From Lachnospiraceae bacterium AB2028 (lineage in GTDB: Bacteria > Bacillota > Clostridia > Lachnospirales > Lachnospiraceae), in contig JHYJ01000008.1 of NCBI GenBank assembly GCA_000621425.1, positions 62,001 to 126,000 on the forward strand: 64,000 nt of DNA, read 5' to 3'. Both the position numbers and the translations under genes were made by a program. Below, piece after piece: positions 1-64,000 of this stretch. How positions within the stretch are numbered: position 1 is the stretch's first letter; the number at the start of each line of letters is the position of its first letter. The notes beneath the pieces were generated by a model, which searched no databases, was not told where the DNA came from, and worked only from the letters and a program-made list of their open reading frames with translations.

Positions 1-468
1 TGTTCCGGGCGGCATGTCTACAAACATATAGTCCACCCCGCCCCAGGCAACGTCTGTCCAGAACTGCTTTACTGCATTTGATATAAGTGTCCCTCTCCAT
101 AAAACCGGATCCGATGGATCATCAAGGAGCAGGTTTATGCTCATGAGCTTTATGTCATTTATTGTCTCTGCCGGCAGGATATTCTTTCCGTCATAACCTG
201 CCTTTTCCGTTACTCCATACATCCTGGGAATTGACGGGCCGGTAATGTCTGCATCAAGTATGCCAACTTTATTGCCCTGTGCCTGCATGCTGTTTGCAAG
301 AAGGGACGTAACCATTGACTTGCCTACTCCGCCCTTACCGCTTATAACAGCAACAACATGCTTAATATCCGATGCCTCATTCTGGGGTGCTTTTGCTATT
401 CCCCCATTTCTGCTATTGCAGCCGCTCACTCCGCATGAGCTGCAATTTCCTTCACAACCTTCAGCCAT
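1..468 (-). CDS. Mrp/Nbp35-family Fe-S carrier ATPase (partial, C-terminus off window)
   Basis: The frame is open for 156 codons from an ATG at 468 to the window edge, so the C-terminal part is missing. The start follows a TGGAGG ribosome site. Residues 5-17 carry a C-x3-C-x2-C-x4-C cluster, as expected for a Nbp35-type N-terminal Fe-S site. SGKGGVGKS near residue 43-51 is the deviant Walker A motif, and DMPPGT at the edge is the Walker B region of the Mrp/ApbC family. These cytosolic P-loop proteins bind and transfer Fe-S clusters to apoproteins. An intrinsic terminator separates it from the upstream CheC gene. Family assignment is firm; the client proteins cannot be read from sequence. Confidence 0.9.
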   Translation of the reverse strand, partial: MAEGCEGNCSSCGVSGCNSRNGGIAKAPQNEASDIKHVVAVISGKGGVGKSMVTSLLANSMQAQGNKVGILDADITGPSIPRMYGVTEKAGYDGKNILPAETINDIKLMSINLLLDDPSDPVLWRGTLISNAVKQFWTDVAWGGVDYMFVDMPPGT

Positions 469-480
469 TTATTTCCTCCA

Positions 481-506
481 AACTAAAGAGGATCCGAAGA
501 CCCTCT
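481..506 (-). terminator. Intrinsic terminator after the CheC gene
   Basis: On the minus strand an 8-bp stem (one G-U pair) closes a UUCG tetraloop and is followed by TTTAGTTT. The stem arms are 487-494 and 499-506. It sits between the CheC stop and the Mrp start. Confidence 0.7.
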
Positions 507-531
507 GTCTCTATCATTAATAAAGTTTTAT

Positions 532-1188
532 TTAGTATCCAATCTCACCTTGTTGTTTCTTCATAAGGAACAGGTCGGCGATAGCCTTGGCCAGTCTGTA
601 TGGATAGAGCTGCATCATCTGGGTCTGTATGTGAGTTCCCATCTTTACATCGAATGTGATCTGTACAAAACGGTCATCATTCTTGAAGGAGTCATCAATG
701 AAGACCCCTGCCTCCATCATTTCGGTGGTAGGAGTGGAAATATCCACCATCTTGTTAAGCATCATGCCCATCGCAGTAGCAGCAGAACCCATCATCTGGT
801 TCATTGACTCTGATACGGCACTCATGTGAAGCTCGGATATGTCCTGCTGATAAAACATGCCATGTCCATCACTTCCCATCATAAGATCCGTCATGATCTT
901 TACATCATCTTCCTTTAGGAAAAGTACGCTGAAACCATCCAGACCTTTTACATAATCCACTCTGGTAATAACGGATTTTTCCTTATGTTCTTCAACGGCC
1001 TCACCCTTGTTTTTGATCATAACTTGGGGTGTAGAGATATCAATATCACCATGAATGAGCACCGACAATGCCGTCATAGCATTACCCAAAGTGATATTTG
1101 CCACCTCACCTATGGCAGAAAGCTCCATAGCATTAAATCCGCTGGCATCAGCCTTTTCGATAGCTGCTTTTGTAGCTGCATTATCCAT
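532..1188 (-). CDS. CheC/FliY-type CheY-P phosphatase domain protein
   Basis: Two CheC active-site helices are visible: SAIGEVANITLG near residue 24 and SAVSESMNQMMG near residue 128, each with the paired Glu and Asn that hydrolyse CheY phosphate. Length (218 aa) is that of CheC. There is no C-terminal SpoA/FliN domain, so this is not a full FliY. An ATG at 1203 is in frame, but the ATG at 1188 has GGGAGA seven bases upstream and the longer start has no good site, so I chose 1188. No other chemotaxis gene is in the window. The gene implies a motile or chemotactic organism. Confidence 0.8.
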   Translation of the reverse strand: MDNAATKAAIEKADASGFNAMELSAIGEVANITLGNAMTALSVLIHGDIDISTPQVMIKNKGEAVEEHKEKSVITRVDYVKGLDGFSVLFLKEDDVKIMTDLMMGSDGHGMFYQQDISELHMSAVSESMNQMMGSAATAMGMMLNKMVDISTPTTEMMEAGVFIDDSFKNDDRFVQITFDVKMGTHIQTQMMQLYPYRLAKAIADLFLMKKQQGEIGY

Positions 1189-1254
1189 ATTGCAGTCTCC
1201 CATCCACTCATATTAAAACTGTACAAACAGACTACTTTCAAAAACTTATAAACC

Positions 1255-1283
1255 ATTATACCAAAGCAGCCATTTTAATGCAA
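1255..1283 (-). promoter_or_regulatory. Candidate promoter of the CheC gene
   Basis: On the minus strand a perfect TATAAT lies 17 bp after TTGCAT, about 65 bp upstream of the CheC start. The -35 match is weak (3 of 6). Confidence 0.45.
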
Positions 1284-1325
1284 AAAACTTTTTGCGTCAG
1301 ATTTCAATTAAATTTAAATTAGATT

Positions 1326-2825
1326 TCAGTTGTCAATTTTCAGCAGTTCAGAAAAAGAATAGGAAATATTATCCTTCTCCGAATCTACGCTGATTGTATA
1401 ACTTCTGGTCTGACAGCCGTTCTTCCGTAATGTCACCACATATGTTCCTGCCTTTTTTTCAAATTTGACAGGCGATATGCCAAGGTATGTTCCGTCAAGA
1501 TAGACCTCAACCCCCGAAGGTGATTCTATGGTCACATAATACACACCGGGCGTTACCACATTTGAAACCGATGTCGGAGTAGGTATCGCTGTAGGCGCAG
1601 CGGTTGCAGAGTTTACCGATACAGCAGAATTCGTTGAAGCGCTGTTTTGCGACGCACTGTTGCTTGATGAACTATTATTTGAAGCACTGTTTGCTGACGC
1701 AGATCCAAGGGATGGAGTTGGCGTAGGGGAATCCGGAGATGCCGTAGGACTTCCGTCGCTTACAAGAGTCACTCCCAGTGTAGCATGTGGTTCGGCAACC
1801 CTTATGTATCTGCTCACGGTCTCATACCCTTGGGCAGTCACCACCATCTGATGGAGACCGTATGACAGCTCTATTTCATCCGTTATATCTGCCTTTTCCC
1901 CATCAATATAAACATTCGCATTCTGGGGTGTAACTGTAAATATTATGCCGCCGTACAAAGGCTCTGTCTGATACTTGCTAAGGTCCATGCTGATCTCTGC
2001 GCCGTCTGAAACCTTAAGTGTTTCTTCGCCGGATACTCCGTTCTTCGAAATATACGCAGTATAATTGCCCGTCGGAACAGGTATGAACATGTCCTTTGTA
2101 ATCTGATATACAAGCGCATCACCGAGCTGTATCCAGCCGCCTTCGAAAGCGGCGGTATTCTCAAGCCTAAGATACCCGTGGCCCCTGTCCACATTTATGC
2201 TGTATATGGTGTGTTCAAGGCCGCATACCCGGATATTGTCAGCAACGCTTATGTCCATCATCTCACCGATCCCGGAAGGAAGTATCACAGCCGCGCTTTC
2301 CGCTATGGAATAGCGTTCGCCGTTTATCACCACGCTCCTGCCGCCATTTTCCGGTTTGAAGTTTTCTATGTCCTTTATAGAAAAACCTGCGGAAGATACC
2401 TGCAGGGTATTAAGCCTTTTCCTCATATGCATGAAAGTCACGTCCACCATCGTGCCATTTTCAAGCTGAGAGAGTGCAATACCCTGGCCATACTTATTCG
2501 TAAACACTGTGGCTCCGTCATAATTGAGCGTATACCTTTTCCCCAGCTCAGGATTCAGAAATGTAATGGTCTGATTTTCCGTATCCCGGCTCACCACCGC
2601 CGCCGTATCCACTGAATCATAATTTCCCGCCACTGCCGGAATGAATCCGGTTTCAGCATAACCTTCACTCTGGGCCGAAGGACTATTTTCTTCTTTTAAC
2701 GTATCATTCAGCAGATAAATGGCAATTGAAAAAAGAAGCAATGAAAGAATCATTACCGCAATGACATATACAGGGCTCACCCTGCGTTTGTTTCTTTTTT
2801 TTCTGCTGTTACTCTGATTCTTCAT
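1326..2825 (-). CDS. Membrane-anchored PEGA-domain protein
   Basis: A basic N-terminus (about residues 1-17) precedes one hydrophobic segment (about 18-40) with no cleavage site, so the protein is probably anchored with its bulk outside. Two PEGA-like domains are visible. One is near residue 293, with NVYIDGEKADITDEIEL; the other is near 430-495, with VEVYLDGTYLGISPVKF. A Ser/Asn/Thr/Pro-rich linker of about 70 residues separates them. PEGA domains are short extracellular beta modules of surface proteins and are thought to bind cell-envelope polymers. The first half resembles nothing I can name. No strong ribosome site precedes the start. It is 52 bp from cca and may share its transcript. Confidence 0.75.
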   Translation of the reverse strand: MKNQSNSRKKRNKRRVSPVYVIAVMILSLLLFSIAIYLLNDTLKEENSPSAQSEGYAETGFIPAVAGNYDSVDTAAVVSRDTENQTITFLNPELGKRYTLNYDGATVFTNKYGQGIALSQLENGTMVDVTFMHMRKRLNTLQVSSAGFSIKDIENFKPENGGRSVVINGERYSIAESAAVILPSGIGEMMDISVADNIRVCGLEHTIYSINVDRGHGYLRLENTAAFEGGWIQLGDALVYQITKDMFIPVPTGNYTAYISKNGVSGEETLKVSDGAEISMDLSKYQTEPLYGGIIFTVTPQNANVYIDGEKADITDEIELSYGLHQMVVTAQGYETVSRYIRVAEPHATLGVTLVSDGSPTASPDSPTPTPSLGSASANSASNNSSSSNSASQNSASTNSAVSVNSATAAPTAIPTPTSVSNVVTPGVYYVTIESPSGVEVYLDGTYLGISPVKFEKKAGTYVVTLRKNGCQTRSYTISVDSEKDNISYSFSELLKIDN

Positions 2826-2877
2826 ATAGTTGTCGTAAGCTTATCTACGTCGCCTTCCACCGTAACGATTCCGGATT

Positions 2878-4275
2878 TTAAATAGTATACTCTGTAAGGT
2901 GGGACATAAGATATTCCCTGTCATTATGTACCGGCTCCTCTATCACATCTTCAAGCATTTTCTGAAGTATACCGCCAAGGGCAGGCCCGGGCTTTATTCC
3001 TGCTGCAATTAAGTCAGCACCTTTTACTGCAAGAGTCTTAAGGGACACGCACTCGTTATCGCTTTTTATTTCTTTATACAGGTTTCGTATATCCTGCAAC
3101 CGTTGCAGCTTTTCTTCCCGCATATACATGCTCTGTGCAAGAGCATCAGCCTCATTCACATAGTACAAAAGGGGGAAATAATCCTCTCCCACCTTTCCTA
3201 TTATGCGCCTTACATTTTTCTTTTCAGCAGGATACCTGATCTCATGTGCCGCAATAAGCCCGGATACCATTTTTACTGTATCATTGTCGTATCGCAGGCG
3301 CCTTAATATTTCTCCTGACATCTGCGTACCAAGTTCCGGGTGTCCTTTGAAATGTGCTATTCCTTCTTCATCCACCGTCTTTGTAGCTGACTTACCTATG
3401 TCATGCAAAAGCATTGTAAGACGCAGGATTCTTTTATTCTTATCAAATTCTTCGCCGGAATATTCTTCAGCCAGCCGGTCAAGATTTACCGCACTTACGG
3501 CATGGAGCATATGGTCACCTACATTGTAGGCATGATGCGGATTTTCCTGATCGGTCACCATACAGTCATCGAATTCAGGCAGAAACACCTTTGTAAGACC
3601 GGTTTCATAAAACAGCTTAAAAAACTCCGGATTGGCACTCATTAAGAGTTTCTCCATTTCCACCCTTATCCGTTCAGCACTTACCTTTTCAAGAGTGGGA
3701 GCAAGTTTTTTTATTGCAGCGTAAGTATCAGGCTCTATTTCAGCTCCAAGCTGGGCTGCAAAACGGATGGCGCGCATCATCCTAAGTGCATCCTCACCGA
3801 AACGTTTCTCTGCATCACCAACACAGCGGATAATATTATTTGAAAGATCTTCCCTTCCACCAAAAAGATCCACTAAACCTTTTTCCGGATGATAAGCCAT
3901 TGCATTGATGGTAAAGTCCCGGCGCTCCAGATCCTTTGAAAGGTCTGAAGTAAATGTCACGTTCCGTGGATGTCTGCCATCATCATAGATGCCGTCTATT
4001 CTGTATGTGGTAACTTCGTATCCGTTCAACATACCGTCCGACTTCATCAGGACAGTAACCGTTCCGTGCTTTATCCCTGTGTCTACGGTACGCCGGAAAA
4101 GCTCCTTAACCTGCGCAGGTGACGCAGATGTGGTGATATCCCAGTCGGCAGGATTGCGCCCTAAAACAGAATCGCGCACACAACCACCAACCACAAAAGC
4201 CTCGTGGCCGGCATCATTCAATATTTGGATTATCTTTCGTGCGTCTTCGGGCACGGTGATCTTTATATCGTCCAT
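2878..4275 (-). CDS. cca: CCA-adding tRNA nucleotidyltransferase
   Basis: Class II nucleotidyltransferase that builds or repairs the 3' CCA of tRNA. The head domain shows GGCVRD near residue 30 and the metal-binding DWD near 44-46. Next come RRDFTINAMAY near 118 and EDALRMMRAIRFAAQLG near 161, all family hallmarks. An HD domain follows near residue 290 (LLHDIGK, then HPELGTQMS), as in Firmicutes cca proteins. The tRNA-Arg gene in this window lacks an encoded CCA, so the organism needs this enzyme. Length 465 aa is normal. No clear Shine-Dalgarno site is visible. Confidence 0.93.
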   Translation of the reverse strand: MDDIKITVPEDARKIIQILNDAGHEAFVVGGCVRDSVLGRNPADWDITTSASPAQVKELFRRTVDTGIKHGTVTVLMKSDGMLNGYEVTTYRIDGIYDDGRHPRNVTFTSDLSKDLERRDFTINAMAYHPEKGLVDLFGGREDLSNNIIRCVGDAEKRFGEDALRMMRAIRFAAQLGAEIEPDTYAAIKKLAPTLEKVSAERIRVEMEKLLMSANPEFFKLFYETGLTKVFLPEFDDCMVTDQENPHHAYNVGDHMLHAVSAVNLDRLAEEYSGEEFDKNKRILRLTMLLHDIGKSATKTVDEEGIAHFKGHPELGTQMSGEILRRLRYDNDTVKMVSGLIAAHEIRYPAEKKNVRRIIGKVGEDYFPLLYYVNEADALAQSMYMREEKLQRLQDIRNLYKEIKSDNECVSLKTLAVKGADLIAAGIKPGPALGGILQKMLEDVIEEPVHNDREYLMSHLTEYTI

Positions 4276-4343
4276 ATTGCGAAAATTGATATACTCGCCT
4301 TACTACGTTCTTCTTCCGGCTATATGCTACAAATCACACAATT

Positions 4344-5441
4344 CTATTTAAACGAGTTTATAGCATCTGCCACATACTGCTGTTCTTCCCTTGTGATTCC
4401 GGTGTACATGGGGATTGACAGCACCTCATTTGCAAGAGCCTCAGTGACCGGAAGGCTGCCCTTCTTAATCCCAAGGTATTCATATGCCTGAGACAGGTGG
4501 GGCGGTATAGGATAATGGATTATGGTCATAACACCTTTTTCCTTAAGGAAGGCTGCTAAATCATCCCTTCTCTTACTACGCACCACATACTGATGGAACA
4601 CATGGGTAGCCCCGGGTCTGCGCTTAGGAAGTTCCACAAGGGGATTATTTATGGCGCTGTCATAAAAAGCCGCAGCAGCTATCCTTTCTTCCCTGCACTC
4701 GTCCTCATGAGCCAAGCGGACTTTCAGGAGAGCCGCCTGTATCTCATCAAGTCGGGAGTTCATTCCCACTTCCTCGTTGTAATATCTTACCGCACTGCCG
4801 TAATTACGCAGCATACGGATCTTCTTGTCATATTCTTCCGAGTCCGTGATAACAGCACCACCGTCACCAAATGCACCGATATTCTTTGATGGATAAAAGG
4901 AAAAGCACCCTATATCACCAAATGTTCCCGTCATCTTATCGCCAAATTTTGCGCCGTGAGACTGGGCACAGTCCTCAATAAGCTTAAGACCATGTTTTCT
5001 GCATATAGCAGTTATCTCATCCATCCGGGCTGCCTGGCCGTACAGATGGACCACCATAACAGCCTTTGTATTCGGAGTGATCTTCTTTTCTATCTCAGCA
5101 GGATCCAGGGAAAAGTATTCATCGGGCTCAACAAATACCGGAGTAGCGCCTGCAATGGTTATTCCCATTACGCTGGCAATATATGTATTGCCATGCACTA
5201 TCACTTCATCGCCTGCTTTTAGGCCGATGGCTCTGCAAGCCAGAGTCAGGGCATCAAGGCCGTTACCGCAGCCCACACAATATTTTGCCCCCATATACGA
5301 TGCATACTGTTCCTCAAATTCCTTTAACTCTTTTCCCATTATGTAATAACCGGATCTTAAGGCACGCAATGCAGCATCTTCAAATTCCTGCTGGTATCTG
5401 AAGAAACCCCTGTCCAGTCTGTTCGTCATTATTTCCTGCAT
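4344..5441 (-). CDS. DegT/DnrJ/EryC1/StrS-family PLP aminotransferase
   Basis: Sugar-nucleotide aminotransferase fold. The PLP lysine lies in YPSKNIGAFGDGGA near residue 180. ECCGNGLDALTLA-type substrate-loop residues are near 58 and EDCAQSHGA near 156. Members transfer an amino group to keto-sugars used in surface glycans. A GAAAGGA site six bases upstream supports the start at 5441. The gene lies 42 bp downstream of the acyl carrier protein gene and runs with the DHHW/MBOAT/ABC/glycosyltransferase genes, which fits a role in making an amino-sugar part of an exported polymer. The actual substrate is not deducible. Confidence 0.88.
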   Translation of the reverse strand: MQEIMTNRLDRGFFRYQQEFEDAALRALRSGYYIMGKELKEFEEQYASYMGAKYCVGCGNGLDALTLACRAIGLKAGDEVIVHGNTYIASVMGITIAGATPVFVEPDEYFSLDPAEIEKKITPNTKAVMVVHLYGQAARMDEITAICRKHGLKLIEDCAQSHGAKFGDKMTGTFGDIGCFSFYPSKNIGAFGDGGAVITDSEEYDKKIRMLRNYGSAVRYYNEEVGMNSRLDEIQAALLKVRLAHEDECREERIAAAAFYDSAINNPLVELPKRRPGATHVFHQYVVRSKRRDDLAAFLKEKGVMTIIHYPIPPHLSQAYEYLGIKKGSLPVTEALANEVLSIPMYTGITREEQQYVADAINSFK

Positions 5442-5483
5442 ATTTTTCCTTTCTGTCGCTTTAGCAACTATGCGGAATACCTA

Positions 5484-5720
5484 TTAATCATAAAGTGGCT
5501 TATCATTTATACAATTGATAAGATCGGCCACCGTTTCCAGTGTTGCAAATTCTTCCACACTTATCTCAATGCGGTATTCATCCTCTACCGCCATGATAAA
5601 CTCTGTCATTTCAAAAGAATCCGACAACAGGTCATCCTTAAAGCTGATATCATCTGTTATTGCCATCTCATCAGGAACACCAAGCTTATCCCGCATCAGT
5701 TCACTTATTCTTTCGAGCAT
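5484..5720 (-). CDS. Acyl carrier protein (locus-specific)
   Basis: A 78-residue acidic helical protein. The phosphopantetheine attachment serine is Ser35 in LLSDSFEMTEF, with DSF in place of the common DSL. The start has GGAGG six to seven bases upstream. It sits between DegT aminotransferase and DHHW/MBOAT genes and away from any fatty-acid synthesis genes. It is therefore probably a dedicated carrier that hands an acyl group to the neighbouring transfer machinery, by analogy with DltC. Confidence 0.87.
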   Translation of the reverse strand: MLERISELMRDKLGVPDEMAITDDISFKDDLLSDSFEMTEFIMAVEDEYRIEISVEEFATLETVADLINCINDKPLYD

Positions 5721-5745
5721 ATCATTCCTCCATGCATAAGGAAAC

Positions 5746-6930
5746 TCATCTGAGTTTCACAGCGCCTTCATTTCCCAGATATCCCGGACCGAAAAGATAT
5801 ATCAGCCAGTCCGGATCTATTTCCTCTATAATACCATAAACATCCTCATCTGCAGATATGTATCTCAGATCCAGGAGATGTATCTCACTGCAGCCATGTA
5901 TCAGGAATGGTGATACAGCAACTGCAGTAGAATCACGCACAATGACCATTTTCAAATCATTCGACGAATTTTCATTCCTTAGGATCATATGATCATAGTC
6001 CTGGTGCAGGTATGCATAATAAGCATAGTAGTCAAAACTGTATCCTGCAAGATTCTCATAGTATACAAATGCATCCTCAAAATCACCTTCCCTGTGTATT
6101 CCCTGGGATGGCACATCTAAAGACATTTTTGTTTCCCATTCCGGCAGCCACAGCTCATAGTCATCAAGCCCCGTAAAGAAACGGCCGGTCATTCTTCCAT
6201 GAGTTCCCAAGAATACATCCTTGTATTCAGTCCTGGAATAATTGTCCGCATTCATCCAGTCTGCATTGGTTTCCATGCTGCTTTTTTCATTAATGTATTT
6301 GCCCATCTCGCAGGCTATGAGGAAAGCTGCATTGTTACGCATATGATGGTCAGTACGGTAAAAATATCCATACCACTCTCCGCCGTCACGCTCCAGCATA
6401 TCCCTTACACTTAAGTTAGGTATCTCCTGCTCATTTAAAAACTCCGTCATACGTGCGGCTTTATCTCCTGCGCTGCTCTCAACTCCAAAGGGAAGGTCTG
6501 CATCCGTTTCTTCCTTTCCGCAGGCCTGGACATAAAGGAATTCCATATCATGTGCTTTTGCAAATTCATAGGCATCCGCCGCGCCCTCTTCTGCCGGGAC
6601 TATATCCGGATAAAGGTCAGGCATGGTGGCATAGCCGTTATCAAGAATTGCCACATCAGAATAAACCGTGCTGCCGAAGGCCATGCGCTTACACATAAGC
6701 TTCTGCATTGCCCCCCAGGCATCCACGCCATAATTACGAGCAAGCTCAAGTTGGGCGATTCCTTTCACATGACCGTCAGGCTCCAAATCAGCTACAAATT
6801 CATAGCCATTAACAGCAGTAAAAAATGAAATGATCAGGAGAAAAGCACATATGAAAACCATACCGGATCGGCATTCTTTTTTATTTATGCATTTTTCTTC
6901 AGATAGTTTGTCTGTCTGTGTGTTTTTCAT
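5746..6930 (-). CDS. DHHW/AlgJ-AlgX-like extracytoplasmic protein
   Basis: One N-terminal hydrophobic segment (about residues 23-42) anchors an extracytoplasmic domain of about 350 residues. YRTDHHMRNNAAF near residue 190 is the D-H-H motif of the DHHW family, with Met in place of the usual Trp. These proteins are SGNH-hydrolase-like and work beside MBOAT proteins in O-acylation of exopolysaccharide. The MBOAT gene starts 23 bp upstream on the same strand, matching that pairing. Only a weak ribosome site is visible, so translation may depend on the preceding gene. Confidence 0.75.
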   Translation of the reverse strand: MKNTQTDKLSEEKCINKKECRSGMVFICAFLLIISFFTAVNGYEFVADLEPDGHVKGIAQLELARNYGVDAWGAMQKLMCKRMAFGSTVYSDVAILDNGYATMPDLYPDIVPAEEGAADAYEFAKAHDMEFLYVQACGKEETDADLPFGVESSAGDKAARMTEFLNEQEIPNLSVRDMLERDGGEWYGYFYRTDHHMRNNAAFLIACEMGKYINEKSSMETNADWMNADNYSRTEYKDVFLGTHGRMTGRFFTGLDDYELWLPEWETKMSLDVPSQGIHREGDFEDAFVYYENLAGYSFDYYAYYAYLHQDYDHMILRNENSSNDLKMVIVRDSTAVAVSPFLIHGCSEIHLLDLRYISADEDVYGIIEEIDPDWLIYLFGPGYLGNEGAVKLR

Positions 6931-6953
6931 TATATCTCTGATTCGACCTTACT

Positions 6954-8375
6954 CTAAAAATTAAAGTATATGAACGGACTATATCCGCCTTTTAAAATAT
7001 AAACTATACATACCATAAATGCCGCAATCAGCAGTATTCGTTTTATAGCTGGTGTACTGTCAATTTTTTTGCCCACCGGGGTTGAAAAAACCGCCGCCGC
7101 AATAAAGAATAAAATATTATCTTTTAAATAAAACAGCGCGGAAACAGCGGAAGCTCCGAGTACCGGCGTCCCCTTCGTATAAAACATCTGGCCTATATAA
7201 CGAAAGGCCGTGGGTAAATCCGGAGAAAAGAAAATGACCCACCCGAAAACTGCCGCAAGCAGTGAGTATACATAAGAGAAAAACAAAGGAAACTTCCACT
7301 TTTTTCCATACTTTGTTTTTCTCTCAAAAAGCAGTAATGCAAAATTCTCAAGTCCCCAAAAAATAAAGGTCCAATTGGCACCATGCCAGAACCCTGTCAA
7401 AAACCAGACGATAAAAAGATTAAGAAAATTCCTTGCTTTTGAGCAACGGTTTCCGCCAAGCGGAATATATACATAATCCCTGAACCAGCTGCCCAATGAG
7501 ATATGCCATCTTCTCCAAAATTCTGTCACGCTGGCCGAAACATAGGGATAGTTGAAGTTCTCCGCAAACTTAAAACCAAACATTTCCCCCAGTCCGATTG
7601 CCATATCAGAATATCCTGAAAAATCAAAGTATATACAGAATAAGAAACATACAGCACCAAGCCACGCTGCCGCCGGCGATATGTTGTCCCCCGCCGCCAC
7701 ATGTCCCATCATACGGTATGCAAAGAGGCTTACAGTATCTGCTATAAGGATCTTTTTGCACACACCGATGATAAACCGCTCCGTACCATCAACAAACTTC
7801 TGCACGCTTTCTTCACGATGCACTATCTGTGCTGCTATATCCGCATACCTAACTATAGGTCCTGCCACAAGCTGTGGAAACAACGCTATATACAATGCAA
7901 CATCCAAGGGATTCTTCTGTACCTTTGCATTTCCCCTGTATACATCAACCACGTAGGAAAGAGCCTGGAAAGTGAAGAAAGATATGCCTATGGGAAGTGC
8001 GATGCCTGCCAATGGGATATCTGATTTAAAAATAAAATTAATATTGCCTATAGTAAAATCAAGGTATTTATATATAAACAATACTCCTATATTACATACC
8101 ACTGATACGGCAACCACTGCCTTTCGTGCCTTTTCAGAGAGCCGCTTTTTCTCACTGTCAACAAGCAGGGCAAAGACATAATTCATTGCAGCTGAAATGA
8201 TCAGCAAAATGACATTCTTTCCTTCACCCCAGGCATAGAAAAACAGGCTGCCCGCAAGCAGCAGCAAGTTCTTTATCCTAATATTCTTTCTGCAGATGAT
8301 ATGTCCGAAAAGATAATACCCGGCAAGCATTGCCGGAAGAAAAGCGAACAGGAATACCACGCTGGGGAAAATCAT
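6954..8375 (-). CDS. MBOAT-family O-acyltransferase (AlgI/DltB-like)
   Basis: A 473-residue polytopic membrane protein. It carries family motifs LPIGISFFTFQALSYVVDVYRG near residue 126 and QLVAGPIVRYADI near 170. FWRRWHISLGSWFRDYVYIP follows near 287 and FWHGANWTFIFWG near 335, the latter holding the essential histidine. MBOAT enzymes move acyl groups across the membrane onto exported polymers. The gene overlaps the ABC transporter stop by 4 bp, with GGAGG just upstream of its ATG, so the two are translationally coupled. The neighbouring acyl carrier protein suggests an ACP-bound donor. Confidence 0.9.
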   Translation of the reverse strand: MIFPSVVFLFAFLPAMLAGYYLFGHIICRKNIRIKNLLLLAGSLFFYAWGEGKNVILLIISAAMNYVFALLVDSEKKRLSEKARKAVVAVSVVCNIGVLFIYKYLDFTIGNINFIFKSDIPLAGIALPIGISFFTFQALSYVVDVYRGNAKVQKNPLDVALYIALFPQLVAGPIVRYADIAAQIVHREESVQKFVDGTERFIIGVCKKILIADTVSLFAYRMMGHVAAGDNISPAAAWLGAVCFLFCIYFDFSGYSDMAIGLGEMFGFKFAENFNYPYVSASVTEFWRRWHISLGSWFRDYVYIPLGGNRCSKARNFLNLFIVWFLTGFWHGANWTFIFWGLENFALLLFERKTKYGKKWKFPLFFSYVYSLLAAVFGWVIFFSPDLPTAFRYIGQMFYTKGTPVLGASAVSALFYLKDNILFFIAAAVFSTPVGKKIDSTPAIKRILLIAAFMVCIVYILKGGYSPFIYFNF

Positions 8376-10129
8376 CCTTCCCGCCTCCGTTCACAGATGA
8401 TATGTCCGTCTTCAACCCTATAGACCATATCGCACTTTTCAATGGTCTGCAGCCTATGGGCGATTATCACAAGAGTCTTCCGTCCCATGAAACGGTTTAT
8501 GGAATCCATTATGGCCGCCTCGGTATCATTATCAAGGGCAGATGTAGCCTCGTCTAAAATAAGTATCTCCGGGTCATCATAAAGCGCCCTTGCTATGCCG
8601 ATACGCTGACGCTGACCGCCGGAAAGCCTTACGCCCCTTTCGCCGATGCCCGTATCAAGCCCCTCCGGAAGGGACTTTACAAATTCATCAAGCTGAGCCT
8701 CAGCAAGTACTTCCCATATGCGTTCCTCAGAAATCTCATCTTCCGGTATTCCGAATGCCACATTACGGCGAATGCTGTCATCAAGCATGAAAATTGTCTG
8801 GGGGATATAGCCCACATTCTTAAGCCACCTGCGGTAATTTGCGGTCTCCATCACATCCTGTCCGTCAGCTTTTATGGTACCGGACTGCATCTTGAGAAGG
8901 CCCAGCAGAACATCCACTATGGTGGATTTTCCGGCGCCGCTGCTGCCCACTATGCCTATGCTCTTCCCCACCGGAATGGTGAGACTTGCATCATCGAATA
9001 TGAGTTTTTCCGTATTCGGATATTTATAAGTAATATGTGAAAGTTCCACTTTTTCATGTACCGGGAGCTTATCCTTAACAGGCATAAGGTCTGCCATGTC
9101 GGTATTCTTATCATCAATGTCCCCCTGGAGATTATCGGAAACTCCCATCAGGAAGGGTTCGAAATATGCAATGTTATTTATCTGATTGTTGATACGGTTG
9201 GCACAGGGCATGAGACGTACCACAGCCACGCCGAAAGCTGAAAGTATGGCCAGCATATCCGTAGTGTCCTGGCCGTTCAATATTAGTATCAGCATGTAAA
9301 GTACCATTGCCGCTACGCAGATGGTCTCTATCAGGAGCCTGGGGATATTGCTGTAGAGTGTATATTTCTGGACAGCATCCACATAGCCCTTGCCGCAGCG
9401 GATGTACTCATCCACAAAGTAAGCCTCCCTGCCGCCGACCTTTACATCCTTTATGCCGGTCACGGTCTGGCTTATCCACTTGAAGAGCCCGCTGTAGTAG
9501 TCCTGGTTGTCTTCACCGGCTTTACGCATGATGGGCTTAAGCACAAGCTTTATGATAAAAAGCACAGCACCTAAAAGACCGGATATCATTATGGTCATCA
9601 TAGGCTCTGCCCAGAGCAGGACAGCTATAAGGAAAAGCGCCACTATAGTCTCTGAAACAAGGGTCAGGAGCGAAAGTATCAGGGCGTACATATTGTTTAC
9701 ATCAGAAGTGATGCTCCGCTGTATTACGGCAGTATCCGCATTAAGGAAGTATTCGTAATTCCTGCGGATGTAGTTTTTCATCATCCGCTCGGATGTACGG
9801 AACTGATTTGTATAGACGAAACGGTAAAGAACTTTCTGCTGGACATACAGAAATATGTTCTTTACGACGAAAGCAAGTATAAGAAGTACCATTACCAAAA
9901 TGGTAAAGTCCCTGGGAGACTGCATTCCCAGGGCATTATATACCGGGGCAACATACTTATTCCCAGTTACTGCGTCCTGATCCATTACTATGGAAATAAC
10001 TGGAATGACCAGGGTCACGCTGGCAGTCTCGAGAATGGCGCCGATGAGCATCATTATCACAAGGACTACCATAAAGCCCTTCTGCTTTTTGTCCAGGAGT
10101 TTATTAAGTTTATTGACTATTTTTAACAT
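8372..10129 (-). CDS. ABC exporter, fused membrane and ATPase domains (MsbA-like)
   Basis: Residues 1-330 form six transmembrane helices. The nucleotide-binding domain starts near residue 355 with Walker A GSSGAGKST, then signature LSGGQRQR, Walker B ILILDEATSALD and the H-loop IIAHRLQT. Half transporters of this type dimerise to flip lipid-linked glycans, lipids or peptides. Its position between MBOAT and a GT52-like glycosyltransferase makes a lipid-linked saccharide the likely cargo, but that is inference. Confidence 0.92.
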   Translation of the reverse strand: MLKIVNKLNKLLDKKQKGFMVVLVIMMLIGAILETASVTLVIPVISIVMDQDAVTGNKYVAPVYNALGMQSPRDFTILVMVLLILAFVVKNIFLYVQQKVLYRFVYTNQFRTSERMMKNYIRRNYEYFLNADTAVIQRSITSDVNNMYALILSLLTLVSETIVALFLIAVLLWAEPMMTIMISGLLGAVLFIIKLVLKPIMRKAGEDNQDYYSGLFKWISQTVTGIKDVKVGGREAYFVDEYIRCGKGYVDAVQKYTLYSNIPRLLIETICVAAMVLYMLILILNGQDTTDMLAILSAFGVAVVRLMPCANRINNQINNIAYFEPFLMGVSDNLQGDIDDKNTDMADLMPVKDKLPVHEKVELSHITYKYPNTEKLIFDDASLTIPVGKSIGIVGSSGAGKSTIVDVLLGLLKMQSGTIKADGQDVMETANYRRWLKNVGYIPQTIFMLDDSIRRNVAFGIPEDEISEERIWEVLAEAQLDEFVKSLPEGLDTGIGERGVRLSGGQRQRIGIARALYDDPEILILDEATSALDNDTEAAIMDSINRFMGRKTLVIIAHRLQTIEKCDMVYRVEDGHIICERRREG

Positions 10130-10171
10130 TCGGTTCTGTTTTATCCTATTTTTCTTTTTATTATCCGATAT

Positions 10172-10310
10172 TCAGATTGCTTCGCTGCTTTCGCAGCTCT
10201 CGCAATCTGACGGACATTCGCAATCCGCTTCGCTACTTGCTCATGTCCGTTCGGGATTTAAGCGCATATGGCTTTTCATGCAAGCATGAAGCCATATGCG
10301 TTTCAATCCC
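10172..10310. repeat. Cluster of three inverted repeats, one with a very long stem
   Basis: Three successive dyads fill the gap between the glycosyltransferase and ABC transporter genes. The first has arms 10172-10180 and 10202-10210 with an inner 5-bp stem. The second has arms 10210-10217 and 10243-10250. The third runs 10253-10310: GGGATT pairs with AATCCC outside a long CGCATATGGC/GCCATATGCG stem, interrupted only by one mismatch and a 2-base bulge, around a CAAG loop. There is no T-run, so a simple terminator does not explain it. It could be an mRNA-stabilising or processing structure within an operon, or a REP-like element. Confidence 0.7.
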
Positions 10311-10318
10311 TATATCGC

Positions 10319-11404
10319 TCATATCTTGTGCCTGTGCATCTCCACCGGCTCGTACTTATCCATGAAATCATGTCCCAACCGTATCTTTTCATCAGCGAAA
10401 GTTATCGCACTTAACTCAGTATATACGGAAACCACTGTATCGAAGTGCAGGTTCTCAAAAAATCCCAGCAACTCCATTGGAACCTTTGACGAAATCTGCG
10501 GATACTCCGGAAATTCTGCCTTATAGTCCAGCACATCCCTGGGGTGCGGCTTTATGAAAACAATGCAGCGATTGCCGTCATTATTGCGTCCGTAGGTATC
10601 TATCAGATCCTGCATTATCTTCTTACGGGTCTCAAGATCCGTCAAAGGATCGGACAGAATCAGTACCGCCCGGTTGCCGCTCGTTTTAAGCTCCTCTGCA
10701 ATCTTCTCTATCTCAGCCTTATTCTCCACAAAAGCAGAAAGCAGGATTTCTTTATCAGACTGAGTCAGGCGGTCATACAGGGGTTTGCGGGGTACTACTT
10801 TATACTTCTTATAGTCATACTGCAATACGGACCTGTCATTTATCTCCATATCCATGCAGTACTTTGAGTAACCGTTTTCTATAAATATAAGGTTAAGTGC
10901 GGCAAAAACAGTCTTTAACTTAAAATGCCCCGCATTGCTTATCCGCGCAAGGTCCAAGGTCTTTAAGCAGTCAAGCCCGTCCTCTATCGCATGGTAGTGA
11001 ATCTTATGCTTATTCAGGTAAAGACCTATGGGATCAGTATCGCAAAAGACATACACGTTCTTATATTCCTTGAAATCAACCGGCACAAAGGGCTCCTGGG
11101 CTTTGGCAAAAGCTGATGTGAACTTGATCCTCTGGATCATGTTCGATACGATATTGCCCCGGTCTTTTTTCAGTTCCGCAAGCTCAGGAAAGAAACTCTC
11201 CCGCTTTTCGTCAAACTCTATGACCTCCTCAAAGAAGGACAGAGAATCTATACGGTCCTTAAGTCCGCCAAAATTATTTGACATAAGGCTCAGAACCAGT
11301 GTCGCACCTTTATCGCTGTCATCTTTTGCCCGAAGTTCAAATTCTTTTAAGAATGTGATCAGCACATGGTAAAATGTGTGACACACATAAATTCTGTCTT
11401 TCAT
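10319..11404 (-). CDS. GT52-like (sialyltransferase-type) glycosyltransferase
   Basis: 361 residues from the ATG at 11404, which has GGAGG five bases upstream; the frame is open further back but that extension has no ribosome site and crosses a promoter. Family-like features are the N-terminal YVCHTFYHVLI, ILSDPLTD near residue 240 and FIKPHPRD near 280, then a late VSVYTELSA segment. These match the layout of lipooligosaccharide sialyltransferase-type enzymes (GT52), which use nucleotide sugars to extend surface glycans. The donor sugar cannot be assigned. It is the first gene of the surface-glycan run. Confidence 0.65.
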   Translation of the reverse strand: MKDRIYVCHTFYHVLITFLKEFELRAKDDSDKGATLVLSLMSNNFGGLKDRIDSLSFFEEVIEFDEKRESFFPELAELKKDRGNIVSNMIQRIKFTSAFAKAQEPFVPVDFKEYKNVYVFCDTDPIGLYLNKHKIHYHAIEDGLDCLKTLDLARISNAGHFKLKTVFAALNLIFIENGYSKYCMDMEINDRSVLQYDYKKYKVVPRKPLYDRLTQSDKEILLSAFVENKAEIEKIAEELKTSGNRAVLILSDPLTDLETRKKIMQDLIDTYGRNNDGNRCIVFIKPHPRDVLDYKAEFPEYPQISSKVPMELLGFFENLHFDTVVSVYTELSAITFADEKIRLGHDFMDKYEPVEMHRHKI

Positions 11405-11562
11405 TAAATCCTCCGGCTCCGGTACGTAACCGTTACAACGCTTCTGACACTCCCTGACAGGCACATTACATACCTGCCCTGGAACAGTTAACCAGCTAGA
11501 CAATGATCTTAAGGATAATTGGCAACTTTTGTCACGATAATTGTACAAATAAGCCACATGAC

Positions 11563-11591
11563 AGTATAACATATTTAAAAAGTACTGGGAA
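11563..11591 (-). promoter_or_regulatory. Candidate promoter of the surface-glycan locus
   Basis: On the minus strand TTCCCA (11586-11591) and TATACT (11563-11568) are separated by exactly 17 bp. It would give a leader of about 150 nt before the glycosyltransferase ATG and lies just beyond the terminator of the SDR gene. Confidence 0.55.
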
Positions 11592-11593
11592 CA

Positions 11594-11643
11594 ATAAAAG
11601 GGAGGCTGTCGTTTAGGCGAAACCACCTGCCCGACGCCTCCCC
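11594..11643 (-). terminator. Intrinsic terminator after the SDR gene
   Basis: On the minus strand a GC-rich stem (arms near 11632-11643 and 11600-11611, GGGAGGCGTCG against its complement with a small bulge) is followed by TTTTATTG. Confidence 0.7.
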
Positions 11644-11663
11644 TGTAATGTACAAAGGCCTAC

Positions 11664-12407
11664 TCAATAAGGGCTGTTCATATTCTCAGCAACCGCTACA
11701 GCCTCCTCAAGACTCTTGTCATAAAACCGGTCCGCAGCGAATACCCTTCCTGACTTTCCATCATCCACAAAGGCTCCCACTACTACTCCGGGGATAGCTG
11801 ACTCCGGCGCATTAGGAGCATTCGGTCCCCCAAGGTCTGTACGGCACCAGCCCGGATCTGTAAGATTGATCAACACATCCGAGCCCTGAAGCTTCGATCC
11901 TAAATCTATGGTCACCTTATTCAAAGCAGCCTTACTTGCGGAATACCCCGCCTGCTCTGGCTCAAGTGCTATTCCGCTGGTAGTATTTACTATCCTCCCG
12001 AAGCCGTTTTCCTTCATTTTCGGAATAAAGTGATAGCAGATCATCATAGGTGCAACAGTGTTTATAAGGAAACTAACAGTATAGTCCTCTGTAGGGGTTT
12101 TCAGGTAATCAGTCCTGTATGCTATCTGCATGCCCGCATTATTCATCACTATGTCTATCCTGAGATTAAGGGAATCAATCTCTTCAAGCATACGCTTTAC
12201 ACTATCAAGATCCGAGAGTTCAGCCTCTACCTGAATGCACTTCACCCCAAGATCCTCTATCTCGGATTTCACACTATCGGAGTTTGCCTTCTTTCTGCTC
12301 TGCACTATGATATTGCAGCCTCTTTCTGCAAGAAAAAGTGCCGCAAGTCTTCCTATACCTCTTGCTCCACCGGTTACGAGTGCCCATCTTCCTTTTACAT
12401 CAACCAT
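11664..12407 (-). CDS. SDR-family NAD(P)-dependent oxidoreductase
   Basis: Classical short-chain dehydrogenase of 247 residues. The cofactor motif TGGARGIG is near residue 12, NNAG near 92, a catalytic Ser near 140 (NTTSGIA) and YSASK near 155. The ATG at 12407 has GGGAG seven bases upstream and matches the family N-terminus; the frame extends further but without support. SDR enzymes reduce or oxidise diverse alcohols and ketones, so the substrate is unknown. It is a single-gene unit with its own terminator, downstream of the Rpn-family genes. Confidence 0.88.
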   Translation of the reverse strand: MVDVKGRWALVTGGARGIGRLAALFLAERGCNIIVQSRKKANSDSVKSEIEDLGVKCIQVEAELSDLDSVKRMLEEIDSLNLRIDIVMNNAGMQIAYRTDYLKTPTEDYTVSFLINTVAPMMICYHFIPKMKENGFGRIVNTTSGIALEPEQAGYSASKAALNKVTIDLGSKLQGSDVLINLTDPGWCRTDLGGPNAPNAPESAIPGVVVGAFVDDGKSGRVFAADRFYDKSLEEAVAVAENMNSPY

Positions 12408-12484
12408 AAAAAACTCCCTTATTACATGAATAGAATTTTCATAACATGAATTACCCACAGTAGCAACTTCCACTGCTGACACAA

Positions 12485-12736
12485 TCAAGATGATACTCGA
12501 ACAGAATCGGCAATTCTCCTAACCTGCTCATCGGGATAGCCGCAGAAATCTACTATTTCTTCCACCGTCTTGCCACGGCGCAGCATTTCGGTGATCTTTT
12601 CTCTGTCACGTATCTCACGCCCTTCTGCAAGTCCTTTCGTGTGCCCTTCTTCAAGTCCTTCTGCGCGACCTTCTTCGCGGCCTTCTTCCTTGAACATCTG
12701 CATCGTTTCGGCTTCGTTATATTCTGTCAGGCACAT
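12485..12736 (-). CDS. Orphan C-terminal copy of an Rpn-family protein (possible stand-alone antitoxin)
   Basis: An 83-residue ORF nearly identical to the last 105 residues of the adjacent Rpn protein, carrying one HTKGLAEG unit in place of three. It lacks any nuclease domain. Its ATG at 12736 has GGAGG eight bases upstream, and that site begins three bases after the TAG of the full-length gene, so translation could re-initiate. It arose by tandem duplication of the 3' end of the neighbour. In E. coli, Rpn genes make a small in-frame C-terminal product that inhibits the full-length nuclease, so this may be a separate copy of such an inhibitor. It may equally be a decaying fragment. Confidence 0.6.
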   Translation of the reverse strand: MCLTEYNEAETMQMFKEEGREEGRAEGLEEGHTKGLAEGREIRDREKITEMLRRGKTVEEIVDFCGYPDEQVRRIADSVRVSS

Positions 12737-12751
12737 ATTCTTCACCTCCGC

Positions 12752-13738
12752 CTACGCCTCAAGGGCATCTGCAACTTTCCTTACCTGCTCACAGGGATAA
12801 CCGCAGAATTCAACTATTTCATCAACTGTCTTGCCACGGCGCAGCATATCGGTGATCTTTTCTCTGTCGCGTATCTCACGCCCTTCTGCAAGTCCTTTCG
12901 TGTGCCCTTCTGCAAGTCCTTTCGTGTGCCCTTCTGCAAGTCCTTTCGTGTGCCCTTCTGCAAGTCCTTCTGCGCGGCCTTCTTCAAGTCCTTCTGCGCG
13001 ACCTTCTTCGCGGCCTTCTTCTTTGAACAGCTGCATAGTTTCAGCTTCGTTATATTCTGTCAGGCACATATTCTTCACCTCCGCCCTATTGCCGATAAGG
13101 AATTCCCTGATGTGGAAATCCACCGGCATCTCGTCAAGGGTACAGTCCACAGCTTCCTCCAGGGACATTTTCCCATGATCCTTCTTATTTCTTACGCTGT
13201 CCACAAACCACGAGTATTCCTTAAGCGGCCTGCAGCTTTCAAGTAATTCCTTGTTTCTGCCAAGATTAATGTTTATCAATCTGACGCTGACTTCCACATC
13301 CGACAGCTCGGCATTAGCTGAAAACGAATCACTCAGCCGCAGTATCTTATCCGGCACATCTTCCCTTCCGTTGTAGAAGGTCACCAGCTTAGGAACCGGC
13401 AGCTTAATCTGTCTGGTACCGTATAGGTTCTGCTTGGTAGCATCAATATACTTGTCATACAGGCGCCCGAGGTACATAAGCTGTCTTACCGGCATATTTG
13501 GATTATAGGTACTTTGTTGCTCGAACAGGCTTATGAATTCCGTGATGATGAACGACACGTCATTGTGCATCCCCATATAGACTGCATCTGACATAGTCGT
13601 GATCTCTATCGCATTCTCATCCGTGTAGTCCGTGCCGTTTACCGCATTGTACAGCGAAAGCGTCCATTTCCTGTTCTCTTCCCTGCCAAAAATAAATACA
13701 AAAAGACGGTCCTTGTACTCTCTGTTGATTTCACTCAT
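12752..13738 (-). CDS. Rpn-family PD-(D/E)XK nuclease with repeat-containing C-terminus
   Basis: 328 residues. The N-terminal two thirds match the Rpn / putative-transposase nuclease family: YKDRLFVFIFG near residue 7, an Asp in HNDVSFII near 58, FEQQSTYNPNMPVRQLMY near 72 and LPVPKLVTFYNG near 110. The C-terminal part has EEGREEGRAEGLEEGRAEG followed by three exact HTKGLAEG repeats and a helical tail (REKITDMLRRGKTVDEIVEFCGYP). An internal in-frame ATG at 13069 with a strong ribosome site could yield a 105-residue C-terminal product. Rpn proteins are DNases that stimulate recombination and can act in phage defence. Confidence 0.75.
   Translation of the reverse strand: MSEINREYKDRLFVFIFGREENRKWTLSLYNAVNGTDYTDENAIEITTMSDAVYMGMHNDVSFIITEFISLFEQQSTYNPNMPVRQLMYLGRLYDKYIDATKQNLYGTRQIKLPVPKLVTFYNGREDVPDKILRLSDSFSANAELSDVEVSVRLININLGRNKELLESCRPLKEYSWFVDSVRNKKDHGKMSLEEAVDCTLDEMPVDFHIREFLIGNRAEVKNMCLTEYNEAETMQLFKEEGREEGRAEGLEEGRAEGLAEGHTKGLAEGHTKGLAEGHTKGLAEGREIRDREKITDMLRRGKTVDEIVEFCGYPCEQVRKVADALEA
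12881..12952 (-). repeat. Three perfect 24-bp tandem repeats inside the Rpn gene
   Basis: Units 12881-12904, 12905-12928 and 12929-12952 are identical and each encodes HTKGLAEG (minus strand). The orphan copy has a single unit at 12620-12643. The unit length is a multiple of three, so copy-number change lengthens or shortens the protein without a frameshift. Confidence 0.93.
13067..13082 (-). promoter_or_regulatory. Internal ribosome site and start codon in the Rpn gene
   Basis: GGAGG (13078-13082) is eight bases upstream of an in-frame ATG (13067-13069) coding Met224 of the full-length protein. The same arrangement precedes the orphan copy at 12734-12749. It is as good as the ribosome sites of real genes nearby. 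Confidence 0.55.
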
Positions 13739-13912
13739 TCATTTCTCCTTTCATTATAACATAGTAAAAAAAACAACAACTGCAATTTCTTGGAAAAATG
13801 TGGCGAATGCCTTAGATATTTCCAGAAATGTAAGACAAATATAGCATAGAGACAGGCGGATGTAACGGAAAAAATTCCTTGCACTTAACGGGCAGATTTT
13901 GATAAGACATAA

Positions 13913-13937
13913 ATGCCCCCGGTTAAGCCGGAGGCAT
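13913..13937 (-). terminator. Intrinsic terminator after the second Rpn-family gene
   Basis: On the minus strand ATGCCTCCGGC pairs with its complement around a TTAA-type loop and is followed by TTTATG. It ends the gene stopping at 13968. Confidence 0.65.
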
Positions 13938-13967
13938 TCATTGCTTTATGGTGTTAGTTGCTGCGTA

Positions 13968-14942
13968 TCAATTCTCCACTGCTGCCAGGCCCGCTTCTGC
14001 TAAAGCTTTACGAAGTCTGGCATTTTCATCACTAAGAGACTGGATCTCTTCTGTAAGAGTTTTATTACCAGCTATCAGAGCTTTATTGTCTGCCTCCAAA
14101 GCTTTATTATCTTCCTTCAGCGCATCGATCTGAGGCTGCAGCTCTTCTATAGTCTCATCGCGTCCTTCAGCCTTTGCATCCCGGCGGATCATTTTCTCCC
14201 TTGTCTCAAATGTGAAATCAAGTCTTGTCACTTTTTCCACCTCATTCCTTCTGGTGATGAAGAAATCCTTCAGGATATCTTCGTTTATGCATTCGTCTAC
14301 GGCGTTTTTTATTGCATCCGCTAACTCATTATTCGCAAGATTATTCCTGACTCTGTCTACAAAATACGAATATCCGTACAGTACTCCGGAGTTTTCCTTC
14401 AGTTCAGAATTGAAACCCGGATTTATATTGTATGCGGTGCAGACCACTTCCATATTCGGCTCATCGGTCTTGTGGCAGAATGAATCCGAAAGCCTCATCA
14501 CTTCCTTCTCAGGACGGCTCCCAGTACCATTGTAGAAAACCACAAAATGAGGAGTAGGCAGTGCTATGCGCCTGTGTCCGTACAAATCCTCTTTTACATA
14601 TTTTACATCATTTTCTATATCATTTACATAGTAAATCAGGCATCTGAGGGGCATGTTGGGATTGAAAGATGCCTGATGCTCGTAGTAATTGATATGCCTG
14701 TCGATGAGGAAAGAAGCATCGTTCCGAATGGACAATGATATGCCATGGTCTGTGGTTATTATCTCCACGGCATCAGGATCCGTGTAGCTGGAATGATTGA
14801 GGGCATTGTAGACATCCAATGCATTTCTCCTGTCCTCAAGCAGCATTGAGAATACGTCGCTTTTGTACTCACGGTTTCCTTTTCTACCAAATTTTCTTCC
14901 GGGTCTTCTGCCCCGCTTCCTACCGGTTCTTTTCTTTGACAT
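13968..14942 (-). CDS. Rpn-family nuclease paralog with coiled-coil C-terminus
   Basis: 324 residues and clearly a paralog of the preceding gene: YKSDVFSMLLEDRRNALDVYNAL near residue 26, RNDASFLIDRHINYYEHQASFNPNMPLRCLIYY near 77-108 and LPTPHFVVFYNG near 133 align motif for motif. The N-terminus adds a very basic Arg/Lys/Gly run of about 22 residues. In place of the EG-rich repeats, the C-terminus is a coiled coil (about 255-315) with DNKALEADNKALIAGNKTL heptads. The ATG at 14942 was taken because the basic tail continues unbroken to it. Function as a recombination-promoting or defence DNase is inferred from the family. Confidence 0.72.
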   Translation of the reverse strand: MSKKRTGRKRGRRPGRKFGRKGNREYKSDVFSMLLEDRRNALDVYNALNHSSYTDPDAVEIITTDHGISLSIRNDASFLIDRHINYYEHQASFNPNMPLRCLIYYVNDIENDVKYVKEDLYGHRRIALPTPHFVVFYNGTGSRPEKEVMRLSDSFCHKTDEPNMEVVCTAYNINPGFNSELKENSGVLYGYSYFVDRVRNNLANNELADAIKNAVDECINEDILKDFFITRRNEVEKVTRLDFTFETREKMIRRDAKAEGRDETIEELQPQIDALKEDNKALEADNKALIAGNKTLTEEIQSLSDENARLRKALAEAGLAAVEN

Positions 14943-15482
14943 TTACGCCTCCTTCTGCAGGAGCCGACACTCCCGCACTTTGTTGTCTGTGTGCAGGAAA
15001 TGCGGGAAATGCGTAAACACAAGAAGCATAAAGCATTGAAGAATAAGGTCAAGACATTTCCGTATCCCATGCACGGTTAACGTTTAAATCAGGAAAAACT
15101 CTGAATGGATGGATACTGTACTCCAAGAACGGGTACACCATTTTCATCCTGTGCCGGGATTCCGGCCTGATATCCTGTAATAAACTGTTCAAAAATAAAT
15201 TTACAGATTTGCCGAAGTATTTCTGCTGCAAAAGAGAAAAATCACAGGCGCAACGGGCTACGTCAAGATTTTTAATGAAGCAGAATGGCTAAAAGACGAA
15301 GCAAAATGTAATATTATTTTGTAACAGCTCCTAAATATGGTCTGAATTCTACCACGGCTGAAAAACAATTTCAACTGCAGTGCAGCAATGCTTTATGTGA
15401 ACACAAAATGCCCCCGGGATCTAACCCGAGGGCACCGCTTTATAAATTCTTTCTCAGAAATGAGCAGGTATCCTTCTAAAGA
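14943..15482. other. Intergenic stretch without a convincing gene
   Basis: About 540 bp. It holds the terminator of the secreted-protein gene near 15409-15434. A 60-codon minus-strand ORF at 15049-15231 and a plus-strand frame ending near 15323 are present, but neither has a ribosome site or resembles a known family. A leader region for the Rpn paralog must lie near 14943-15050. Confidence 0.6.
15409..15434 (-). terminator. Intrinsic terminator after the secreted-protein gene
   Basis: On the minus strand TGCCCTCGGGT pairs with its complement (one G-A mismatch) and is followed by TTTTGTG. Confidence 0.75.
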
Positions 15483-16433
15483 TCATTTCTCTACAGCTGT
15501 CAGACCGTAGGTGTTTCCGAGATTCATGAGACCGAAGAAACGGTCCTCTGATGCAAGGATGCCTGCAAGGGCGGGATCACCGCCGGGGATTGCAATAACA
15601 TAACCCATGCCCTGATACTCAAAGTTAACGGTAAGTGTCACGCCGGGCTTTTCTGCAAGGGCCTCAAGCACTCCGCGGCGCACGCTTACCCAGCGGGAAG
15701 TCGTGATTGAAACTGTTGCGCCGGATTCAGCTGCCTTCATATTGTTCTCAAGAGTGTCGTTGAAAACAGTATATGCAGAAATAACTACCTTTTCGCCGGG
15801 AGCCGCATTTTCGTGCTCATTCCAGTCAGGAATGCCGCAGCGCTCGCAGCACCACATTCCTACGCCGTCTTTCTCCGTGGTAGCTGCCTCAAGCACCTGG
15901 AAGCTGAATATATGTCCGTTCTCGCATTTATGGTGGTGATGACCGGAAGATGAGCTGCTGTCGCTTCCGCTGTTATTATTTTCCTCAGATAAAGTAACGT
16001 TGACAGAGGTAAAGGAAATGGCCTGACCCGTAGCATCAAGAGTAACAGTATTACGATTAATACCAGATATTGTATATGTAATTCCATTTGGAGTAACATT
16101 AACATTACCTGCTGTAGTTGTTAAAACACCCCCAAGATTTGTACTGTTATTAAAGCTTATTTCCGTAATGACGAAACCCTGGTGTGCTGCGAAAACAGCT
16201 GTATCACCCCCCAAAAAGATTCCATAATTCTCGTTAGTACATGTAGCGGTAATATCACAATGAGGACCATGAAATGTATGCCCAACGCCTTGCGGCTCGT
16301 CAGGAACTACCGTGGATATAGAATCAGTAACACTATTCGCCGCATCCGTCACCAGACTCATACCCGGCATCAGCCCCAACACCATCACGATACTGAGCAG
16401 TATGCCCAAAATCTTTTTTTTCAGTCTTTTCAT
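15483..16433 (-). CDS. Secreted protein of unknown function with His/Cys cluster
   Basis: 316 residues with a clear signal peptide (basic start, hydrophobic core about residues 8-26, cleavage after the AA near 32). The middle (about 60-145) looks like a Gly/Thr/Asn-rich beta region. A Ser/His-rich linker then leads to a probable metal site near 163-205: HHHHKC, GH, and CCERC. The C-terminal 80 residues contain TSRWVSVRRGVLEALAEKPGVTLTVNF, a repeat-like module I have seen only in secreted proteins of Clostridia; I do not know its role. No LPxTG-type anchor is present. The gene lies behind a promoter whose spacer contains G10 and has its own terminator, so it is a single-gene unit. Confidence 0.7.
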   Translation of the reverse strand: MKRLKKKILGILLSIVMVLGLMPGMSLVTDAANSVTDSISTVVPDEPQGVGHTFHGPHCDITATCTNENYGIFLGGDTAVFAAHQGFVITEISFNNSTNLGGVLTTTAGNVNVTPNGITYTISGINRNTVTLDATGQAISFTSVNVTLSEENNNSGSDSSSSSGHHHHKCENGHIFSFQVLEAATTEKDGVGMWCCERCGIPDWNEHENAAPGEKVVISAYTVFNDTLENNMKAAESGATVSITTSRWVSVRRGVLEALAEKPGVTLTVNFEYQGMGYVIAIPGGDPALAGILASEDRFFGLMNLGNTYGLTAVEK

Positions 16434-16528
16434 AAAATCACTTCTCCTTTACCTCTTTTTTTTACCTACTATATTTATGGTTGTTATGTCCGTCGCTCAC
16501 TATGGTTCCATAAATACATTACCTCGTC

Positions 16529-16560
16529 ATTGTACCCCCCCCCCATGCAAATTAAGTCAA
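16529..16560 (-). promoter_or_regulatory. Promoter with a G10 tract in its spacer (possible phase-variable switch)
   Basis: On the minus strand TTGACT (16555-16560) and TACAAT (16529-16534) are each one base from consensus but stand 20 bp apart. Ten of those 20 bases are an uninterrupted G run (C10 at 16535-16544 on the plus strand). Loss of three G would give the ideal 17-bp spacing. It would start about 90 nt upstream of the secreted protein at 16433. Confidence 0.6.
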
Positions 16561-16730
16561 GTTTTTATTTCTGTCGGGACCACAATATTTTGTGGTTTTT
16601 TATTGTCATAAGCAGCTTTTTATCTAAATATAGTATTATGTAAACCACATCAGACCCATGCATTTCATTTTTCCAGCACGCCTGCGTAAATTTTTTCAGT
16701 TCGCCGCATGCTGTCCGATGAACAAATCTC

Positions 16731-16759
16731 TTGACACCGGTCCGAATCAGTGCAATAAT
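16731..16759 (+). promoter_or_regulatory. Promoter of the MarR-RND efflux operon
   Basis: Perfect TTGACA (16731-16736), 17-bp spacer, AATAAT (16754-16759, five of six). The predicted start near 16766 is immediately before three direct repeats, so repressor binding there would block elongation or open-complex formation. Confidence 0.7.
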
Positions 16760-16775
16760 TCCATCTGTTTACTAT

Positions 16776-16812
16776 TAAACATTTATGAATAAACATTTGA
16801 AACTAAACATTT
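16776..16812 (+). promoter_or_regulatory. Three phased TAAACATTT repeats, candidate MarR operator
   Basis: Identical nonamers at 16776-16784, 16790-16798 and 16804-16812, each 14 bp from the next, lie between the promoter and the MarR start codon. The position suits autoregulation by the MarR protein encoded directly downstream. Confidence 0.6.
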
Positions 16813-16837
16813 AATTTTAAACAAGCAGGGTGCAAAC

Positions 16838-17320
16838 ATGAACAAAAACACAGATACCGACACCGTTCCCGGAAAGTCATATACCGAATTCTATAACTGG
16901 CTTTTCTGGAACAGAAAACTGAGAAAGCTGTTCAAAAAAATCGATGACGAATCGCGCAGACTCTATGACCTTAAGCAGATAGACTTAGAGATACTCTTCT
17001 ATCTCCGCTATAATCCTTCAGCCTCCCTTGGGGATATAAGCCGGAGCGAAGGACTCAACAAGGCCCAGGTTTCCATGTCTGTAAACGATCTGAAAACGAA
17101 GGGCTACATCGACATAACGGAGAGCGAAAAGGATAAGCGCTATCTTATCTACCGCCTCACTGACAAAGCAGAAGAGCTCTGCGAAACGATCAACACCACG
17201 CATTTTAAAAAATGTGAGATGTGTTTTTCCGGATTTACGGAAGAAGAAAAAAACGCTTTTAAGATACTGGCAAAACGCATAAGCAACAATATTGATGACT
17301 TTCTGGAGGACAAGCTATGA
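16838..17320 (+). CDS. MarR-family transcriptional regulator
   Basis: 160 residues with a central winged helix: LGDISRSEGLNKAQVSMSVNDLKTKGYI near residues 66-93 is the recognition region and ESEKDKRYLIYRLTDKAEEL the wing and following helix. MarR proteins usually repress efflux or stress genes and are released by small ligands. The stop overlaps the next gene's ATG by 4 bp, so it is translationally coupled to the efflux adaptor and probably represses this operon, including itself. Confidence 0.9.
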   Translation: MNKNTDTDTVPGKSYTEFYNWLFWNRKLRKLFKKIDDESRRLYDLKQIDLEILFYLRYNPSASLGDISRSEGLNKAQVSMSVNDLKTKGYIDITESEKDKRYLIYRLTDKAEELCETINTTHFKKCEMCFSGFTEEEKNAFKILAKRISNNIDDFLEDKL

Positions 17321-18813
17321 AAAAAACAACAAAGATCAGAGGAACACTGCTCACAGCATTTATGGCCGCCGCTCTCGTAGTTAACGCCTGCGGCTCCGAA
17401 AAAAAGGCGGAAGAAACCTCATCTGAAGAGGCCGCCGTTATCGAAGTATCGGTATCGAGCCCCCAGGTGATGACGCTGTCCACACAGTCACGCTACATCG
17501 GTACCGTAGAGGCTGACAGCACCGTAAATGTAATGGCAAAGGTATCTGCCGAGGTGCTCACAAAGAATTTTGAGATAGGCGACCATGTAAATGAAGGCGA
17601 CCTGCTCTTCACCATGGATGACACCCTGGCACAGATAACCCTGTCCCAGGCACAGGCGGGACTCTCAAGTGCACAGGCCGGCTTATGCGCTGCACAGGCA
17701 GGCTACAATGCACAGACGGCTACCTACCTTGCTGCAGAAGCACAGAACGGTGTCACTCATGCCAGTGCAGAGGAAACATTAGGGACAATGGATACAACAG
17801 AACAGCAGATGCGGGCAGCACTTGAAACCGCAGAAGCAAAACTTACCCAGGCAAAACTGGCTGCAGGTACTGCAACAGAGAGTTACTACAACGCTGAAAC
17901 AGCACTTGATAAGGCCCTTGATAAATACCATGACAATAAGCCGGGATATGACAGGGACATGATCGATAAGCTGGAGCTTGCAGAACTTACCGCTCACAAC
18001 CAGGCGCTTTCCGCTGCCGAAAATTACAATATGGCACTTGACGCATACAATCTCGCCAAGCAGCAGCTTGATGACTACTTAGAATATACCCAGAATACCA
18101 TAGCTCTTTCCGCAGAAGCCCAGATAGTAGGTGCTGACCAGCAGCTTGCAGCCAGCGCCGCACAGCTTGAAGCATCTGCCGCTACCATTCAGACCAGCCG
18201 TGCCGCAGTTGCTACTGCAGAATGCGGCGTCAGAAATGCAGAGACAGCTCTTGATTACTACACGGTATTAAGTCCTGTATCAGGAACAATTACTGCCATC
18301 AATGTCTCCGAATACAATATGGCCGCACCTTCCGTAGCAGCATATACGATCCAGACTGATGCTCCCGGAAAAGTCGTATTCTATGTAGCAGAGAAAACCA
18401 TGCAGGAAATGTCACTTGGAAATACAGCCATTATGGAACACGACGGCACAGAATTCACAGGAAAAGTGGTAGCCATATCTGATGTTTTAGATGCCGGAAC
18501 CGGTCTTTATAAAGTAGAAGTCCAGGCTGATAATAACAGCCTCCTTCCTCCCACCGGCTCAAGTGTAAACATCCTTACTGTAGCACGCCAGTCCAATAAT
18601 GTCCTGACAGTTCCCGAAAACAGCATATATTATGACGGCGAGCAGCCCTATGTATATATACAGGACGGCAATACAGCAAAACGCAGGGACATAACCACCG
18701 GCCTTATGGAAGACGGCAATGTAGAAGTAATTGAAGGACTTATATCAGATGATAAAGTCATCGTCAGCTGGAACTCCAACATGAAGGACGGCGCCGGCAT
18801 AAAGGTAAAATAA
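17317..18813 (+). CDS. RND efflux adaptor (membrane-fusion) lipoprotein
   Basis: 498 residues. The signal peptide ends in a lipobox-like VVNAC near residue 25, so the protein is probably lipid-anchored outside the membrane. A biotinyl-lipoyl-like domain (about 65-110, VMAKVSAEVLTKNFEIGDHVNEGDLLF) is split by a long Ala/Gln-rich coiled-coil hairpin (about 110-310). A second half (LDYYTVLSPVSGTITAINV) and beta-barrel domains follow. This is the HlyD/AcrA-type adaptor that works with the RND permease encoded 98 bp downstream. The hairpin is long for a bacterium with no outer membrane; its partner there is unknown. Confidence 0.88.
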   Translation: MKKTTKIRGTLLTAFMAAALVVNACGSEKKAEETSSEEAAVIEVSVSSPQVMTLSTQSRYIGTVEADSTVNVMAKVSAEVLTKNFEIGDHVNEGDLLFTMDDTLAQITLSQAQAGLSSAQAGLCAAQAGYNAQTATYLAAEAQNGVTHASAEETLGTMDTTEQQMRAALETAEAKLTQAKLAAGTATESYYNAETALDKALDKYHDNKPGYDRDMIDKLELAELTAHNQALSAAENYNMALDAYNLAKQQLDDYLEYTQNTIALSAEAQIVGADQQLAASAAQLEASAATIQTSRAAVATAECGVRNAETALDYYTVLSPVSGTITAINVSEYNMAAPSVAAYTIQTDAPGKVVFYVAEKTMQEMSLGNTAIMEHDGTEFTGKVVAISDVLDAGTGLYKVEVQADNNSLLPPTGSSVNILTVARQSNNVLTVPENSIYYDGEQPYVYIQDGNTAKRRDITTGLMEDGNVEVIEGLISDDKVIVSWNSNMKDGAGIKVK

Positions 18814-18911
18814 AGCGTAACAGGAAGAACCGACAGGTTCTAAACGGTTACAAATGATCTATAGGAATGATAAAGATAGACTCATAACAAATTAAGGAAA
18901 AGGATTACATC

Positions 18912-21900
18912 ATGTACAGACTTACAAAAATGGTTATAAAGCGTCCCGTAACGGTTATCGTGACGCTGATCGGACTAGTACTTTTTGCCATAGTATCAGT
19001 CAGGAGCATGGACTTAAAGCTCATGCCTGACATAAACATCCCCATGATGATCGTTACGGCCACCTATCCCGGTGCATCCCCCGAGGAAGTGGATGAAAAT
19101 GTAATCGAAAAAATCCGGGAGAGCTGCTCTACTATCGGAGACCTGAAGAAGACTATCACCTATTCCTACGACAGCTACGGCTATGTGCTATTCCAGTTCA
19201 ACTATGGTGCTGACATGGATCAGGCCAGGGAAGACATCCGTGCACAGTTAGACAGGATAATGAGGGATATGCCTGAAGGCGTTGAAAACCCCACCATTAT
19301 AGAAATGGACTTTGATGCCATGGACGATATGGAACTGTCCGTTTCGGCGAAATCCGAAGGAACTGATGTACTGAAGCTTGTAAATGACCAACTTGACCCG
19401 GAGCTGCACAAAGCAGCCGCAATGGCTGACATGACGGTTACCGGCGGTACTGAGTCCTATATTGCAGTGCGTATCATTCCCGAGTATGCTGCACAGTATG
19501 GCGTAAACGCGTCAACTTTAGCTGCTGCCATAAAGGCAATGAACTACACCATGCCTGCAGGTACCGTATCCTACGGAGACCAGACCCTTAATATGGAATC
19601 CACCGTAAAATACAATGACCTGGAAAAGATACGCCAGATCCCCATTACCACAGCAAAGGGACAGACCATACACCTTTACGATATAGCGAACGTAAGCTAC
19701 GGTGTTTCGGACAAGACACAGCTTTCAAGGTATAACGGCAACGAGACCGTCTCCATAGGATTAAAGAAAAAATCCAACTCAACATCCGTTACACTTTCAC
19801 ATGAAGTAAAAAAGATCGTGGAACAGTTCAAGGCTGAAAATCCCGATATCGAAATAGAGATAATCTACGATGCAGCCGATGAAATAGAAGATACGATATG
19901 GTCTGTTGCAAGGACACTGACTCTCGGTATCGTATTGGCCATGATAGTACTGTTCATCTTCTTCGGCGACCTGAAGGGTTCGCTCATAGTCGGCGTCACC
20001 ATGCCTATCTCGCTGCTGACGGCCCTGGTACTTATGAACTTCGCCGGCATATCCCTTAACCTGGTTTCGCTTAACGGCCTGGTGCTTTCAATCGGTATGA
20101 TCACGGATAATGCCGTGGTGGTAATAGAAATGTGCTTCAGGAAGCAGGAACAGGGAATGCGTTTCAAAGACGCTGCATTGGCAGGTACAAAGACGGTGGT
20201 CAACTCAGTAGTAGGCTCCACCATTACTACCGTTGTCGTTTACCTTCCCCTGGTATTCCTTGCCGGTCTTTCAGGACAGCTTTTCAAGGAAATGGGACTG
20301 ACTATCGTTTTCGTGCTTTTAGCTTCGCTTATTTCCGCCATCACCTTCGTGCCTTTCTTCTTCAGCATATACAGGCCGAAAGAACGCGTAAACAATCCTG
20401 TCACAAAGCTCATTGAAGCTGTTGCCAAGGTATATGCCAGTGTCCTTGCCAAAATACTGGACTTCAAGGTACTGGCCGTTGTCATAGCAATAGCTTTATT
20501 CGGACTGTCCATCTTCATAGCAACTACGCTTCCAACTGAGCTGCTTGCCTCCACGGATGAGGGTGTCATCAATATCGACATGGTTTTCCGTCCGAACTTA
20601 AGCCTTGAAAAAATGGATGAAACGGTATCCGCAATTGAAAAATATGTTACGGATTCCGGCCTTACTGAAAAAGTAAATGTTACCATCAACGAAGGTACCT
20701 GCAAGGCAACCGTCACAGCCTACAAAAAGAAAGACACGAAGGAAACCACCCTGGAAGTAGTCGATATGTGGAATGCTGAACTGCAGCAGTTTGCTGAACT
20801 TTGTGAAATCACAGCAAGCTCCGGTTCCACCGGAATGTCGGCTGCCATGACCGGCGGTGCCACAGAAGAAATAGACATAGCCGCCGATGACCTGGATTCT
20901 CTCAGGGAAGCCAGCAAAAAGATCACAGCACTTATGGATGCCACCCCCGGCGTACTGACAGTAACCTCTACACTGGATGATGCAGGCGCCAAAGTCCTGG
21001 TAGATGTCGACCCCGAAAAAGCAAGTGCCAAAGGCTTTAATGCCTCAATGGTATCCCAGAGCGTCTATGCCAATATGAAAGGTACAAGCGCAGGTGAAGT
21101 GACCATTAATAAAGATACCTATGATGTCAAGGTCGAATATCCTAAAGGATACTACACCACCCTTGAGGACGTGCAGTCTATGACACTCACAAGTCCTACA
21201 GGGTTGTCAGTACCTCTGACTGAAATAGCGGACATCCGCATGGTCCAGGGATCAGAAATGGTATCCCGCACAGATGGCCGTTTCAGTGCCACTATTACGG
21301 CTGTTATGACCGAAAAGGACAAAGATGCGATAATGGATGAAGTACAGCCTAAACTTGATGTGCTGGACCTTGGTACCGGAGTAAACTACATTACCAGCAT
21401 GACAGACGAAATGATGAACGAAGAGTTTGCCGCTATCGGTCTTGCTATCATAGTCGCACTCTACCTGGTATTCATGGTAATGGCAATACAGTTCGAGTCA
21501 GCAGCTTATTCGGTGCTCATAATGCTCTGTATTCCCTTCGCTTCCATCGGCTCCGTATTCCTTCTGCTGATAATGGGAGTAAAGATATCAATGACTGCTC
21601 TTTTAGGAGTGTTGATGCTGGCCGGAATAGTGGTTAATAACGGTATCATATTCATAGATACCGCCAACCAGTTCCGGGACCAGGGCGAAGAGATCCACGA
21701 AGCTCTCATACATGCAGGAAAAGACAGACTCCGTCCCATACTTATCACTACTCTTACCACAGAGCTTTCAATGCTTCCTGTAGCATTTAAGCTTGCAAAG
21801 AACTCAGAATCAATGCAGGGCATGGCAGTGGTTATCGTCGGAGGTCTCCTTGCATCCACCCTGCTGACACTGCTACTGCTTCCTACCTTCTATCTGATGT

Positions 21901-21977
21901 TTGAATTCTTCAGGAAGAGAAGAAGAACCGACGATTATCTGACTGAAGAGCCTGCGGTAAATACGGAGGAAGCGTAA
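18912..21977 (+). CDS. RND-family efflux permease (AcrB/SwrC-like)
   Basis: 1021 residues with the two-fold RND plan. TM1 follows IKRPVTVIV and leads to LMPDINIPMMIVTATYPGASPEEV, which begins the porter domain. TM2-6 (about 330-480) hold LNLVSLNGLVLSIGMITDNAVVVIE with the proton-relay aspartate. After a second porter domain, TM8-12 contain ALLGVLMLAGIVVNNGIIFID. The protein exports drugs, detergents or lipids using the proton gradient. AGGAAAAGG lies ahead of the start. It is the third gene of the MarR operon; no terminator is evident before the 268-bp element. Confidence 0.93.
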   Translation: MYRLTKMVIKRPVTVIVTLIGLVLFAIVSVRSMDLKLMPDINIPMMIVTATYPGASPEEVDENVIEKIRESCSTIGDLKKTITYSYDSYGYVLFQFNYGADMDQAREDIRAQLDRIMRDMPEGVENPTIIEMDFDAMDDMELSVSAKSEGTDVLKLVNDQLDPELHKAAAMADMTVTGGTESYIAVRIIPEYAAQYGVNASTLAAAIKAMNYTMPAGTVSYGDQTLNMESTVKYNDLEKIRQIPITTAKGQTIHLYDIANVSYGVSDKTQLSRYNGNETVSIGLKKKSNSTSVTLSHEVKKIVEQFKAENPDIEIEIIYDAADEIEDTIWSVARTLTLGIVLAMIVLFIFFGDLKGSLIVGVTMPISLLTALVLMNFAGISLNLVSLNGLVLSIGMITDNAVVVIEMCFRKQEQGMRFKDAALAGTKTVVNSVVGSTITTVVVYLPLVFLAGLSGQLFKEMGLTIVFVLLASLISAITFVPFFFSIYRPKERVNNPVTKLIEAVAKVYASVLAKILDFKVLAVVIAIALFGLSIFIATTLPTELLASTDEGVINIDMVFRPNLSLEKMDETVSAIEKYVTDSGLTEKVNVTINEGTCKATVTAYKKKDTKETTLEVVDMWNAELQQFAELCEITASSGSTGMSAAMTGGATEEIDIAADDLDSLREASKKITALMDATPGVLTVTSTLDDAGAKVLVDVDPEKASAKGFNASMVSQSVYANMKGTSAGEVTINKDTYDVKVEYPKGYYTTLEDVQSMTLTSPTGLSVPLTEIADIRMVQGSEMVSRTDGRFSATITAVMTEKDKDAIMDEVQPKLDVLDLGTGVNYITSMTDEMMNEEFAAIGLAIIVALYLVFMVMAIQFESAAYSVLIMLCIPFASIGSVFLLLIMGVKISMTALLGVLMLAGIVVNNGIIFIDTANQFRDQGEEIHEALIHAGKDRLRPILITTLTTELSMLPVAFKLAKNSESMQGMAVVIVGGLLASTLLTLLLLPTFYLMFEFFRKRRRTDDYLTEEPAVNTEEA

Positions 21978-22043
21978 GTAAAACTGTTAAATCGCCAACA
22001 GCCCGTAATTATCCGTCGCTTGCAAGCAGTTTTAAACGAATTA

Positions 22044-22311
22044 ACTAAAACTTCCCACACCGTGTAGCCTTGTCTGACGGTGTTTAAGTGAGCCTTAGCA
22101 GTTCTCGAAAATGTTACAATACACCAGGAACGGACCGCCATGGAAGGCGGGACGAGTGAACAACGCTACATGGATGTAGCGTGTGAACGGTTCCGGAAAT
22201 ATACCATAGATAGGGGCATTTTCGTAAGAACTGCTTGGCGAACGGCACCACCGTCAGGCAAGCTACCGGTGTGAGGAAGTTAGTGGTATACAACAAGTGG
22301 GAAGTTTTAGT
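22044..22311 (+). mobile_element. 268-bp MITE-like element or structured RNA
   Basis: A perfect 15-bp terminal inverted repeat (22044-22058 and 22297-22311) is flanked on both sides by AATTA (22039-22043 and 22312-22316), like a target-site duplication. Inside, 22058-22082 pairs with 22252-22273 almost completely, then AGCAGTTCT with AGAACTGCT and GAAAATG with CATTTTC. A branched centre holds CCGCC/GGCGG (22135-22150), a 7-8-bp stem at 22164-22181 and GGAAC/GTTCC enclosing both. A U-G wobble in the long stem favours the plus strand as RNA. No gene is encoded. It lies between the RND permease and hemW. Confidence 0.65.
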
Positions 22312-22359
22312 AATTAAGAAATTGCAGCTTGTGAGTGTGTAGTTTGATTCATCGGATTT

Positions 22360-23670
22360 TCATCGCAGGAATTCGAGAATGACATAATCAGCAACATCAA
22401 GGCCTCTTTCCGTAAGGGCGGCATGTCCGTCCTTTACAGAAATGAGGCCTTCTTTAGTAAATCGCCTGATCCTGTCATAGAACCGGACCTCGAAGTCTTC
22501 ACCAAACTCTGTTTTGAAAGCATAAAGATCTATCCCTTTAGTCAGCCGGAATCCCAGCATTATGCACTCAAATATCCTGTCTTCTGCCGAAAGGTTCTCA
22601 ATTTCATGCATGTCATGTTTGGCGTCTGAAATGTACTGATTTAGATCTGCGCTGTTTTTCCACCTCACATTGTCCATGCAGGAAGATGCGCCAAGTCCCA
22701 AGCCCAGATAATCCTTTCTGTTCCAGTAAACAAGATTATGCCTGCACTCATACCCTTCCATGGCGTAGTTCGATATCTCATATCTTTTATAGCCCTTTTC
22801 GCTGAGAATCTTTGAAGTCAGGTGGTACATCTCCCGGTCCTCATCCTCGGAGGGAAGCTGCACCGAACTTAAAGCCCTTGTCTTTTTTCTTAGGTCATCA
22901 TAGCCATCTGGTGTCAGAGACGGTTCCGATTCGTTTTCTCCGTACACATCGCCGAATACCGTCCCATCCTCTATTATCAGGGAATAGGCTGAAATATGTC
23001 TGGGCTGCGTATCCAGGTTAAGCACTGTTTCAAGGGTATCTGTCCAGTCCGATACCTTCTGCCCCGGCAGGCCACTCATAAGGTCTATATTGATATTGTC
23101 GAAGCCGTTTCTTAATGCTCCCTGATAGCACTTAATAAAGTCATCATATGTGTGGATCCTGCCAAGCAGTTTCAGTTCTTCATCATGAACCGACTGAAGG
23201 CCTATGCTCAGCCGGTTTACTCCGGCTTCTTTCCAGATCCGGAACTTATCTCCGTCCGCTGTACCGGGGTTTACCTCCAGCGTGAGCTCAGCGTCCCCTG
23301 CTATCTGCCAGTACTTTTTTAATTCGTCGATTATTTCTTTTATGTACTTTCCATTAATGACCGAAGGAGTACCGCCACCAAAGAATATGCTGCCGATAGT
23401 ACGGTCCGGATAGGATGACGCTTTTTCCCTGATTTCAGATTTAAGGGCATCTATATATGCCGGTACAGTTTTGTCAGCATCTATCGTCAATATTCCCTTA
23501 TCTCCATTTCCATTACCGCAACCGGACTGACTGTCATCTGCGGCTGCCATGCCACATGAAAAGCCTCCATCCTTCCCCCGCTCTCCACATAAGGGGAACG
23601 ACAGAAAATCACAGTATAGGCACTTTCTCACGCAAAAGGGTATGTGGATGTAGACTGACATTAACGGCAT
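22360..23670 (-). CDS. hemW: HemW-like radical SAM protein (coproporphyrinogen III oxidase family)
   Basis: 436 residues. YIHIPFCVRKCLYCDF near residues 7-22 contains the CxxxCxxC radical SAM cluster site. IFFGGGTPS near 107, the Glu of LTLEVNPGT near 138, RLSIGLQS near 160 and RYEISNYA near 305 are family motifs, and a C-terminal HemW domain follows. HemW inserts haem into target proteins. Between the first strand and YIDALKSEI is an unusual insert of about 40 residues rich in Gly, Asp and Cys (residues about 28-70). An in-frame ATG three codons in is possible; the first has GGGAG ten bases upstream. Confidence 0.88.
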   Translation of the reverse strand: MPLMSVYIHIPFCVRKCLYCDFLSFPLCGERGKDGGFSCGMAAADDSQSGCGNGNGDKGILTIDADKTVPAYIDALKSEIREKASSYPDRTIGSIFFGGGTPSVINGKYIKEIIDELKKYWQIAGDAELTLEVNPGTADGDKFRIWKEAGVNRLSIGLQSVHDEELKLLGRIHTYDDFIKCYQGALRNGFDNINIDLMSGLPGQKVSDWTDTLETVLNLDTQPRHISAYSLIIEDGTVFGDVYGENESEPSLTPDGYDDLRKKTRALSSVQLPSEDEDREMYHLTSKILSEKGYKRYEISNYAMEGYECRHNLVYWNRKDYLGLGLGASSCMDNVRWKNSADLNQYISDAKHDMHEIENLSAEDRIFECIMLGFRLTKGIDLYAFKTEFGEDFEVRFYDRIRRFTKEGLISVKDGHAALTERGLDVADYVILEFLR

Positions 23671-23837
23671 TATATTCTGGCTCCCTGTTAACGATTATGC
23701 ATAAATATGGTTTGACTTGTATATGGTATTCTTGCTATCATTACAGTTAAGCGAATTAAGTTTTCTTTGAAATAAGTTTTCTTTTTTCGTTTGCTGCAAT
23801 AGTGACTAAAATTTAATGCAATGCTATGATTTTAACA

Positions 23838-23843
23838 TATAAT
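23838..23843 (+). promoter_or_regulatory. Candidate -10 box of the rubrerythrin gene
   Basis: A perfect TATAAT lies 38 bp upstream of the start codon. I see no good -35 box at the right distance. Confidence 0.35.
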
Positions 23844-23881
23844 CCTATGCATTCGCACAAAAAGACAAGGAGGATTTCATT

Positions 23882-24427
23882 ATGGCAAAATGGGTATGTC
23901 AGGTATGTGGTTATGTACACGAGGGTGATACGGCTCCGGAGGCTTGTCCCGTATGTAAGGCTCCCGCTGCAAAGTTCACAAAGCAGGAAGAAGGCGAGCG
24001 CGTATGGGCTTCCGAGCATGTTGTAGGCGTTGCCAAGGGCGTATCTGAAGATATATTAAAGGATCTCCGTGATAACTTCACAGGCGAGTGCAGCGAGGTT
24101 GGTATGTATCTTGCAATGTCAAGAGTAGCATTCCGCGAAGGTTATCCCGAAGTAGGTCTTTACTATGAGAAGGCTGCTTTCGAAGAGGCCGAGCATGCTG
24201 CAAAATTCGCAGAGCTTCTTGGCGAGGTAGTTACAGACAGCACCAAGAAGAACCTTGAGATGCGTATAGATGCTGAGCACGGTGCTACTGCAGGCAAGAC
24301 AGACCTTGCAAAGCGCGCAAAGGCTGCAAACCTGGATGCGATCCATGACACAGTTCATGAGATGGCCCGCGACGAGGCAAGACACGGCAAGGCATTCGAA
24401 GGGCTTTACAAGAGATATTTCGCATAA
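23882..24427 (+). CDS. Rubredoxin-rubrerythrin fusion (reverse-type rubrerythrin)
   Basis: 181 residues. An N-terminal rubredoxin-like iron site uses Cys6, Cys9, Cys22 and Cys25. A four-helix diiron domain follows, with ligands in [12 protein letters not shown] (near 60), [12 protein letters not shown] (near 100) and [12 protein letters not shown] (near 160). With rubredoxin first, it is the reversed type that reduces hydrogen peroxide in anaerobes. It acts in the cytosol as an oxidative-stress defence. AAGGAGG precedes the ATG. It is a single-gene unit ended by a bidirectional terminator. Confidence 0.94.
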
Positions 24428-24450
24428 GCCAAATCAAAACAATTAGAAAT

Positions 24451-24490
24451 AAAAACACCGCTTCAGCATCATGCTTAAGCGGTGTTTTTT
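24451..24490. terminator. Bidirectional intrinsic terminator
   Basis: A-rich arm 24451-24463 pairs with 24477-24489 (AAAAACACCGCTT against its complement), giving U-runs on both strands. It ends rubrerythrin on the plus strand and overlaps the stop of the membrane protein on the minus strand. Confidence 0.85.
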
Positions 24491-25803
24491 CTCGCTATCA
24501 CCAGGCCGCTAACAGTATTTAACACAATGCAGGCAAGCAGTGACCAGAAGAAAACCGGAGTTGTATCGGCGTTGGCTACACGGAAGGTGTAGGCCGACAG
24601 GGCATCCACGCCGCTTCCTAAAATGAAATATGAGAAAATGAAAAAGAATGACATCATGAAAGCCTGCTCAACAACTGCCCCAAGTCCGTAGAATCTTGAC
24701 CTTACAAGCCTTCTTTCTTCAAAAGCAAACCGTTCATCCTTAAGATAAGCAGATATGCTTCTGCTGTTTCCCATGGAAACAAATACAACCGTAATGAGGA
24801 CTCCTGCCATATAACAGACCTTACCAGGAATAAGCATCAGACAGGAAGCGGCATTTGCAGCAACAATGCAGAAAAGCTCATATTTATCTTCCGGGATCTT
24901 TTTCCTGCAGACAGGTGCTACCGCCTTAGACAGCCCCACTCCAAGTCCTATCATGACATAGGCTGCTGTAACCTTGCCATACTCACCTATCGCCATAAAA
25001 TATATCAGTGAAAAGATCGTTACAAAATTCCTCTCTGCACCATACCACAGGGTTCTGATACTATGTCCCCTGTAAGGTTTTTTCCGGGTAACCAAGGCTG
25101 TGGCCACTAACAGGATCATCCCCGCAGCGATCCACATTATTAAGCCCAGACCGGCTGTCTGCTTATAAAGACGGATCACATATGTAAATAAAAGGATGAT
25201 CATTGCAAGCAGAAACTGATCCCACCTGACGGTATTCTTCTCATGAACAGGCTCGCCCTTATAGGGATTGTGGCCTGCAAGCAAAATACACTGTATGGTT
25301 GAAACAGAAACAAGAATTAATATCGCCGTGATCACGGTATACATATTTACATATCTGAATGCCATGACAAGCACTATATATATTCCAAGGATAAGATATC
25401 CGACATACAGTGACAAACCGAATAGCCATATCTTTTTTTCCCGGATGGCATCCCTCACCGTGCGGTAGGATGATGCAAAGCAGGACAATCCCAGGCCTAT
25501 CACGATTGCCCCTGCATCCCACAGAAGATGCACACTATTTCCAAAGTACATAAGAACACACCCCAGTATGGCTGTTATATTTCCTGCCAGCCACACTGAG
25601 TATGGATTTTTCAGCTTTCCAAAGCCGCTTAACAGAAAAGGTCCTGCCTTCTCAAATGCATACAAAAGCACAAAAGGCATTATGAACTCTGTCTGCCCGT
25701 AATGCTCATAGTACAATCCTACAAACATAAGATTCGGCAGCATGACCGCACCTTCTGCAAGGGCTTCGGAAAAAGCGCCAAGAATCGAATGAATCACCTT
25801 CAT
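24475..25803 (-). CDS. MFS-like polytopic membrane protein
   Basis: 442 residues with about twelve hydrophobic segments in two halves and a central loop near residue 185-200. RTVRDAIREKK after TM4 and ESKDERFAFEERRLVRSRFYG-type basic loops are like the intracellular loops of major facilitator transporters. I cannot name a subfamily. The start codon is 1 bp beyond the GH3 stop, so it is translated with that gene. An export or import role for the GH3 product is plausible but unproven. Confidence 0.6.
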   Translation of the reverse strand: MKVIHSILGAFSEALAEGAVMLPNLMFVGLYYEHYGQTEFIMPFVLLYAFEKAGPFLLSGFGKLKNPYSVWLAGNITAILGCVLMYFGNSVHLLWDAGAIVIGLGLSCFASSYRTVRDAIREKKIWLFGLSLYVGYLILGIYIVLVMAFRYVNMYTVITAILILVSVSTIQCILLAGHNPYKGEPVHEKNTVRWDQFLLAMIILLFTYVIRLYKQTAGLGLIMWIAAGMILLVATALVTRKKPYRGHSIRTLWYGAERNFVTIFSLIYFMAIGEYGKVTAAYVMIGLGVGLSKAVAPVCRKKIPEDKYELFCIVAANAASCLMLIPGKVCYMAGVLITVVFVSMGNSRSISAYLKDERFAFEERRLVRSRFYGLGAVVEQAFMMSFFFIFSYFILGSGVDALSAYTFRVANADTTPVFFWSLLACIVLNTVSGLVIARKNTA

Positions 25804-25804
25804 C

Positions 25805-27511
25805 TTATTCTGTTTCAGTCTCTATGAGATTAAAGAAGAATTTCTCCTTCATAGGCGTATCTATCGCCCTCACAGGCTTAAGCTGATTCTGGGAAACACC
25901 CTTCATGATCATAACATCTCTGTAAAGCATATATGTTTCCTGCTGTGTAATGCAGAGCTTTGTCTTTCCAAGTGTTCCGTTCATGATCTTCTGGCCAAAC
26001 GAAGGATTTGCCTGTCCCAGCAGCTTTTCAGCCACATCCCTGTACTCCTGAAGCTTGCTTTCATCAATCTCTTTATCCGGCTCCATCAAAAGTACATAAC
26101 GGCCAGGCTTTGAATCCGTATCAGCATATACACTGTAGTCAGTGATAAGCAAACCTGTTTCATCCTGGAATCTTTCGATAGTCCAGCGTAAAGCTTCTTC
26201 GTTGGTCTTCTCACCTGCGATAGAGATCATCTGGTTCTTGCGATAAAGGAATGATACCATTGGCGACTCATTGTAAAATCCCTTTACCCTGACCACATCC
26301 TTGATCCTGTATCTGTAGAATCCGGAAAGATTGGTCACTACTATTTCATAATCCTTTCCTTCTTCCAGCTGATCTATTGTAAGCGTAGTCTCGTCATCAT
26401 CCGCATCGGCAGGAATGAACTCATAGAATCCGCCGTCAGGAAGCAGCACAAAGCCATCCTCACCGGTCCTTCTTGCCACTGCCATCAATGATTCGGATGC
26501 GGCATAGTTAAGGAAACTGTATGGCACGTTCCTTCCGGTATACTTTCTCATCTTCTGTGTATACTGTGAAAATCCGCCGGTACCTATAGCACCAAGCCAC
26601 TGGAAATCAGGCCATATCCTTATAACGATTTCATCAAAGCCTTTCTTAAACTCTTCCCTGAGCTCGTCAGCACGCTTGGGATCCGGCTCGAACATAGACT
26701 CAAACTTGCGCCTCAGCTCAGGGGAGATCATAACAGACTCACCGATCACACCCTTTTCAATATCATCACACATTTCTTCCCAGTTAGACTCAAGCCATGT
26801 CATAAGATCCACAAGCGATGTCATAAATGCAGATGTCATGCATGTCACTTTTCTATTAGCAAGCGCAAATCTCAGTTTTAAGTACTTGCTGTCCATCGAC
26901 TCGGTAGGGAATACCAGCTCAGCCGGTGATGTCATAAAGCTTAAAAGGTGGTCTGCAAATACACGCATGCAGGTACCTGATATAGGGCCCTTTGGTATGC
27001 CGTTTTCCGTAACCATGGGTGGTGCTTCGATCGTATTGAGACAGAAACCATCCTTATATGACTTTCCGGTTGTATTCCTGAAATACTCATCCATTACGCC
27101 GAAAAGAATACTTGCACCATAGATTGCATAATTATCCAGGGTAGCCTGGGTAACAGGTATATGCTTCGGTACTCCCACGCTTCCCGAACTTAATGCATAA
27201 TGCCTTACGGGATAGCTGGTTATAAGATCCTCTTCATCATTATTTATCATCCGTTCAATGTACGGAGCATAATCATCATAGTTTGAAAAAGGAACTTTCT
27301 TTCTATATTCGTCTATACTGCTGATCCCCGCAAAATCATATTTCTTTCCGTACTCGGTATCTGCATTATCTTTCAGGATCTTGAGAAGAGTTTCTTCGCT
27401 TGCCGAAACAGCTCTACGGCTGACCTCATCAAGATGCCTCAGGGCATTTGCCCCCCTCTTCTTCATCACTGTACAAAAAACATGATTTGTTATACCTCTT
27501 ACTATCGCCAT
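25805..27511 (-). CDS. GH3 auxin-responsive-promoter family acyl-adenylating enzyme
   Basis: 568 residues, the usual length for the family. ATP-binding motifs are visible: YALSSGSVGVPKHIPVT near residue 104, FLNYAASESLMAV near 330 and YRYRIKDVVRVKGFYN near 410, followed by the C-terminal domain (SIAGEKTNEEAL). Plant GH3 enzymes adenylate carboxylic acids such as auxin or jasmonate and couple them to amino acids. Bacterial members are little studied, so substrate is open. It follows a STAS gene by 20 bp and abuts a membrane transporter-like gene, forming a three-gene unit. GGAGG precedes the ATG. Confidence 0.85.
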   Translation of the reverse strand: MAIVRGITNHVFCTVMKKRGANALRHLDEVSRRAVSASEETLLKILKDNADTEYGKKYDFAGISSIDEYRKKVPFSNYDDYAPYIERMINNDEEDLITSYPVRHYALSSGSVGVPKHIPVTQATLDNYAIYGASILFGVMDEYFRNTTGKSYKDGFCLNTIEAPPMVTENGIPKGPISGTCMRVFADHLLSFMTSPAELVFPTESMDSKYLKLRFALANRKVTCMTSAFMTSLVDLMTWLESNWEEMCDDIEKGVIGESVMISPELRRKFESMFEPDPKRADELREEFKKGFDEIVIRIWPDFQWLGAIGTGGFSQYTQKMRKYTGRNVPYSFLNYAASESLMAVARRTGEDGFVLLPDGGFYEFIPADADDDETTLTIDQLEEGKDYEIVVTNLSGFYRYRIKDVVRVKGFYNESPMVSFLYRKNQMISIAGEKTNEEALRWTIERFQDETGLLITDYSVYADTDSKPGRYVLLMEPDKEIDESKLQEYRDVAEKLLGQANPSFGQKIMNGTLGKTKLCITQQETYMLYRDVMIMKGVSQNQLKPVRAIDTPMKEKFFFNLIETETE

Positions 27512-27531
27512 AACCCACCTCCTGTTTATGC

Positions 27532-27825
27532 CTACTCAACCGTCAGAATACCATCAAATCCCGTAACCTCAAATATTTCTTTTATGCTTTCACTTGCATT
27601 TTTTACCACCATACTTCCCTGCTTGTTCATAACCTTCTGTGCAGACAGAAGGACGCGAAGTCCCGCAGATGATATGTACTCAAGCTTTTCAATGTCAAAC
27701 TTAAGTTTTTCAACCCCGTCAAGGGACTTGATCTCCTCCGCCAGTTCCGGTGCGGTCGTGGTATCAAGCCTTCCCTCCAAAGCAATGGTCAGCTCACTTC
27801 CGTTACGATCCTTACTTATAGTCAT
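27532..27825 (-). CDS. STAS-domain anti-sigma-factor antagonist-like protein
   Basis: 97 residues, a single STAS domain. LEYISSAGLRVLLSA near residue 48-62 contains the Ser52/Ser53 pair where SpoIIAA/RsbV-like proteins are phosphorylated. Such proteins free sigma factors by binding an anti-sigma kinase, but no sigma factor or kinase gene is near. Its operon with GH3 suggests a regulatory or structural link to that enzyme. GGGAGGG precedes the ATG. Confidence 0.85.
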   Translation of the reverse strand: MTISKDRNGSELTIALEGRLDTTTAPELAEEIKSLDGVEKLKFDIEKLEYISSAGLRVLLSAQKVMNKQGSMVVKNASESIKEIFEVTGFDGILTVE

Positions 27826-27894
27826 TACTTAACCCTCCCTGTTATTTTTTTAATAATTATAACATAATAACCCCTGAAACCATGAAAAGAATCC

Positions 27895-28281
27895 TTACTC
27901 AGCCCCCGGCTCGTATCCCTTTTCCTTAAGGTATTTTTTAAGGGCAGCAAAGCTTTCTGCGCTTATTACATGTTCTATTCGGCAGGCATCCTCAGTTGCC
28001 ACATCCTCAGCTACCCCAAGATCCTTAAGCCACGCTGAAAGGAAAAGATGCCTTTCGTATATTGTCTCGGCTATGGCCTTGCCGCTGTCGGTAAGATAAA
28101 TATAGCCTGCATCCATTACTGTGATGTGATTCTTTTCCCGAAGGTTCTTCATGGCGATGCTGACACTGGATTTCCTGAATCCCATTTCGTTTGCTATGTC
28201 AACAGCCCTGACAACAGGAAGTTTTTTGCTTAAGATCAGTATTGTTTCAAGATAATCTTCTGATGACTCGTTGGATCTCAT
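27895..28281 (-). CDS. DtxR/MntR-family metal-dependent regulator
   Basis: 128 residues. The N-terminal winged helix has SEDYLETILIL at 6-16 and MGFRKSSVSIAMKNLREKNHI near 31. A dimerisation domain with metal ligands follows (AETIYERHLFLSAWLKDLGV, EDACRIEHVIS). It matches MntR/IdeR-type repressors without the SH3 domain and probably senses Mn or Fe. GGAGA lies six bases before the ATG. A promoter-like TTGCAA-17-TACAGT and a TTAGGTAAAT motif lie upstream on the same strand. Confidence 0.88.
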   Translation of the reverse strand: MRSNESSEDYLETILILSKKLPVVRAVDIANEMGFRKSSVSIAMKNLREKNHITVMDAGYIYLTDSGKAIAETIYERHLFLSAWLKDLGVAEDVATEDACRIEHVISAESFAALKKYLKEKGYEPGAE

Positions 28282-28312
28282 ATGCTGCTCTCCTATCTTT
28301 AAGCTTACGCAA

Positions 28313-28388
28313 GTTTTATTTACCTAACAACTGTACCATAAACTAACTGGGATTGCAACTTGAAACCTTCGTTTTATTTAACTAAACA
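28313..28388. promoter_or_regulatory. Pair of GTTTTATTTA-type direct repeats upstream of the DtxR-like gene
   Basis: GTTTTATTTACCTAACA (28313-28329) and GTTTTATTTAACTAAACA (28371-28388) are near-identical and 58 bp apart. The first lies just downstream of the candidate promoter of the regulator gene, a fitting place for autorepression. The second touches the stop of the next gene. Confidence 0.35.
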
Positions 28389-29068
28389 GCGGCCGCTGCT
28401 CCGTCGTTTTTGCGGATTTTTAGAACATATATAGTCCTGCACATACCATTGTTATATGCCTTCATGGCTGTCAGAGGATCAGGATAGGGCTGCTTTTCAA
28501 TAAAGCCGTTGTGAACCCTGAAGCTGTCCCCCTCTTTTGTTACACAAAGCGTATGGACCATATGGAAAGGATTATAACCCCGGTTAAATGCCGTATATAT
28601 ATATGCCGCCCCGTCATCTTCATCCTTAAGTGTCTCAATCCTGCTGCCCCTGTATTCCGTCACATCATAGCCACGGTTCTTAAAATACCTGTATATAGCC
28701 AGGGGATCGGTTCCGAATATTCCTTTAAAACAGATGCCATCGCCCGAATATTCATACAGAAGTTCCGGGTAACTTTTTTCATCACCTAATGCAATAAGGG
28801 CATTGTATGTTGCTATCACTTCACAGGAATTGCGGGCCGCAGTCAAAGGCAGTCCCCTGAAAAAAATCCTGCATTCGGTTTTACTTGCAACACCATATAA
28901 AAAACCCGTAAGAGCCGGCTGGTTCTCCAGATAGCTCCCCGGGATTTTTTTCCTGTACTCACGCCATGCGATCCTGTTCAGCCGGTATTGACTTTCCCTT
29001 GTGTCCTGCTTAAGTCTCCCGGCCAATACATGAAAAACCTGTATTGTACAAGCACCTATGATTCCCAC
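28382..29068 (-). CDS. Unknown protein, possibly C39/papain-like
   Basis: 228 residues from a GTG start that follows the stop of the small membrane protein gene by four bases, so translation is coupled. I do not recognise a family. NSCEVIATYNALIAL near residue 82 places a Cys at the head of a helix, and FHMVHTLCVTKEGDSFRVHNGF near 170-192 could supply His and Asn. That order is the one seen in C39-like papain folds. No signal peptide is clear, although the first 16 residues are hydrophobic. Peptidase activity is a hypothesis only. Confidence 0.5.
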   Translation of the reverse strand: MGIIGACTIQVFHVLAGRLKQDTRESQYRLNRIAWREYRKKIPGSYLENQPALTGFLYGVASKTECRIFFRGLPLTAARNSCEVIATYNALIALGDEKSYPELLYEYSGDGICFKGIFGTDPLAIYRYFKNRGYDVTEYRGSRIETLKDEDDGAAYIYTAFNRGYNPFHMVHTLCVTKEGDSFRVHNGFIEKQPYPDPLTAMKAYNNGMCRTIYVLKIRKNDGAAAAV

Positions 29069-29072
29069 ATTC

Positions 29073-29315
29073 TCACGCCTTCTTGAATAAGCTCTTAAGA
29101 CCGCTTATAACACTGGGCTTCTTGTCAGACTGCACTATCACGGTAGGACTTGGAACCATCATCACGCCTACTGCGAAACCAACTAAAAATGCTACTATGA
29201 AAGCTAAGATGATGACCTTCTTGGAAACAACTATCTCGTCGTCTGCCACCCAGTCCTTAACCTTCTGCTGTGCGCTGTCAATGCTGTCCTTTACGCTAAG
29301 TATTGCATCATTCAT
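29073..29315 (-). CDS. Small membrane protein of unknown function
   Basis: 80 residues: a charged amphipathic N-terminus (about 1-28), a single hydrophobic helix VIILAFIVAFLVGFAVGVMMV near 33-53, and a basic tail ending in GLKSLFKKA. GAGGGGG lies ahead of the ATG. It sits between the HD hydrolase (21 bp away) and the possible C39-like gene (overlap-coupled) and is probably part of one transcript. No function can be assigned. Confidence 0.65.
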   Translation of the reverse strand: MNDAILSVKDSIDSAQQKVKDWVADDEIVVSKKVIILAFIVAFLVGFAVGVMMVPSPTVIVQSDKKPSVISGLKSLFKKA

Positions 29316-29336
29316 TTTTAACTGCCCCCTCTCTTT

Positions 29337-29858
29337 TTATGCTCCGTAGTTCATTGCTCTCTTGCTTCTTGCATGAACTGCCGCTGCCTTCTTCTTTCTC
29401 ATTATGCCGTCGCCGACTGCAGCATATTTATCTGCTATGGAAACTATCATGCTTTCCTTTGATGTAGGAAACTTCGTGATGGTCATGGGCCACATATGGC
29501 AGCGGATGATCTTCTCTGTATTGTAATTTATGTCCGGTACCAGGCGCCTTGCCACATCAAGAGACCTGGCGGGATGCTCCCTGTAGCATTCAGCATTGTT
29601 CTTGAAACACTTATCCCTGTCAAGTATCCCAAGGTCATGGCAGAGCGCACCGACTACTACATCTGATTTCTTGGTAGATATATGAATCTTTTCAAGAAAG
29701 TTACATATGGTCAAGCTGGTGTGCGCCACCCTGATGGTGTGGTCACCTACTGTAGTACGGTTATGGTGTTTCTGCTTCATCGCCTGCTTAAACTCGGCTG
29801 AGTCAAATATGGAAGCGCCATAACGGTACAGGACACTGTTTATTTCGTTCTCGGACAT
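29337..29858 (-). CDS. HD-domain phosphohydrolase-like protein
   Basis: 173 residues. Metal ligands of an HD domain are visible: His in GDHTIRVAHTS near 38-48, HD in ALCHDLG near 73 and a late Asp in SIADKYAAVGD near 143. A basic tail (MRKKKAAAVHARSKRAM) follows. HD proteins hydrolyse phosphate esters of nucleotides, but the substrate here is unknown. GGAGG precedes the start. Confidence 0.8.
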   Translation of the reverse strand: MSENEINSVLYRYGASIFDSAEFKQAMKQKHHNRTTVGDHTIRVAHTSLTICNFLEKIHISTKKSDVVVGALCHDLGILDRDKCFKNNAECYREHPARSLDVARRLVPDINYNTEKIIRCHMWPMTITKFPTSKESMIVSIADKYAAVGDGIMRKKKAAAVHARSKRAMNYGA

Positions 29859-29879
29859 CTAAACCTCCGTGCATCCAAT

Positions 29880-30069
29880 CGAGTAGGGGCGATGAAATCC
29901 CCCTGCTCGTCTGCCGGGCTGCGTTCGGCGCAAACCAAAAAATTTCCTTATGCAGCCCGTCCAATATATAGCAAACGACAAAACTTATCAGTTTTGCCGT
30001 TTACTCTTTTTCAATATTTACATTCTACACGCAAAATCAGATTTTGCAAAGTGATATATTGATCACTTT
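29880..30069. repeat. Run of five short inverted repeats between two genes
   Basis: Dyads at 29880-29909 (10-bp arms), 29915-29959 (8-bp arms, with an inner GCG-TTCG turn), 29973-30002 (13-bp arms with one mismatch, TATC loop), 30031-30047 (palindrome GCAAAATC/GATTTTGC) and 30048-30069 (8-bp arms). The last overlaps the aquaporin stop and could terminate that transcript. The others are unexplained. Confidence 0.7.
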
Positions 30070-30761
30070 TTATCGTCTGCCTCAAGGAACTTGTATGCAA
30101 AACCGCCAATAGCCGCACCAAACAGAGGACCAACTATGAATACGACCACCTGTTTTATTGGCTCAAAATTAGATCCGATGGCTGCTGCTATAGCAGGACC
30201 AAGACTCCTTGCAGGATTTACGGATGTACCGGTAAGTCCGATGGTGCAGATATGGATAGCCACCAGAGTAAGACCTATTATAAGTCCACCGAATGAACCG
30301 TGGCTCTGTTTCTTGGATGTAACTCCAAGTATGGCCATTACGAAAATGCAGGTTGCGATCACTTCTACAAGTATGCCTGCCGCAAATGATCCGGATACTC
30401 CGCCAAGACCGTTGGTTGCAAGTCCGCCTGTCATATCGGTAACATTTCCAAGACTGAATATGCATGCAAGTGCTTCGGAACCTACAAATGCACCAAGACA
30501 CTGTGCAACTACATAACCTGCAAAATCTACAGGAGTTATGCCGCCGTTTATGAATACCGCAAGAGATACGGCAGGATTAACATGACCGCCGGAAATATTA
30601 CCTACACCATAAGCCATTGCTACGATCGCAAGACCAAATGCAAACGCTGTAAGAATGTAACCACAGCCATTTACTGAATCACAGCCTACCAGCATTGCTG
30701 TTCCACAACCTACAAATACCAATATGAATGTTCCGATAAATTCTGCGATATATTTTTTCAT
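30063..30761 (-). CDS. Aquaporin / MIP-family channel
   Basis: 232 residues with six membrane helices and both NPA boxes: GGHVNPAVSL near residue 61 and TSVNPARSLGPAI near 180. The residues after the second NPA (ARSLGPA) fit a water channel of the AqpZ type better than a glycerol facilitator, but selectivity cannot be settled by eye. GGAGG precedes the ATG. It follows the six-repeat secreted protein gene, separated by a terminator-like hairpin. Confidence 0.9.
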   Translation of the reverse strand: MKKYIAEFIGTFILVFVGCGTAMLVGCDSVNGCGYILTAFAFGLAIVAMAYGVGNISGGHVNPAVSLAVFINGGITPVDFAGYVVAQCLGAFVGSEALACIFSLGNVTDMTGGLATNGLGGVSGSFAAGILVEVIATCIFVMAILGVTSKKQSHGSFGGLIIGLTLVAIHICTIGLTGTSVNPARSLGPAIAAAIGSNFEPIKQVVVFIVGPLFGAAIGGFAYKFLEADDKK

Positions 30762-30786
30762 TGCCTTTTCCTCCTTGAAAATGCAA

Positions 30787-30814
30787 GTTCCTTCCGGATA
30801 CCGCCGGAAGGAAC
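30787..30814 (-). terminator. Probable terminator after the six-repeat secreted protein
   Basis: An 11-bp perfect stem GTTCCTTCCGG / CCGGAAGGAAC with a six-base loop. On the minus strand it is followed by TTGCATTTTC, a weak U-run. Confidence 0.55.
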
Positions 30815-30830
30815 CACCTTTAATTATTAT

Positions 30831-32402
30831 TTACTTAAAAACTCTTGTTGCACGCCAGTAACCATCTGAACCTGTCATAGCTGTGATAGTCACATTACTA
30901 TCACTTGTCTTTAATATACGATAACCGTCAAAGTTTGTTCCGTTATCATACTTAATGGTCATATTTCCTGATGCGGTAGCTAATGTAATCTTTGATCCAT
31001 CAATCTTTGTGATCTTACCTACAAAGTTAAGCTGCGTTGTTGCATCAAGGGTAGTACCTGCTGCAGGATCAAGATTTGATGTAATGCTTGCTGCATGCAT
31101 ATAGGCATCAGCACCGCCATAAACCTTAGCCTTCACTGTATCACCAACTCTAAACGCCTGGGCAGCTTCCCATTTTGTATTTACGTCGATACGGATGATC
31201 ATTGTACCCTGGCCATCTATATTAAGATACAGAGTGTTGTTGTCTGTCTTCTTATCAACCTTTCCCTTTACCTCAACTTCATCAGAACATTTTGTTGTGG
31301 CAGGCCAGAGATTCGATGAAGGCTCCGAATAAGTTGTTTCCTTTCCTGTGATCTTGATTGCATGCATATACGAATCTGCACCATGCTGAACAACAACATC
31401 CACCTTCTTGCCAATAAGCAGAAGTCCGCCTGCACCGATGACGGTCTGTGTATCCATACGTATGGTCATGTTGCCGCCTGAAGTTGAAAGCAGAAGAGTG
31501 TTGTCATCAGTATTTTTCAATACAGTTCCGCTTACTGTTACAGCTGCTCCATCTAACGCTACCGGACCATTTGTTAAATTCCCACCCAGTTTATAAGCAT
31601 GGAACTGGTTATCAGCCCCTGTATATACAGCCGCACTTACTGTCTTTCCTGAGTTCAGTACATGAAGCTGGCTTAAATCTGTTGAGCTGTCTATCAATAT
31701 TGTAAGAAGGTTGTTATTTACCTTAAGTACGAATGAAGCGTCCGAAGGATTATCCTGTACCACTCCGGTTATAATTGCAAGTGAACGGCCATCAGGAGTC
31801 TTTTCAGGAACGCCGGTGATGGTGCTTGAAGCTGATGCAGATTCAGCAGCTACGATATTCACTGCGTGAAGATAACCGTCTGACGCACCTGCTACAGTTA
31901 CATTCAGTAACTTATCTTTATGTATGATCCTGCAACCTGTAAAATTAGACGCCTTGTCCAAACGGATGTTGAACTTGCTACCGTTGCAGTCAAGAATAAG
32001 AGTACTGGGATCAGACCCATCCATAACCTTACCTGTAACAGTTATCTGATTTGTGGTATCAACAGTTGCGCCCCAGGTTGTTCCACCTGATGCCTTGATG
32101 CATGAAGTATGAAGATATGAATCACTTCCATACTTCCACTCAACCGTGACTTCCTTTCCTTTCATCAGGACAGGTGCATCCTCAATATTTAAGTCTGCGT
32201 CCATCTTGATCTGCATTACGCCTTCAGAGGTGGTAAGCTTAAGCAGATCATCAGTAGTACCGTCTGCCACCTTGCCCTTAATGCTTCCGTCTGCTGCGTT
32301 AGCTTTTATGGCTAAAACTCCGCCACAAATTCCTGCAGTGAGCACCACAGCCATCAACAGGCTGACGAAACGGTGCAGTTTTCTTGCTGTTCTTTGTTTC
32401 AT
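30831..32402 (-). CDS. Secreted protein of six tandem beta-rich repeats
   Basis: 523 residues from the ATG at 32402, which has AAGGAGG upstream; an open upstream extension lacks a site. A signal peptide (about 1-36, ending KANA) is followed by six repeats of about 70-85 residues. Each has the plan: G-x-V near the start, TLxL strand, a strand of xxIxxD, then V-x-V or A-x-V, then G-x-D-x-Y-x-H-A. The plan resembles an OB-like or beta-barrel fold, but I recognise no family. There is no sorting motif or wall-binding domain. It is probably a single-gene unit. Confidence 0.75.
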   Translation of the reverse strand: MKQRTARKLHRFVSLLMAVVLTAGICGGVLAIKANAADGSIKGKVADGTTDDLLKLTTSEGVMQIKMDADLNIEDAPVLMKGKEVTVEWKYGSDSYLHTSCIKASGGTTWGATVDTTNQITVTGKVMDGSDPSTLILDCNGSKFNIRLDKASNFTGCRIIHKDKLLNVTVAGASDGYLHAVNIVAAESASASSTITGVPEKTPDGRSLAIITGVVQDNPSDASFVLKVNNNLLTILIDSSTDLSQLHVLNSGKTVSAAVYTGADNQFHAYKLGGNLTNGPVALDGAAVTVSGTVLKNTDDNTLLLSTSGGNMTIRMDTQTVIGAGGLLLIGKKVDVVVQHGADSYMHAIKITGKETTYSEPSSNLWPATTKCSDEVEVKGKVDKKTDNNTLYLNIDGQGTMIIRIDVNTKWEAAQAFRVGDTVKAKVYGGADAYMHAASITSNLDPAAGTTLDATTQLNFVGKITKIDGSKITLATASGNMTIKYDNGTNFDGYRILKTSDSNVTITAMTGSDGYWRATRVFK

Positions 32403-32755
32403 TTTTTCCTCCTTACTTTGTACAAACGCCATAACCGTGCTAAAAACGCCGTAAAGCGTGAGACAATATACCATTTTATGTAAATAAATTATGTAAACTT
32501 ATTTTATAATAACACCATCGCTAAATAATTGCTATACTTTTTTTCATTATTTGCTGCGTTCTAAATTGTCTTTGTAAAATATTGATTTAACAAGCATTAT
32601 GAAGATTATTCTGTAAATAGTTGTTTTTTAACCGCAAAGTATTATAAAATATATCGACGGAACTAATAGGATAATTTATGGTTACATAATATTTTTTATA
32701 TTTAACATAAATTAATCCGCCATAAAAATTTAGTTAAAATTTCAAGGAGCGACAT
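32403..32755. other. AT-rich divergent intergenic region
   Basis: About 350 bp between the divergent secreted-protein and histidine-phosphatase genes. Several TATA-like and TTTACA motifs occur on both strands, but none pairs convincingly at 16-18 bp, so I call no promoter. No structured RNA or ORF is apparent. Confidence 0.5.
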
Positions 32756-33490
32756 ATGAAACTTGTTTTTATCAGGCACGGCGAACCCGATTACGAGAAA
32801 GACTCCCTTACAGAAGTTGGCTTTAAAGAAGCTTCCCTTCTTGCAGACAGGGTGGCAGGAATGGAAGTTAAAGATTTTTTTGTATCGCCCTTGGGAAGAG
32901 CAAAAGATACTGCCGCACCTTCGCTTGAAAGAGTTGGCCGCAGTGCAACAGAGCTTGACTGGCTAAGAGAATTCGACGTTTTCATCCACCGTCCTGACAA
33001 GGCCCCCGGAGAATCCGGAATGGCTTGGGACTGGCTGCCTGCAGACTGGATGACATACCCTGATTTTTACGATAAGGACAAATGGATGTTTCATCCCCTT
33101 TTCGAAGATAAAAATCTTAAGGACCGTTATAAATACGTGATCAGTTCTTTCGAAGAGTTCCTTAAGGCACACGGTTACAGCAGAAACGGGCTGTATTACA
33201 ATGCCGAAAACGCAAATAATGATACCCTTGTCTTCTTTTCGCATTTTGGCTGTGCCACCCTGCTGCTAAGTCATCTCTTAAATGTATCACCCATGATACT
33301 TTGGCATGGCATGTGTATGGCCCCCACTTCCGTAACCACCATAGTTACGGAGGAGCGCAAAAAAGGAATCGCCCAATGGCGATGCATCGGGTACGGCGAT
33401 ACCTCACATCTGTATGCCGCCGGCATGAAACCGTCCTTTGCCGCCAGGTTCTGTGAATGTTTCGATAATGAAAATGAAAGGCACGGATAA
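32756..33490 (+). CDS. Histidine phosphatase-family protein
   Basis: 244 residues. FIRHGEPDYEKDSLTEVG near residues 5-22 carries the phosphohistidine RHG motif; SPLGRAKDTA near 44 the second Arg; a Glu in WLREFDV near 70 and SHFGCA near 160 complete the site. The family includes phosphoglycerate mutases and broad phosphatases; the N-terminal motif RHGEP fits phosphatase use, substrate unknown. AAGGAG precedes the ATG. A strong terminator follows. Confidence 0.88.
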   Translation: MKLVFIRHGEPDYEKDSLTEVGFKEASLLADRVAGMEVKDFFVSPLGRAKDTAAPSLERVGRSATELDWLREFDVFIHRPDKAPGESGMAWDWLPADWMTYPDFYDKDKWMFHPLFEDKNLKDRYKYVISSFEEFLKAHGYSRNGLYYNAENANNDTLVFFSHFGCATLLLSHLLNVSPMILWHGMCMAPTSVTTIVTEERKKGIAQWRCIGYGDTSHLYAAGMKPSFAARFCECFDNENERHG

Positions 33491-33506
33491 ATCCGTGCCT
33501 TTTCCT
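33478..33506 (+). terminator. Intrinsic terminator after the histidine phosphatase
   Basis: AAGGCACGGA pairs with TCCGTGCCTT around ATAA-type loop, followed by TTCCTTAATTT. It begins inside the last codons of the gene. Confidence 0.85.
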
Positions 33507-33535
33507 TAATTTCTGATATCAAACCAGTATTTCAA

Positions 33536-35806
33536 TCAAAGCTTTATTGTCTTTTCCAGCCTTACATCAACGGATGATGCTGCAGCATAAACCTTAGCCT
33601 TCCCTTTCATCATCACCCATTCCGCCTTTTCCTCATCATAATGAGCAAATGCCTTTAAAGGAAGAACCACACTTACCACTTTTTCCTCGCCAGGCTTTAA
33701 TGATACCTTGTCGAAACCCTTAAGCTCTTTTACGGGATTTTCCTTAGAAGGAACTTCCTCGCCTACATAGAACTGGACTGCCTCGCTGCCTTCACAGTCG
33801 CCCACATTCTTAACCTTTACGCTGACCACATACAGGCCGTCCGTAAGCTTTCTCTTATTTACAGGCTTTCCTTCCACATTCTTTACAGCAAGCCCTGAAT
33901 ACTTGAATGAAGTATAGGACAGACCGTGACCGAAGGGGAACTGTACAGGCACGTTATACTTTTCATAATATCTGTAGCCTACGAACACACCTTCTTTGAA
34001 AGTCTGTGTCAGGTGAGCATCGATCCTGGATGCCTCTTCTTTGTTGAGTTTCCTTCCCGGATAGTCACCGAAATGACTAACAGGTGTGGACTTGAAATCA
34101 ACAGGAAGAGTCTCCGGAAGCTTACCGGAAGGATTAACTGCACCGGTGATAACCTCACCCAAGGCGGTTCCGCCTTCCATTCCGTTGTATCCCATCCATA
34201 CGATGGCTTTTGCCTTGTCAGCCCATTTGGACATTTCCACGGGGCTTCCTGCTACCATTACGATAACTGTATTGGGATTTGCATCCAGCACAGCACTTAT
34301 GGTTTCATCCTGACCGTAGGGAAGTTTCATGTCTGTTCTGTCATGGTCTTCCACGTCATAATCATGATCAAGGCCGCCTACGAATATTACTTCATCATAT
34401 TCCTTAGCAAGTCTTACAGCCTCATCCCGAAGCTCTTTGCCTTTCTTTTTATCAGCCGCAGAATCCTTCTTCTGTGCCACCGCCTGATAAACATCAGCGA
34501 TATTCACACTCTCAGCCTGCCAGTTGTACTCTTCGGTTTTCTTAGGCGGCACATAATAGCCCTTGGTATATTTTACCTGTGTATTTCCGCCGAAAGCCTT
34601 GGTTATTCCAAGCAGAGGAGTGATTTCATAGAGAGCCTTAATCTCAGCGCTGCCGCCGCCGTTAGCCTGCTTACGGTTTGCATTGTCCCCGATCACAAGG
34701 ACCTTTCTCGTCTTATTAGGTTCGATAGGAAGGCGTCCATTTTCATTCTTAAGAAGGACCACTGCCTCCCTTGCGGTATTCAGTGCCTTTTCCGAATGGC
34801 TCACTGTAGAATAGCTGCCCCTGTCGCGATCCGCAACGGGCACTGCCTTAGCCTTTATGGACTTGCCCCCCTTGGTCTTTACTTCCTTAATCTCTACATC
34901 GATCATGCGGATATAGAGCATGAAACGAAGAATGTTCCTGATCTTCTCATCGATCAGCGACTCATCGATTTCACCCTTCTTAACCAGCTTAAGCAAGGGA
35001 TCAGCCATAAAATAGTTATCAAAATCAGGCTTAACCCCCATCTCCACATCCAGGGCACTTTCAGCCGCATCCTTTGTATTATGGTTTCCGCCCCAGTCTG
35101 AAACTATGAGTCCGTCATACTTCCATGTACCCCTGATCTGCTCATTTAGAAGCCAGCTGTTCTCGCAGCAGTGCTTTCCCCTGATAAGGTTGTATGCTGC
35201 CATCACGGCACGGCTCTTTGCCTTGCGTATTGCCGCCTCAAAACCCGGCAGGTAGATTTCCTGCAGCGCCCTCTCGGAAAGCTCTACATTCACCATGTAG
35301 CGCTCCACTTCCTGGGAATTGCATACGAAGTGCTTAACGCAGGCAGAAACATCCGACTCCTGTATTCCTTCTATAAGGGGAACCACAAGTTCTGATATCA
35401 GGCAGGGATCCTCACTCATATACTCAAAGTTTCTTCCGCAGAGCGGATTTCTCTTGATATTGATTCCCGGTGCAAGAAGCATGTCCTTGCCGCGGCCCCT
35501 TGCTTCCGAGCCTAGCATCCTTCCCGAGCTCCATGCTAAGGAACGGTTCCATGTTGCGGCTATAGCTGAATTACAGGGAGCATAGCAGACCTCATCAGCC
35601 GTAGTACCGATGGTTATCCATTCATCCGGCCTGAAGTCATTTCTCACACCCATAGGGCCGTCAGAATACATAATAGGCGGGATTCCCAGTCTCTCCACTC
35701 CCGGGCTCTTAAAGAACTCCGATCCGTGGATCATGCTTATCTTCTCTTCGAGAGTCAGTTCGGAAAGCAGCGCTTCAACTTTTTTCTCTCTTTCTTTTTT
35801 ATTCAT
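33536..35806 (-). CDS. Glycoside hydrolase family 3 beta-glucosidase-type enzyme
   Basis: 756 residues from the ATG at 35806 (GGAGG six bases upstream). The N-terminal barrel has YSDGPMGVR near 47 and KHFVCNSQE near 165. The nucleophile Asp is in DGLIVSDWGG near 240. A middle alpha/beta domain (AREAVVLLKNENGRLPI near 345) and a C-terminal fibronectin-III-like domain (FPFGHGLSYTSF near 635) follow. No signal peptide is present, so it acts on imported oligosaccharides in the cytosol. It is downstream of pheA on the same strand, with 68 bp between. Confidence 0.92.
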   Translation of the reverse strand: MNKKEREKKVEALLSELTLEEKISMIHGSEFFKSPGVERLGIPPIMYSDGPMGVRNDFRPDEWITIGTTADEVCYAPCNSAIAATWNRSLAWSSGRMLGSEARGRGKDMLLAPGINIKRNPLCGRNFEYMSEDPCLISELVVPLIEGIQESDVSACVKHFVCNSQEVERYMVNVELSERALQEIYLPGFEAAIRKAKSRAVMAAYNLIRGKHCCENSWLLNEQIRGTWKYDGLIVSDWGGNHNTKDAAESALDVEMGVKPDFDNYFMADPLLKLVKKGEIDESLIDEKIRNILRFMLYIRMIDVEIKEVKTKGGKSIKAKAVPVADRDRGSYSTVSHSEKALNTAREAVVLLKNENGRLPIEPNKTRKVLVIGDNANRKQANGGGSAEIKALYEITPLLGITKAFGGNTQVKYTKGYYVPPKKTEEYNWQAESVNIADVYQAVAQKKDSAADKKKGKELRDEAVRLAKEYDEVIFVGGLDHDYDVEDHDRTDMKLPYGQDETISAVLDANPNTVIVMVAGSPVEMSKWADKAKAIVWMGYNGMEGGTALGEVITGAVNPSGKLPETLPVDFKSTPVSHFGDYPGRKLNKEEASRIDAHLTQTFKEGVFVGYRYYEKYNVPVQFPFGHGLSYTSFKYSGLAVKNVEGKPVNKRKLTDGLYVVSVKVKNVGDCEGSEAVQFYVGEEVPSKENPVKELKGFDKVSLKPGEEKVVSVVLPLKAFAHYDEEKAEWVMMKGKAKVYAAASSVDVRLEKTIKL

Positions 35807-35874
35807 ACCGGTCCTCCTGTTATTTTTCAAAATCCGCAACCGTAGTTTGAAATTTTTTGATGTATATGTCCGTA

Positions 35875-36996
35875 TCAGTAATTTCCTAATATACGAAGAC
35901 TCCGAGCCTCTTCCCTGAGACCACACAGTGCATTCCTTACACCGGGATCAGAAAGATTCCCTTCAAAATCAAGGAAAAATCTGTACTCCCAGTTCCTTCC
36001 CTCTATGGGACGGCTTTCAATCTTTTTCATATTAAGGTTATTATATATGAAATGGGACAACATACGGTATAGGGAACCGCTTTCGTCCGGCACTTCAAAG
36101 CATAAGCTTATCTTCTTCGCATCCTTCACAAAAATTTTCCGGTTGCTTACCACTATGAACCTGGTGGTATTTGTATCGGAATGGTTTACCCCTTTCTGTA
36201 TTATATCAAGTCCGTAAACCTTTGCGGCATGTTCGCCTGCTATCGCTGCCTGGGTGACATCCTTTTCATCAGCAACCTTTTTAGCTGCAAAAGCATTGTT
36301 GCTCATGGAAATGATCTTCCACTCGGGGTGGTTTCGAAGGAAACGCTCCGACTGCATAAGTGACTGGGGATGGGAATAAACCGTCTGTATGGTATCCAAA
36401 TCAGTTCCTGCGTTTCCCAATAGGCAGTGTTCTATCTTTATCATCTGTTCGCCGACTATGTAATGCTCAAATTCAGCCAGCAGGTCATATATCTCGCTCA
36501 CTATACCGGCGGTGGAATTCTCTATCGGGAGCACAGCATACTCTGCCCTGCCTTCATCCAATGCAAGCATGGCATTCCTAAATGTATCCGTGTGGAAAAA
36601 GTCTGCCGTTTCCGAAAAGAAGGCATGGGCTGCCGCCTCGGAATAAGACCCTTCAGCGCCCTGATAAACAACGGTTGCCTTTTTATTCAGTGCGTCAACA
36701 GGCGCAAAAGGAAGGCTCCCCTTATCATCTGCAGCCAGGATGGAATACTGCAGCTTTCTGCTGCTTCCCATAAGCTGCCCAAAAAGGTCCTGAATCCCCT
36801 GCCTGTATTTCGGTTCCTTTACAAGTCCGGATACGCTCTTGAGCTTTGCATCCTCACGCGCTTTGTCAAATACGTTTTTTCCGTTTTTTCTTTTGGACTC
36901 GGCCACCTCGCAAGCAAGTGCCATACGTTTCTCGTACAGCTCTACAATCTGCCTGTCCACCTCATCCAGTTCTTTTCTTATATCTTCAAGTTCCAT
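35875..36996 (-). CDS. pheA: Bifunctional chorismate mutase / prephenate dehydratase
   Basis: 373 residues in the P-protein order. Residues 1-85 are an AroQ chorismate mutase (IRKELDEVDRQIVELYEKR, then VAESKRKNGKNVFD). About 108-285 is prephenate dehydratase (YQGAEGSYSEAAA, ENSTAGIV, NTTRFIVV). About 295-373 is an ACT domain with ESRP (SRPIEGRNWEYRF), which senses phenylalanine. The enzyme makes phenylpyruvate from chorismate. It starts 12 bp after the pyrI stop, so it probably shares the pyrBI transcript, an unusual neighbour for phenylalanine synthesis. Confidence 0.93.
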   Translation of the reverse strand: MELEDIRKELDEVDRQIVELYEKRMALACEVAESKRKNGKNVFDKAREDAKLKSVSGLVKEPKYRQGIQDLFGQLMGSSRKLQYSILAADDKGSLPFAPVDALNKKATVVYQGAEGSYSEAAAHAFFSETADFFHTDTFRNAMLALDEGRAEYAVLPIENSTAGIVSEIYDLLAEFEHYIVGEQMIKIEHCLLGNAGTDLDTIQTVYSHPQSLMQSERFLRNHPEWKIISMSNNAFAAKKVADEKDVTQAAIAGEHAAKVYGLDIIQKGVNHSDTNTTRFIVVSNRKIFVKDAKKISLCFEVPDESGSLYRMLSHFIYNNLNMKKIESRPIEGRNWEYRFFLDFEGNLSDPGVRNALCGLREEARSLRILGNY

Positions 36997-37008
36997 ATCT
37001 AAATAATC

Positions 37009-37440
37009 TTACATCTTCTCTGAATTTTTCTCGTCACAGTACTTGCATCTGTAGATTTCCTTTTCAGGATCTGCCAGGTAAAAGATATGTGGCAGCTCCT
37101 GCTCTATGGATGTGATACAGCGGGGATTCCTGCAGCGCATTACTCCCTTCAGCTCCTGGGGCAGCTCCAGTGGCTGCTTTTCAAGTATCTCGCCATCCTT
37201 TATAACATTTACTGTGATGGTATGGTCTATGACTGCCAATACATCAAGGTTGAGCATGTTTATGTCACACTCCACCTTTATTATATCCTTTCTGCCAAGC
37301 CTTTTGCTGTGGGCATTTTTTATGATAGCCACCATGCAGTCCAGCTTATCAAGTCCCAGATGGTAATATATGGACATTCCCTTGCCAACGGGAATATGAT
37401 CTAAAACAAAACCTTCATCAATCTTTCCGACGTTAAGCAT
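37009..37440 (-). CDS. pyrI: Aspartate carbamoyltransferase regulatory chain
   Basis: 143 residues from an ATG at 37440 with AAAGGAGG upstream. The N-terminal nucleotide-binding domain is followed by a zinc domain with C-x4-C (MRCRNPRCITS) and C-x2-C (YRCKYC). It binds CTP/ATP and sets the allosteric state of the PyrB trimers. It begins 14 bp after the pyrB stop, so pyrBI is an operon as in enterobacteria and many Clostridia. Confidence 0.95.
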   Translation of the reverse strand: MLNVGKIDEGFVLDHIPVGKGMSIYYHLGLDKLDCMVAIIKNAHSKRLGRKDIIKVECDINMLNLDVLAVIDHTITVNVIKDGEILEKQPLELPQELKGVMRCRNPRCITSIEQELPHIFYLADPEKEIYRCKYCDEKNSEKM

Positions 37441-37453
37441 TGTATTTCCTCCT

Positions 37454-38398
37454 TTAACCTGCCAGTCCGAGAAGCGTTGCAATAAGCGCCATTCTTACAT
37501 ACACGCCATACTGAACCTGCTCAAAATATACTGCCCTGGGATCCTCATCAATCTCCACCGATATTTCATTTACACGGGGAAGAGGATGGAGAACCAGCAT
37601 ATCCTTTGGTGCAAGCTCCATCTTTGTCTTATTCAGTACATAGAAATCTTTAAGTCTTACATAATCCTCTTCGTTGAAGAAACGTTCTCTCTGAACTCTG
37701 GTCATATAAAGCATGTCCAGTTTCGGCATACTGTCTTCCAGCCTTTCCACTTCCTCGAATTCCACATTCATACTCTTAAGTTTCTCACGCAGGTAGCTGG
37801 GTATGCGCAATTCCTCAGGTGAAATGAACACATATTTGTTATTGGGATAACGGAGCATTGCATTTACAAGTGAATGTACCGTCCGTCCGAACTTAAGATC
37901 CCCGCAAAGTCCTATGGTAAAACCGTCCAGCTGTCCCTTAAGGGATCTGATGGTAAGCATATCCGTAAGTGTCTGGGTGGGATGCTGATGTCCGCCGTCA
38001 CCTGCATTGATCACAGGGATCTTGGAATGAGCAGCTGCAACCATAGGCGCACCTTCCTTCGGATGTCTCATGGCACATATATCTGCAAAGCAGGATATTA
38101 CGCGTATAGTATCAGAAACACTTTCGCCCTTTGATGCCGATGATGAATTTGCATCAGAAAAACCTATAACCTGACCACCTAAGTCTAACATTGCTGTCTC
38201 AAAAGAAAGCCTTGTTCTGGTGCTGGGTTCATAAAAACATGTTGCCAGTTTCTTCCTTGCGCACAGATCCTTGTAATCATCCGGATGATCCTTGATATCC
38301 GAAGCAAGATCAAAAAGCTTATCCAGCTCATCCACCGAAAAATCCAAAGGTGTCATCAGATGTCTGAGCGGTCTGCCGTCTTTTCCGATCACTTCCAT
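37454..38398 (-). CDS. pyrB: Aspartate carbamoyltransferase catalytic chain
   Basis: 314 residues. The carbamoyl-phosphate loop is [12 protein letters not shown] near residue 56, the mobile Ser/Lys loop SSSASKGES near 82, then HPTQTLTD near 140 and HPLPRVNEI near 273. It makes carbamoyl aspartate, the committed step of pyrimidine synthesis. GGGAGG precedes the ATG. A promoter, a short leader ORF and an attenuator hairpin lie in the 230 bp upstream, giving a clear route to UTP-sensitive control. Confidence 0.96.
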
Positions 38399-38458
38399 AA
38401 ATTTTCCTCCCTAAGATAATCGATTAGCGATGATGAAATCACCGTGCGATAAATAAAC

Positions 38459-38484
38459 AAAAAAGAGAAACAAAACGTTTCTCT
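38459..38484 (-). terminator. Attenuator hairpin in the pyrB leader
   Basis: On the minus strand AGAGAAAC (38477-38484) pairs with GTTTCTCT (38464-38471) around GTTTT and runs into a U tract at 38459-38463. It is an intrinsic terminator about 65 nt upstream of the pyrB ATG and downstream of the promoter, so read-through decides pyrBI expression. The stop codon of the leader ORF forms the first base of the stem. Confidence 0.8.
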
Positions 38485-38567
38485 CAAATACTGTAAATAA
38501 TTAAAAAAATATGTGCTTCGACAAGAGCATTTGGTTTCATGAAATTATGTCTGTCACATCTGCACAT
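38484..38567 (-). CDS. pyrBI leader peptide (27 residues)
   Basis: ATG at 38567 with GGAG six to seven bases upstream opens 27 codons (MCRCDRHNF... ending IIYSI) and stops with TGA whose A begins the attenuator stem. The last third is read from a U-rich stretch (AUAUUUUUUUAAUUAUUU), where polymerase would pause when UTP is low. A ribosome that catches up to the stop codon would cover the stem and allow read-through. This is the design of the E. coli pyrL leader, though the sequence is unrelated. Too short for usual gene callers. Confidence 0.65.
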   Translation of the reverse strand: MCRCDRHNFMKPNALVEAHIFLIIYSI

Positions 38568-38598
38568 ACTTTTCTCCAACAAATCCGTACTGCGATAT

Positions 38599-38627
38599 AT
38601 GATACCATATAGGAGCTCTACATTCAA
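38599..38627 (-). promoter_or_regulatory. Promoter of pyrB-pyrI
   Basis: On the minus strand TTGAAT (38622-38627) and TATCAT (38599-38604) are separated by 17 bp. Transcription would start near 38592, about 25 nt ahead of the leader-peptide ATG. Confidence 0.6.
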
Positions 38628-38692
38628 TGAAAATCATCATATATACAGGGATAAATAAGCCGCAAAACATAGCCGGAAACTCAAACTATAGT

Positions 38693-39505
38693 TCAACCGG
38701 AAACTCTTGCATGATAGAACAGATATTGCTGCAGTATTCCGGCATCCTTCCTTCCGCTTAAGACATCTTCCCCACCGTACTGCTCGTCAAACACCCTCTT
38801 TATCCAAACATCCACAGGTGCAAGATCCACCCTTGAATAAGCAAAAAGTGCAGTACAGGAAGCCACCTTTATACCTACGCCGTACATTGCTGTCAGGCTC
38901 TCCATCAACTCCTCATCAGAAAGTCCCGTTAAGCTCTCCATATCCGGCGCCTCAGAAACCGCCCTTCTGATATATTTCTCGCGGTAGCCCAGCTTAAAAG
39001 CCTCCCACTGCTCATCGGAAAAAGTGCGCATCCGTGCAGCGCTCGGGAACTCATACTCTCCCGTGCCATCAATCTCAAGCCCGGCGCTCCTGCACACGGA
39101 CTCCACTGCTGCCGTTATGGCAGGTATATTTTTTCTTTGGGAAATAATAAAAGAAATAAGACATTCCCACGGATCCTGCTTTAGTATCCGTATGCCTTTT
39201 CCGCTTTCTGCGGCAGCCCTTAAGTATGCATCGGAAGGATCGATACGTCTCCTGATAGCCCTATAATTCCTGTCCAGGTCAAAATAGTCATGCCAGATAT
39301 CAGCAAACTCTTCATCCCTGCAGCTTATATCATATCTGTCGGTGCCGGACATCTTCATGTCCAGCACGTGACTGCCCTTTATAAAGCGGTAAACTCCGTC
39401 AGGCAGGAGCTTTATCCTGAAACACTGACCACTGATCCTGAGTTTTTCAAGATCAAAGTCATCCGTAATCTTTACACTGTTGATAAATGCACCCTGTTCT
39501 GACAT
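38693..39505 (-). CDS. OGG1-type 8-oxoguanine DNA glycosylase
   Basis: 270 residues from an ATG at 39505 with GGGGTGG upstream (a TTG further back is less likely). An N-terminal OGG beta domain (SGQCFRIKLLPDGVYRF) is followed by the HhH-GPD domain: FIISQRKNIPAI near 118, LTAMYGVGIKVASCTALFAY near 205 and the catalytic Asp in DLAPVDVWIKRVF near 233. The Lys of SQRKN is the likely base-release nucleophile. It excises oxidised guanine during base-excision repair. The upstream CobW gene stops 20 bp before this ATG. Confidence 0.88.
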   Translation of the reverse strand: MSEQGAFINSVKITDDFDLEKLRISGQCFRIKLLPDGVYRFIKGSHVLDMKMSGTDRYDISCRDEEFADIWHDYFDLDRNYRAIRRRIDPSDAYLRAAAESGKGIRILKQDPWECLISFIISQRKNIPAITAAVESVCRSAGLEIDGTGEYEFPSAARMRTFSDEQWEAFKLGYREKYIRRAVSEAPDMESLTGLSDEELMESLTAMYGVGIKVASCTALFAYSRVDLAPVDVWIKRVFDEQYGGEDVLSGRKDAGILQQYLFYHARVSG

Positions 39506-39524
39506 ATACTGCCACCCCAATGTA

Positions 39525-40457
39525 TCAGCCGAATCCAACTATCTCATTCTTAGGTTTCTGGGTCTTCTTCACGCTGATTGCATGCAGCACAGGCCCTTCT
39601 GCCTGGTAATCCGAAAAATATTCCTTATTTACCTTAGCAGTTATCCTTATCCAATCCCTGTCCTTTAATTTGTCTGCATCCTTATACTCGCATGCATATC
39701 CTAAAAACTGCATATCGTCGGCACAGCAGGTCATGGCAAGACGGCCCGGCACAAAATATCCCTTGGGGAAGGTCTTGGGCTTAAGCACCATAGCATCGAA
39801 TTCTAAAATCTTGCCCTCGTACCTTTCGGCATGATCCATGGTATCCAGGTACCATATTCCGAAAGTCCTTTCATCTAAGACTATCTTGTCAGCCTTAAGA
39901 TCATAAGGCAGGTCTTCTTCAAATATCTGGTTTATCTCGCCCTGGGCATTTTCGAATATAACATCCGCATTGGCGTTCACAGCCTTAATGTTACGCCTGA
40001 AACTTGCCAGGTTGTCCATCACATTGTCGCAGCGGTTGAATATGATAAGCTCAGACTTCCTGATCATTTCAGCAAGCAGAGACCTCATATTCATATAGTA
40101 TGTCTCGAAGGTGGATGCATCCACGCAGGTAATCTGCTGCTCTAAGTTCCAGTGGAAAGGCAGCGTCATATCCTTCATGTTCCACATGCCGTTGTACTCA
40201 ATGATTATGCGTTCCGGATCAACTTCCTTTTCCAGTGCCATAAGCTTTTCGGTGGTGAAATCTTCTTCATCCTCGATAAGCTTTACCACGGTATTGGATG
40301 CCTTCAGCACATTTTCCTCATACTCCTCCTCGCCTTCTTCACAAAGGATCAGAAGGGTCTTACCCTTTATCTGGAAATAAGGCTGGGCGATCGTAAACTT
40401 TATGAACTGTGTCTTTCCGCTTTCAAGAAAACCATTTATAAGATATACCGGTCTCAT
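39525..40457 (-). CDS. CobW/P47K-like GTPase, divergent
   Basis: 310 residues from the ATG at 40457 (AAGGGG upstream; an in-frame GTG seven codons earlier is less likely). The P-loop is NGFLESGKTQ near residue 6-15 and a Walker B-like IIIEYNG is near 87. It lacks the CxCC zinc motif of the neighbouring CobW protein. FNRCDN near 145 replaces the guanine-specificity NKxD. The C-terminal 60 residues (PVLHAISVKKTQKP) look like a separate small beta domain. It lies 17 bp downstream of the second CobW gene and probably works with it in metal handling. Confidence 0.75.
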   Translation of the reverse strand: MRPVYLINGFLESGKTQFIKFTIAQPYFQIKGKTLLILCEEGEEEYEENVLKASNTVVKLIEDEEDFTTEKLMALEKEVDPERIIIEYNGMWNMKDMTLPFHWNLEQQITCVDASTFETYYMNMRSLLAEMIRKSELIIFNRCDNVMDNLASFRRNIKAVNANADVIFENAQGEINQIFEEDLPYDLKADKIVLDERTFGIWYLDTMDHAERYEGKILEFDAMVLKPKTFPKGYFVPGRLAMTCCADDMQFLGYACEYKDADKLKDRDWIRITAKVNKEYFSDYQAEGPVLHAISVKKTQKPKNEIVGFG

Positions 40458-40474
40458 ACTTCCCCTTTCCGCTA

Positions 40475-41653
40475 TCACTTCTTAAAAAGTTCTCCAAGCT
40501 CTTCTTCATTGAGCTTTGATCCTATCACACAGAATTTACCCGTAGGCTGGGGCTCACCCTTGCGGACATTGCTCTCGCCGGGCACATAGTCGAAATAGAT
40601 CCAGCCGCCGTCAACAGAAGGAACCATGCCCTTCGCACGGAGTACTGTTCCGTAGGTCACTGCATCTACCAGCTTTGCAAGAGCATCGCTGATCTCTTCT
40701 TCCGTATACTTCGCTGCGGTCTCCATTCCCCAGCTGCCAAATACCTCGTCAGCATGATGGTGATGATGGTGGTCATGATCATGATGATGGTGGCACTCGC
40801 ACTCGGGATCATCACACTCCTCGCCATCATGATGGTGGTGATGATGCTCGTCGTGATCATGATGATGCTCATGCTCATCGTGGTCATGATGATGGTGCTC
40901 ATGTTCGTCTTCATCATCGTCATCATGATGGTGGTGGCAGCAATGATGCTCGTGCTCGTCTTCATCATCGTCGTCATGATGGTGATGACAGCAATGCTCA
41001 TGCTCATCATGATGCTCGTATTTCTCAATAACCTCTTTTAAGAGAGTGTCCATAAGGTCAACACCTTCCATTGTATCCTTTATGGATGCTCCGGTTATCT
41101 GATCCCAGGGTGTGGTTATGATAGTTGCCTTTGCATTATGCTCCTTCAGGATATCCAGGGTCTTCTGAAGCTTCTCATCCGAGATATTATCAGTACGGCT
41201 TAAGATAATGGTTCCCGCATTCTCAACCTGGTTTATGAAGAACTCACCGAAATTCTTAACATAGAGCTTTGCCTTATTGGCATCCACAACAGTAATTGCA
41301 GAATTAAGCTTTGCACCTTCACCGAGATCCGCCTGCTCAACTGCCCTTACCACGTCAGAAAGCTTTCCAACGCCTGAAGGTTCTATAACAATACGGTCAG
41401 GTGTAAATCTGCTCATAACATCCTTAAGTGCTGTACCGAAATCGCCCACCAGCGAGCAGCAGATACAGCCGGAATTCATCTCCGTGATCTCCACACCGGC
41501 TTCCTTTAAGAAACCGCCGTCTATTCCTATCTCGCCGAATTCATTCTCAATAAGCACTACTTGCTCACCCTTCCAGGTTTCTGCAAGAAGTTTCTTTATA
41601 AGAGTGGTCTTTCCTGCACCAAGAAATCCTGATATAACATCTATTTTTGTCAT
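40475..41653 (-). CDS. CobW-family metallochaperone GTPase with a 90-residue His/Asp loop
   Basis: 392 residues. P-loop SGFLGAGKTT at 8-17, the metal-binding GCICC (Cys63, Cys65, Cys66), Walker B IVIEPSG near 89 and SRTDN near 152 define a COG0523 GTPase. Residues 212-302 are almost only His, Asp and Glu with Cys pairs, including a near-duplicate CCHHHHDDDDEDEHEHH. A C-terminal CobW_C domain follows. Such proteins deliver zinc, cobalt or nickel to clients; the loop probably stores or buffers metal. AAGGGG precedes the ATG. It is the first gene of a pair of CobW genes. Confidence 0.9.
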   Translation of the reverse strand: MTKIDVISGFLGAGKTTLIKKLLAETWKGEQVVLIENEFGEIGIDGGFLKEAGVEITEMNSGCICCSLVGDFGTALKDVMSRFTPDRIVIEPSGVGKLSDVVRAVEQADLGEGAKLNSAITVVDANKAKLYVKNFGEFFINQVENAGTIILSRTDNISDEKLQKTLDILKEHNAKATIITTPWDQITGASIKDTMEGVDLMDTLLKEVIEKYEHHDEHEHCCHHHHDDDDEDEHEHHCCHHHHDDDDEDEHEHHHHDHDEHEHHHDHDEHHHHHHDGEECDDPECECHHHHDHDHHHHHHADEVFGSWGMETAAKYTEEEISDALAKLVDAVTYGTVLRAKGMVPSVDGGWIYFDYVPGESNVRKGEPQPTGKFCVIGSKLNEEELGELFKK

Positions 41654-41716
41654 TTTTTCCCCTTTCTGCCACTTTAATGGCTATGCGAAGAGAATTTGCT
41701 CATTCGCATAAAACTC

Positions 41717-41748
41717 TAAAAAAGAGGCTCCCTTTTCCGGCAGCCCCT
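41717..41748 (-). terminator. Probable terminator after the SEC-C gene
   Basis: On the minus strand a 9-bp stem with one mismatch (arms 41739-41747 and 41724-41732) is followed by a T6 run. Confidence 0.6.
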
Positions 41749-41755
41749 TGTATCA

Positions 41756-42265
41756 TCAGCCTGCTTTGCCGCAGCACTTCTTGTATTTCTTTCCGCTTCC
41801 GCAGGGACAGGGATCGTTGGGATAAATCTTTTCAGGTTTCTTAACTGTTCCCATTTCCCTTGCTTCCTTGGTAAGTGCCGCACGCTTTTCCTCATCAAAT
41901 ATAGCGTTCCATTCAGGCAGTGTATAAAGCCACTCAGCCTTGGCATCTACCATATTCTTGAAAAGCATTTCCTTATCGAAAGCTAAGGATACTTCAGTGT
42001 TCTCATCCATTGTATCGATAGGATTCTCTACCTTAAGGCTTTCCTGAATGCCCTCAAGGAAACCTACCATGTACATAAGTGAAATGTCATACTTTTCTGC
42101 CAGTCCCTTTACTGTTCCCTTTACTTCAGTATCAGGCTCTTTTAAAAGCTGTGCGTAGATTGCCTGCTCTTTTGCAAAATAGTCATCCCACAATCTCTTA
42201 AGGGACTCCCTGCTGTGATTCTGTGTATCATAGGCTTTACTGTGCCATTCTTCAAGAAGTGTCAT
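41756..42265 (-). CDS. SEC-C motif protein
   Basis: 169 residues. A helical N-terminal region (about 1-120) contains no motif I can name. The C-terminus is a SEC-C zinc-binding motif, NDPCPCGSGKKYKKCCG near 150-166. The motif, known from the SecA C-terminus, can bind zinc and contact nucleic acids or proteins. GGAGA precedes the ATG. A terminator separates it from the downstream CobW genes, so it is a single-gene unit. Confidence 0.82.
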   Translation of the reverse strand: MTLLEEWHSKAYDTQNHSRESLKRLWDDYFAKEQAIYAQLLKEPDTEVKGTVKGLAEKYDISLMYMVGFLEGIQESLKVENPIDTMDENTEVSLAFDKEMLFKNMVDAKAEWLYTLPEWNAIFDEEKRAALTKEAREMGTVKKPEKIYPNDPCPCGSGKKYKKCCGKAG

Positions 42266-42402
42266 GCTTTATCTCCTTTATTTATCCTTATTGCACGCCA
42301 GGCTGCATCCACACATCCTAAGCGTTATTACCGTTTCATCCGACAACATACTATACCACAAACAGCGTCTGTTATCAATCCATTGTTATTTAAGCCCGGG
42401 TA

Positions 42403-43395
42403 TCACTTTACCTCGCCACTCATGTCGTTTATAACTATGGACACCATCCCATTCTCCTGCTTGAAAGAAAAGACATTCTTATCCGACAGAAGATCCACGG
42501 GTACCAGAAGCTCTATGCCGCTCTTTGTTGTGATTTTCTGTTTCTTTGCAAGACTCCGCCTCGTCTTCGGGCTTACATACACTGGCTGCTCCTTTATCTC
42601 CATGTCAGCGGCCTGCTGCTCGTAACGCTCCATAGCCTTTTCATTCCCGGAGAAAACCGTATCCCTGATACGCTTGGGATTGATCTCCCCTTCTTCCCTG
42701 GCGGTATCGGCCACCACACGCCTGTACTCAAAGATCTTCTGGGGCGCCTCATCCTCGTAGCACTCCTTTATGGTATTGGTCATGACATCCTGTATTACCT
42801 TTACCACTTCCTTCTCGGACTTACGAAGGCTGATCTTCAGGATGCATTCAGCCATATAGTTTACATACTGACCGTCCACCATGCACTTGGAGTCAGACAT
42901 GGAAACTCTGTTTTCGAATACATTTATAAAGAAATAGTCATATTCTTTCTGAGTATGGGACGGAAGCAACCTGTAATCCTTGGTCCAGGTAAGCTCGCCA
43001 TCCGAATTCTTCTCACATGAAAACTTTGTCTGATAGTTCAACTTGAAGAAAGCTATGACCGGCTGCTCATCAACAGTTGCATAAACAAATAACCCGCTGC
43101 CCGGGCTCATTTCAGCCACCTGCTTTAACAGATCATGCATTTCGTCAGCCACTACGTCCACAAAAGCATCAAAACCGTCTGCATTTTCTGGAACTATGGC
43201 TGCCAGAAAAGAATCCTCATCATAAACAGCCTTCCTGGAAGCAACATTATCGTAGTTGTATGCGATCAGCTGCAGGATATAGTCATATATCTCCCCGTCG
43301 GGATCAAGCGTATATTCATTATAATCCACAAAAGTTGCCCCGGCATCTATGGAGCTGATGAAACATCTGTGGGGCTCTATCTTTGATTTTGTCAT
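42403..43395 (-). CDS. NdpA/YejK-type nucleoid-associated protein
   Basis: 330 residues matching the 37-kDa nucleoid-associated family: an N-terminal domain (about 1-190) with DYFFINVFENRVSMSDSKCMVDGQYVNYMAEC-type strands and a C-terminal part with KQKITTKSGIELLVPVDLL near 280, typical of the family. These proteins bind DNA and may influence recombination or nucleoid shape; the biochemical role is unsettled. GGAGG precedes the ATG. It is divergent from the tRNA-Arg gene. Confidence 0.8.
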   Translation of the reverse strand: MTKSKIEPHRCFISSIDAGATFVDYNEYTLDPDGEIYDYILQLIAYNYDNVASRKAVYDEDSFLAAIVPENADGFDAFVDVVADEMHDLLKQVAEMSPGSGLFVYATVDEQPVIAFFKLNYQTKFSCEKNSDGELTWTKDYRLLPSHTQKEYDYFFINVFENRVSMSDSKCMVDGQYVNYMAECILKISLRKSEKEVVKVIQDVMTNTIKECYEDEAPQKIFEYRRVVADTAREEGEINPKRIRDTVFSGNEKAMERYEQQAADMEIKEQPVYVSPKTRRSLAKKQKITTKSGIELLVPVDLLSDKNVFSFKQENGMVSIVINDMSGEVK

Positions 43396-43462
43396 TTCTA
43401 TCCTCCGGAAAATAATAATAAATCATGATAACACCCAGAAAAATATTTTTCAATTTTTCAAT

Positions 43463-43491
43463 TTGACATTTTCTTTTGCTTGTGCTATTCT
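43463..43491 (+). promoter_or_regulatory. Promoter of the tRNA-Arg gene
   Basis: Perfect TTGACA (43463-43468), 17 bp, TATTCT (43486-43491). The start would lie about 25 nt before the tRNA. Confidence 0.65.
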
Positions 43492-43522
43492 ACCGCATGG
43501 ACGTTTTTCGTCCCCAATATTC

Positions 43523-43596
43523 GTGCGTGTAGCTCAGCTGGATAGAGCGTCTGGCTACGGACCAGAAGGTCGTGGGTTCGAATCCTGTCACGCACA
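43523..43596 (+). tRNA. tRNA-Arg (anticodon ACG)
   Basis: The acceptor stem GTGCGTG pairs with CACGCAC, with discriminator A at 43596. D arm GCTC/GAGC, anticodon stem TCTGG/CCAGA, loop CTACGGA with ACG at 43557-43559, T loop TTCGAAT. The T stem (GTGGG/CCTGT) holds three wobble pairs. CCA is not encoded. The adenine at 34 would be deaminated to inosine to read CGU, CGC and CGA. Confidence 0.97.
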
Positions 43597-43600
43597 TATA

Positions 43601-43634
43601 AGCCGGTTCCCTTGCGGAACCGGTTTTATTTTTA
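43601..43634 (+). terminator. Intrinsic terminator of tRNA-Arg
   Basis: AGCCGGTTCC pairs with GGAACCGGTT around CTTGC and runs into TTTATTTTTAT, directly after the tRNA. Confidence 0.88.
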
Positions 43635-43649
43635 TATCATATATTGAGT

Positions 43650-44594
43650 ATGAAAAAAGACTTCTTCGACAATCATTTTGAGCATACTGACTTAGACTAT
43701 CCGGTGGGAGTCTATTACATAGACTTGGACCGTATGTACAGTAACTGCGTCCGTTCCCACTGGCATGAAGAAATGGAGATCGACCTGGTCAGGGAAGGCC
43801 AGGCTGTCTTTACCACGGGGGGCAACAGCTTTACCGTGTCTGCCGGCGAAGGCGTCTGGATAAACAGGAACCGTCTCCATTCCATTAAGCCCTGCGAGGG
43901 TTCCCACTGTGTGATCCTGTCCATCCTTTTTCATCCTTCATACATTTTTGATCATCCGGATGCATTCCTCGGGGTCAAATACTTTAAGCCCCTTATAGAA
44001 AACACAACTCTTACGCATCTCATACTCACAAGGAATGACCTCTACGGACAAAAGGCTCTGGAGCGTATAAATGAAATCCTGGAGGCAAATCTTAATTCTG
44101 CTTTCGGCTATGAGCTTGAAACCAAGAGCAGTCTCTGCTCACTTTGGCTACAGTTATTGGAAATGAGCAACCGCACCGAATATAATGCTGAAGAAGCCGA
44201 CAAGGTGGCAACTGACGAAATGCGCCTGCAGAACGCCATTCTATTCATCCATGATAATTTCACCCAAAAGCTTACACTGGATGAGATAGCAGACTCCATT
44301 CACGTAAGCAAAAGTGAATGCTGCCGGTGTTTTAAAAGATCCATATCCAGCACTCCCTTCGATTATCTAATGCAGCACAGGATATACAAATCAGCGCTCA
44401 TGCTACAGCGTGATACCCACGGCGCCATGAGCATTCAGGAGCTTGCGCGTCAGAGTGGTTTCAATAACGCAAGCTACTACAACAAGATCTTCAAAAAATA
44501 TCTCGGATGTACCCCCTTGGAATATAGGGAAAACATAAAAAAAAGCCACAGGGACGCACTCAATCCCTTTGGCATTCCTTTGGCAAGGCTATAA
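43650..44594 (+). CDS. AraC-family transcriptional regulator with cupin sensor
   Basis: 314 residues from the ATG at 43650 (a TTG two codons earlier is possible; no strong ribosome site is seen). An N-terminal cupin (about 20-110: HWHEEMEIDLVREGQAVFTTGGNSF) likely binds a sugar or metabolite. The C-terminal two-HTH domain has KLTLDEIADSIHVSKSECCRCFKRS near 215 and IQELARQSGFNNASYYNKIFKKYLG near 262. It probably activates a sugar-use gene, not present here. It starts directly after the tRNA terminator and converges with sortase B. Confidence 0.9.
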   Translation: MKKDFFDNHFEHTDLDYPVGVYYIDLDRMYSNCVRSHWHEEMEIDLVREGQAVFTTGGNSFTVSAGEGVWINRNRLHSIKPCEGSHCVILSILFHPSYIFDHPDAFLGVKYFKPLIENTTLTHLILTRNDLYGQKALERINEILEANLNSAFGYELETKSSLCSLWLQLLEMSNRTEYNAEEADKVATDEMRLQNAILFIHDNFTQKLTLDEIADSIHVSKSECCRCFKRSISSTPFDYLMQHRIYKSALMLQRDTHGAMSIQELARQSGFNNASYYNKIFKKYLGCTPLEYRENIKKSHRDALNPFGIPLARL

Positions 44595-44597
44595 TCT

Positions 44598-45524
44598 TCA
44601 CTCTATTCTTTTACCAATCACAACAAAACGCCCTGTCTCAGTCTGATAGGAGCATGTGGAGAGCGTGATAAATTCATCGCCATAGACAGCCGTCACCCCG
44701 GTATCATACAGGGACAGCCGTTTTATATTGTCATAAAAATAATTAAACTCTTCTTCCGTGTCAGCCTGAAAGAAATCATAGTACTTGAATTTATCTGAAT
44801 CCTTCTCATAAACCTGGGTATAGAAGGCAGCAATCAGCTCATACTTTCTCTTTTCATACAGCGAGTCGAAACATATGATCGAATGTTCCTTGCCGTAGGC
44901 TTCCTTTTCGTACCTTACCAGCTTGCCGAACATCGCATTCACTATCAGGTGATGCCCATGAATTATCAGGTTAGTCCCCGGCGCAGTACCGTCTGTATAG
45001 AAACGCTTTGCGGTTCCCGTTCCCACAACGGAATCCGTATCCATTATCAATGAACCATTTGCATTTTTCTTCTTGTAAAAATCCCTGTACAGATAATAAT
45101 TCTCATCCTCCGGAGTCTGCATGACCGGGTAATCAATAACAGTCCCTTCAACATAGAGCCATCCGCATATATCCGGGTTCTGTTCATACAGAGTTTCATA
45201 CTCAGGCAGCATCCCCGGCTTGTCATCCACAGTGATGCCTTCTGATGCATACATCTCCCGCATCATCTTAAGTGCTGCACCGTCGTAAGGAACAGCCACG
45301 TCACCGGAAACTGCCGAAAGGTCATCGGACACAGAACCAGCGGACACCTGGTCCCTTACTTCCTTCAGCTCTTCTGTCTGCCGCCTCACCTGCAGCACAT
45401 CATAATAATGCTTCCCTAAGACTATTATTCCTACGGCAAAACAGACACAGGATATCACTAGCAGGATATCCCTGATTGTATCCGTGCTTATCTTATTTTT
45501 ATCTGTATCCCATATCTTTTTCAT
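44598..45524 (-). CDS. Class B sortase
   Basis: 308 residues. One N-terminal helix (about 20-42) anchors the enzyme with its catalytic domain outside. Catalytic residues are visible: His in TNLIIHGHH near 192, Cys in FITLSTCSYQ near 286 and Arg in GRFVVIGKR at the C-terminus. Sequence such as CGWLYVEGTVIDYPVMQ near 122 is typical of sortase B. It cleaves an NPxTx-type signal and links the protein to peptidoglycan. No obvious substrate is in the window. Its start lies inside the end of the upstream YARHG gene (26-bp overlap), so they are co-translated. Confidence 0.93.
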   Translation of the reverse strand: MKKIWDTDKNKISTDTIRDILLVISCVCFAVGIIVLGKHYYDVLQVRRQTEELKEVRDQVSAGSVSDDLSAVSGDVAVPYDGAALKMMREMYASEGITVDDKPGMLPEYETLYEQNPDICGWLYVEGTVIDYPVMQTPEDENYYLYRDFYKKKNANGSLIMDTDSVVGTGTAKRFYTDGTAPGTNLIIHGHHLIVNAMFGKLVRYEKEAYGKEHSIICFDSLYEKRKYELIAAFYTQVYEKDSDKFKYYDFFQADTEEEFNYFYDNIKRLSLYDTGVTAVYGDEFITLSTCSYQTETGRFVVIGKRIE

Positions 45525-47142
45525 ACTGTACGATCAGGTCCCTGTTTGCCACTTCATATTCATTAAATATGGACTCGTCAAAGTCTTCGGGATCTATGGT
45601 ACCGTTATACCAGCTCAGTGAATCAAAATATGCCTGAAGGGTCTCATCCTGGAACCTCCTGCCATGCCTTGCAAACAGTTCGTTTCTTGCAAGCCTGCAT
45701 TCCTCAGCCGTAAGCCCCATCAGCTCATCCATTGTATAGTACCTGCTGTCGCTTCCGGGAAGAATGTATTCGTTGTTATTTCTTACGTTGTGGTAATCCG
45801 TAGCATAGGTGGACTCGAATCTCTTGTGGGTAACCTTTCCCCCTTCTGCAAACAGATAGTTTATTTTGCCTAAACAGCTGATATCCCCCGTAGCATAATA
45901 GTCGCTTAATTCCGAATATGGTTCGTAAACTAAAGGATTCTCTCCACGCAGGCCTACAAGCCTTTCCAGACCATCCTCATCCTCGATCTGCATTGAAATG
46001 TAAGAAAAGACATCTGCCGTGTTTTCAAATCCCAGGTGCTTAAGCCTGCTCTTACATACCCTTGCCGCATCCTCCGTGCCCGAATCATCGCTTCCGCAGA
46101 ACCTTTCATCAAAATCCGGAACGAAAGCACTGCCGTCATAATGTGAGACGTAAAGAACATTCTCTATTCCATCAGCAAACAGACAGCTGACCCCCATGCA
46201 GTCAAGCGCAATGTACTTTTCATTTTCAAATTCATTGATGCAGATATTCAGCTCCTGTATATCACCGTAAAGGCATTCAAGGGCAGAAGCGTTAACCACC
46301 TCCGCACCTATCACCGCAACCGGCACTGATGCAGAAAGAAATGCCTGAGACATGGCATCAACCTCAAACATCTCAATATACACGGTACTATGCTCCATGC
46401 GGACCACGAGCATCTCGCTTCTCATGTCGTTATCAAAGTCAGCGATCTTATAAGTCATCACGCCTTCTACGCTGTCATCAAATGACTTGTAAGATGGAGA
46501 AATATAGCCGCTGTAGGATTTTTCGAAATAGCTAAGCCCTATTGACTGATCCATATCAAAGATGCCACAGCCGGCTATCAGCTTATCCTTACAGTATTTT
46601 TCCAGCACATCCACATCATCTTTTTTATTCAGCCCGGATCCCGGATCATCCGGCAAAATCCCAGAACCATCTCCTGTATCCGAACTACCGGAAGTACCGG
46701 TATCCCCTGTAGAACCGGCGTCAGGGACATCTCCCGGATCGGTATCACCGCCGGTATCCGCCACCGTATTTCCCCCGGGTTCACCCTGCCCGTTTCCCCT
46801 ATTCCTCAGCGTAAAAGCACCTGTTATGACCACAGCAGCTACTACGACCACTGCTGCCACAAGCACAAAGGCTCCGATTCCTGCAATTATCCAGGGAACA
46901 GGACTTTTTTTACTGCCATTATTCTGCCGGGATGCAGTCGGCTGTGGTGCGCCCTGAGCAGCCATCCCTTGTTCAACAGGCGTACTCACAGTTTGCTGAA
47001 CATCATCAGACTTTTGCGTCACCTGCTCCACCGTTTCTTCAGCAGGTGCTGATCCATCATTTCCACTCTCTGCCAGGCTGCCGCATCCCGGACAGAACAT
47101 CATGCCTTCCTGTATTTCTTTTCCACAATTCTTACATATCAT
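45499..47142 (-). CDS. Zinc-ribbon membrane protein with YARHG domain
   Basis: 547 residues from the ATG at 47142; a TTG six codons earlier is less likely. A zinc ribbon (MICKNCGKEIQEGMMFCPGCG) occupies residues 1-23, a linker follows, then one membrane helix near 85-110. The outside part begins with a Gly/Asp/Thr-rich stretch and ends in a YARHG domain (EECRLARNELFARHGRRFQDETLQAYF near 480-507, then Trp-Tyr). YARHG domains are extracellular and of uncertain role. The zinc ribbon would face the cytosol. DegV ends 20 bp upstream and sortase B overlaps downstream. Confidence 0.8.
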   Translation of the reverse strand: MICKNCGKEIQEGMMFCPGCGSLAESGNDGSAPAEETVEQVTQKSDDVQQTVSTPVEQGMAAQGAPQPTASRQNNGSKKSPVPWIIAGIGAFVLVAAVVVVAAVVITGAFTLRNRGNGQGEPGGNTVADTGGDTDPGDVPDAGSTGDTGTSGSSDTGDGSGILPDDPGSGLNKKDDVDVLEKYCKDKLIAGCGIFDMDQSIGLSYFEKSYSGYISPSYKSFDDSVEGVMTYKIADFDNDMRSEMLVVRMEHSTVYIEMFEVDAMSQAFLSASVPVAVIGAEVVNASALECLYGDIQELNICINEFENEKYIALDCMGVSCLFADGIENVLYVSHYDGSAFVPDFDERFCGSDDSGTEDAARVCKSRLKHLGFENTADVFSYISMQIEDEDGLERLVGLRGENPLVYEPYSELSDYYATGDISCLGKINYLFAEGGKVTHKRFESTYATDYHNVRNNNEYILPGSDSRYYTMDELMGLTAEECRLARNELFARHGRRFQDETLQAYFDSLSWYNGTIDPEDFDESIFNEYEVANRDLIVQYEKDMGYR

Positions 47143-47162
47143 AAAAACACGTCCCCGCAAAT

Positions 47163-48008
47163 TTACTCAATAAACAATACGCCAAGAGTGCCATAACCGC
47201 AATGGGATGAGATAACGCCCCCGGCTCTTGTAACCAGTACCTCATCAAAGTAGCCCAGATCAAGAAGATAGCTCCGGACACTTTCAACTATCACATCATC
47301 ACATCCCGCATGAGTTATAAACACCCTGTCTTTTTTCGCACTCTTAAGGTCTTTCTCCAAATCCTGTACATATTCGGAAACAACCCTGTGCATTTTGCCA
47401 CGGTATTTCTTTTCCGGCCCCATGACCCCGTTGGTAACGGCTATGCTGGGATGGAGCTTGAGTATGCTTCCTAACATGGCTGTCAGGCCGCTGCACCGTC
47501 CGCCCCTATGAAGGTACACAAGTGTATCCACGACAAAACTTGCACGTACCCTTGGAATAAATTCTTCTACTTTTGATACGATCTCACCTGCAGCCATGCC
47601 GTCTTTCGCCATTACAGCTGCTTCTATCACCAAAAGACCGATACCGGTAGAAAGGCTCCTTGAATCCACCACATGGATATGGTCTGTATAGTCGATTTCC
47701 TCTGCCGCAAGTTTCATCACATTGAATGAAGTAGACATTTCCGATGATATGGTAAAAGCTACCACATCGTCACCGGAATCCTTATACCTGCTGAAAACTT
47801 CTATTGCCTTATCTATGGCCGGTGCAGATGTCTTAGGTGTAGTCCCATGCTCGTCTGACCACTTGTATATTTCATCCGGCTCAATATCCACCCCGTCCTC
47901 ATACTCTTTCTCACCAAGAATGATATGGAGCGGGATGATCTCAATTCCATACCTTTCCACTAATTCTGCAGACAGATCACAGGTACTGTCTGAAACTACT
48001 TTTACCAT
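47163..48008 (-). CDS. DegV-family fatty-acid-binding protein
   Basis: 281 residues. VVSDSTCDL near residue 3, DGVDIEPDEIY near 38 and TSAPAIDKAIEVF near 60 are DegV motifs, and the fatty-acid pocket residues lie in STSFNVMKLAAEEI near 100 and SRSLSTGIGLLV near 125. DegV (FakB-like) proteins present fatty acids to a kinase for phosphorylation and phospholipid synthesis. GGGG lies upstream of the ATG. It may lead the DegV-YARHG-srtB run. Confidence 0.93.
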   Translation of the reverse strand: MVKVVSDSTCDLSAELVERYGIEIIPLHIILGEKEYEDGVDIEPDEIYKWSDEHGTTPKTSAPAIDKAIEVFSRYKDSGDDVVAFTISSEMSTSFNVMKLAAEEIDYTDHIHVVDSRSLSTGIGLLVIEAAVMAKDGMAAGEIVSKVEEFIPRVRASFVVDTLVYLHRGGRCSGLTAMLGSILKLHPSIAVTNGVMGPEKKYRGKMHRVVSEYVQDLEKDLKSAKKDRVFITHAGCDDVIVESVRSYLLDLGYFDEVLVTRAGGVISSHCGYGTLGVLFIE

Positions 48009-48133
48009 CTCATTTATCCCCTTAAACCAAATTCAATCTATGTTATATTTTATCTCAAACCTTTTTTCATTCAACCCTTTTTGCATAACAGGGCATACTT
48101 CATGATTATAACGCTTTATGGTATTATAGTACG

Positions 48134-48529
48134 ATGAAATCAAAAATAACTTCCAATACAATTTTTTCAGTCTGCGTAGGCGCATTAATGATCCTTATTG
48201 TCATAGGGCTCATGGATATCCGTGAAAATTATGAACATCATGGAATCAACCCGCCTGACAGATTTTCTGACTGGACAATGACCGACGATACCGGCAGTAC
48301 CCGGGTAACTCTTCCGGTCCGTTTCTCCAAAAAAGGCGCCACCACCTTTGAAACTACCCTGCCTGAGATCACGCCGGGGCAGGAACTCTGGATACATGTT
48401 AAATTCAATTCCATGAAAGCCTATGTGGATGGCAAGCAGATCTGTGAGATAATGAAGATCGCTGGCACTGAAATGTATCATAACAAATCCGACTATTACA
48501 AAAAGAGCGGATTAGACAGGCGCAGATAA
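48134..48529 (+). pseudogene. Truncated N-terminal fragment of a membrane sensor-like protein
   Basis: 131 residues: one N-terminal helix (about 10-27), then an extracellular beta domain (FSDWTMTDDTGSTRVTLPVRF and LWIHVKFNSMKAYVDGKQIC). The plan matches the start of sensor proteins with an outer jelly-roll domain ahead of transmembrane helices and a signalling domain, such as 7TMR-DISMED2 types. Here the frame stops just after the domain begins, at KKSGLDRRR, and its last 18 bp overlap the 3' end of larC. No ribosome site precedes the ATG. It is most likely the 5' remnant of a larger gene cut off by rearrangement. Confidence 0.5.
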
Positions 48530-49711
48530 TAAAGCCCTGGCTTCTTCCAGGCTGATTCCTTTTTCAACAGCTATCCGGGCCAGGTCATCATACTCTGTTT
48601 TCCGTCTCTCCACTCCGAATCCTGATGAGATCTTCTGATGAACCACGCCGTACTCTGTATCTATTTCTTCGCCATGGCGTCCAAGGGTATATCTTTCCAT
48701 GACGCAGTGCCTTATGCCTATGGTCTTAGTATATTTAAAGATACTATGCACCATTTTTTCCTTGTCAGCATTTTTACACAGGACATGCAGGATCTGACCG
48801 GGACGTCCCTTTTTCATATATGCGGCAACAGTATAGACATCCAGCGCGCCCTCTGACATAAGCCGTTCCGTTGCAAAGCCCAGCTCTTCTCCTGTCATAT
48901 CATCTATGTTACATATCATTTCAGTTATGCTGCCGTCCGTATTCATTTCATTTGTAGTACACTCACCGATGATTGCCCTGACACAGTTTGCAGCCTCGAA
49001 ATCCTTCTTTCCCATTCCATAACCGATGCCTGAAACCGTCATGGCCGGCATGTTTCCGAAATCATCCGCAAAGTATTTAAGAAGAGCCGCACCGGTGGGG
49101 GTACAGAGTTCTCCCTTTATATTGCCGCCATAAACAGGACAGCCTTTTAAAATATATGCCGTCGCAGGTGCAGGTACCGGAAGCAGGCCATGGGCACACT
49201 TTACCTGGCCGCTGCCCACGTGAACCGGGGATGCGGTAACTTTGGGCCGCCCCAGCTTGTCCATCAGATAACATACCGCAGCAATGTCAGCAATAGCATC
49301 CATCCTGCCAACCTCGTGAAAATGTATGTCAGAAACAGGGACTCCATGCACATGGCTTTCAGCTTCTGCTATCAGATTATAGACAGCGCATATGTCCTGC
49401 TTTATTTTTTCAGCTATACTGAGCCCGGCTATTATTTTTCCCATGTCAGCTAAAGAGCTGTGATGGTGGCCATGGTCATCACCATCATCATGCATATGCT
49501 CGTCTTCTTCAGTGCCGTTAACCCTGACAGTTATATGTGTTCCGCTGATGCCGCACTTGACGGATCTTTCCTTCTCGTAACAGACTCCGGGTATACCAAA
49601 GGAATTGAGTTCAAAAATGACAGCATCCGCATCAGGAAGAAGCTCCATTAAAGCTCCGGTAAGCATATCCCCTGCCGCACCCATTGAACAGTCTATGTAT
49701 AATAGTTTCAA
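48512..49711 (-). CDS. larC: LarC nickel-insertion protein
   Basis: 399 residues. LYIDCSMGAAGDMLTGALMELL at the start and FHEVGRMDAIADI near 130 are LarC hallmarks. A His-rich loop HMHDDGDDHGHHH near 72-84 probably binds nickel. The protein loads nickel into the pincer cofactor precursor for lactate racemase-type enzymes. It overlaps larB by 4 bp and is a single ORF here, without the two-frame arrangement seen in some lactobacilli. larA and larE are not in the window. Confidence 0.92.
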   Translation of the reverse strand: MKLLYIDCSMGAAGDMLTGALMELLPDADAVIFELNSFGIPGVCYEKERSVKCGISGTHITVRVNGTEEDEHMHDDGDDHGHHHSSLADMGKIIAGLSIAEKIKQDICAVYNLIAEAESHVHGVPVSDIHFHEVGRMDAIADIAAVCYLMDKLGRPKVTASPVHVGSGQVKCAHGLLPVPAPATAYILKGCPVYGGNIKGELCTPTGAALLKYFADDFGNMPAMTVSGIGYGMGKKDFEAANCVRAIIGECTTNEMNTDGSITEMICNIDDMTGEELGFATERLMSEGALDVYTVAAYMKKGRPGQILHVLCKNADKEKMVHSIFKYTKTIGIRHCVMERYTLGRHGEEIDTEYGVVHQKISSGFGVERRKTEYDDLARIAVEKGISLEEARALLSAPV

Positions 49712-50463
49712 GCTTTTACCCCCATATGATTGATCATGTTAGCCATATACCCTGCGCCAAAGCCGTTATCAATATTGACTACAGACACGCCGCTCGCACA
49801 TGAATTAAGCATGGAAAGCAGGGCTGACAGTCCGTTAAATGATGCGCCGTATCCCACGCTGGTCGGAACCGCTATCACCGGGCAGTCTGCCATTCCGCCT
49901 ATAACACTGGCCAGAGCGCCTTCCATTCCTGCAACGGCAATTATCACTGATGCGCTCATAAGCTCATCCTTATGGGCAAACAGCCTATGTATGCCGGCCA
50001 CCCCCACGTCATAGACCCGTACTACCTCATTACCCAAAAACTCGGCAGTAACAGCAGCCTCTTCGGCTATCGGAATATCGCTGGTTCCTCCGGTGGCCAC
50101 TACGATCTTTCCTATGCCGTAGGCCTTGATCATTTCTCCTACAATACCTATACGTGCATCTTCATAATAGCTAAGCTTTACTTTTTCTCCTACTATATCA
50201 GCCGCTTCCCCGGAAAGACGTGTTATTAGAATCTGATCCTGTCCGTTTGAAAGCATCGTTTCCACTATGCCAAGTATCTGCTCCGGCTTTTTCCCGGCAG
50301 CATATATAACCTCTGCCACCCCCTGCCTGACCTTCCTGTGAAGATCAACCTTGGCATAGCCTATATCCGCAAAGGGCTGCAGCCTTAAGTCCATAAGTGC
50401 TTCATCCACGCTCATTGATCCGTCTTTTACTTTTTCCAGTATCTCTTTTATATCCTCATTCAA
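49708..50463 (-). CDS. larB: LarB, pyridinium-biscarboxylate synthase
   Basis: 251 residues with the AIR carboxylase-like fold: VATGGTSDIPIAEEA near residue 121, YDVGVAGIHRLFAH near 148, AVAGMEGALASVIGG near 172 and VGYGASFNGLSALLSMLNSC near 204. LarB carboxylates and hydrolyses nicotinic acid adenine dinucleotide to start the nickel-pincer cofactor. It is first in the larB-larC operon, behind a promoter at 50539-50567. Confidence 0.93.
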   Translation of the reverse strand: MNEDIKEILEKVKDGSMSVDEALMDLRLQPFADIGYAKVDLHRKVRQGVAEVIYAAGKKPEQILGIVETMLSNGQDQILITRLSGEAADIVGEKVKLSYYEDARIGIVGEMIKAYGIGKIVVATGGTSDIPIAEEAAVTAEFLGNEVVRVYDVGVAGIHRLFAHKDELMSASVIIAVAGMEGALASVIGGMADCPVIAVPTSVGYGASFNGLSALLSMLNSCASGVSVVNIDNGFGAGYMANMINHMGVKA

Positions 50464-50538
50464 ACCCAGCCCCGCCCTTCCGGTCTTTTATGAAATGTCA
50501 AACACTACGCAAATAGAATGATCGTTACACTTAACATC

Positions 50539-50567
50539 ATAGTATGATATCGTTCTTTCAAGGTCAA
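50539..50567 (-). promoter_or_regulatory. Promoter of larB-larC
   Basis: On the minus strand TTGACC (50562-50567) and TACTAT (50539-50544) are 17 bp apart. The leader would be about 69 nt. Confidence 0.55.
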
Positions 50568-50602
50568 TCAGATTTTTACTTTTTATCTGATGTTGAAAAC
50601 AG

Positions 50603-50608
50603 TATAAT
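50603..50608 (+). promoter_or_regulatory. Candidate -10 box for the 223-residue membrane protein
   Basis: A perfect TATAAT lies 57 bp upstream of the start at 50665. A 7-bp inverted repeat (50567-50573 and 50585-50591) covers the -35 area, which itself is poor. Confidence 0.4.
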
Positions 50609-50664
50609 ATGAGCATAACTACAATTTCCTTTGACGAACCAGACATCCTATATGAGGGCAGCCA

Positions 50665-51336
50665 ATGGAGAGCATAAATAAATACAGAGAAAAAGACCTT
50701 TCCTTCTTAAAGGTTCTCATACCAATGATTCTGGTAGTTGTCGGCGTGGTTTTATACCTAAACGGCAACATCGGTGGAAAAGGAAGCCGACGTTCTGTCC
50801 CGAACATTCCCGAGCCCAAACAGACTGAGGCAAAAGGCGGAACAGATTTCGTTGTGTCAGGATATAACGTGCATGCAGACTATCTGTATGCCTATGAGAT
50901 AGAAGCGCTGGTAGTACATACAAAGAATTACTACGGAACAGATTTGGGCACAAAACTTGCTCCCAGGGACCTTGCCCTTGCATGGGGAAACGTTGCCAGT
51001 TACAACAGCACGGTTGATTTCCACTGGGATCAGCACGGACGATGGTACTTTTGGCAGGTTAACACATATGAGGAACTATCAACTGTAGGCACGGTAGATG
51101 ACGTCAACAGACAGTCATCCAATAACCACCTGATACCCGCTAACACTTCCGTAAGGAAAACCATAAAAAAAATACGCACCGGAGACCATATAAGGCTCAA
51201 AGGATATTTAGTAAACATCACAGCCACTAACTCCAACGGCAATCCCTATTACTGGAACAGCAGTACCTCCAGAAACGACACCGGCGACGGTGCCTGCGAA
51301 GTCATGTACGTTACAGAAGCTACCATTCTGAAATAG
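50665..51336 (+). CDS. Membrane-anchored protein of unknown function
   Basis: 223 residues. A charged start, one helix (about 16-35) and an extracytoplasmic domain with YEIEALVVHTKNYYGTDLGTKLAPRDLALAWG near 75-107 and KIRTGDHIRLKGYLVNITATNSNG near 165-188. The second stretch resembles an OB-like strand pattern. I recognise no named family. GAGGG precedes the ATG. It converges with the YunG-like gene 5 bp away and is divergent from larB. Confidence 0.55.
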   Translation: MESINKYREKDLSFLKVLIPMILVVVGVVLYLNGNIGGKGSRRSVPNIPEPKQTEAKGGTDFVVSGYNVHADYLYAYEIEALVVHTKNYYGTDLGTKLAPRDLALAWGNVASYNSTVDFHWDQHGRWYFWQVNTYEELSTVGTVDDVNRQSSNNHLIPANTSVRKTIKKIRTGDHIRLKGYLVNITATNSNGNPYYWNSSTSRNDTGDGACEVMYVTEATILK

Positions 51337-51341
51337 GATTT

Positions 51342-51770
51342 TTATTTCCGCGTTTTCAGCATATTCTTTAACAATTCATAACGTGCCTTCTTTTCCTCTT
51401 TGGAAAAGTGGACTTCCCTGAACTGTTCCGGATTGTTTTCATATGACAGTTTCTCATCGCCGAACTGTTCGCTGGTAAGGTCAAATACATGGCCGTCAAC
51501 ATCATTGTAGCAGTGGAAATTTCCGCCGGATCTCGGTATGCCGTACACTTTTCCGCCAAAGATGTCCTGCACCAAAAAAGCAGTTATGGAACACTGTCCA
51601 AGAGTTCGATTGTCTGTGCTCCACTTTTCCCTGAGCCTTGGCGCACAGGTTTCTTCACACCATATTTCCGAAAGGGCATCATAAAGATCCTGTGGAGTTT
51701 TTATTCCCTTATACTCATCATTTTTTGCCGGTACAGTAGCCTGTTCCCATCCGTAAAATGCATATCCCAT
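51342..51770 (-). CDS. YunG-like protein
   Basis: 142 residues resembling the YunG family. NRTLGQCSITAFLVQDIFGGKVYGI near 53-77 has the conserved GQC, GGNFHCYNDVDGHVFDLTSEQF near 82-103 the His and Asp. The Cys, His and Asp order suggests a papain-like fold, but activity is not known. Soluble and cytosolic by sequence. No operon partner is evident. Confidence 0.65.
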   Translation of the reverse strand: MGYAFYGWEQATVPAKNDEYKGIKTPQDLYDALSEIWCEETCAPRLREKWSTDNRTLGQCSITAFLVQDIFGGKVYGIPRSGGNFHCYNDVDGHVFDLTSEQFGDEKLSYENNPEQFREVHFSKEEKKARYELLKNMLKTRK

Positions 51771-51825
51771 AATCCGTTACGCTCCTTTATCTACCGTTTT
51801 TATCCACTGTCCGTATCATACCATA

Positions 51826-54108
51826 TCAGTCACAAAAACATGAAAGTTCTATTCCATCCTTATGTTCCTTTATTGTTATTGCACCGGACTCATCTGTCCT
51901 AAACACATCCGCCCCATGCTGTCCAAGCCGCTCTAACACATCTTCATGCGGGTGTCCGTATGAATTATTCTCCCCCACGGATATAAGCGCAACAGAAGGC
52001 GATACCCAGGAAAGCCATTCTTCACTGCTGGATGTATGGGAGCCGTGATGCCCGACCTTCAGTACAGGGTATCCCCCATCCGGGAATCTCAGGATTCCCC
52101 TTATTTCCGCATCTGCAAGAATTTCAAAAACGTTCTCTTCGCTTTCAATAGTGGCATCCCCCGTAAAGATTCCCGCAAAAGAACCGCTCGAAATCTCCAG
52201 GATCTCTGAATAAGTATTTACATCATCCGTCCTATATCCCGCAGCCGGATGCAGACATAACACTCGCATTCCGCTTTCATCCGACAACTGATCGCCTGCT
52301 GCAAAATAAACCACATCAACATTGTGGTTCTCCGCAAGGCTTATAAGTTCCCCACAATCATTATGCACGCCATAGGCATCCGGCAGTATTATCCGTCCGA
52401 TTTCAATACCGCCCATATCCTCTGTTTCAAGCATCTCAATAAGTCCGCTGGTATGGTCGTTGTCAGGATGAGATATGAACCAGCAGTCCACTTTTGAATA
52501 ACCGTTGTATTTAAGAAATGGCATTATCGTATATTTAAAAAGATCCTTTTTCGATGAACTCCCACCGTCAATCATGCATATTGTTTTTTCCGACGAAATA
52601 CATATGCCATCCCCCTGGCCCACATCAAGCATGGTCACAAAAAAATCCGACGGAAACCTATAGAATAACACTACAAGCGCAACAGGCATCGCCAGTATTC
52701 TTTCATAAAGTTTTAGTTTCTTTCCATAGGCAATGACCAATATAAGGATTCCGTAAAATAAAACCACCTGCAAAGCACTGGGGGCACCGCATATATAATT
52801 GTGAAAAGGCAGTTTATCTATAGTCTCACAGAGAAAACTGTACAAGGACATTACTAAATGGCAAAGAAGTGCAACGATACCCCCCATATCTGTACTTATA
52901 CACCCAACGGCAAGTGCTAATAATCCCACTACCATAAGCACCGTCATAAGCGGTATGACCACAAGGTTAAGCAATACCGAATAGACGGGCACCTCATAAT
53001 ACGAAAGCGCTATCAGCGGCATGGTAAATACCGTAACACATATTCCACTGCATACTGCCGACAACCCTTCCCTGAAACATTTGTTCTCAATCCTTATTTT
53101 CTGCTTTACGGCAGGATAGAATATGGCCACTCCACCCACAGCCATATATGACATCCAGAAACCGGATGTCATGAGTTCATAGGGATTCGTAAGTATACAG
53201 GTCAATGCAGATAGCATAAGAGCAGTAGGCAGGTCATAACTTCTGCGAAGCACATCGGCACCTGTCATTATAAGAAACATTGTCACTGCCCTTAATGTAG
53301 ATGTACCCTGTCCGGTCATCTCAGCATATGAAAGCATGACTATGGCTGAAACACATACCGCAGGAGTAACGGGCATTGTAGTCCTCCGCATGAGTTTATA
53401 TAAGCCAAAGCCTATTATGGAAATATGAAGTCCGCTTATAGCCAGTATATGTGCTATACCATTCATGCGATAAAGCTCTTTTACATCATCCGAAAGTTCA
53501 CTTTTATCCCCCAGTATCATAGCACGCATAACGCCTGCATCATCCGGATCCATGATACTGTCATAAACATTTCCCAGATAACATCTTAGCCGCCACAGCC
53601 ACTCCCGATACAAACTATATTCATCTGACATACTTTCCCAGGTATCAATATACATATTTGCACCATATCCTTTGTACAGATAATAATTCTTCATATCAAA
53701 CTGGCCGGGATTTGTAGCAATATGGAACTCTCCTATTTTCCCCTCTACGCTGATTCGCTCTCCCATACGTGGGAGTTCATCATAGGGCCTTCCTTCATTC
53801 CCCAAATAGCACACTATCCCTAAGTCCATTATGCAGGACTCTCTGTAATCATCTGAATCTAATCTTGTTTTTTCGAATTCATCTCCGGCACCCCCGGAGA
53901 CTCCAGCGATATGAACATCGCTTAAATAGATTGCATAAGAATTAGTTTTGATCTCTTTCCGGATCACTTTTCCTGATACCATGACACTTTCACCATAGTA
54001 AGAATCATATGTATCATCCGGCGGGCCTGACAGCATAAGCGCCATCCAGACCGCAGCCAGAAAAATAATGCCGAAAAAACAAAGCCTGCGTCGCAGCAGC
54101 TCTTTCAT
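51826..54108 (-). CDS. comEC: ComEC/Rec2-type DNA uptake channel protein
   Basis: 760 residues. N-terminal helices and a DUF4131-like region (about 1-190) are followed by the competence domain with many membrane helices (about 195-480; LYRMNGIAHILAISGLHISIIG near 210). A metallo-beta-lactamase domain follows (about 485-760) with ISHPDNDHTSG and KVGHHGSHTSSSEEWL. The protein carries DNA across the cell membrane, and the C-terminal domain may degrade the non-transported strand. GGAGG precedes the ATG. It ends the run comEA-regulator-kinase-GerMN-comEC. Confidence 0.93.
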   Translation of the reverse strand: MKELLRRRLCFFGIIFLAAVWMALMLSGPPDDTYDSYYGESVMVSGKVIRKEIKTNSYAIYLSDVHIAGVSGGAGDEFEKTRLDSDDYRESCIMDLGIVCYLGNEGRPYDELPRMGERISVEGKIGEFHIATNPGQFDMKNYYLYKGYGANMYIDTWESMSDEYSLYREWLWRLRCYLGNVYDSIMDPDDAGVMRAMILGDKSELSDDVKELYRMNGIAHILAISGLHISIIGFGLYKLMRRTTMPVTPAVCVSAIVMLSYAEMTGQGTSTLRAVTMFLIMTGADVLRRSYDLPTALMLSALTCILTNPYELMTSGFWMSYMAVGGVAIFYPAVKQKIRIENKCFREGLSAVCSGICVTVFTMPLIALSYYEVPVYSVLLNLVVIPLMTVLMVVGLLALAVGCISTDMGGIVALLCHLVMSLYSFLCETIDKLPFHNYICGAPSALQVVLFYGILILVIAYGKKLKLYERILAMPVALVVLFYRFPSDFFVTMLDVGQGDGICISSEKTICMIDGGSSSKKDLFKYTIMPFLKYNGYSKVDCWFISHPDNDHTSGLIEMLETEDMGGIEIGRIILPDAYGVHNDCGELISLAENHNVDVVYFAAGDQLSDESGMRVLCLHPAAGYRTDDVNTYSEILEISSGSFAGIFTGDATIESEENVFEILADAEIRGILRFPDGGYPVLKVGHHGSHTSSSEEWLSWVSPSVALISVGENNSYGHPHEDVLERLGQHGADVFRTDESGAITIKEHKDGIELSCFCD

Positions 54109-54155
54109 GATCTACCTCCACAAAATGAAATACGGTAAAAGCGGCACAATGAAAC

Positions 54156-55088
54156 TTATTCACCCACGATATCAAGATTTCTTGAAAATACCTGTGACAG
54201 ATCCACACCATCCCTGGTTATTTCCGTAATATTACCGTCTATAAGGATCTGTACTTTTCTGACACTGTTAAGTTCAGCCAGAGAATTGACTATGGAATAT
54301 ACTGTCAGGTTCATTCCCACAGGTGCGTTTCCTGTCAGGAATTCATTACTAAGGTCTATATAGCAAAGACCGTCAGCTACACTTACGGAATTGACCTTTG
54401 TTCCTTCCGGCATAACACCTCTGAAGTTACCAGTAGTAGGACCTGCAATAAGCTCTTCTATTACGATCTGTTCCCTTGAAGCATCCGTATTCTTACTTAC
54501 TTCCCTGCTTATACTGCGTAGATAATCTTCTTCAGCATCTGCAAAATATAATACAAACTGCAGCGAATTTTCATCCGACACAACCAAGCCCGGATTGCTT
54601 ACAAAGCTGTCCGCCGTCATTACAGGAACTTCAGCCCCCAGATGATCCGTAAGCGGAAGTTCGCCCAGCATAAACTTTACTCCTGATACATCATCAAGCT
54701 GAGTCAGGGTCTTCACAACTGCAGCCTTAACTAAAGTCTGCCCGGCAACATCCAGGTTTTCATAGCCACCGGAAAGTGATACGGTTGCAACACCATCCAC
54801 CACTTCAAGCCCCACGGTACTCACTCCCAGTTCACCTATTCCCCTGGCGGAAGGATTATCTGTAACTATACTGAGTACCCGCAAAAGCTCGTACATATCC
54901 GTATCTGCAGTTCCTTCATATTTTCCAGGTACCAGCGAACTGTAATCCGAACCAAGATAATAAACATTATAGATTACCTTCCCGTCATCCTTGTTTTTTC
55001 CACATGACGAAACAAACAAAGTGCCAACAAGTAACGCACTCAGCAATAACAGGCATTTAATATTATTTCCGTGTTCTTTTATTTTCAC
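54156..55088 (-). CDS. GerMN-domain lipoprotein
   Basis: 310 residues from a GTG start 3 bp after the kinase stop. The signal peptide ends in the lipobox FVSSC near residue 29. Two GerMN domains follow (about 70-155, ELLRVL and PLTDHL; and about 175-305, VIEELIAGPTTG, YIDLSNEFLTG). Similar lipoproteins sit beside histidine kinases (the LpqB-MtrB arrangement) and may modulate them. It probably faces the outside, close to the sensor kinase. Confidence 0.8.
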   Translation of the reverse strand: MKIKEHGNNIKCLLLLSALLVGTLFVSSCGKNKDDGKVIYNVYYLGSDYSSLVPGKYEGTADTDMYELLRVLSIVTDNPSARGIGELGVSTVGLEVVDGVATVSLSGGYENLDVAGQTLVKAAVVKTLTQLDDVSGVKFMLGELPLTDHLGAEVPVMTADSFVSNPGLVVSDENSLQFVLYFADAEEDYLRSISREVSKNTDASREQIVIEELIAGPTTGNFRGVMPEGTKVNSVSVADGLCYIDLSNEFLTGNAPVGMNLTVYSIVNSLAELNSVRKVQILIDGNITEITRDGVDLSQVFSRNLDIVGE

Positions 55089-55091
55089 TTT

Positions 55092-56594
55092 TTAATCCGC
55101 ACCTGATGTATTGTCCGCTATGTAACTCAAAGGAATCCTTATGGTAAATGTGGTTCCTTCTCCCGGTTCACTGTCAACTTTTATGGAGCCCCTGTGAAGC
55201 AGTATTGTTCTTCTTGCAATAGAAAGTCCCAGTCCGGAACCACTTATTTCCTTTGAATGAGACTTATCAACTCTGTAAAATCTTTCAAATATATGTGCCT
55301 GCTCTTCCTTTGGAATACCTATTCCTGAGTCAGATATTGTCAACGTAAAAAATCTGTGATCCGCATCAAGATGGGCCTTCACCCAGCCCGGCTTTTTATT
55401 ATATTTTATTCCGTTCTCTATAAGGTTTGTAATGGCACTGGCAAGTTTCAACTCATCTACATCAGCAGTAACATTCCGCATACTTTCCAGGATTATATCC
55501 ACTTCACTTTTCTTTGCCAGCGGTCCCAGTCTTTTGATCAGATTCTCCAGCATAAGGTTTATATCGCACTTCTGGACATCAAGCGCGCCGGCACCCTTGT
55601 CCATTTTTACCAGGGAAAGGAGATTAGATATGATTGCATTTTCCCTATCTATCTCGGCAGATATATCCTGCATAAAATCCTTATACATTTCTATCGGTGC
55701 ATCAGGCATCATATTGATGGAATCTGCCAGAACTTTTACGGATGCCATGGGCGTCTTGAGCTCATGCGAGACATTGCTGACAAATTCCTGCCTTGATTCA
55801 TCAACAGCCTTCATCCTTGTGCGGAGATCATTAAAGGCATCCACAATCTCCTCCGTCTCCATGTAGTCTGACACCACCAATTCCGAATCCTCATAAGAGA
55901 CTACGCCACGTATAGCTCTTGTTACCCGGTCAAAAGGTCTTACTACTATATTCGAAACAATAAGAGCTACACCTAAAAGTATCACCGCTGCTAAAAGTTC
56001 TATAAGCAGTGAGCGCTCACTTTTCTGTTCTACCGCATTAAGTACCGGTTTTGCAGAAACCTCTGCAAGAATCACAGCATTGGCGGACTTTTCCGCATCC
56101 AAATCCACTGAAGAAGAATATACCGGAACGGCAATCTCTATAACACCTTCTTCCTTATCAAACTCCGATACAGACTTCCCCCTGAACGCACTTATGGCAT
56201 TACCTGCTAAAAGATATTTTCCGGTATCTACATCTGCAGTATCAAATACAATCCTTAATTCAGAATCCGTAACAATAAACCTTGCGTTATATACTTCCGC
56301 CAAAAGTTCAAGATCCCCTGATATCTCGCCGTCAGATATATCTTCCAGGAAAAAACTGCTTCCGATGCGATTGGACAAAATGCGCATCATTGACATGACA
56401 CTTGAAGAACGCTGGTCGATAGCTGCATTACGCTCATTGGCCAAAAGCCCTCTTCTCATAATGACAAGTGAACACATGCCGATCAGCATGATGATCAGAA
56501 ATATGCGGAGCCTGAAACTCCGCAAAAATTTATACTTTAACAGGAAAGACTTACCCTTTGTAGAAGTAGCCTGATCCCCATTTGGTCTGTACAT
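55092..56594 (-). CDS. Sensor histidine kinase with HAMP domain
   Basis: 500 residues. TM1 (about 28-47), an outer sensor domain (about 50-195), TM2 (about 196-217), HAMP (about 218-270), then HisKA with His277 in SHELKTPMASVK. The ATPase follows with N box ENGIKYN, SDSGIGIP, FERFYRVDKSH and SGLGLSIARR. It has the MtrB/WalK-like layout. The start overlaps the response-regulator stop by 44 bp. It probably phosphorylates the adjacent regulator; sitting between comEA and comEC it may control competence. Confidence 0.93.
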   Translation of the reverse strand: MYRPNGDQATSTKGKSFLLKYKFLRSFRLRIFLIIMLIGMCSLVIMRRGLLANERNAAIDQRSSSVMSMMRILSNRIGSSFFLEDISDGEISGDLELLAEVYNARFIVTDSELRIVFDTADVDTGKYLLAGNAISAFRGKSVSEFDKEEGVIEIAVPVYSSSVDLDAEKSANAVILAEVSAKPVLNAVEQKSERSLLIELLAAVILLGVALIVSNIVVRPFDRVTRAIRGVVSYEDSELVVSDYMETEEIVDAFNDLRTRMKAVDESRQEFVSNVSHELKTPMASVKVLADSINMMPDAPIEMYKDFMQDISAEIDRENAIISNLLSLVKMDKGAGALDVQKCDINLMLENLIKRLGPLAKKSEVDIILESMRNVTADVDELKLASAITNLIENGIKYNKKPGWVKAHLDADHRFFTLTISDSGIGIPKEEQAHIFERFYRVDKSHSKEISGSGLGLSIARRTILLHRGSIKVDSEPGEGTTFTIRIPLSYIADNTSGAD

Positions 56595-57243
56595 ACTTAG
56601 GCTCTCCCGGAGTCTTCTCTATCTTTTCACGGAGTCTCCTGACATGCACATCCACTGTACGTGCATCGCCCGTATAATTCTCACCCCATACTAATCTGAG
56701 CAGATCGTCCCTGCTATAAATCTTTCTGGGATGCGTAACAAGGATCTCCAATATCTCATATTCTTTGGACGTCAGGTTTATCTCCCTGTCAGCAATTGTA
56801 AGGCGTCTGTTATCCGTATCAAAACAGAATTCGCCATTAACAATAAGCGTCTCCTTCTTTTCAGGCTTTGGTGCGCGTGTCCTTGAACGGCGAATAATAC
56901 CTCTGATACGAGCCCGTACTTCCAGCATGTTGAAGGGCTTGGTGATATAGTCATCTGCACCGGATTCCAGTCCAAGGATCTTATCCATATCATCGCCCTT
57001 AGCCGTTAGGAACACTATAGGAACCTCGGAAAACGATCTAACCTGCCTACATACTTCCATTCCATCCATTTTGGGAAGCATCATATCCAAAAGAATTAGA
57101 TCAAACTCACCCGTTTCTATCTTCTCTAAGGCTTCTTCGCCATCATAGGCTGCATCCGTCTGCATACCATCAGCTTCCAGCGCATACTTAAGTCCCTTTA
57201 CAATGGATTTCTCATCATCAACTATCAGTACCTTTACAGACAT
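56551..57243 (-). CDS. OmpR-family response regulator
   Basis: 230 residues. The receiver has Asp9/Asp10, phosphoacceptor Asp53 in LILLDMMLP and Lys105 (ITKPFN). The C-terminal winged helix has EINLTSKEYEILEILVTHPRKIYSRDDLLRLVWG and VDVHVRRLREKIEKTPGEPKYVQTKWGSGYFY. Cognate partner of the downstream kinase by overlap. AGAGGTG precedes the ATG. Confidence 0.95.
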   Translation of the reverse strand: MSVKVLIVDDEKSIVKGLKYALEADGMQTDAAYDGEEALEKIETGEFDLILLDMMLPKMDGMEVCRQVRSFSEVPIVFLTAKGDDMDKILGLESGADDYITKPFNMLEVRARIRGIIRRSRTRAPKPEKKETLIVNGEFCFDTDNRRLTIADREINLTSKEYEILEILVTHPRKIYSRDDLLRLVWGENYTGDARTVDVHVRRLREKIEKTPGEPKYVQTKWGSGYFYKG

Positions 57244-57259
57244 CTTTCACCTCTGTTAT

Positions 57260-57949
57260 TCATCTCGCGATTATATAATCTTTAAGACTCTCGTATGTGG
57301 AATCACCTATGCCCCTTACATTTTTTAAATCTTCAGGTGCGGAAAACCCTCCATTCGAATCACGATACGCAATGATCGCATCAGCCTTAGAGCCGCCTAT
57401 TCCCGGAAGAGTCATAAGCTCATCCCTTGATGCAGTATTGATATTTATCCTGCCATCAGCATCCCCAGAGCTTCCGACTGACAAGTCCTGTCCCGAAGAC
57501 ACAATATACGCTGTCGTACCGCCTGCCGCTTCTGTCTCGGCATATGTGGGAAAATAGTACTGAACACCGTCCGATACCTCTGCTGCCAGATTGCAAGCTG
57601 AAATATCAGTCTCCTCGGTAAATCCTCCCGCCATTTCCACTGCCTCATACAGCCTCGAGCCAGCCGGAACAGCATATACCCCCGGAACACATACTGCTCC
57701 TGTCAGGTATACATAAAATTCTTCTGTATACTGATCCTGCACAGCACTCTCCCTGTTATCATCAGGGATTTCATCGTCAGAAACAATGCCTGCTGCCGTC
57801 GTTTCCCCGACAACACTGTCATCACTTACCGCATGTTCTTCCGACCGGTCTCCTGTCATGTAAACTTTGGAATCACCGCATCCGCCAAGGACAAGAACTG
57901 CCGCCAGCATCATAAACACAGAATAAATATAAGATTTAAAACTAATCAT
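57260..57949 (-). CDS. comEA: ComEA-like DNA-binding lipoprotein
   Basis: 229 residues from the ATG at 57949 with GGAGG nine bases upstream (a TTG three codons earlier is possible). A signal peptide ends in LGGC near residue 24, a lipobox, where B. subtilis ComEA uses a membrane helix. A SLBB-like domain (about 75-140, FYVYLTGAVCVPGVYAV) precedes a helix-hairpin-helix DNA-binding domain (about 168-229, INTASRDELMTLPGIGGSKADAIIAYR). It binds incoming DNA at the cell surface for ComEC. It heads the competence-type run. Confidence 0.88.
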   Translation of the reverse strand: MISFKSYIYSVFMMLAAVLVLGGCGDSKVYMTGDRSEEHAVSDDSVVGETTAAGIVSDDEIPDDNRESAVQDQYTEEFYVYLTGAVCVPGVYAVPAGSRLYEAVEMAGGFTEETDISACNLAAEVSDGVQYYFPTYAETEAAGGTTAYIVSSGQDLSVGSSGDADGRININTASRDELMTLPGIGGSKADAIIAYRDSNGGFSAPEDLKNVRGIGDSTYESLKDYIIAR

Positions 57950-57970
57950 ATGTAGCAACCTCCGGTATGA

Positions 57971-57988
57971 ATGTAGACCTATCTACAT
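57971..57988 (-). promoter_or_regulatory. Inverted repeat in the comEA leader
   Basis: ATGTAGA (57971-57977) and TCTACAT (57982-57988) are perfect arms around CCTA, between the comEA promoter and start codon. It may be an operator or a leader hairpin. Confidence 0.45.
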
Positions 57989-58023
57989 CTGCAACCGAAG
58001 ACCTTCTCAGACGCCACATAATC

Positions 58024-58052
58024 ATTCTATTACTTTTCGGAAAATCTAACAA
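58024..58052 (-). promoter_or_regulatory. Promoter of the comEA run
   Basis: On the minus strand TTGTTA (58047-58052) and TAGAAT (58024-58029) are 17 bp apart. The predicted leader is about 67 nt. Confidence 0.6.
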
Positions 58053-58099
58053 CCGTGAATATTAAATTTCGGTAAAAATTAATCAAAAAATAATATTTA

Positions 58100-59287
58100 T
58101 CAGAGGCAGGAATTTAATTTATCGATCATCTCATCCACATCTGACTTTTCAATCACAAGTGGCGGAATGAAACGGATAATATTTGTTCCAGCATTTATAA
58201 GTACAAGTCCCTTATCAAGAGCCTTATTTATAATATCAGCAACAGGATGATCAAACTCAAGTCCCTGCAGCAGCCCCACGCCACGATGATCCTTTATGTC
58301 ATCATGAGCCTTTGCTACTTCATCAAGTTTCTCATAGAGATACTGGCCGACTTCTTTTACATGGTCGGTAATCTTCCGCTCCTCAAACTGCCTAAATACT
58401 TCCACTATAGCTGCACCGCCAAGAGGGTTGCCGCCGTAAGTTGTACCGTGATCACCTGCAACAAGCGAGTTCTGACCTACCTTTTCGGTCATCATGAATG
58501 CACCTACAGGCACACCGCAGCCGAGAGCCTTAGCAGATGTCATTACGTCAGGCTTTACACCATATCTCTGCCATGCATAATATTCACCGGTCCTGCCCAT
58601 TCCGCACTGTATCTCATCCAGCATCAGCAGGATGTCATTCTCGTCACAGATCTTTCTTACCTCCTTTATGAAAGTTTCATCAGCGGGATGTATGCCGCCT
58701 TCGCCCTGAACAGTCTCAAACAGTATTGCGCAGGTCTTTTCATTAACGAGAGTCTTCACGCTTTCGATATCGTTAAGCTCAGCGAATTTTATATTTCCTA
58801 TCATGGGCTGAAAAGCCTCGCGGTACTTAGGGGTACCGGTAACCGACAGTGCACCGAAAGTCCTGCCGTGGAAAGAGTGTTCCATAGCTATTATCTCATG
58901 GTCTGTTTTTCCGTCCTTAAGATAAGCATACTTCCTTGCAGTCTTTAATGCGCCTTCAACAGCTTCAGCGCCGCTGTTTGTAAAGAATACCCTGTCCATT
59001 CCGGACGCCTTCTTGATAGCCTTTGCTGCCTCTATAGCCGGAACATTATAGTAATAATTGGATGTGTGGAGAAGCTTGTCCACCTGGCTCTTTACAGCCT
59101 CATTGTATTCTTTGTTGCCATAGCCAAGAGCAAACACGCCTATACCCGATACAAAGTCCAGGTAATCTTTTCCGTTTATATCGTAAAGACGTACACCGTC
59201 ACCGTGATCAAAAACTATCTGATAACGGTTATATGTATGGAGCAGGTCACGCTCCGCTTCTTCTATGTAATCCTGCATCATTCCCAT
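58100..59287 (-). CDS. argD: Acetylornithine aminotransferase
   Basis: 395 residues. YLDFVSGIGVFALGY near residue 42, FFTNSGAEAVEGALKTARKY near 101, LMLDEIQCGMGRTG near 218 and the PLP lysine in VMTSAKALGCGVPVGAF near 245 are class-III aminotransferase motifs of ArgD. It converts N-acetylglutamate semialdehyde to N-acetylornithine. GGAGG precedes the ATG. It lies 37 bp after argB, last in the argJ-argB-argD run. Confidence 0.95.
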   Translation of the reverse strand: MGMMQDYIEEAERDLLHTYNRYQIVFDHGDGVRLYDINGKDYLDFVSGIGVFALGYGNKEYNEAVKSQVDKLLHTSNYYYNVPAIEAAKAIKKASGMDRVFFTNSGAEAVEGALKTARKYAYLKDGKTDHEIIAMEHSFHGRTFGALSVTGTPKYREAFQPMIGNIKFAELNDIESVKTLVNEKTCAILFETVQGEGGIHPADETFIKEVRKICDENDILLMLDEIQCGMGRTGEYYAWQRYGVKPDVMTSAKALGCGVPVGAFMMTEKVGQNSLVAGDHGTTYGGNPLGGAAIVEVFRQFEERKITDHVKEVGQYLYEKLDEVAKAHDDIKDHRGVGLLQGLEFDHPVADIINKALDKGLVLINAGTNIIRFIPPLVIEKSDVDEMIDKLNSCL

Positions 59288-59323
59288 AGTTATTTCCTCC
59301 TGTAGTGTTTATGCGGCTCTGAC

Positions 59324-60214
59324 TTAATCTATAACTGCATCATCCGGGAATATCATGGTACCGATTCCCTCTTTGGTAAATATCTCAAGGAGCAGGCAGT
59401 GTGCCAGTCTTCCGTCTAAGATATGCACTCTCTGCACTCCATTTTCTACAGCATCCACACAGTTGCCCAGCTTAGGAAGCATGCCGCCTCCGATGATACC
59501 GTTATTAATAAGCTCCATAGCCTGTGAAACCTTTATTCTTGAGATAAACGATGACTTATCATTTATGTCTCTGTACAAGCCTTCGATATCCGTAAGGAAA
59601 GCTAACTTCTCTGCTCCTACGGCTTTTGCCACTGCACATGCCGCATCGTCCGCATTTATGTTATAGGTATCAAAATTATCATCCATTCCTATGGGACATA
59701 CGATAGGAAGGAAATCCTTCTCCAGCATATCGAAAAGGATCTTGGGATCCACATTTGTTATCTGTCCCACATATCCTATATCCTGACCGTCTGACAGTTT
59801 CTTTTCTACCTTAAGCAGACCGCCGTCCTTGCCGCTGATACCTACAGCACGGACACCAAGCTCTTCCACCATGGTAACGAGGCGCTTGTTGACTTTATTG
59901 AGAACCATCTCTGCAACTTCCATCGTATCTTCATCCGTTACTCTGAGACCATTTACAAACCGGGATTCCTTGCCGGTCTTTTTAAGCCACGCGCTGATTT
60001 CCTTACCGCCGCCATGAACGATTATAGGCTTGAAGCCTACAAGCTTTAAGAGTGTTACATCCTTTATGACATTGCGCTGGATCTCCGGATCAGCCATTGC
60101 GGATCCGCCGTATTTTACCACAATAATGCGTCTGTTAAACGCCTGTATATAAGGCAGTGCCTCTATAAGTACTTCCGCTTTTTTCGCAACTTTTTCGTAT
60201 TCCCTGTTTTCCAT
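59324..60214 (-). CDS. argB: Acetylglutamate kinase
   Basis: 296 residues. VVKYGGSAM near residue 28, [10 protein letters not shown] near 63 and [26 protein letters not shown] near 187-212 are kinase motifs. The enzyme phosphorylates N-acetylglutamate. GGAGG precedes the ATG, 69 bp after argJ. An extended N-terminus of about 25 residues is the type found in arginine-inhibited enzymes, so feedback control is plausible. Confidence 0.96.
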
Positions 60215-60282
60215 TTTTTCCTCCGAGTCCGGAATTTAAATCCAGCTAATATTTTTATGATCCATCACATATCCTATCACGA

Positions 60283-61515
60283 TCAGGATCTGTAATCAGC
60301 ATTTATCTTAACATAATCATAAGTAAGATCACATCCCCAGGCAGCTGCATCCTCTGAGCCTTCGTGCATATCCACAAAGACAGTGACCTCGTCTTCCTTC
60401 ATTATCTTCAGGGCTTCTTCCTCATCAAATACTATGGGAGTTCCTTTATCGAAAACCTTAAGCTTTCCAGCCCTGCTCACAAAGAAAAGCTCCACATCAT
60501 TCTGGTCAAACTCTGCGCCGGAATATCCCATTGCACACAGGAATCTTCCGAAATTTGCATCACATCCGAATATGGCCGCCTTTGAAAGATTGGAACCTAC
60601 TATAGCCCTTGCAAGTGTCCTTGCGTCATCCTTGCTCTTGGCATTTACCACACAGGCCTCGAAAAGCTTGCTTGCGCCCTCTCCGTCTGCTGCCATCTTT
60701 CTTGCTAAATATCTGCAGCAGAATGAAAGTGCCGCAAAGAACACCTCGTAGTCGGCGTTTTTCTCTGTGATCGGATCGTTGCCCGCAAGGCCGTTAGCCA
60801 TGAGAAGCACCGTATCATTTGTGGAAGTATCGCCGTCAACGGTTATCATGTTGAAAGTATCTTTAACAACATCTGAAAGAGCCTCCTGAAGAAGTCCCCT
60901 GTCGATTGCAAGGTCCGTTGACAAGAATCCCAGCATAGTACACATATTGGGATGTATCATTCCGGATCCCTTGCTCATGCCACCGAGAGTGACAAGCTTG
61001 CCGTTTAATTCAAAGCTTACAGCCACTTCCTTATTTACGGTATCCGTCGTCATTATTGCCTTTGATGCAAGCGTTCCGGCCTCTGCCGTATGCTCAAGTA
61101 TAGGGCACATAGCCTCTACGCCTACAACGAGCTTATCAACAGGAAGCTGCATTCCTATGACACCGGTGGACCCTACAGCTACGCTGTCTTTTGAAACGCC
61201 AAGATGCTTTTCAACAGCAGCAGCCGTTGCCTCACAGGCGTCCCAGCCTTCCTTGCCGGTACAGGCATTTGCGATACCGGTATTGACCACAACAGCGCTG
61301 AGTTTTCTGCCGGACTTTACAAGCTCCTGATCCCACTGCACACAGGCAGCCTTTACACGGTTAGTGGTAAATGTACCTGCGCAGTCACAGGGCACCTCAG
61401 AATAAACAAGTGCCATGTCATATCTGTTCTCATATTTTACGCCTGCCATACAGCTTGCAGCCTTGAAACCTTCCGCTGCTGTAACGCCGCCTTCTATCTG
61501 GATAAACTTTTCCAT
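60283..61515 (-). CDS. argJ: Glutamate N-acetyltransferase (ornithine acetyltransferase)
   Basis: 410 residues. GGMSKGSGMIHPNMCTMLGFLSTD near residue 178-201 holds the self-cleavage site before the nucleophile Thr (Cys-Thr here instead of the usual Ala-Thr). GSNLSKAAIFGCDANFGRFL near 310 and a C-terminal CDLTYDYVKINADYRS complete the family. It moves acetyl from acetylornithine to glutamate, recycling the group. AGGAGG precedes the ATG. Monofunctional or bifunctional status cannot be told. Confidence 0.95.
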   Translation of the reverse strand: MEKFIQIEGGVTAAEGFKAASCMAGVKYENRYDMALVYSEVPCDCAGTFTTNRVKAACVQWDQELVKSGRKLSAVVVNTGIANACTGKEGWDACEATAAAVEKHLGVSKDSVAVGSTGVIGMQLPVDKLVVGVEAMCPILEHTAEAGTLASKAIMTTDTVNKEVAVSFELNGKLVTLGGMSKGSGMIHPNMCTMLGFLSTDLAIDRGLLQEALSDVVKDTFNMITVDGDTSTNDTVLLMANGLAGNDPITEKNADYEVFFAALSFCCRYLARKMAADGEGASKLFEACVVNAKSKDDARTLARAIVGSNLSKAAIFGCDANFGRFLCAMGYSGAEFDQNDVELFFVSRAGKLKVFDKGTPIVFDEEEALKIMKEDEVTVFVDMHEGSEDAAAWGCDLTYDYVKINADYRS

Positions 61516-61570
61516 GTTTCCTCCTTCTGCCGCAGTTCATACGGCTGTGCAAAGAGAGTAACGCTCTTCA

Positions 61571-62014
61571 TTATTTATTAAATGCTGTTATATTCGCCTC
61601 ATTAAGAGTAAAGTCGTAATAGTTTAAATCTTCCCTCTTAGTCCATCCAATGCATTTCCAGAAAGCATTTCCGATATCATTCTGGGTAAATGCGATAAGG
61701 GATACCTTATTTATCTTCTCTTCCCTAAGGGCATTCATGCAGAATACAACCATTTCCTTGCCGATACCGTGAAGCCTGTATTTCTCCGCCACGCACACAT
61801 GGTAAAGACATCCGCGTCTACCATCATGACCACATAGAATAGCGCCCACCACATGACCATCCTCTATGGCAACCACGCTGGTAGTAGGATTACGCTTAAG
61901 GAATCGCTCTATTCCTTCCCTGGAATCATCCACACTCCTTATTCCGAAACCATGAATAGTCATCCACAGTGCCTTCACTTCATCATAATCTTCTATTGTC
62001 ATTACTCGGATCAT
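61571..62014 (-). CDS. GNAT-family N-acetyltransferase
   Basis: 147 residues. The acetyl-CoA site is YHVCVAEKYRLHGIGKEMV near 78-96, with the late strand and FWKCIGWTKRED near 122. It is 55 bp upstream of argJ and on the same strand, with GGAGGG before the ATG. The position invites a role in acetylglutamate supply, but the sequence is that of a general small GNAT, so its substrate is open. Confidence 0.8.
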   Translation of the reverse strand: MIRVMTIEDYDEVKALWMTIHGFGIRSVDDSREGIERFLKRNPTTSVVAIEDGHVVGAILCGHDGRRGCLYHVCVAEKYRLHGIGKEMVVFCMNALREEKINKVSLIAFTQNDIGNAFWKCIGWTKREDLNYYDFTLNEANITAFNK

Positions 62015-62155
62015 ATGCTTCCCTCCGGGATTTTAAAGGATGATTATAGCATATATAGGCTTTTTCGTAAATAAAACGAAAATAACAATAATCTGTGATA
62101 TACTTACGCTCGGGCATTTTTCGCCAGGAATAGATTTTGAAAAAGAGGTCAAGTG

Positions 62156-62923
62156 ATGTTTTATAAATTATCCCAGACAATAGGACTTAAGGATGTAGAT
62201 AAAAACTGCAAAGTAAAAAATGTAGCCATTCTGGAAATGCTGGAAAACGCAGCCGGCGGCCACTCGGATGCCGCAGGATACGGAATGCTGGATATTAACA
62301 ATAAGGGAGTTGCATTTGTCCTGCTGGATTGGTACGTGCGCGTCCTGGACAGACCGGGATACGGCGAAGACCTTACGGTATCCACATGGGGACGCCCTGA
62401 AAAGCGTATGATGTCACTTATCCGTGACTATGAGCTTAGGGACTCTAAGGATAATCTCCGTGTCCTTGCTACTTCCAGATGGGTAATAATAGATATAAAC
62501 AGGCACCGTATCACCCGCGTCACTCCTGAAGTACTCGAAGCTTTCGGCGCAGAAGAAAAGCAGGCTTTTGAAACCGATCCCATGGTAAAGATCGACAGGC
62601 CAAAGGCAGCGTCTAAAGACACCCCTGATACAACTCCCGTAGAAATGGGAACATCCATCATAGGCCGCAGCTCATTAGACTTAGTCGGCCATGTGCATAA
62701 CATAAAATATATAGATATGGCTGAGGACATGATGCCTGATGATATCTGGGCGCAGGCTCCCTTTGACAATTTTAGGATACATTACAGAAAAGAAATAACC
62801 GAAGGTGAGAAGATCAGGTTTAACTATTCGTTTGTAGATGATCTGAAACATGAAATCCGAATGGAAAATGAAGACGGCGAACTCAATGCAGTAGTAAGGA
62901 TGTGGAACACGCCCCTCACATGA
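62156..62923 (+). CDS. Acyl-ACP thioesterase
   Basis: 255 residues, two hot-dog folds. The first is near 15-130 (AILEMLENAAGGHSDAAGYG, LLDWYVRVLDRPGYGEDLTVSTW, ATSRWVIIDINRHRITR). The second is near 160-250 (SSLDLVGHVHNIKYIDMAED), where Asp, Asn and His form the usual site. It releases fatty acids from ACP in the cytosol. AGAGG lies seven bases before the ATG at 62156; a GTG one codon earlier is less well spaced. It converges with the DUF1294 gene (8-bp overlap). Confidence 0.88.
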   Translation: MFYKLSQTIGLKDVDKNCKVKNVAILEMLENAAGGHSDAAGYGMLDINNKGVAFVLLDWYVRVLDRPGYGEDLTVSTWGRPEKRMMSLIRDYELRDSKDNLRVLATSRWVIIDINRHRITRVTPEVLEAFGAEEKQAFETDPMVKIDRPKAASKDTPDTTPVEMGTSIIGRSSLDLVGHVHNIKYIDMAEDMMPDDIWAQAPFDNFRIHYRKEITEGEKIRFNYSFVDDLKHEIRMENEDGELNAVVRMWNTPLT

Positions 62924-63206
62924 TCTCGATCTGCCCGGATCCTATGATCCAGCATGCAATGCCTATCTGAACAGCCATAATAAGGGGCATTCCATATACG
63001 AAATACCAGTGCTTTGTCTTATGCCTGAAGGTATACATTCCTATTATGGATCCCAATGATCCACCGAAGATGGCAATAAGGAAAAGAACCTTTTCCGGTA
63101 TTCTCCATGCATGGTGAACAGCCTTCCATTTGTCTATCCCCATAGACGCAAATCCCAAAATATTCAGCACGGCAAAATATATGATTATTACAGTAATAAC
63201 ACCCAT
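62916..63206 (-). CDS. DUF1294 membrane protein
   Basis: 96 residues from the ATG at 63206, preceded by GGGGGGA (an ATG five codons earlier lacks a site). Three membrane helices, with MGIDKWKAVHHAWRIPEKVLFLIAIFGGSLGSIIGMYTFRHKTKHWYF between, is the DUF1294 signature. Function unknown. The 3' ends of this gene and the thioesterase gene overlap. Confidence 0.85.
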   Translation of the reverse strand: MGVITVIIIYFAVLNILGFASMGIDKWKAVHHAWRIPEKVLFLIAIFGGSLGSIIGMYTFRHKTKHWYFVYGMPLIMAVQIGIACWIIGSGQIEIM

Positions 63207-63231
63207 GGCCGTTCCCCCCATAGATCATTGT

Positions 63232-63279
63232 TAAAAAACAGGCTACCGAACATATGCGTCGGCAGCCTGTTTTTTTAAT
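63232..63279 (-). terminator. Terminator after argG
   Basis: CAGGCTACCGA (63239-63249) pairs with TCGGCAGCCTG (63259-63269) with one mismatch. An A7-rich arm and a T7 run flank it, so it can act on either strand. Confidence 0.85.
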
Positions 63280-63290
63280 TATTTTCTAAA

Positions 63291-64000
63291 TTAGTTGTTA
63301 GCCTTCTCAAGTTCCTGGTGCTTCATTCCGCGAACCTTGCTGGAAAGTCCGAAGAGATTGATGAAACCCTCTGCATCACGGTGGTCATAAAGATCACCTG
63401 TTGTGAAGGAAGCAATGCTCTCATTGTACAGTGAGTAAGGTGATGTCTCACCGGCCTTGATGATGTTGCCCTTGTAGAGCTTGAACTTAACATCACCTGT
63501 AACGTACTGCTGTGTTGACTCTATGAAAGCCTGAACAGCTTCGCGGAGAGGTGTGAACCACTTTCCTTCGTATACGATCTGGGCAAAGAGATTGCCCATA
63601 TCCAGTTTCATCTTTGTTGTCTCCCTGTCAAGGATAAGCTCTTCAAGCTGCTGATGTGCCTCGTAAAGGATTGTTCCGCCGGGTGTCTCATATACGCCGC
63701 GGCTCTTCATGCCTACCACACGGTTCTCAACGATATCAACAATACCGATACCATGCTTTCCGCCCAGACGGTTAAGCTCCCTGATAATATCGGAAACCTT
63801 CATCTCTTTTCCGTTTATGGAAGTAGGAACACCCTTCTCAAAATGCATTGTCACATATTCGCCTTCATCAGGAGCCTTCTCAGGAGTTGTGCCAAGTACA
63901 AGAAGGTGCTCGAAATTAGGCTCATTACCGGGATCCTCAAGCTCAAGACCCTCATGGCTGATGTGCCAGAGATTTCTGTCACGGCTGTATGAATTGTCAG
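63291..64000 (-). CDS. argG: Argininosuccinate synthase (partial, N-terminus off window)
   Basis: The frame is open to the window edge (about 236 codons). YSRDRNLWHISHEG at the edge, VTMHFEKGVPTSING, LNRLGGKHGIGIVDIVENRVVGMKSRGVYETPGG, and a C-terminal tail ending EKANN are ArgG family sequence. The enzyme joins citrulline and aspartate in arginine synthesis. An internal ATG near 63854 is not the true start. A terminator follows the stop. Confidence 0.93.
   Translation of the reverse strand, partial: DNSYSRDRNLWHISHEGLELEDPGNEPNFEHLLVLGTTPEKAPDEGEYVTMHFEKGVPTSINGKEMKVSDIIRELNRLGGKHGIGIVDIVENRVVGMKSRGVYETPGGTILYEAHQQLEELILDRETTKMKLDMGNLFAQIVYEGKWFTPLREAVQAFIESTQQYVTGDVKFKLYKGNIIKAGETSPYSLYNESIASFTTGDLYDHRDAEGFINLFGLSSKVRGMKHQELEKANN

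Follow-up and report, generated by a model that had tools for sequence, protein, structure and literature searches.

A candidate UTP-sensing attenuator ahead of pyrB

In the 64-kb stretch of Lachnospiraceae DNA analysed here (hereafter the window), we found an element upstream of the aspartate carbamoyltransferase genes that is probably a ribosome-coupled, UTP-sensing transcription attenuator of the pyrBI type. The parts of this element, their order and spacing, their conservation in the pyrB clade of the window, their recurrence elsewhere and the absence of PyrR are read from the genomes themselves. It is very likely that an attenuator stands ahead of pyrB, and only a little less so that its leader ORF is translated; that UTP is the signal, acting through coupling, seems probable on the same sequence evidence, with less assurance. 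PyrR is the textbook regulator of pyr genes in Firmicutes. If our reading is correct, an iconic enterobacterial control device has re-evolved in Firmicutes, and the element is a first candidate for the control of aspartate carbamoyltransferase in PyrR-less Lachnospiraceae. Our search of the open-access literature, a scope outside which most subscription papers fall, found no paper on a pyrB leader-peptide attenuator in Clostridia.

All parts lie on the reverse strand. The catalytic chain gene pyrB (37454..38398; Pfam OTCace_N and OTCace domains) is followed by the regulatory chain gene pyrI (37009..37482; PyrI and PyrI_C domains), whose listed ORF overlaps the end of pyrB. Close behind pyrI, in the window and in all eight clade members, is pheA (35875-36996; chorismate mutase and prephenate dehydratase domains), as if pyrB-pyrI-pheA were one operon. 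Given this arrangement in the clade, pyrimidines need not be the sole concern of the operon.

The promoter (38599..38627) consists of TTGAAT (38627-38622), a 17-nt spacer and TATCAT (38604-38599), with a TG ahead of the -10 box. It was identified by a consensus scan, which returned 10 sites in the data against a mean of 13.1 in shuffles and so shows no excess over chance, and by its recurrence as TTGAA[AT]-17-TA-N3-T at the matching position in all six leader-bearing clade members. A Shine-Dalgarno (SD) sequence, GGAG (38574..38577), lies 6 nt ahead of the ATG (38567-38565) of a pyrL-like leader ORF of 27 codons (38484..38567), which encodes MCRCDRHNFMKPNALVEAHIFLIIYSI and ends in TGA (38486-38484). 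Within the ORF, a T7 run (38503..38509), the presumed UTP-sensitive pause region, ends 17 nt upstream of the hairpin, and 22 of the 45 nt preceding the hairpin are T (0.49). Of 3622 overlapping control windows, 8.0% taken upstream of hairpin-less pyrB genes reach this value. The intrinsic terminator stem-loop GAGAGAAACGTTTTGTTTCTCTT (38463..38485), the putative attenuator, is kept in relatives; it has 10 pairs, a loop of 3 and an energy of -9.6 kcal/mol, and is followed by TTTTGTTTAT, with the U-tract TTTTGTTTATTT at 38451..38462. The leader TGA overlaps the stem by 2 nt.

A comparable ORF (SD-led, 20-60 codons, stop at most 20 nt from the hairpin) arose in 18 of 2000 dinucleotide shuffles of the 140 nt preceding the hairpin. 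Our own hairpin finder located 28 hairpins in the window, five of them directly upstream of a long SD-led ORF, and the pyrB hairpin is the sole leader-ORF case among these five. Between the stem end and pyrB there are 64 nt, in which the scan lists no promoter-like site. The first-pass annotation had claimed this promoter, the GGAG-led ORF and a U-rich stretch in the ORF ahead of the hairpin, and all three are borne out. It had also claimed that the TGA abuts an intrinsic terminator (38484-38459); the terminator stands, but the abutment does not, as the stem starts inside the stop codon.

Conservation in the pyrB clade

We searched for pyrB in 144 genomes and in genome contigs (best 80 loci). 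In a FastTree pyrB tree of 99 rows, the window pyrB falls in an eight-member clade with a support of 100. A leader ORF conserved in relatives, which the first-pass annotation had named as a check on its reading, is present in six of the eight species, and the layout also occurs in six genomes outside the clade. The six clade species carrying the unit of promoter, ORF, U-tract and hairpin are the window's own genome, L004, L005, L006, L008 and L009. The unit is kept from the promoter to the U-tract in the first four and has a diverged form in L008 and L009, and both the GGAG and the hairpin are found in all six. The stretch 3' of the hairpin varies freely, with 51-137 nt from the hairpin start to pyrB in these members. 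In L006, only 27 nt separate the stem end from pyrB, compared with 50 to 114 nt in the others. This is too short for a promoter, so the pyrB RNA must cross the hairpin, which argues for an attenuator. Judged by this spacing, passage of pyrB transcripts through the hairpin is certain in L006, and it is likely in the other leader-bearing members.

Leader sequences vary within the clade. The L005 leader has one T fewer, and its frame crosses the hairpin and stops 63 nt after the hairpin start; it resembles in this respect E. coli pyrL, whose stop lies 47 nt past the hairpin start, and such a frame may be harmless. The leaders of L008 and L009 differ in sequence (MRMHGYMHGNSMKRYQNTQCHLHFFNI and MMMHGYMHYNSMMKTRNTQCHLYFFIS, respectively) and stop 4 nt upstream of the hairpin. 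Here the first ATG follows the GGAG directly; a later in-frame ATG (25 codons), placed 6 nt from the GGAG, is thus the likelier start. Both are less U-rich before the hairpin (0.36 and 0.38), each with a T6.

The remaining two clade members have no leader. L007 also lacks a hairpin, and a CobW-like gene, identified by tblastn, runs directly into its pyrB. In L010, a CobW-like gene (tblastn) ends 9 nt upstream of a similar hairpin. CobW-like genes lie directly ahead of pyrB in L007 and L010, and ahead of the leader promoter in L008 and L009. The window itself has two adjacent CobW-like genes (39525-41653, reverse strand): one (39525-40478) has cobW and DUF1980_C domains, and the other (40475-41653), CobW-like by eye, contains a long His/Asp/Glu-rich stretch.

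Constraint on the leader RNA

In the first 19 leader codons, the window has 0, 2 and 0 third-position differences from L004, L005 and L006, whose pyrB third positions are 80, 69 and 67% identical to those of the window. The sequences indicate, by leader codons without a wobble pattern, that something is acting on the RNA beyond an open frame. One guess at the source of this conservation in the 5' half is a sequence-specific pause element. For E. coli pyrL, one study reports a sequence-dependent, NusA-independent pause (PMC9291695).

Conservation at the RNA level in excess of coding need might also be expected if a structured RNA or protein-binding leader controlled the terminator and the ORF were incidental. 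A stem, ATGTGC/GCACAT, which spans the start codon and ends at the U-run, is kept in four of four close relatives and would fit this idea. However, the folding data argue against it: a single pair of the 32 in the consensus shows a two-sided change, the covariation term is unfavourable, and folding upstream of the hairpin is barely or not better than in shuffles (z of -1.6, -0.72, 0.54, -0.29 and -1.02 for five members of the clade; the window sequence is equalled by 16 of 200 shuffles). An RNA switch with competing folds was rejected on the same grounds, since the best fold shows no competition between the upstream stem and the terminator. No known Rfam riboswitch or leader is found at this position at the gathering score, and relaxing E up to 5 gives none credible (best E 0.96, a snoRNA). 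Moreover, the genomes outside the clade retain the ORF and the U-tract but not the sequence. We therefore consider a structured or protein-bound leader unlikely.

Recurrence outside the clade

We surveyed pyrB upstream regions from 250 loci, of which 229 were distinct with at least 120 nt upstream; the other 21 were dropped as duplicates or as having less than 120 nt. The loci comprise 30 + 60 regions from the 144-genome search (90 loci used), 80 genome contigs and the best-scoring 80 new pyrB places among the matches listed in a family-wide search; this sample leans towards the window's relatives, and two loci have no clear pyrB start. Automatic classification placed 110 regions in a class without a hairpin in the 230 nt upstream of pyrB, 86 in a class with a hairpin behind a long gene (including L098, where there is in fact no hairpin), 16 in a class with a short ORF at the hairpin (including L101 and L149, which resemble nitroreductase gene ends) and 17 in a hairpin-only class (including L005 and L201, despite their slipped or weakly led leaders). 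The 110 regions without a hairpin show that the family has other ways.

Of the 33 hairpins without a long gene in front, 11 have a strict leader ORF (ATG, SD, 20-60 codons, stop at most 20 nt from the strongest hairpin), compared with 0.29 expected from shuffles; these cases are not independent, five of them coming from the window's clade. Behind long genes there are two such ORFs in 86 regions (1.1 expected from shuffles). In nine of the 11 strict leaders, T makes up at least 0.49 of the 45 nt preceding the hairpin, against the 8.0% of control windows mentioned above. In 375 kb of related loci, none of a further 16 hairpins that precede genes has a strict leader.

Outside the clade, the six leader-bearing genomes are alike in layout, and their leader sequences are unrelated: G078 (MNNTNMQSIFHMNNHKSSVLFSSNFKAFTILFFNFILF), L051 (MKNVSISRFRIHSYFISILFLSLFFSY), L065 (MFHALSHFIIYFPIHFQTVYFHICSI), Butyrivibrio sp. 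MC2013 (L080; MLKLFKLSTSKMYADLPSVTISIFHNSHYFK), G380 (MPISNPKQYMHMTLFSHFIFYII) and G324 (MKLHAKHTKKAYHGVCGDSVSISIYQFFQKKG). A TTG-17-TAT promoter, its -10 box ending 33-39 nt upstream of the leader ATG, is present in each, although promoters in this comparison are the best-scoring within a range and thus biased upward. For G380, the larger hairpin was chosen by eye where the finder had taken an inner one, and the longest T run of G324 is 3. G123, from another family of the order, is a weaker case, its leader lacking a good SD. On the pyrB tree, where 13 rows, including L005 and G123, carry the label 'U-rich leader', this trait undergoes nine changes, at least four of which are forced by well-supported branches. 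L051 and L065 lie close together on the tree and could stem from a single origin. Several origins of the U-rich leaders are likely from this phylogeny; alternatively, leaders might have been lost repeatedly.

Short SD-led leaders of 15, 14 and 13 codons that end at the hairpin are also found in L084, L090 and L107, where there is no U-tract, and their signal, if any, must differ. This recurrence of SD, ORF and stop at the hairpin without a U-tract raises the alternative that a translated leader controls the pyrB hairpin in response to something other than UTP, such as the general state of translation or growth, or an amino acid. Phenylalanine is an example, as U-rich codons bring Phe, Ile and Leu, and pheA lies behind pyrI throughout the clade. 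However, the window peptide has only two Phe residues and no run of regulatory codons, and pheA is also found behind pyrI in the leaderless L007 and L010. In the six leader loci from outside the clade it is not found behind pyrB, three of these loci reaching about 0.6 kb or less past pyrI. A ribosome stalled for an amino acid in the T-rich stretch would, moreover, stop short of the hairpin. The U-richness of nine of the 11 strict leaders, ahead of a gene that leads to UTP, favours UTP, and we regard a different signal as improbable, if marginally less so than a structured leader.

Long genes ending at the pyrB hairpin

In 86 of the 229 regions, the pyrB hairpin lies within 18 nt behind the stop of a long gene (within 30 nt was asked for). 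By tblastn, 81 of these genes are nitroreductases, three are CobW-like and two are other genes; that of L020 (867-1500) is a nitroreductase by Pfam. At most 45 nt separate the stem end from pyrB in 53 of the 86, leaving little space for a promoter. The median distance from stop to hairpin is 6 nt at 85 long-gene loci and 12.5 nt at 22 control genes (p = 0.004). We set this short distance aside as a proof of coupling: the class had been preselected at 30 nt or less, and a B. subtilis study reports short spacing without coupling (PMC7858274).

These 86 hairpins can be ordinary leaky terminators. We did not count them as evidence, because two papers on B. subtilis report terminators close after stop codons and termination that does not respond to translation (PMC7858274, PMC7819879). 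The same could be asked of the window, where a leaky terminator might set a fixed pyrBI level and the adjacency of ORF and hairpin might be the ordinary stop-terminator spacing of Firmicutes. Both the frequency of the long-gene arrangement and the spacing reported for B. subtilis (PMC7858274) speak for this. Yet a fixed level requires neither a promoter-driven short ORF nor an internal U-tract, and both recur, which makes a merely leaky terminator very improbable.

PyrR and the other pyr genes

The first-pass annotation had stated that Clostridia more often use PyrR. This does not hold for the present family, in which one of 89 genomes has a match to the PyrR model over the cut-off; the total is 18 of 144 genomes, the other 17 being among the 55 from other families of the order. 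PyrR-binding RNA is found in none of the 89 family genomes and in 13 of the 55 others, by a search whose filters lose weak matches. The window and its genome have no match to RF00515 (the PyrR-binding RNA), and the best match to NF003549 in the genome scores 37.4 bits against a cut-off of 138. With neither PyrR over the cut-off nor PyrR RNA in the genome, PyrR control of the window pyrB was rejected.

Reading the DNA and ATG-led frames upstream of carA, pyrC-K-D and pyrF in the window's genome, we recognised no unit of promoter, U-rich leader and hairpin. Hairpins with Ts stand ahead of pyrC and ahead of pyrF. Upstream of pyrF (L302:1310-1410), an SD-led frame of 29 codons (MKKGTGWSESAPFSFWEHGLSVAKKGALC) crosses a hairpin and then Ts. 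The carA gene (L144) seems to be served by its own promoter, with a short leader that lacks an attenuator, and a gene end resembling CTP synthase lies just upstream of it (L144:1000-1560). We did not find a member of the uracil/xanthine permease family or locate pyrE; L143, with a weak phosphoribosyltransferase match, has no recognisable pyr gene.

Comparison with known attenuators and a proposed mechanism

E. coli pyrL-pyrBI was read from NC_000913.3 and measured with the same script as the Lachnospiraceae cases. Like the window, it has its own promoter, a short SD-led ORF, a U-rich stretch and an intrinsic terminator, followed by pyrB and pyrI, and in both a ribosome on the leader could cover the hairpin. 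The distance from the leader ATG to the hairpin is 88 nt in E. coli, 82 nt in the window and 77-122 nt in the twelve Lachnospiraceae cases; that from the end of the longest T run to the hairpin is 23, 17 and 1-32 nt, and that from the hairpin start to pyrB is 50, 87 and 47-137 nt. The differences are that the window leader has 27 codons (44 in pyrL), that it stops at the hairpin start and not beyond it, that its longest T run is 7 (5 in E. coli) with a T fraction before the hairpin of 0.49 (0.31), and that pheA follows pyrI. Relatedness of the window peptide to E. coli pyrL looks unlikely by eye, and leaders vary even within Lachnospiraceae. The residues C4, R6 and H7 occupy the same ungapped positions in the window leader (38567-38547, reverse strand) and in E. 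coli pyrL (L210), which may well be chance. The pyrBI-attenuator arrangement claimed by the first-pass annotation is thus supported by layout, spacing, conservation in the clade and recurrence outside it.

Other attenuators share fewer features with the window. In the PyrR-dependent attenuation of Bacillus, an intrinsic terminator precedes the pyr genes, as here, but that system depends on the RNA and protein (RF00515, NF003549) that the window's genome lacks at the thresholds given above. Attenuators of the trp and his type combine a leader ORF and a terminator, with the outcome set by the position of the ribosome. Unlike these, the window leader has no regulatory-codon run, and its best fold contains no competing antiterminator.

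From this arrangement we infer where transcription starts, where polymerase pauses, that the ORF is translated, how the hairpin is occluded and that UTP is the signal. Polymerase would start about 25 nt upstream of the leader ATG, and a ribosome would load as polymerase enters the U-rich stretch. When UTP is high, polymerase would move on unpaused with the ribosome behind it, the hairpin would form and transcription would end ahead of pyrB. When UTP is low, polymerase would stall in the U-rich stretch and the ribosome would catch up to the stop codon or beside it. As this stop codon overlaps the stem, a ribosome standing there would prevent the hairpin from forming, and pyrBI would be transcribed. 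Studies of E. coli report that the ribosome represses almost completely a terminator lying a few nucleotides after a stop codon, that pausing sets a steep distance dependence at the pyrBI attenuator (PMC4824070), and that coupling over pyrL is necessary to prevent termination (PMC5021804).

Reports on B. subtilis describe transcription as running ahead of translation (PMC7858274, PMC7819879), termination as insensitive to translation (PMC7819879) and terminators as lying close behind stop codons (PMC7858274). On this account, any coupling in a Firmicute would need to be set up locally. Attenuation with pausing has been reported for B. subtilis vmlR (PMC9226507). The promoter-driven short ORF with its U-rich stretch is in this respect unlike the long-gene class, as polymerase would wait exactly at UTP shortage.

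Evolution of the element and additional observations

Considering the leaders outside the clade, a pyrBI-type sensor has probably evolved repeatedly. A broader reading is a tentative possibility that we lean slightly against: in a family largely without PyrR, ribosome-coupled UTP sensing before pyrBI might have arisen several times from unrelated sequence, with the hairpin constant and the preceding ORF exchangeable (a short U-rich leader in some species, in others a full-length nitroreductase or CobW-like gene whose end lies a few nt from the hairpin), and with low UTP itself holding polymerase back, the switch might operate even where transcription normally outruns translation.

The pyrB terminators in many loci share a core, GAAGAG...CTCTTC or AGAGAAAC...GTTTCTCT, though the preceding ORF differs. 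Elsewhere in the window, Rfam models identify a Clostridiales-1 sRNA (10166-10317, reverse strand; 110.9 bits) and a TwoAYGGAY RNA, typed as cis-regulatory (22083-22248, forward strand; 90.5 bits).
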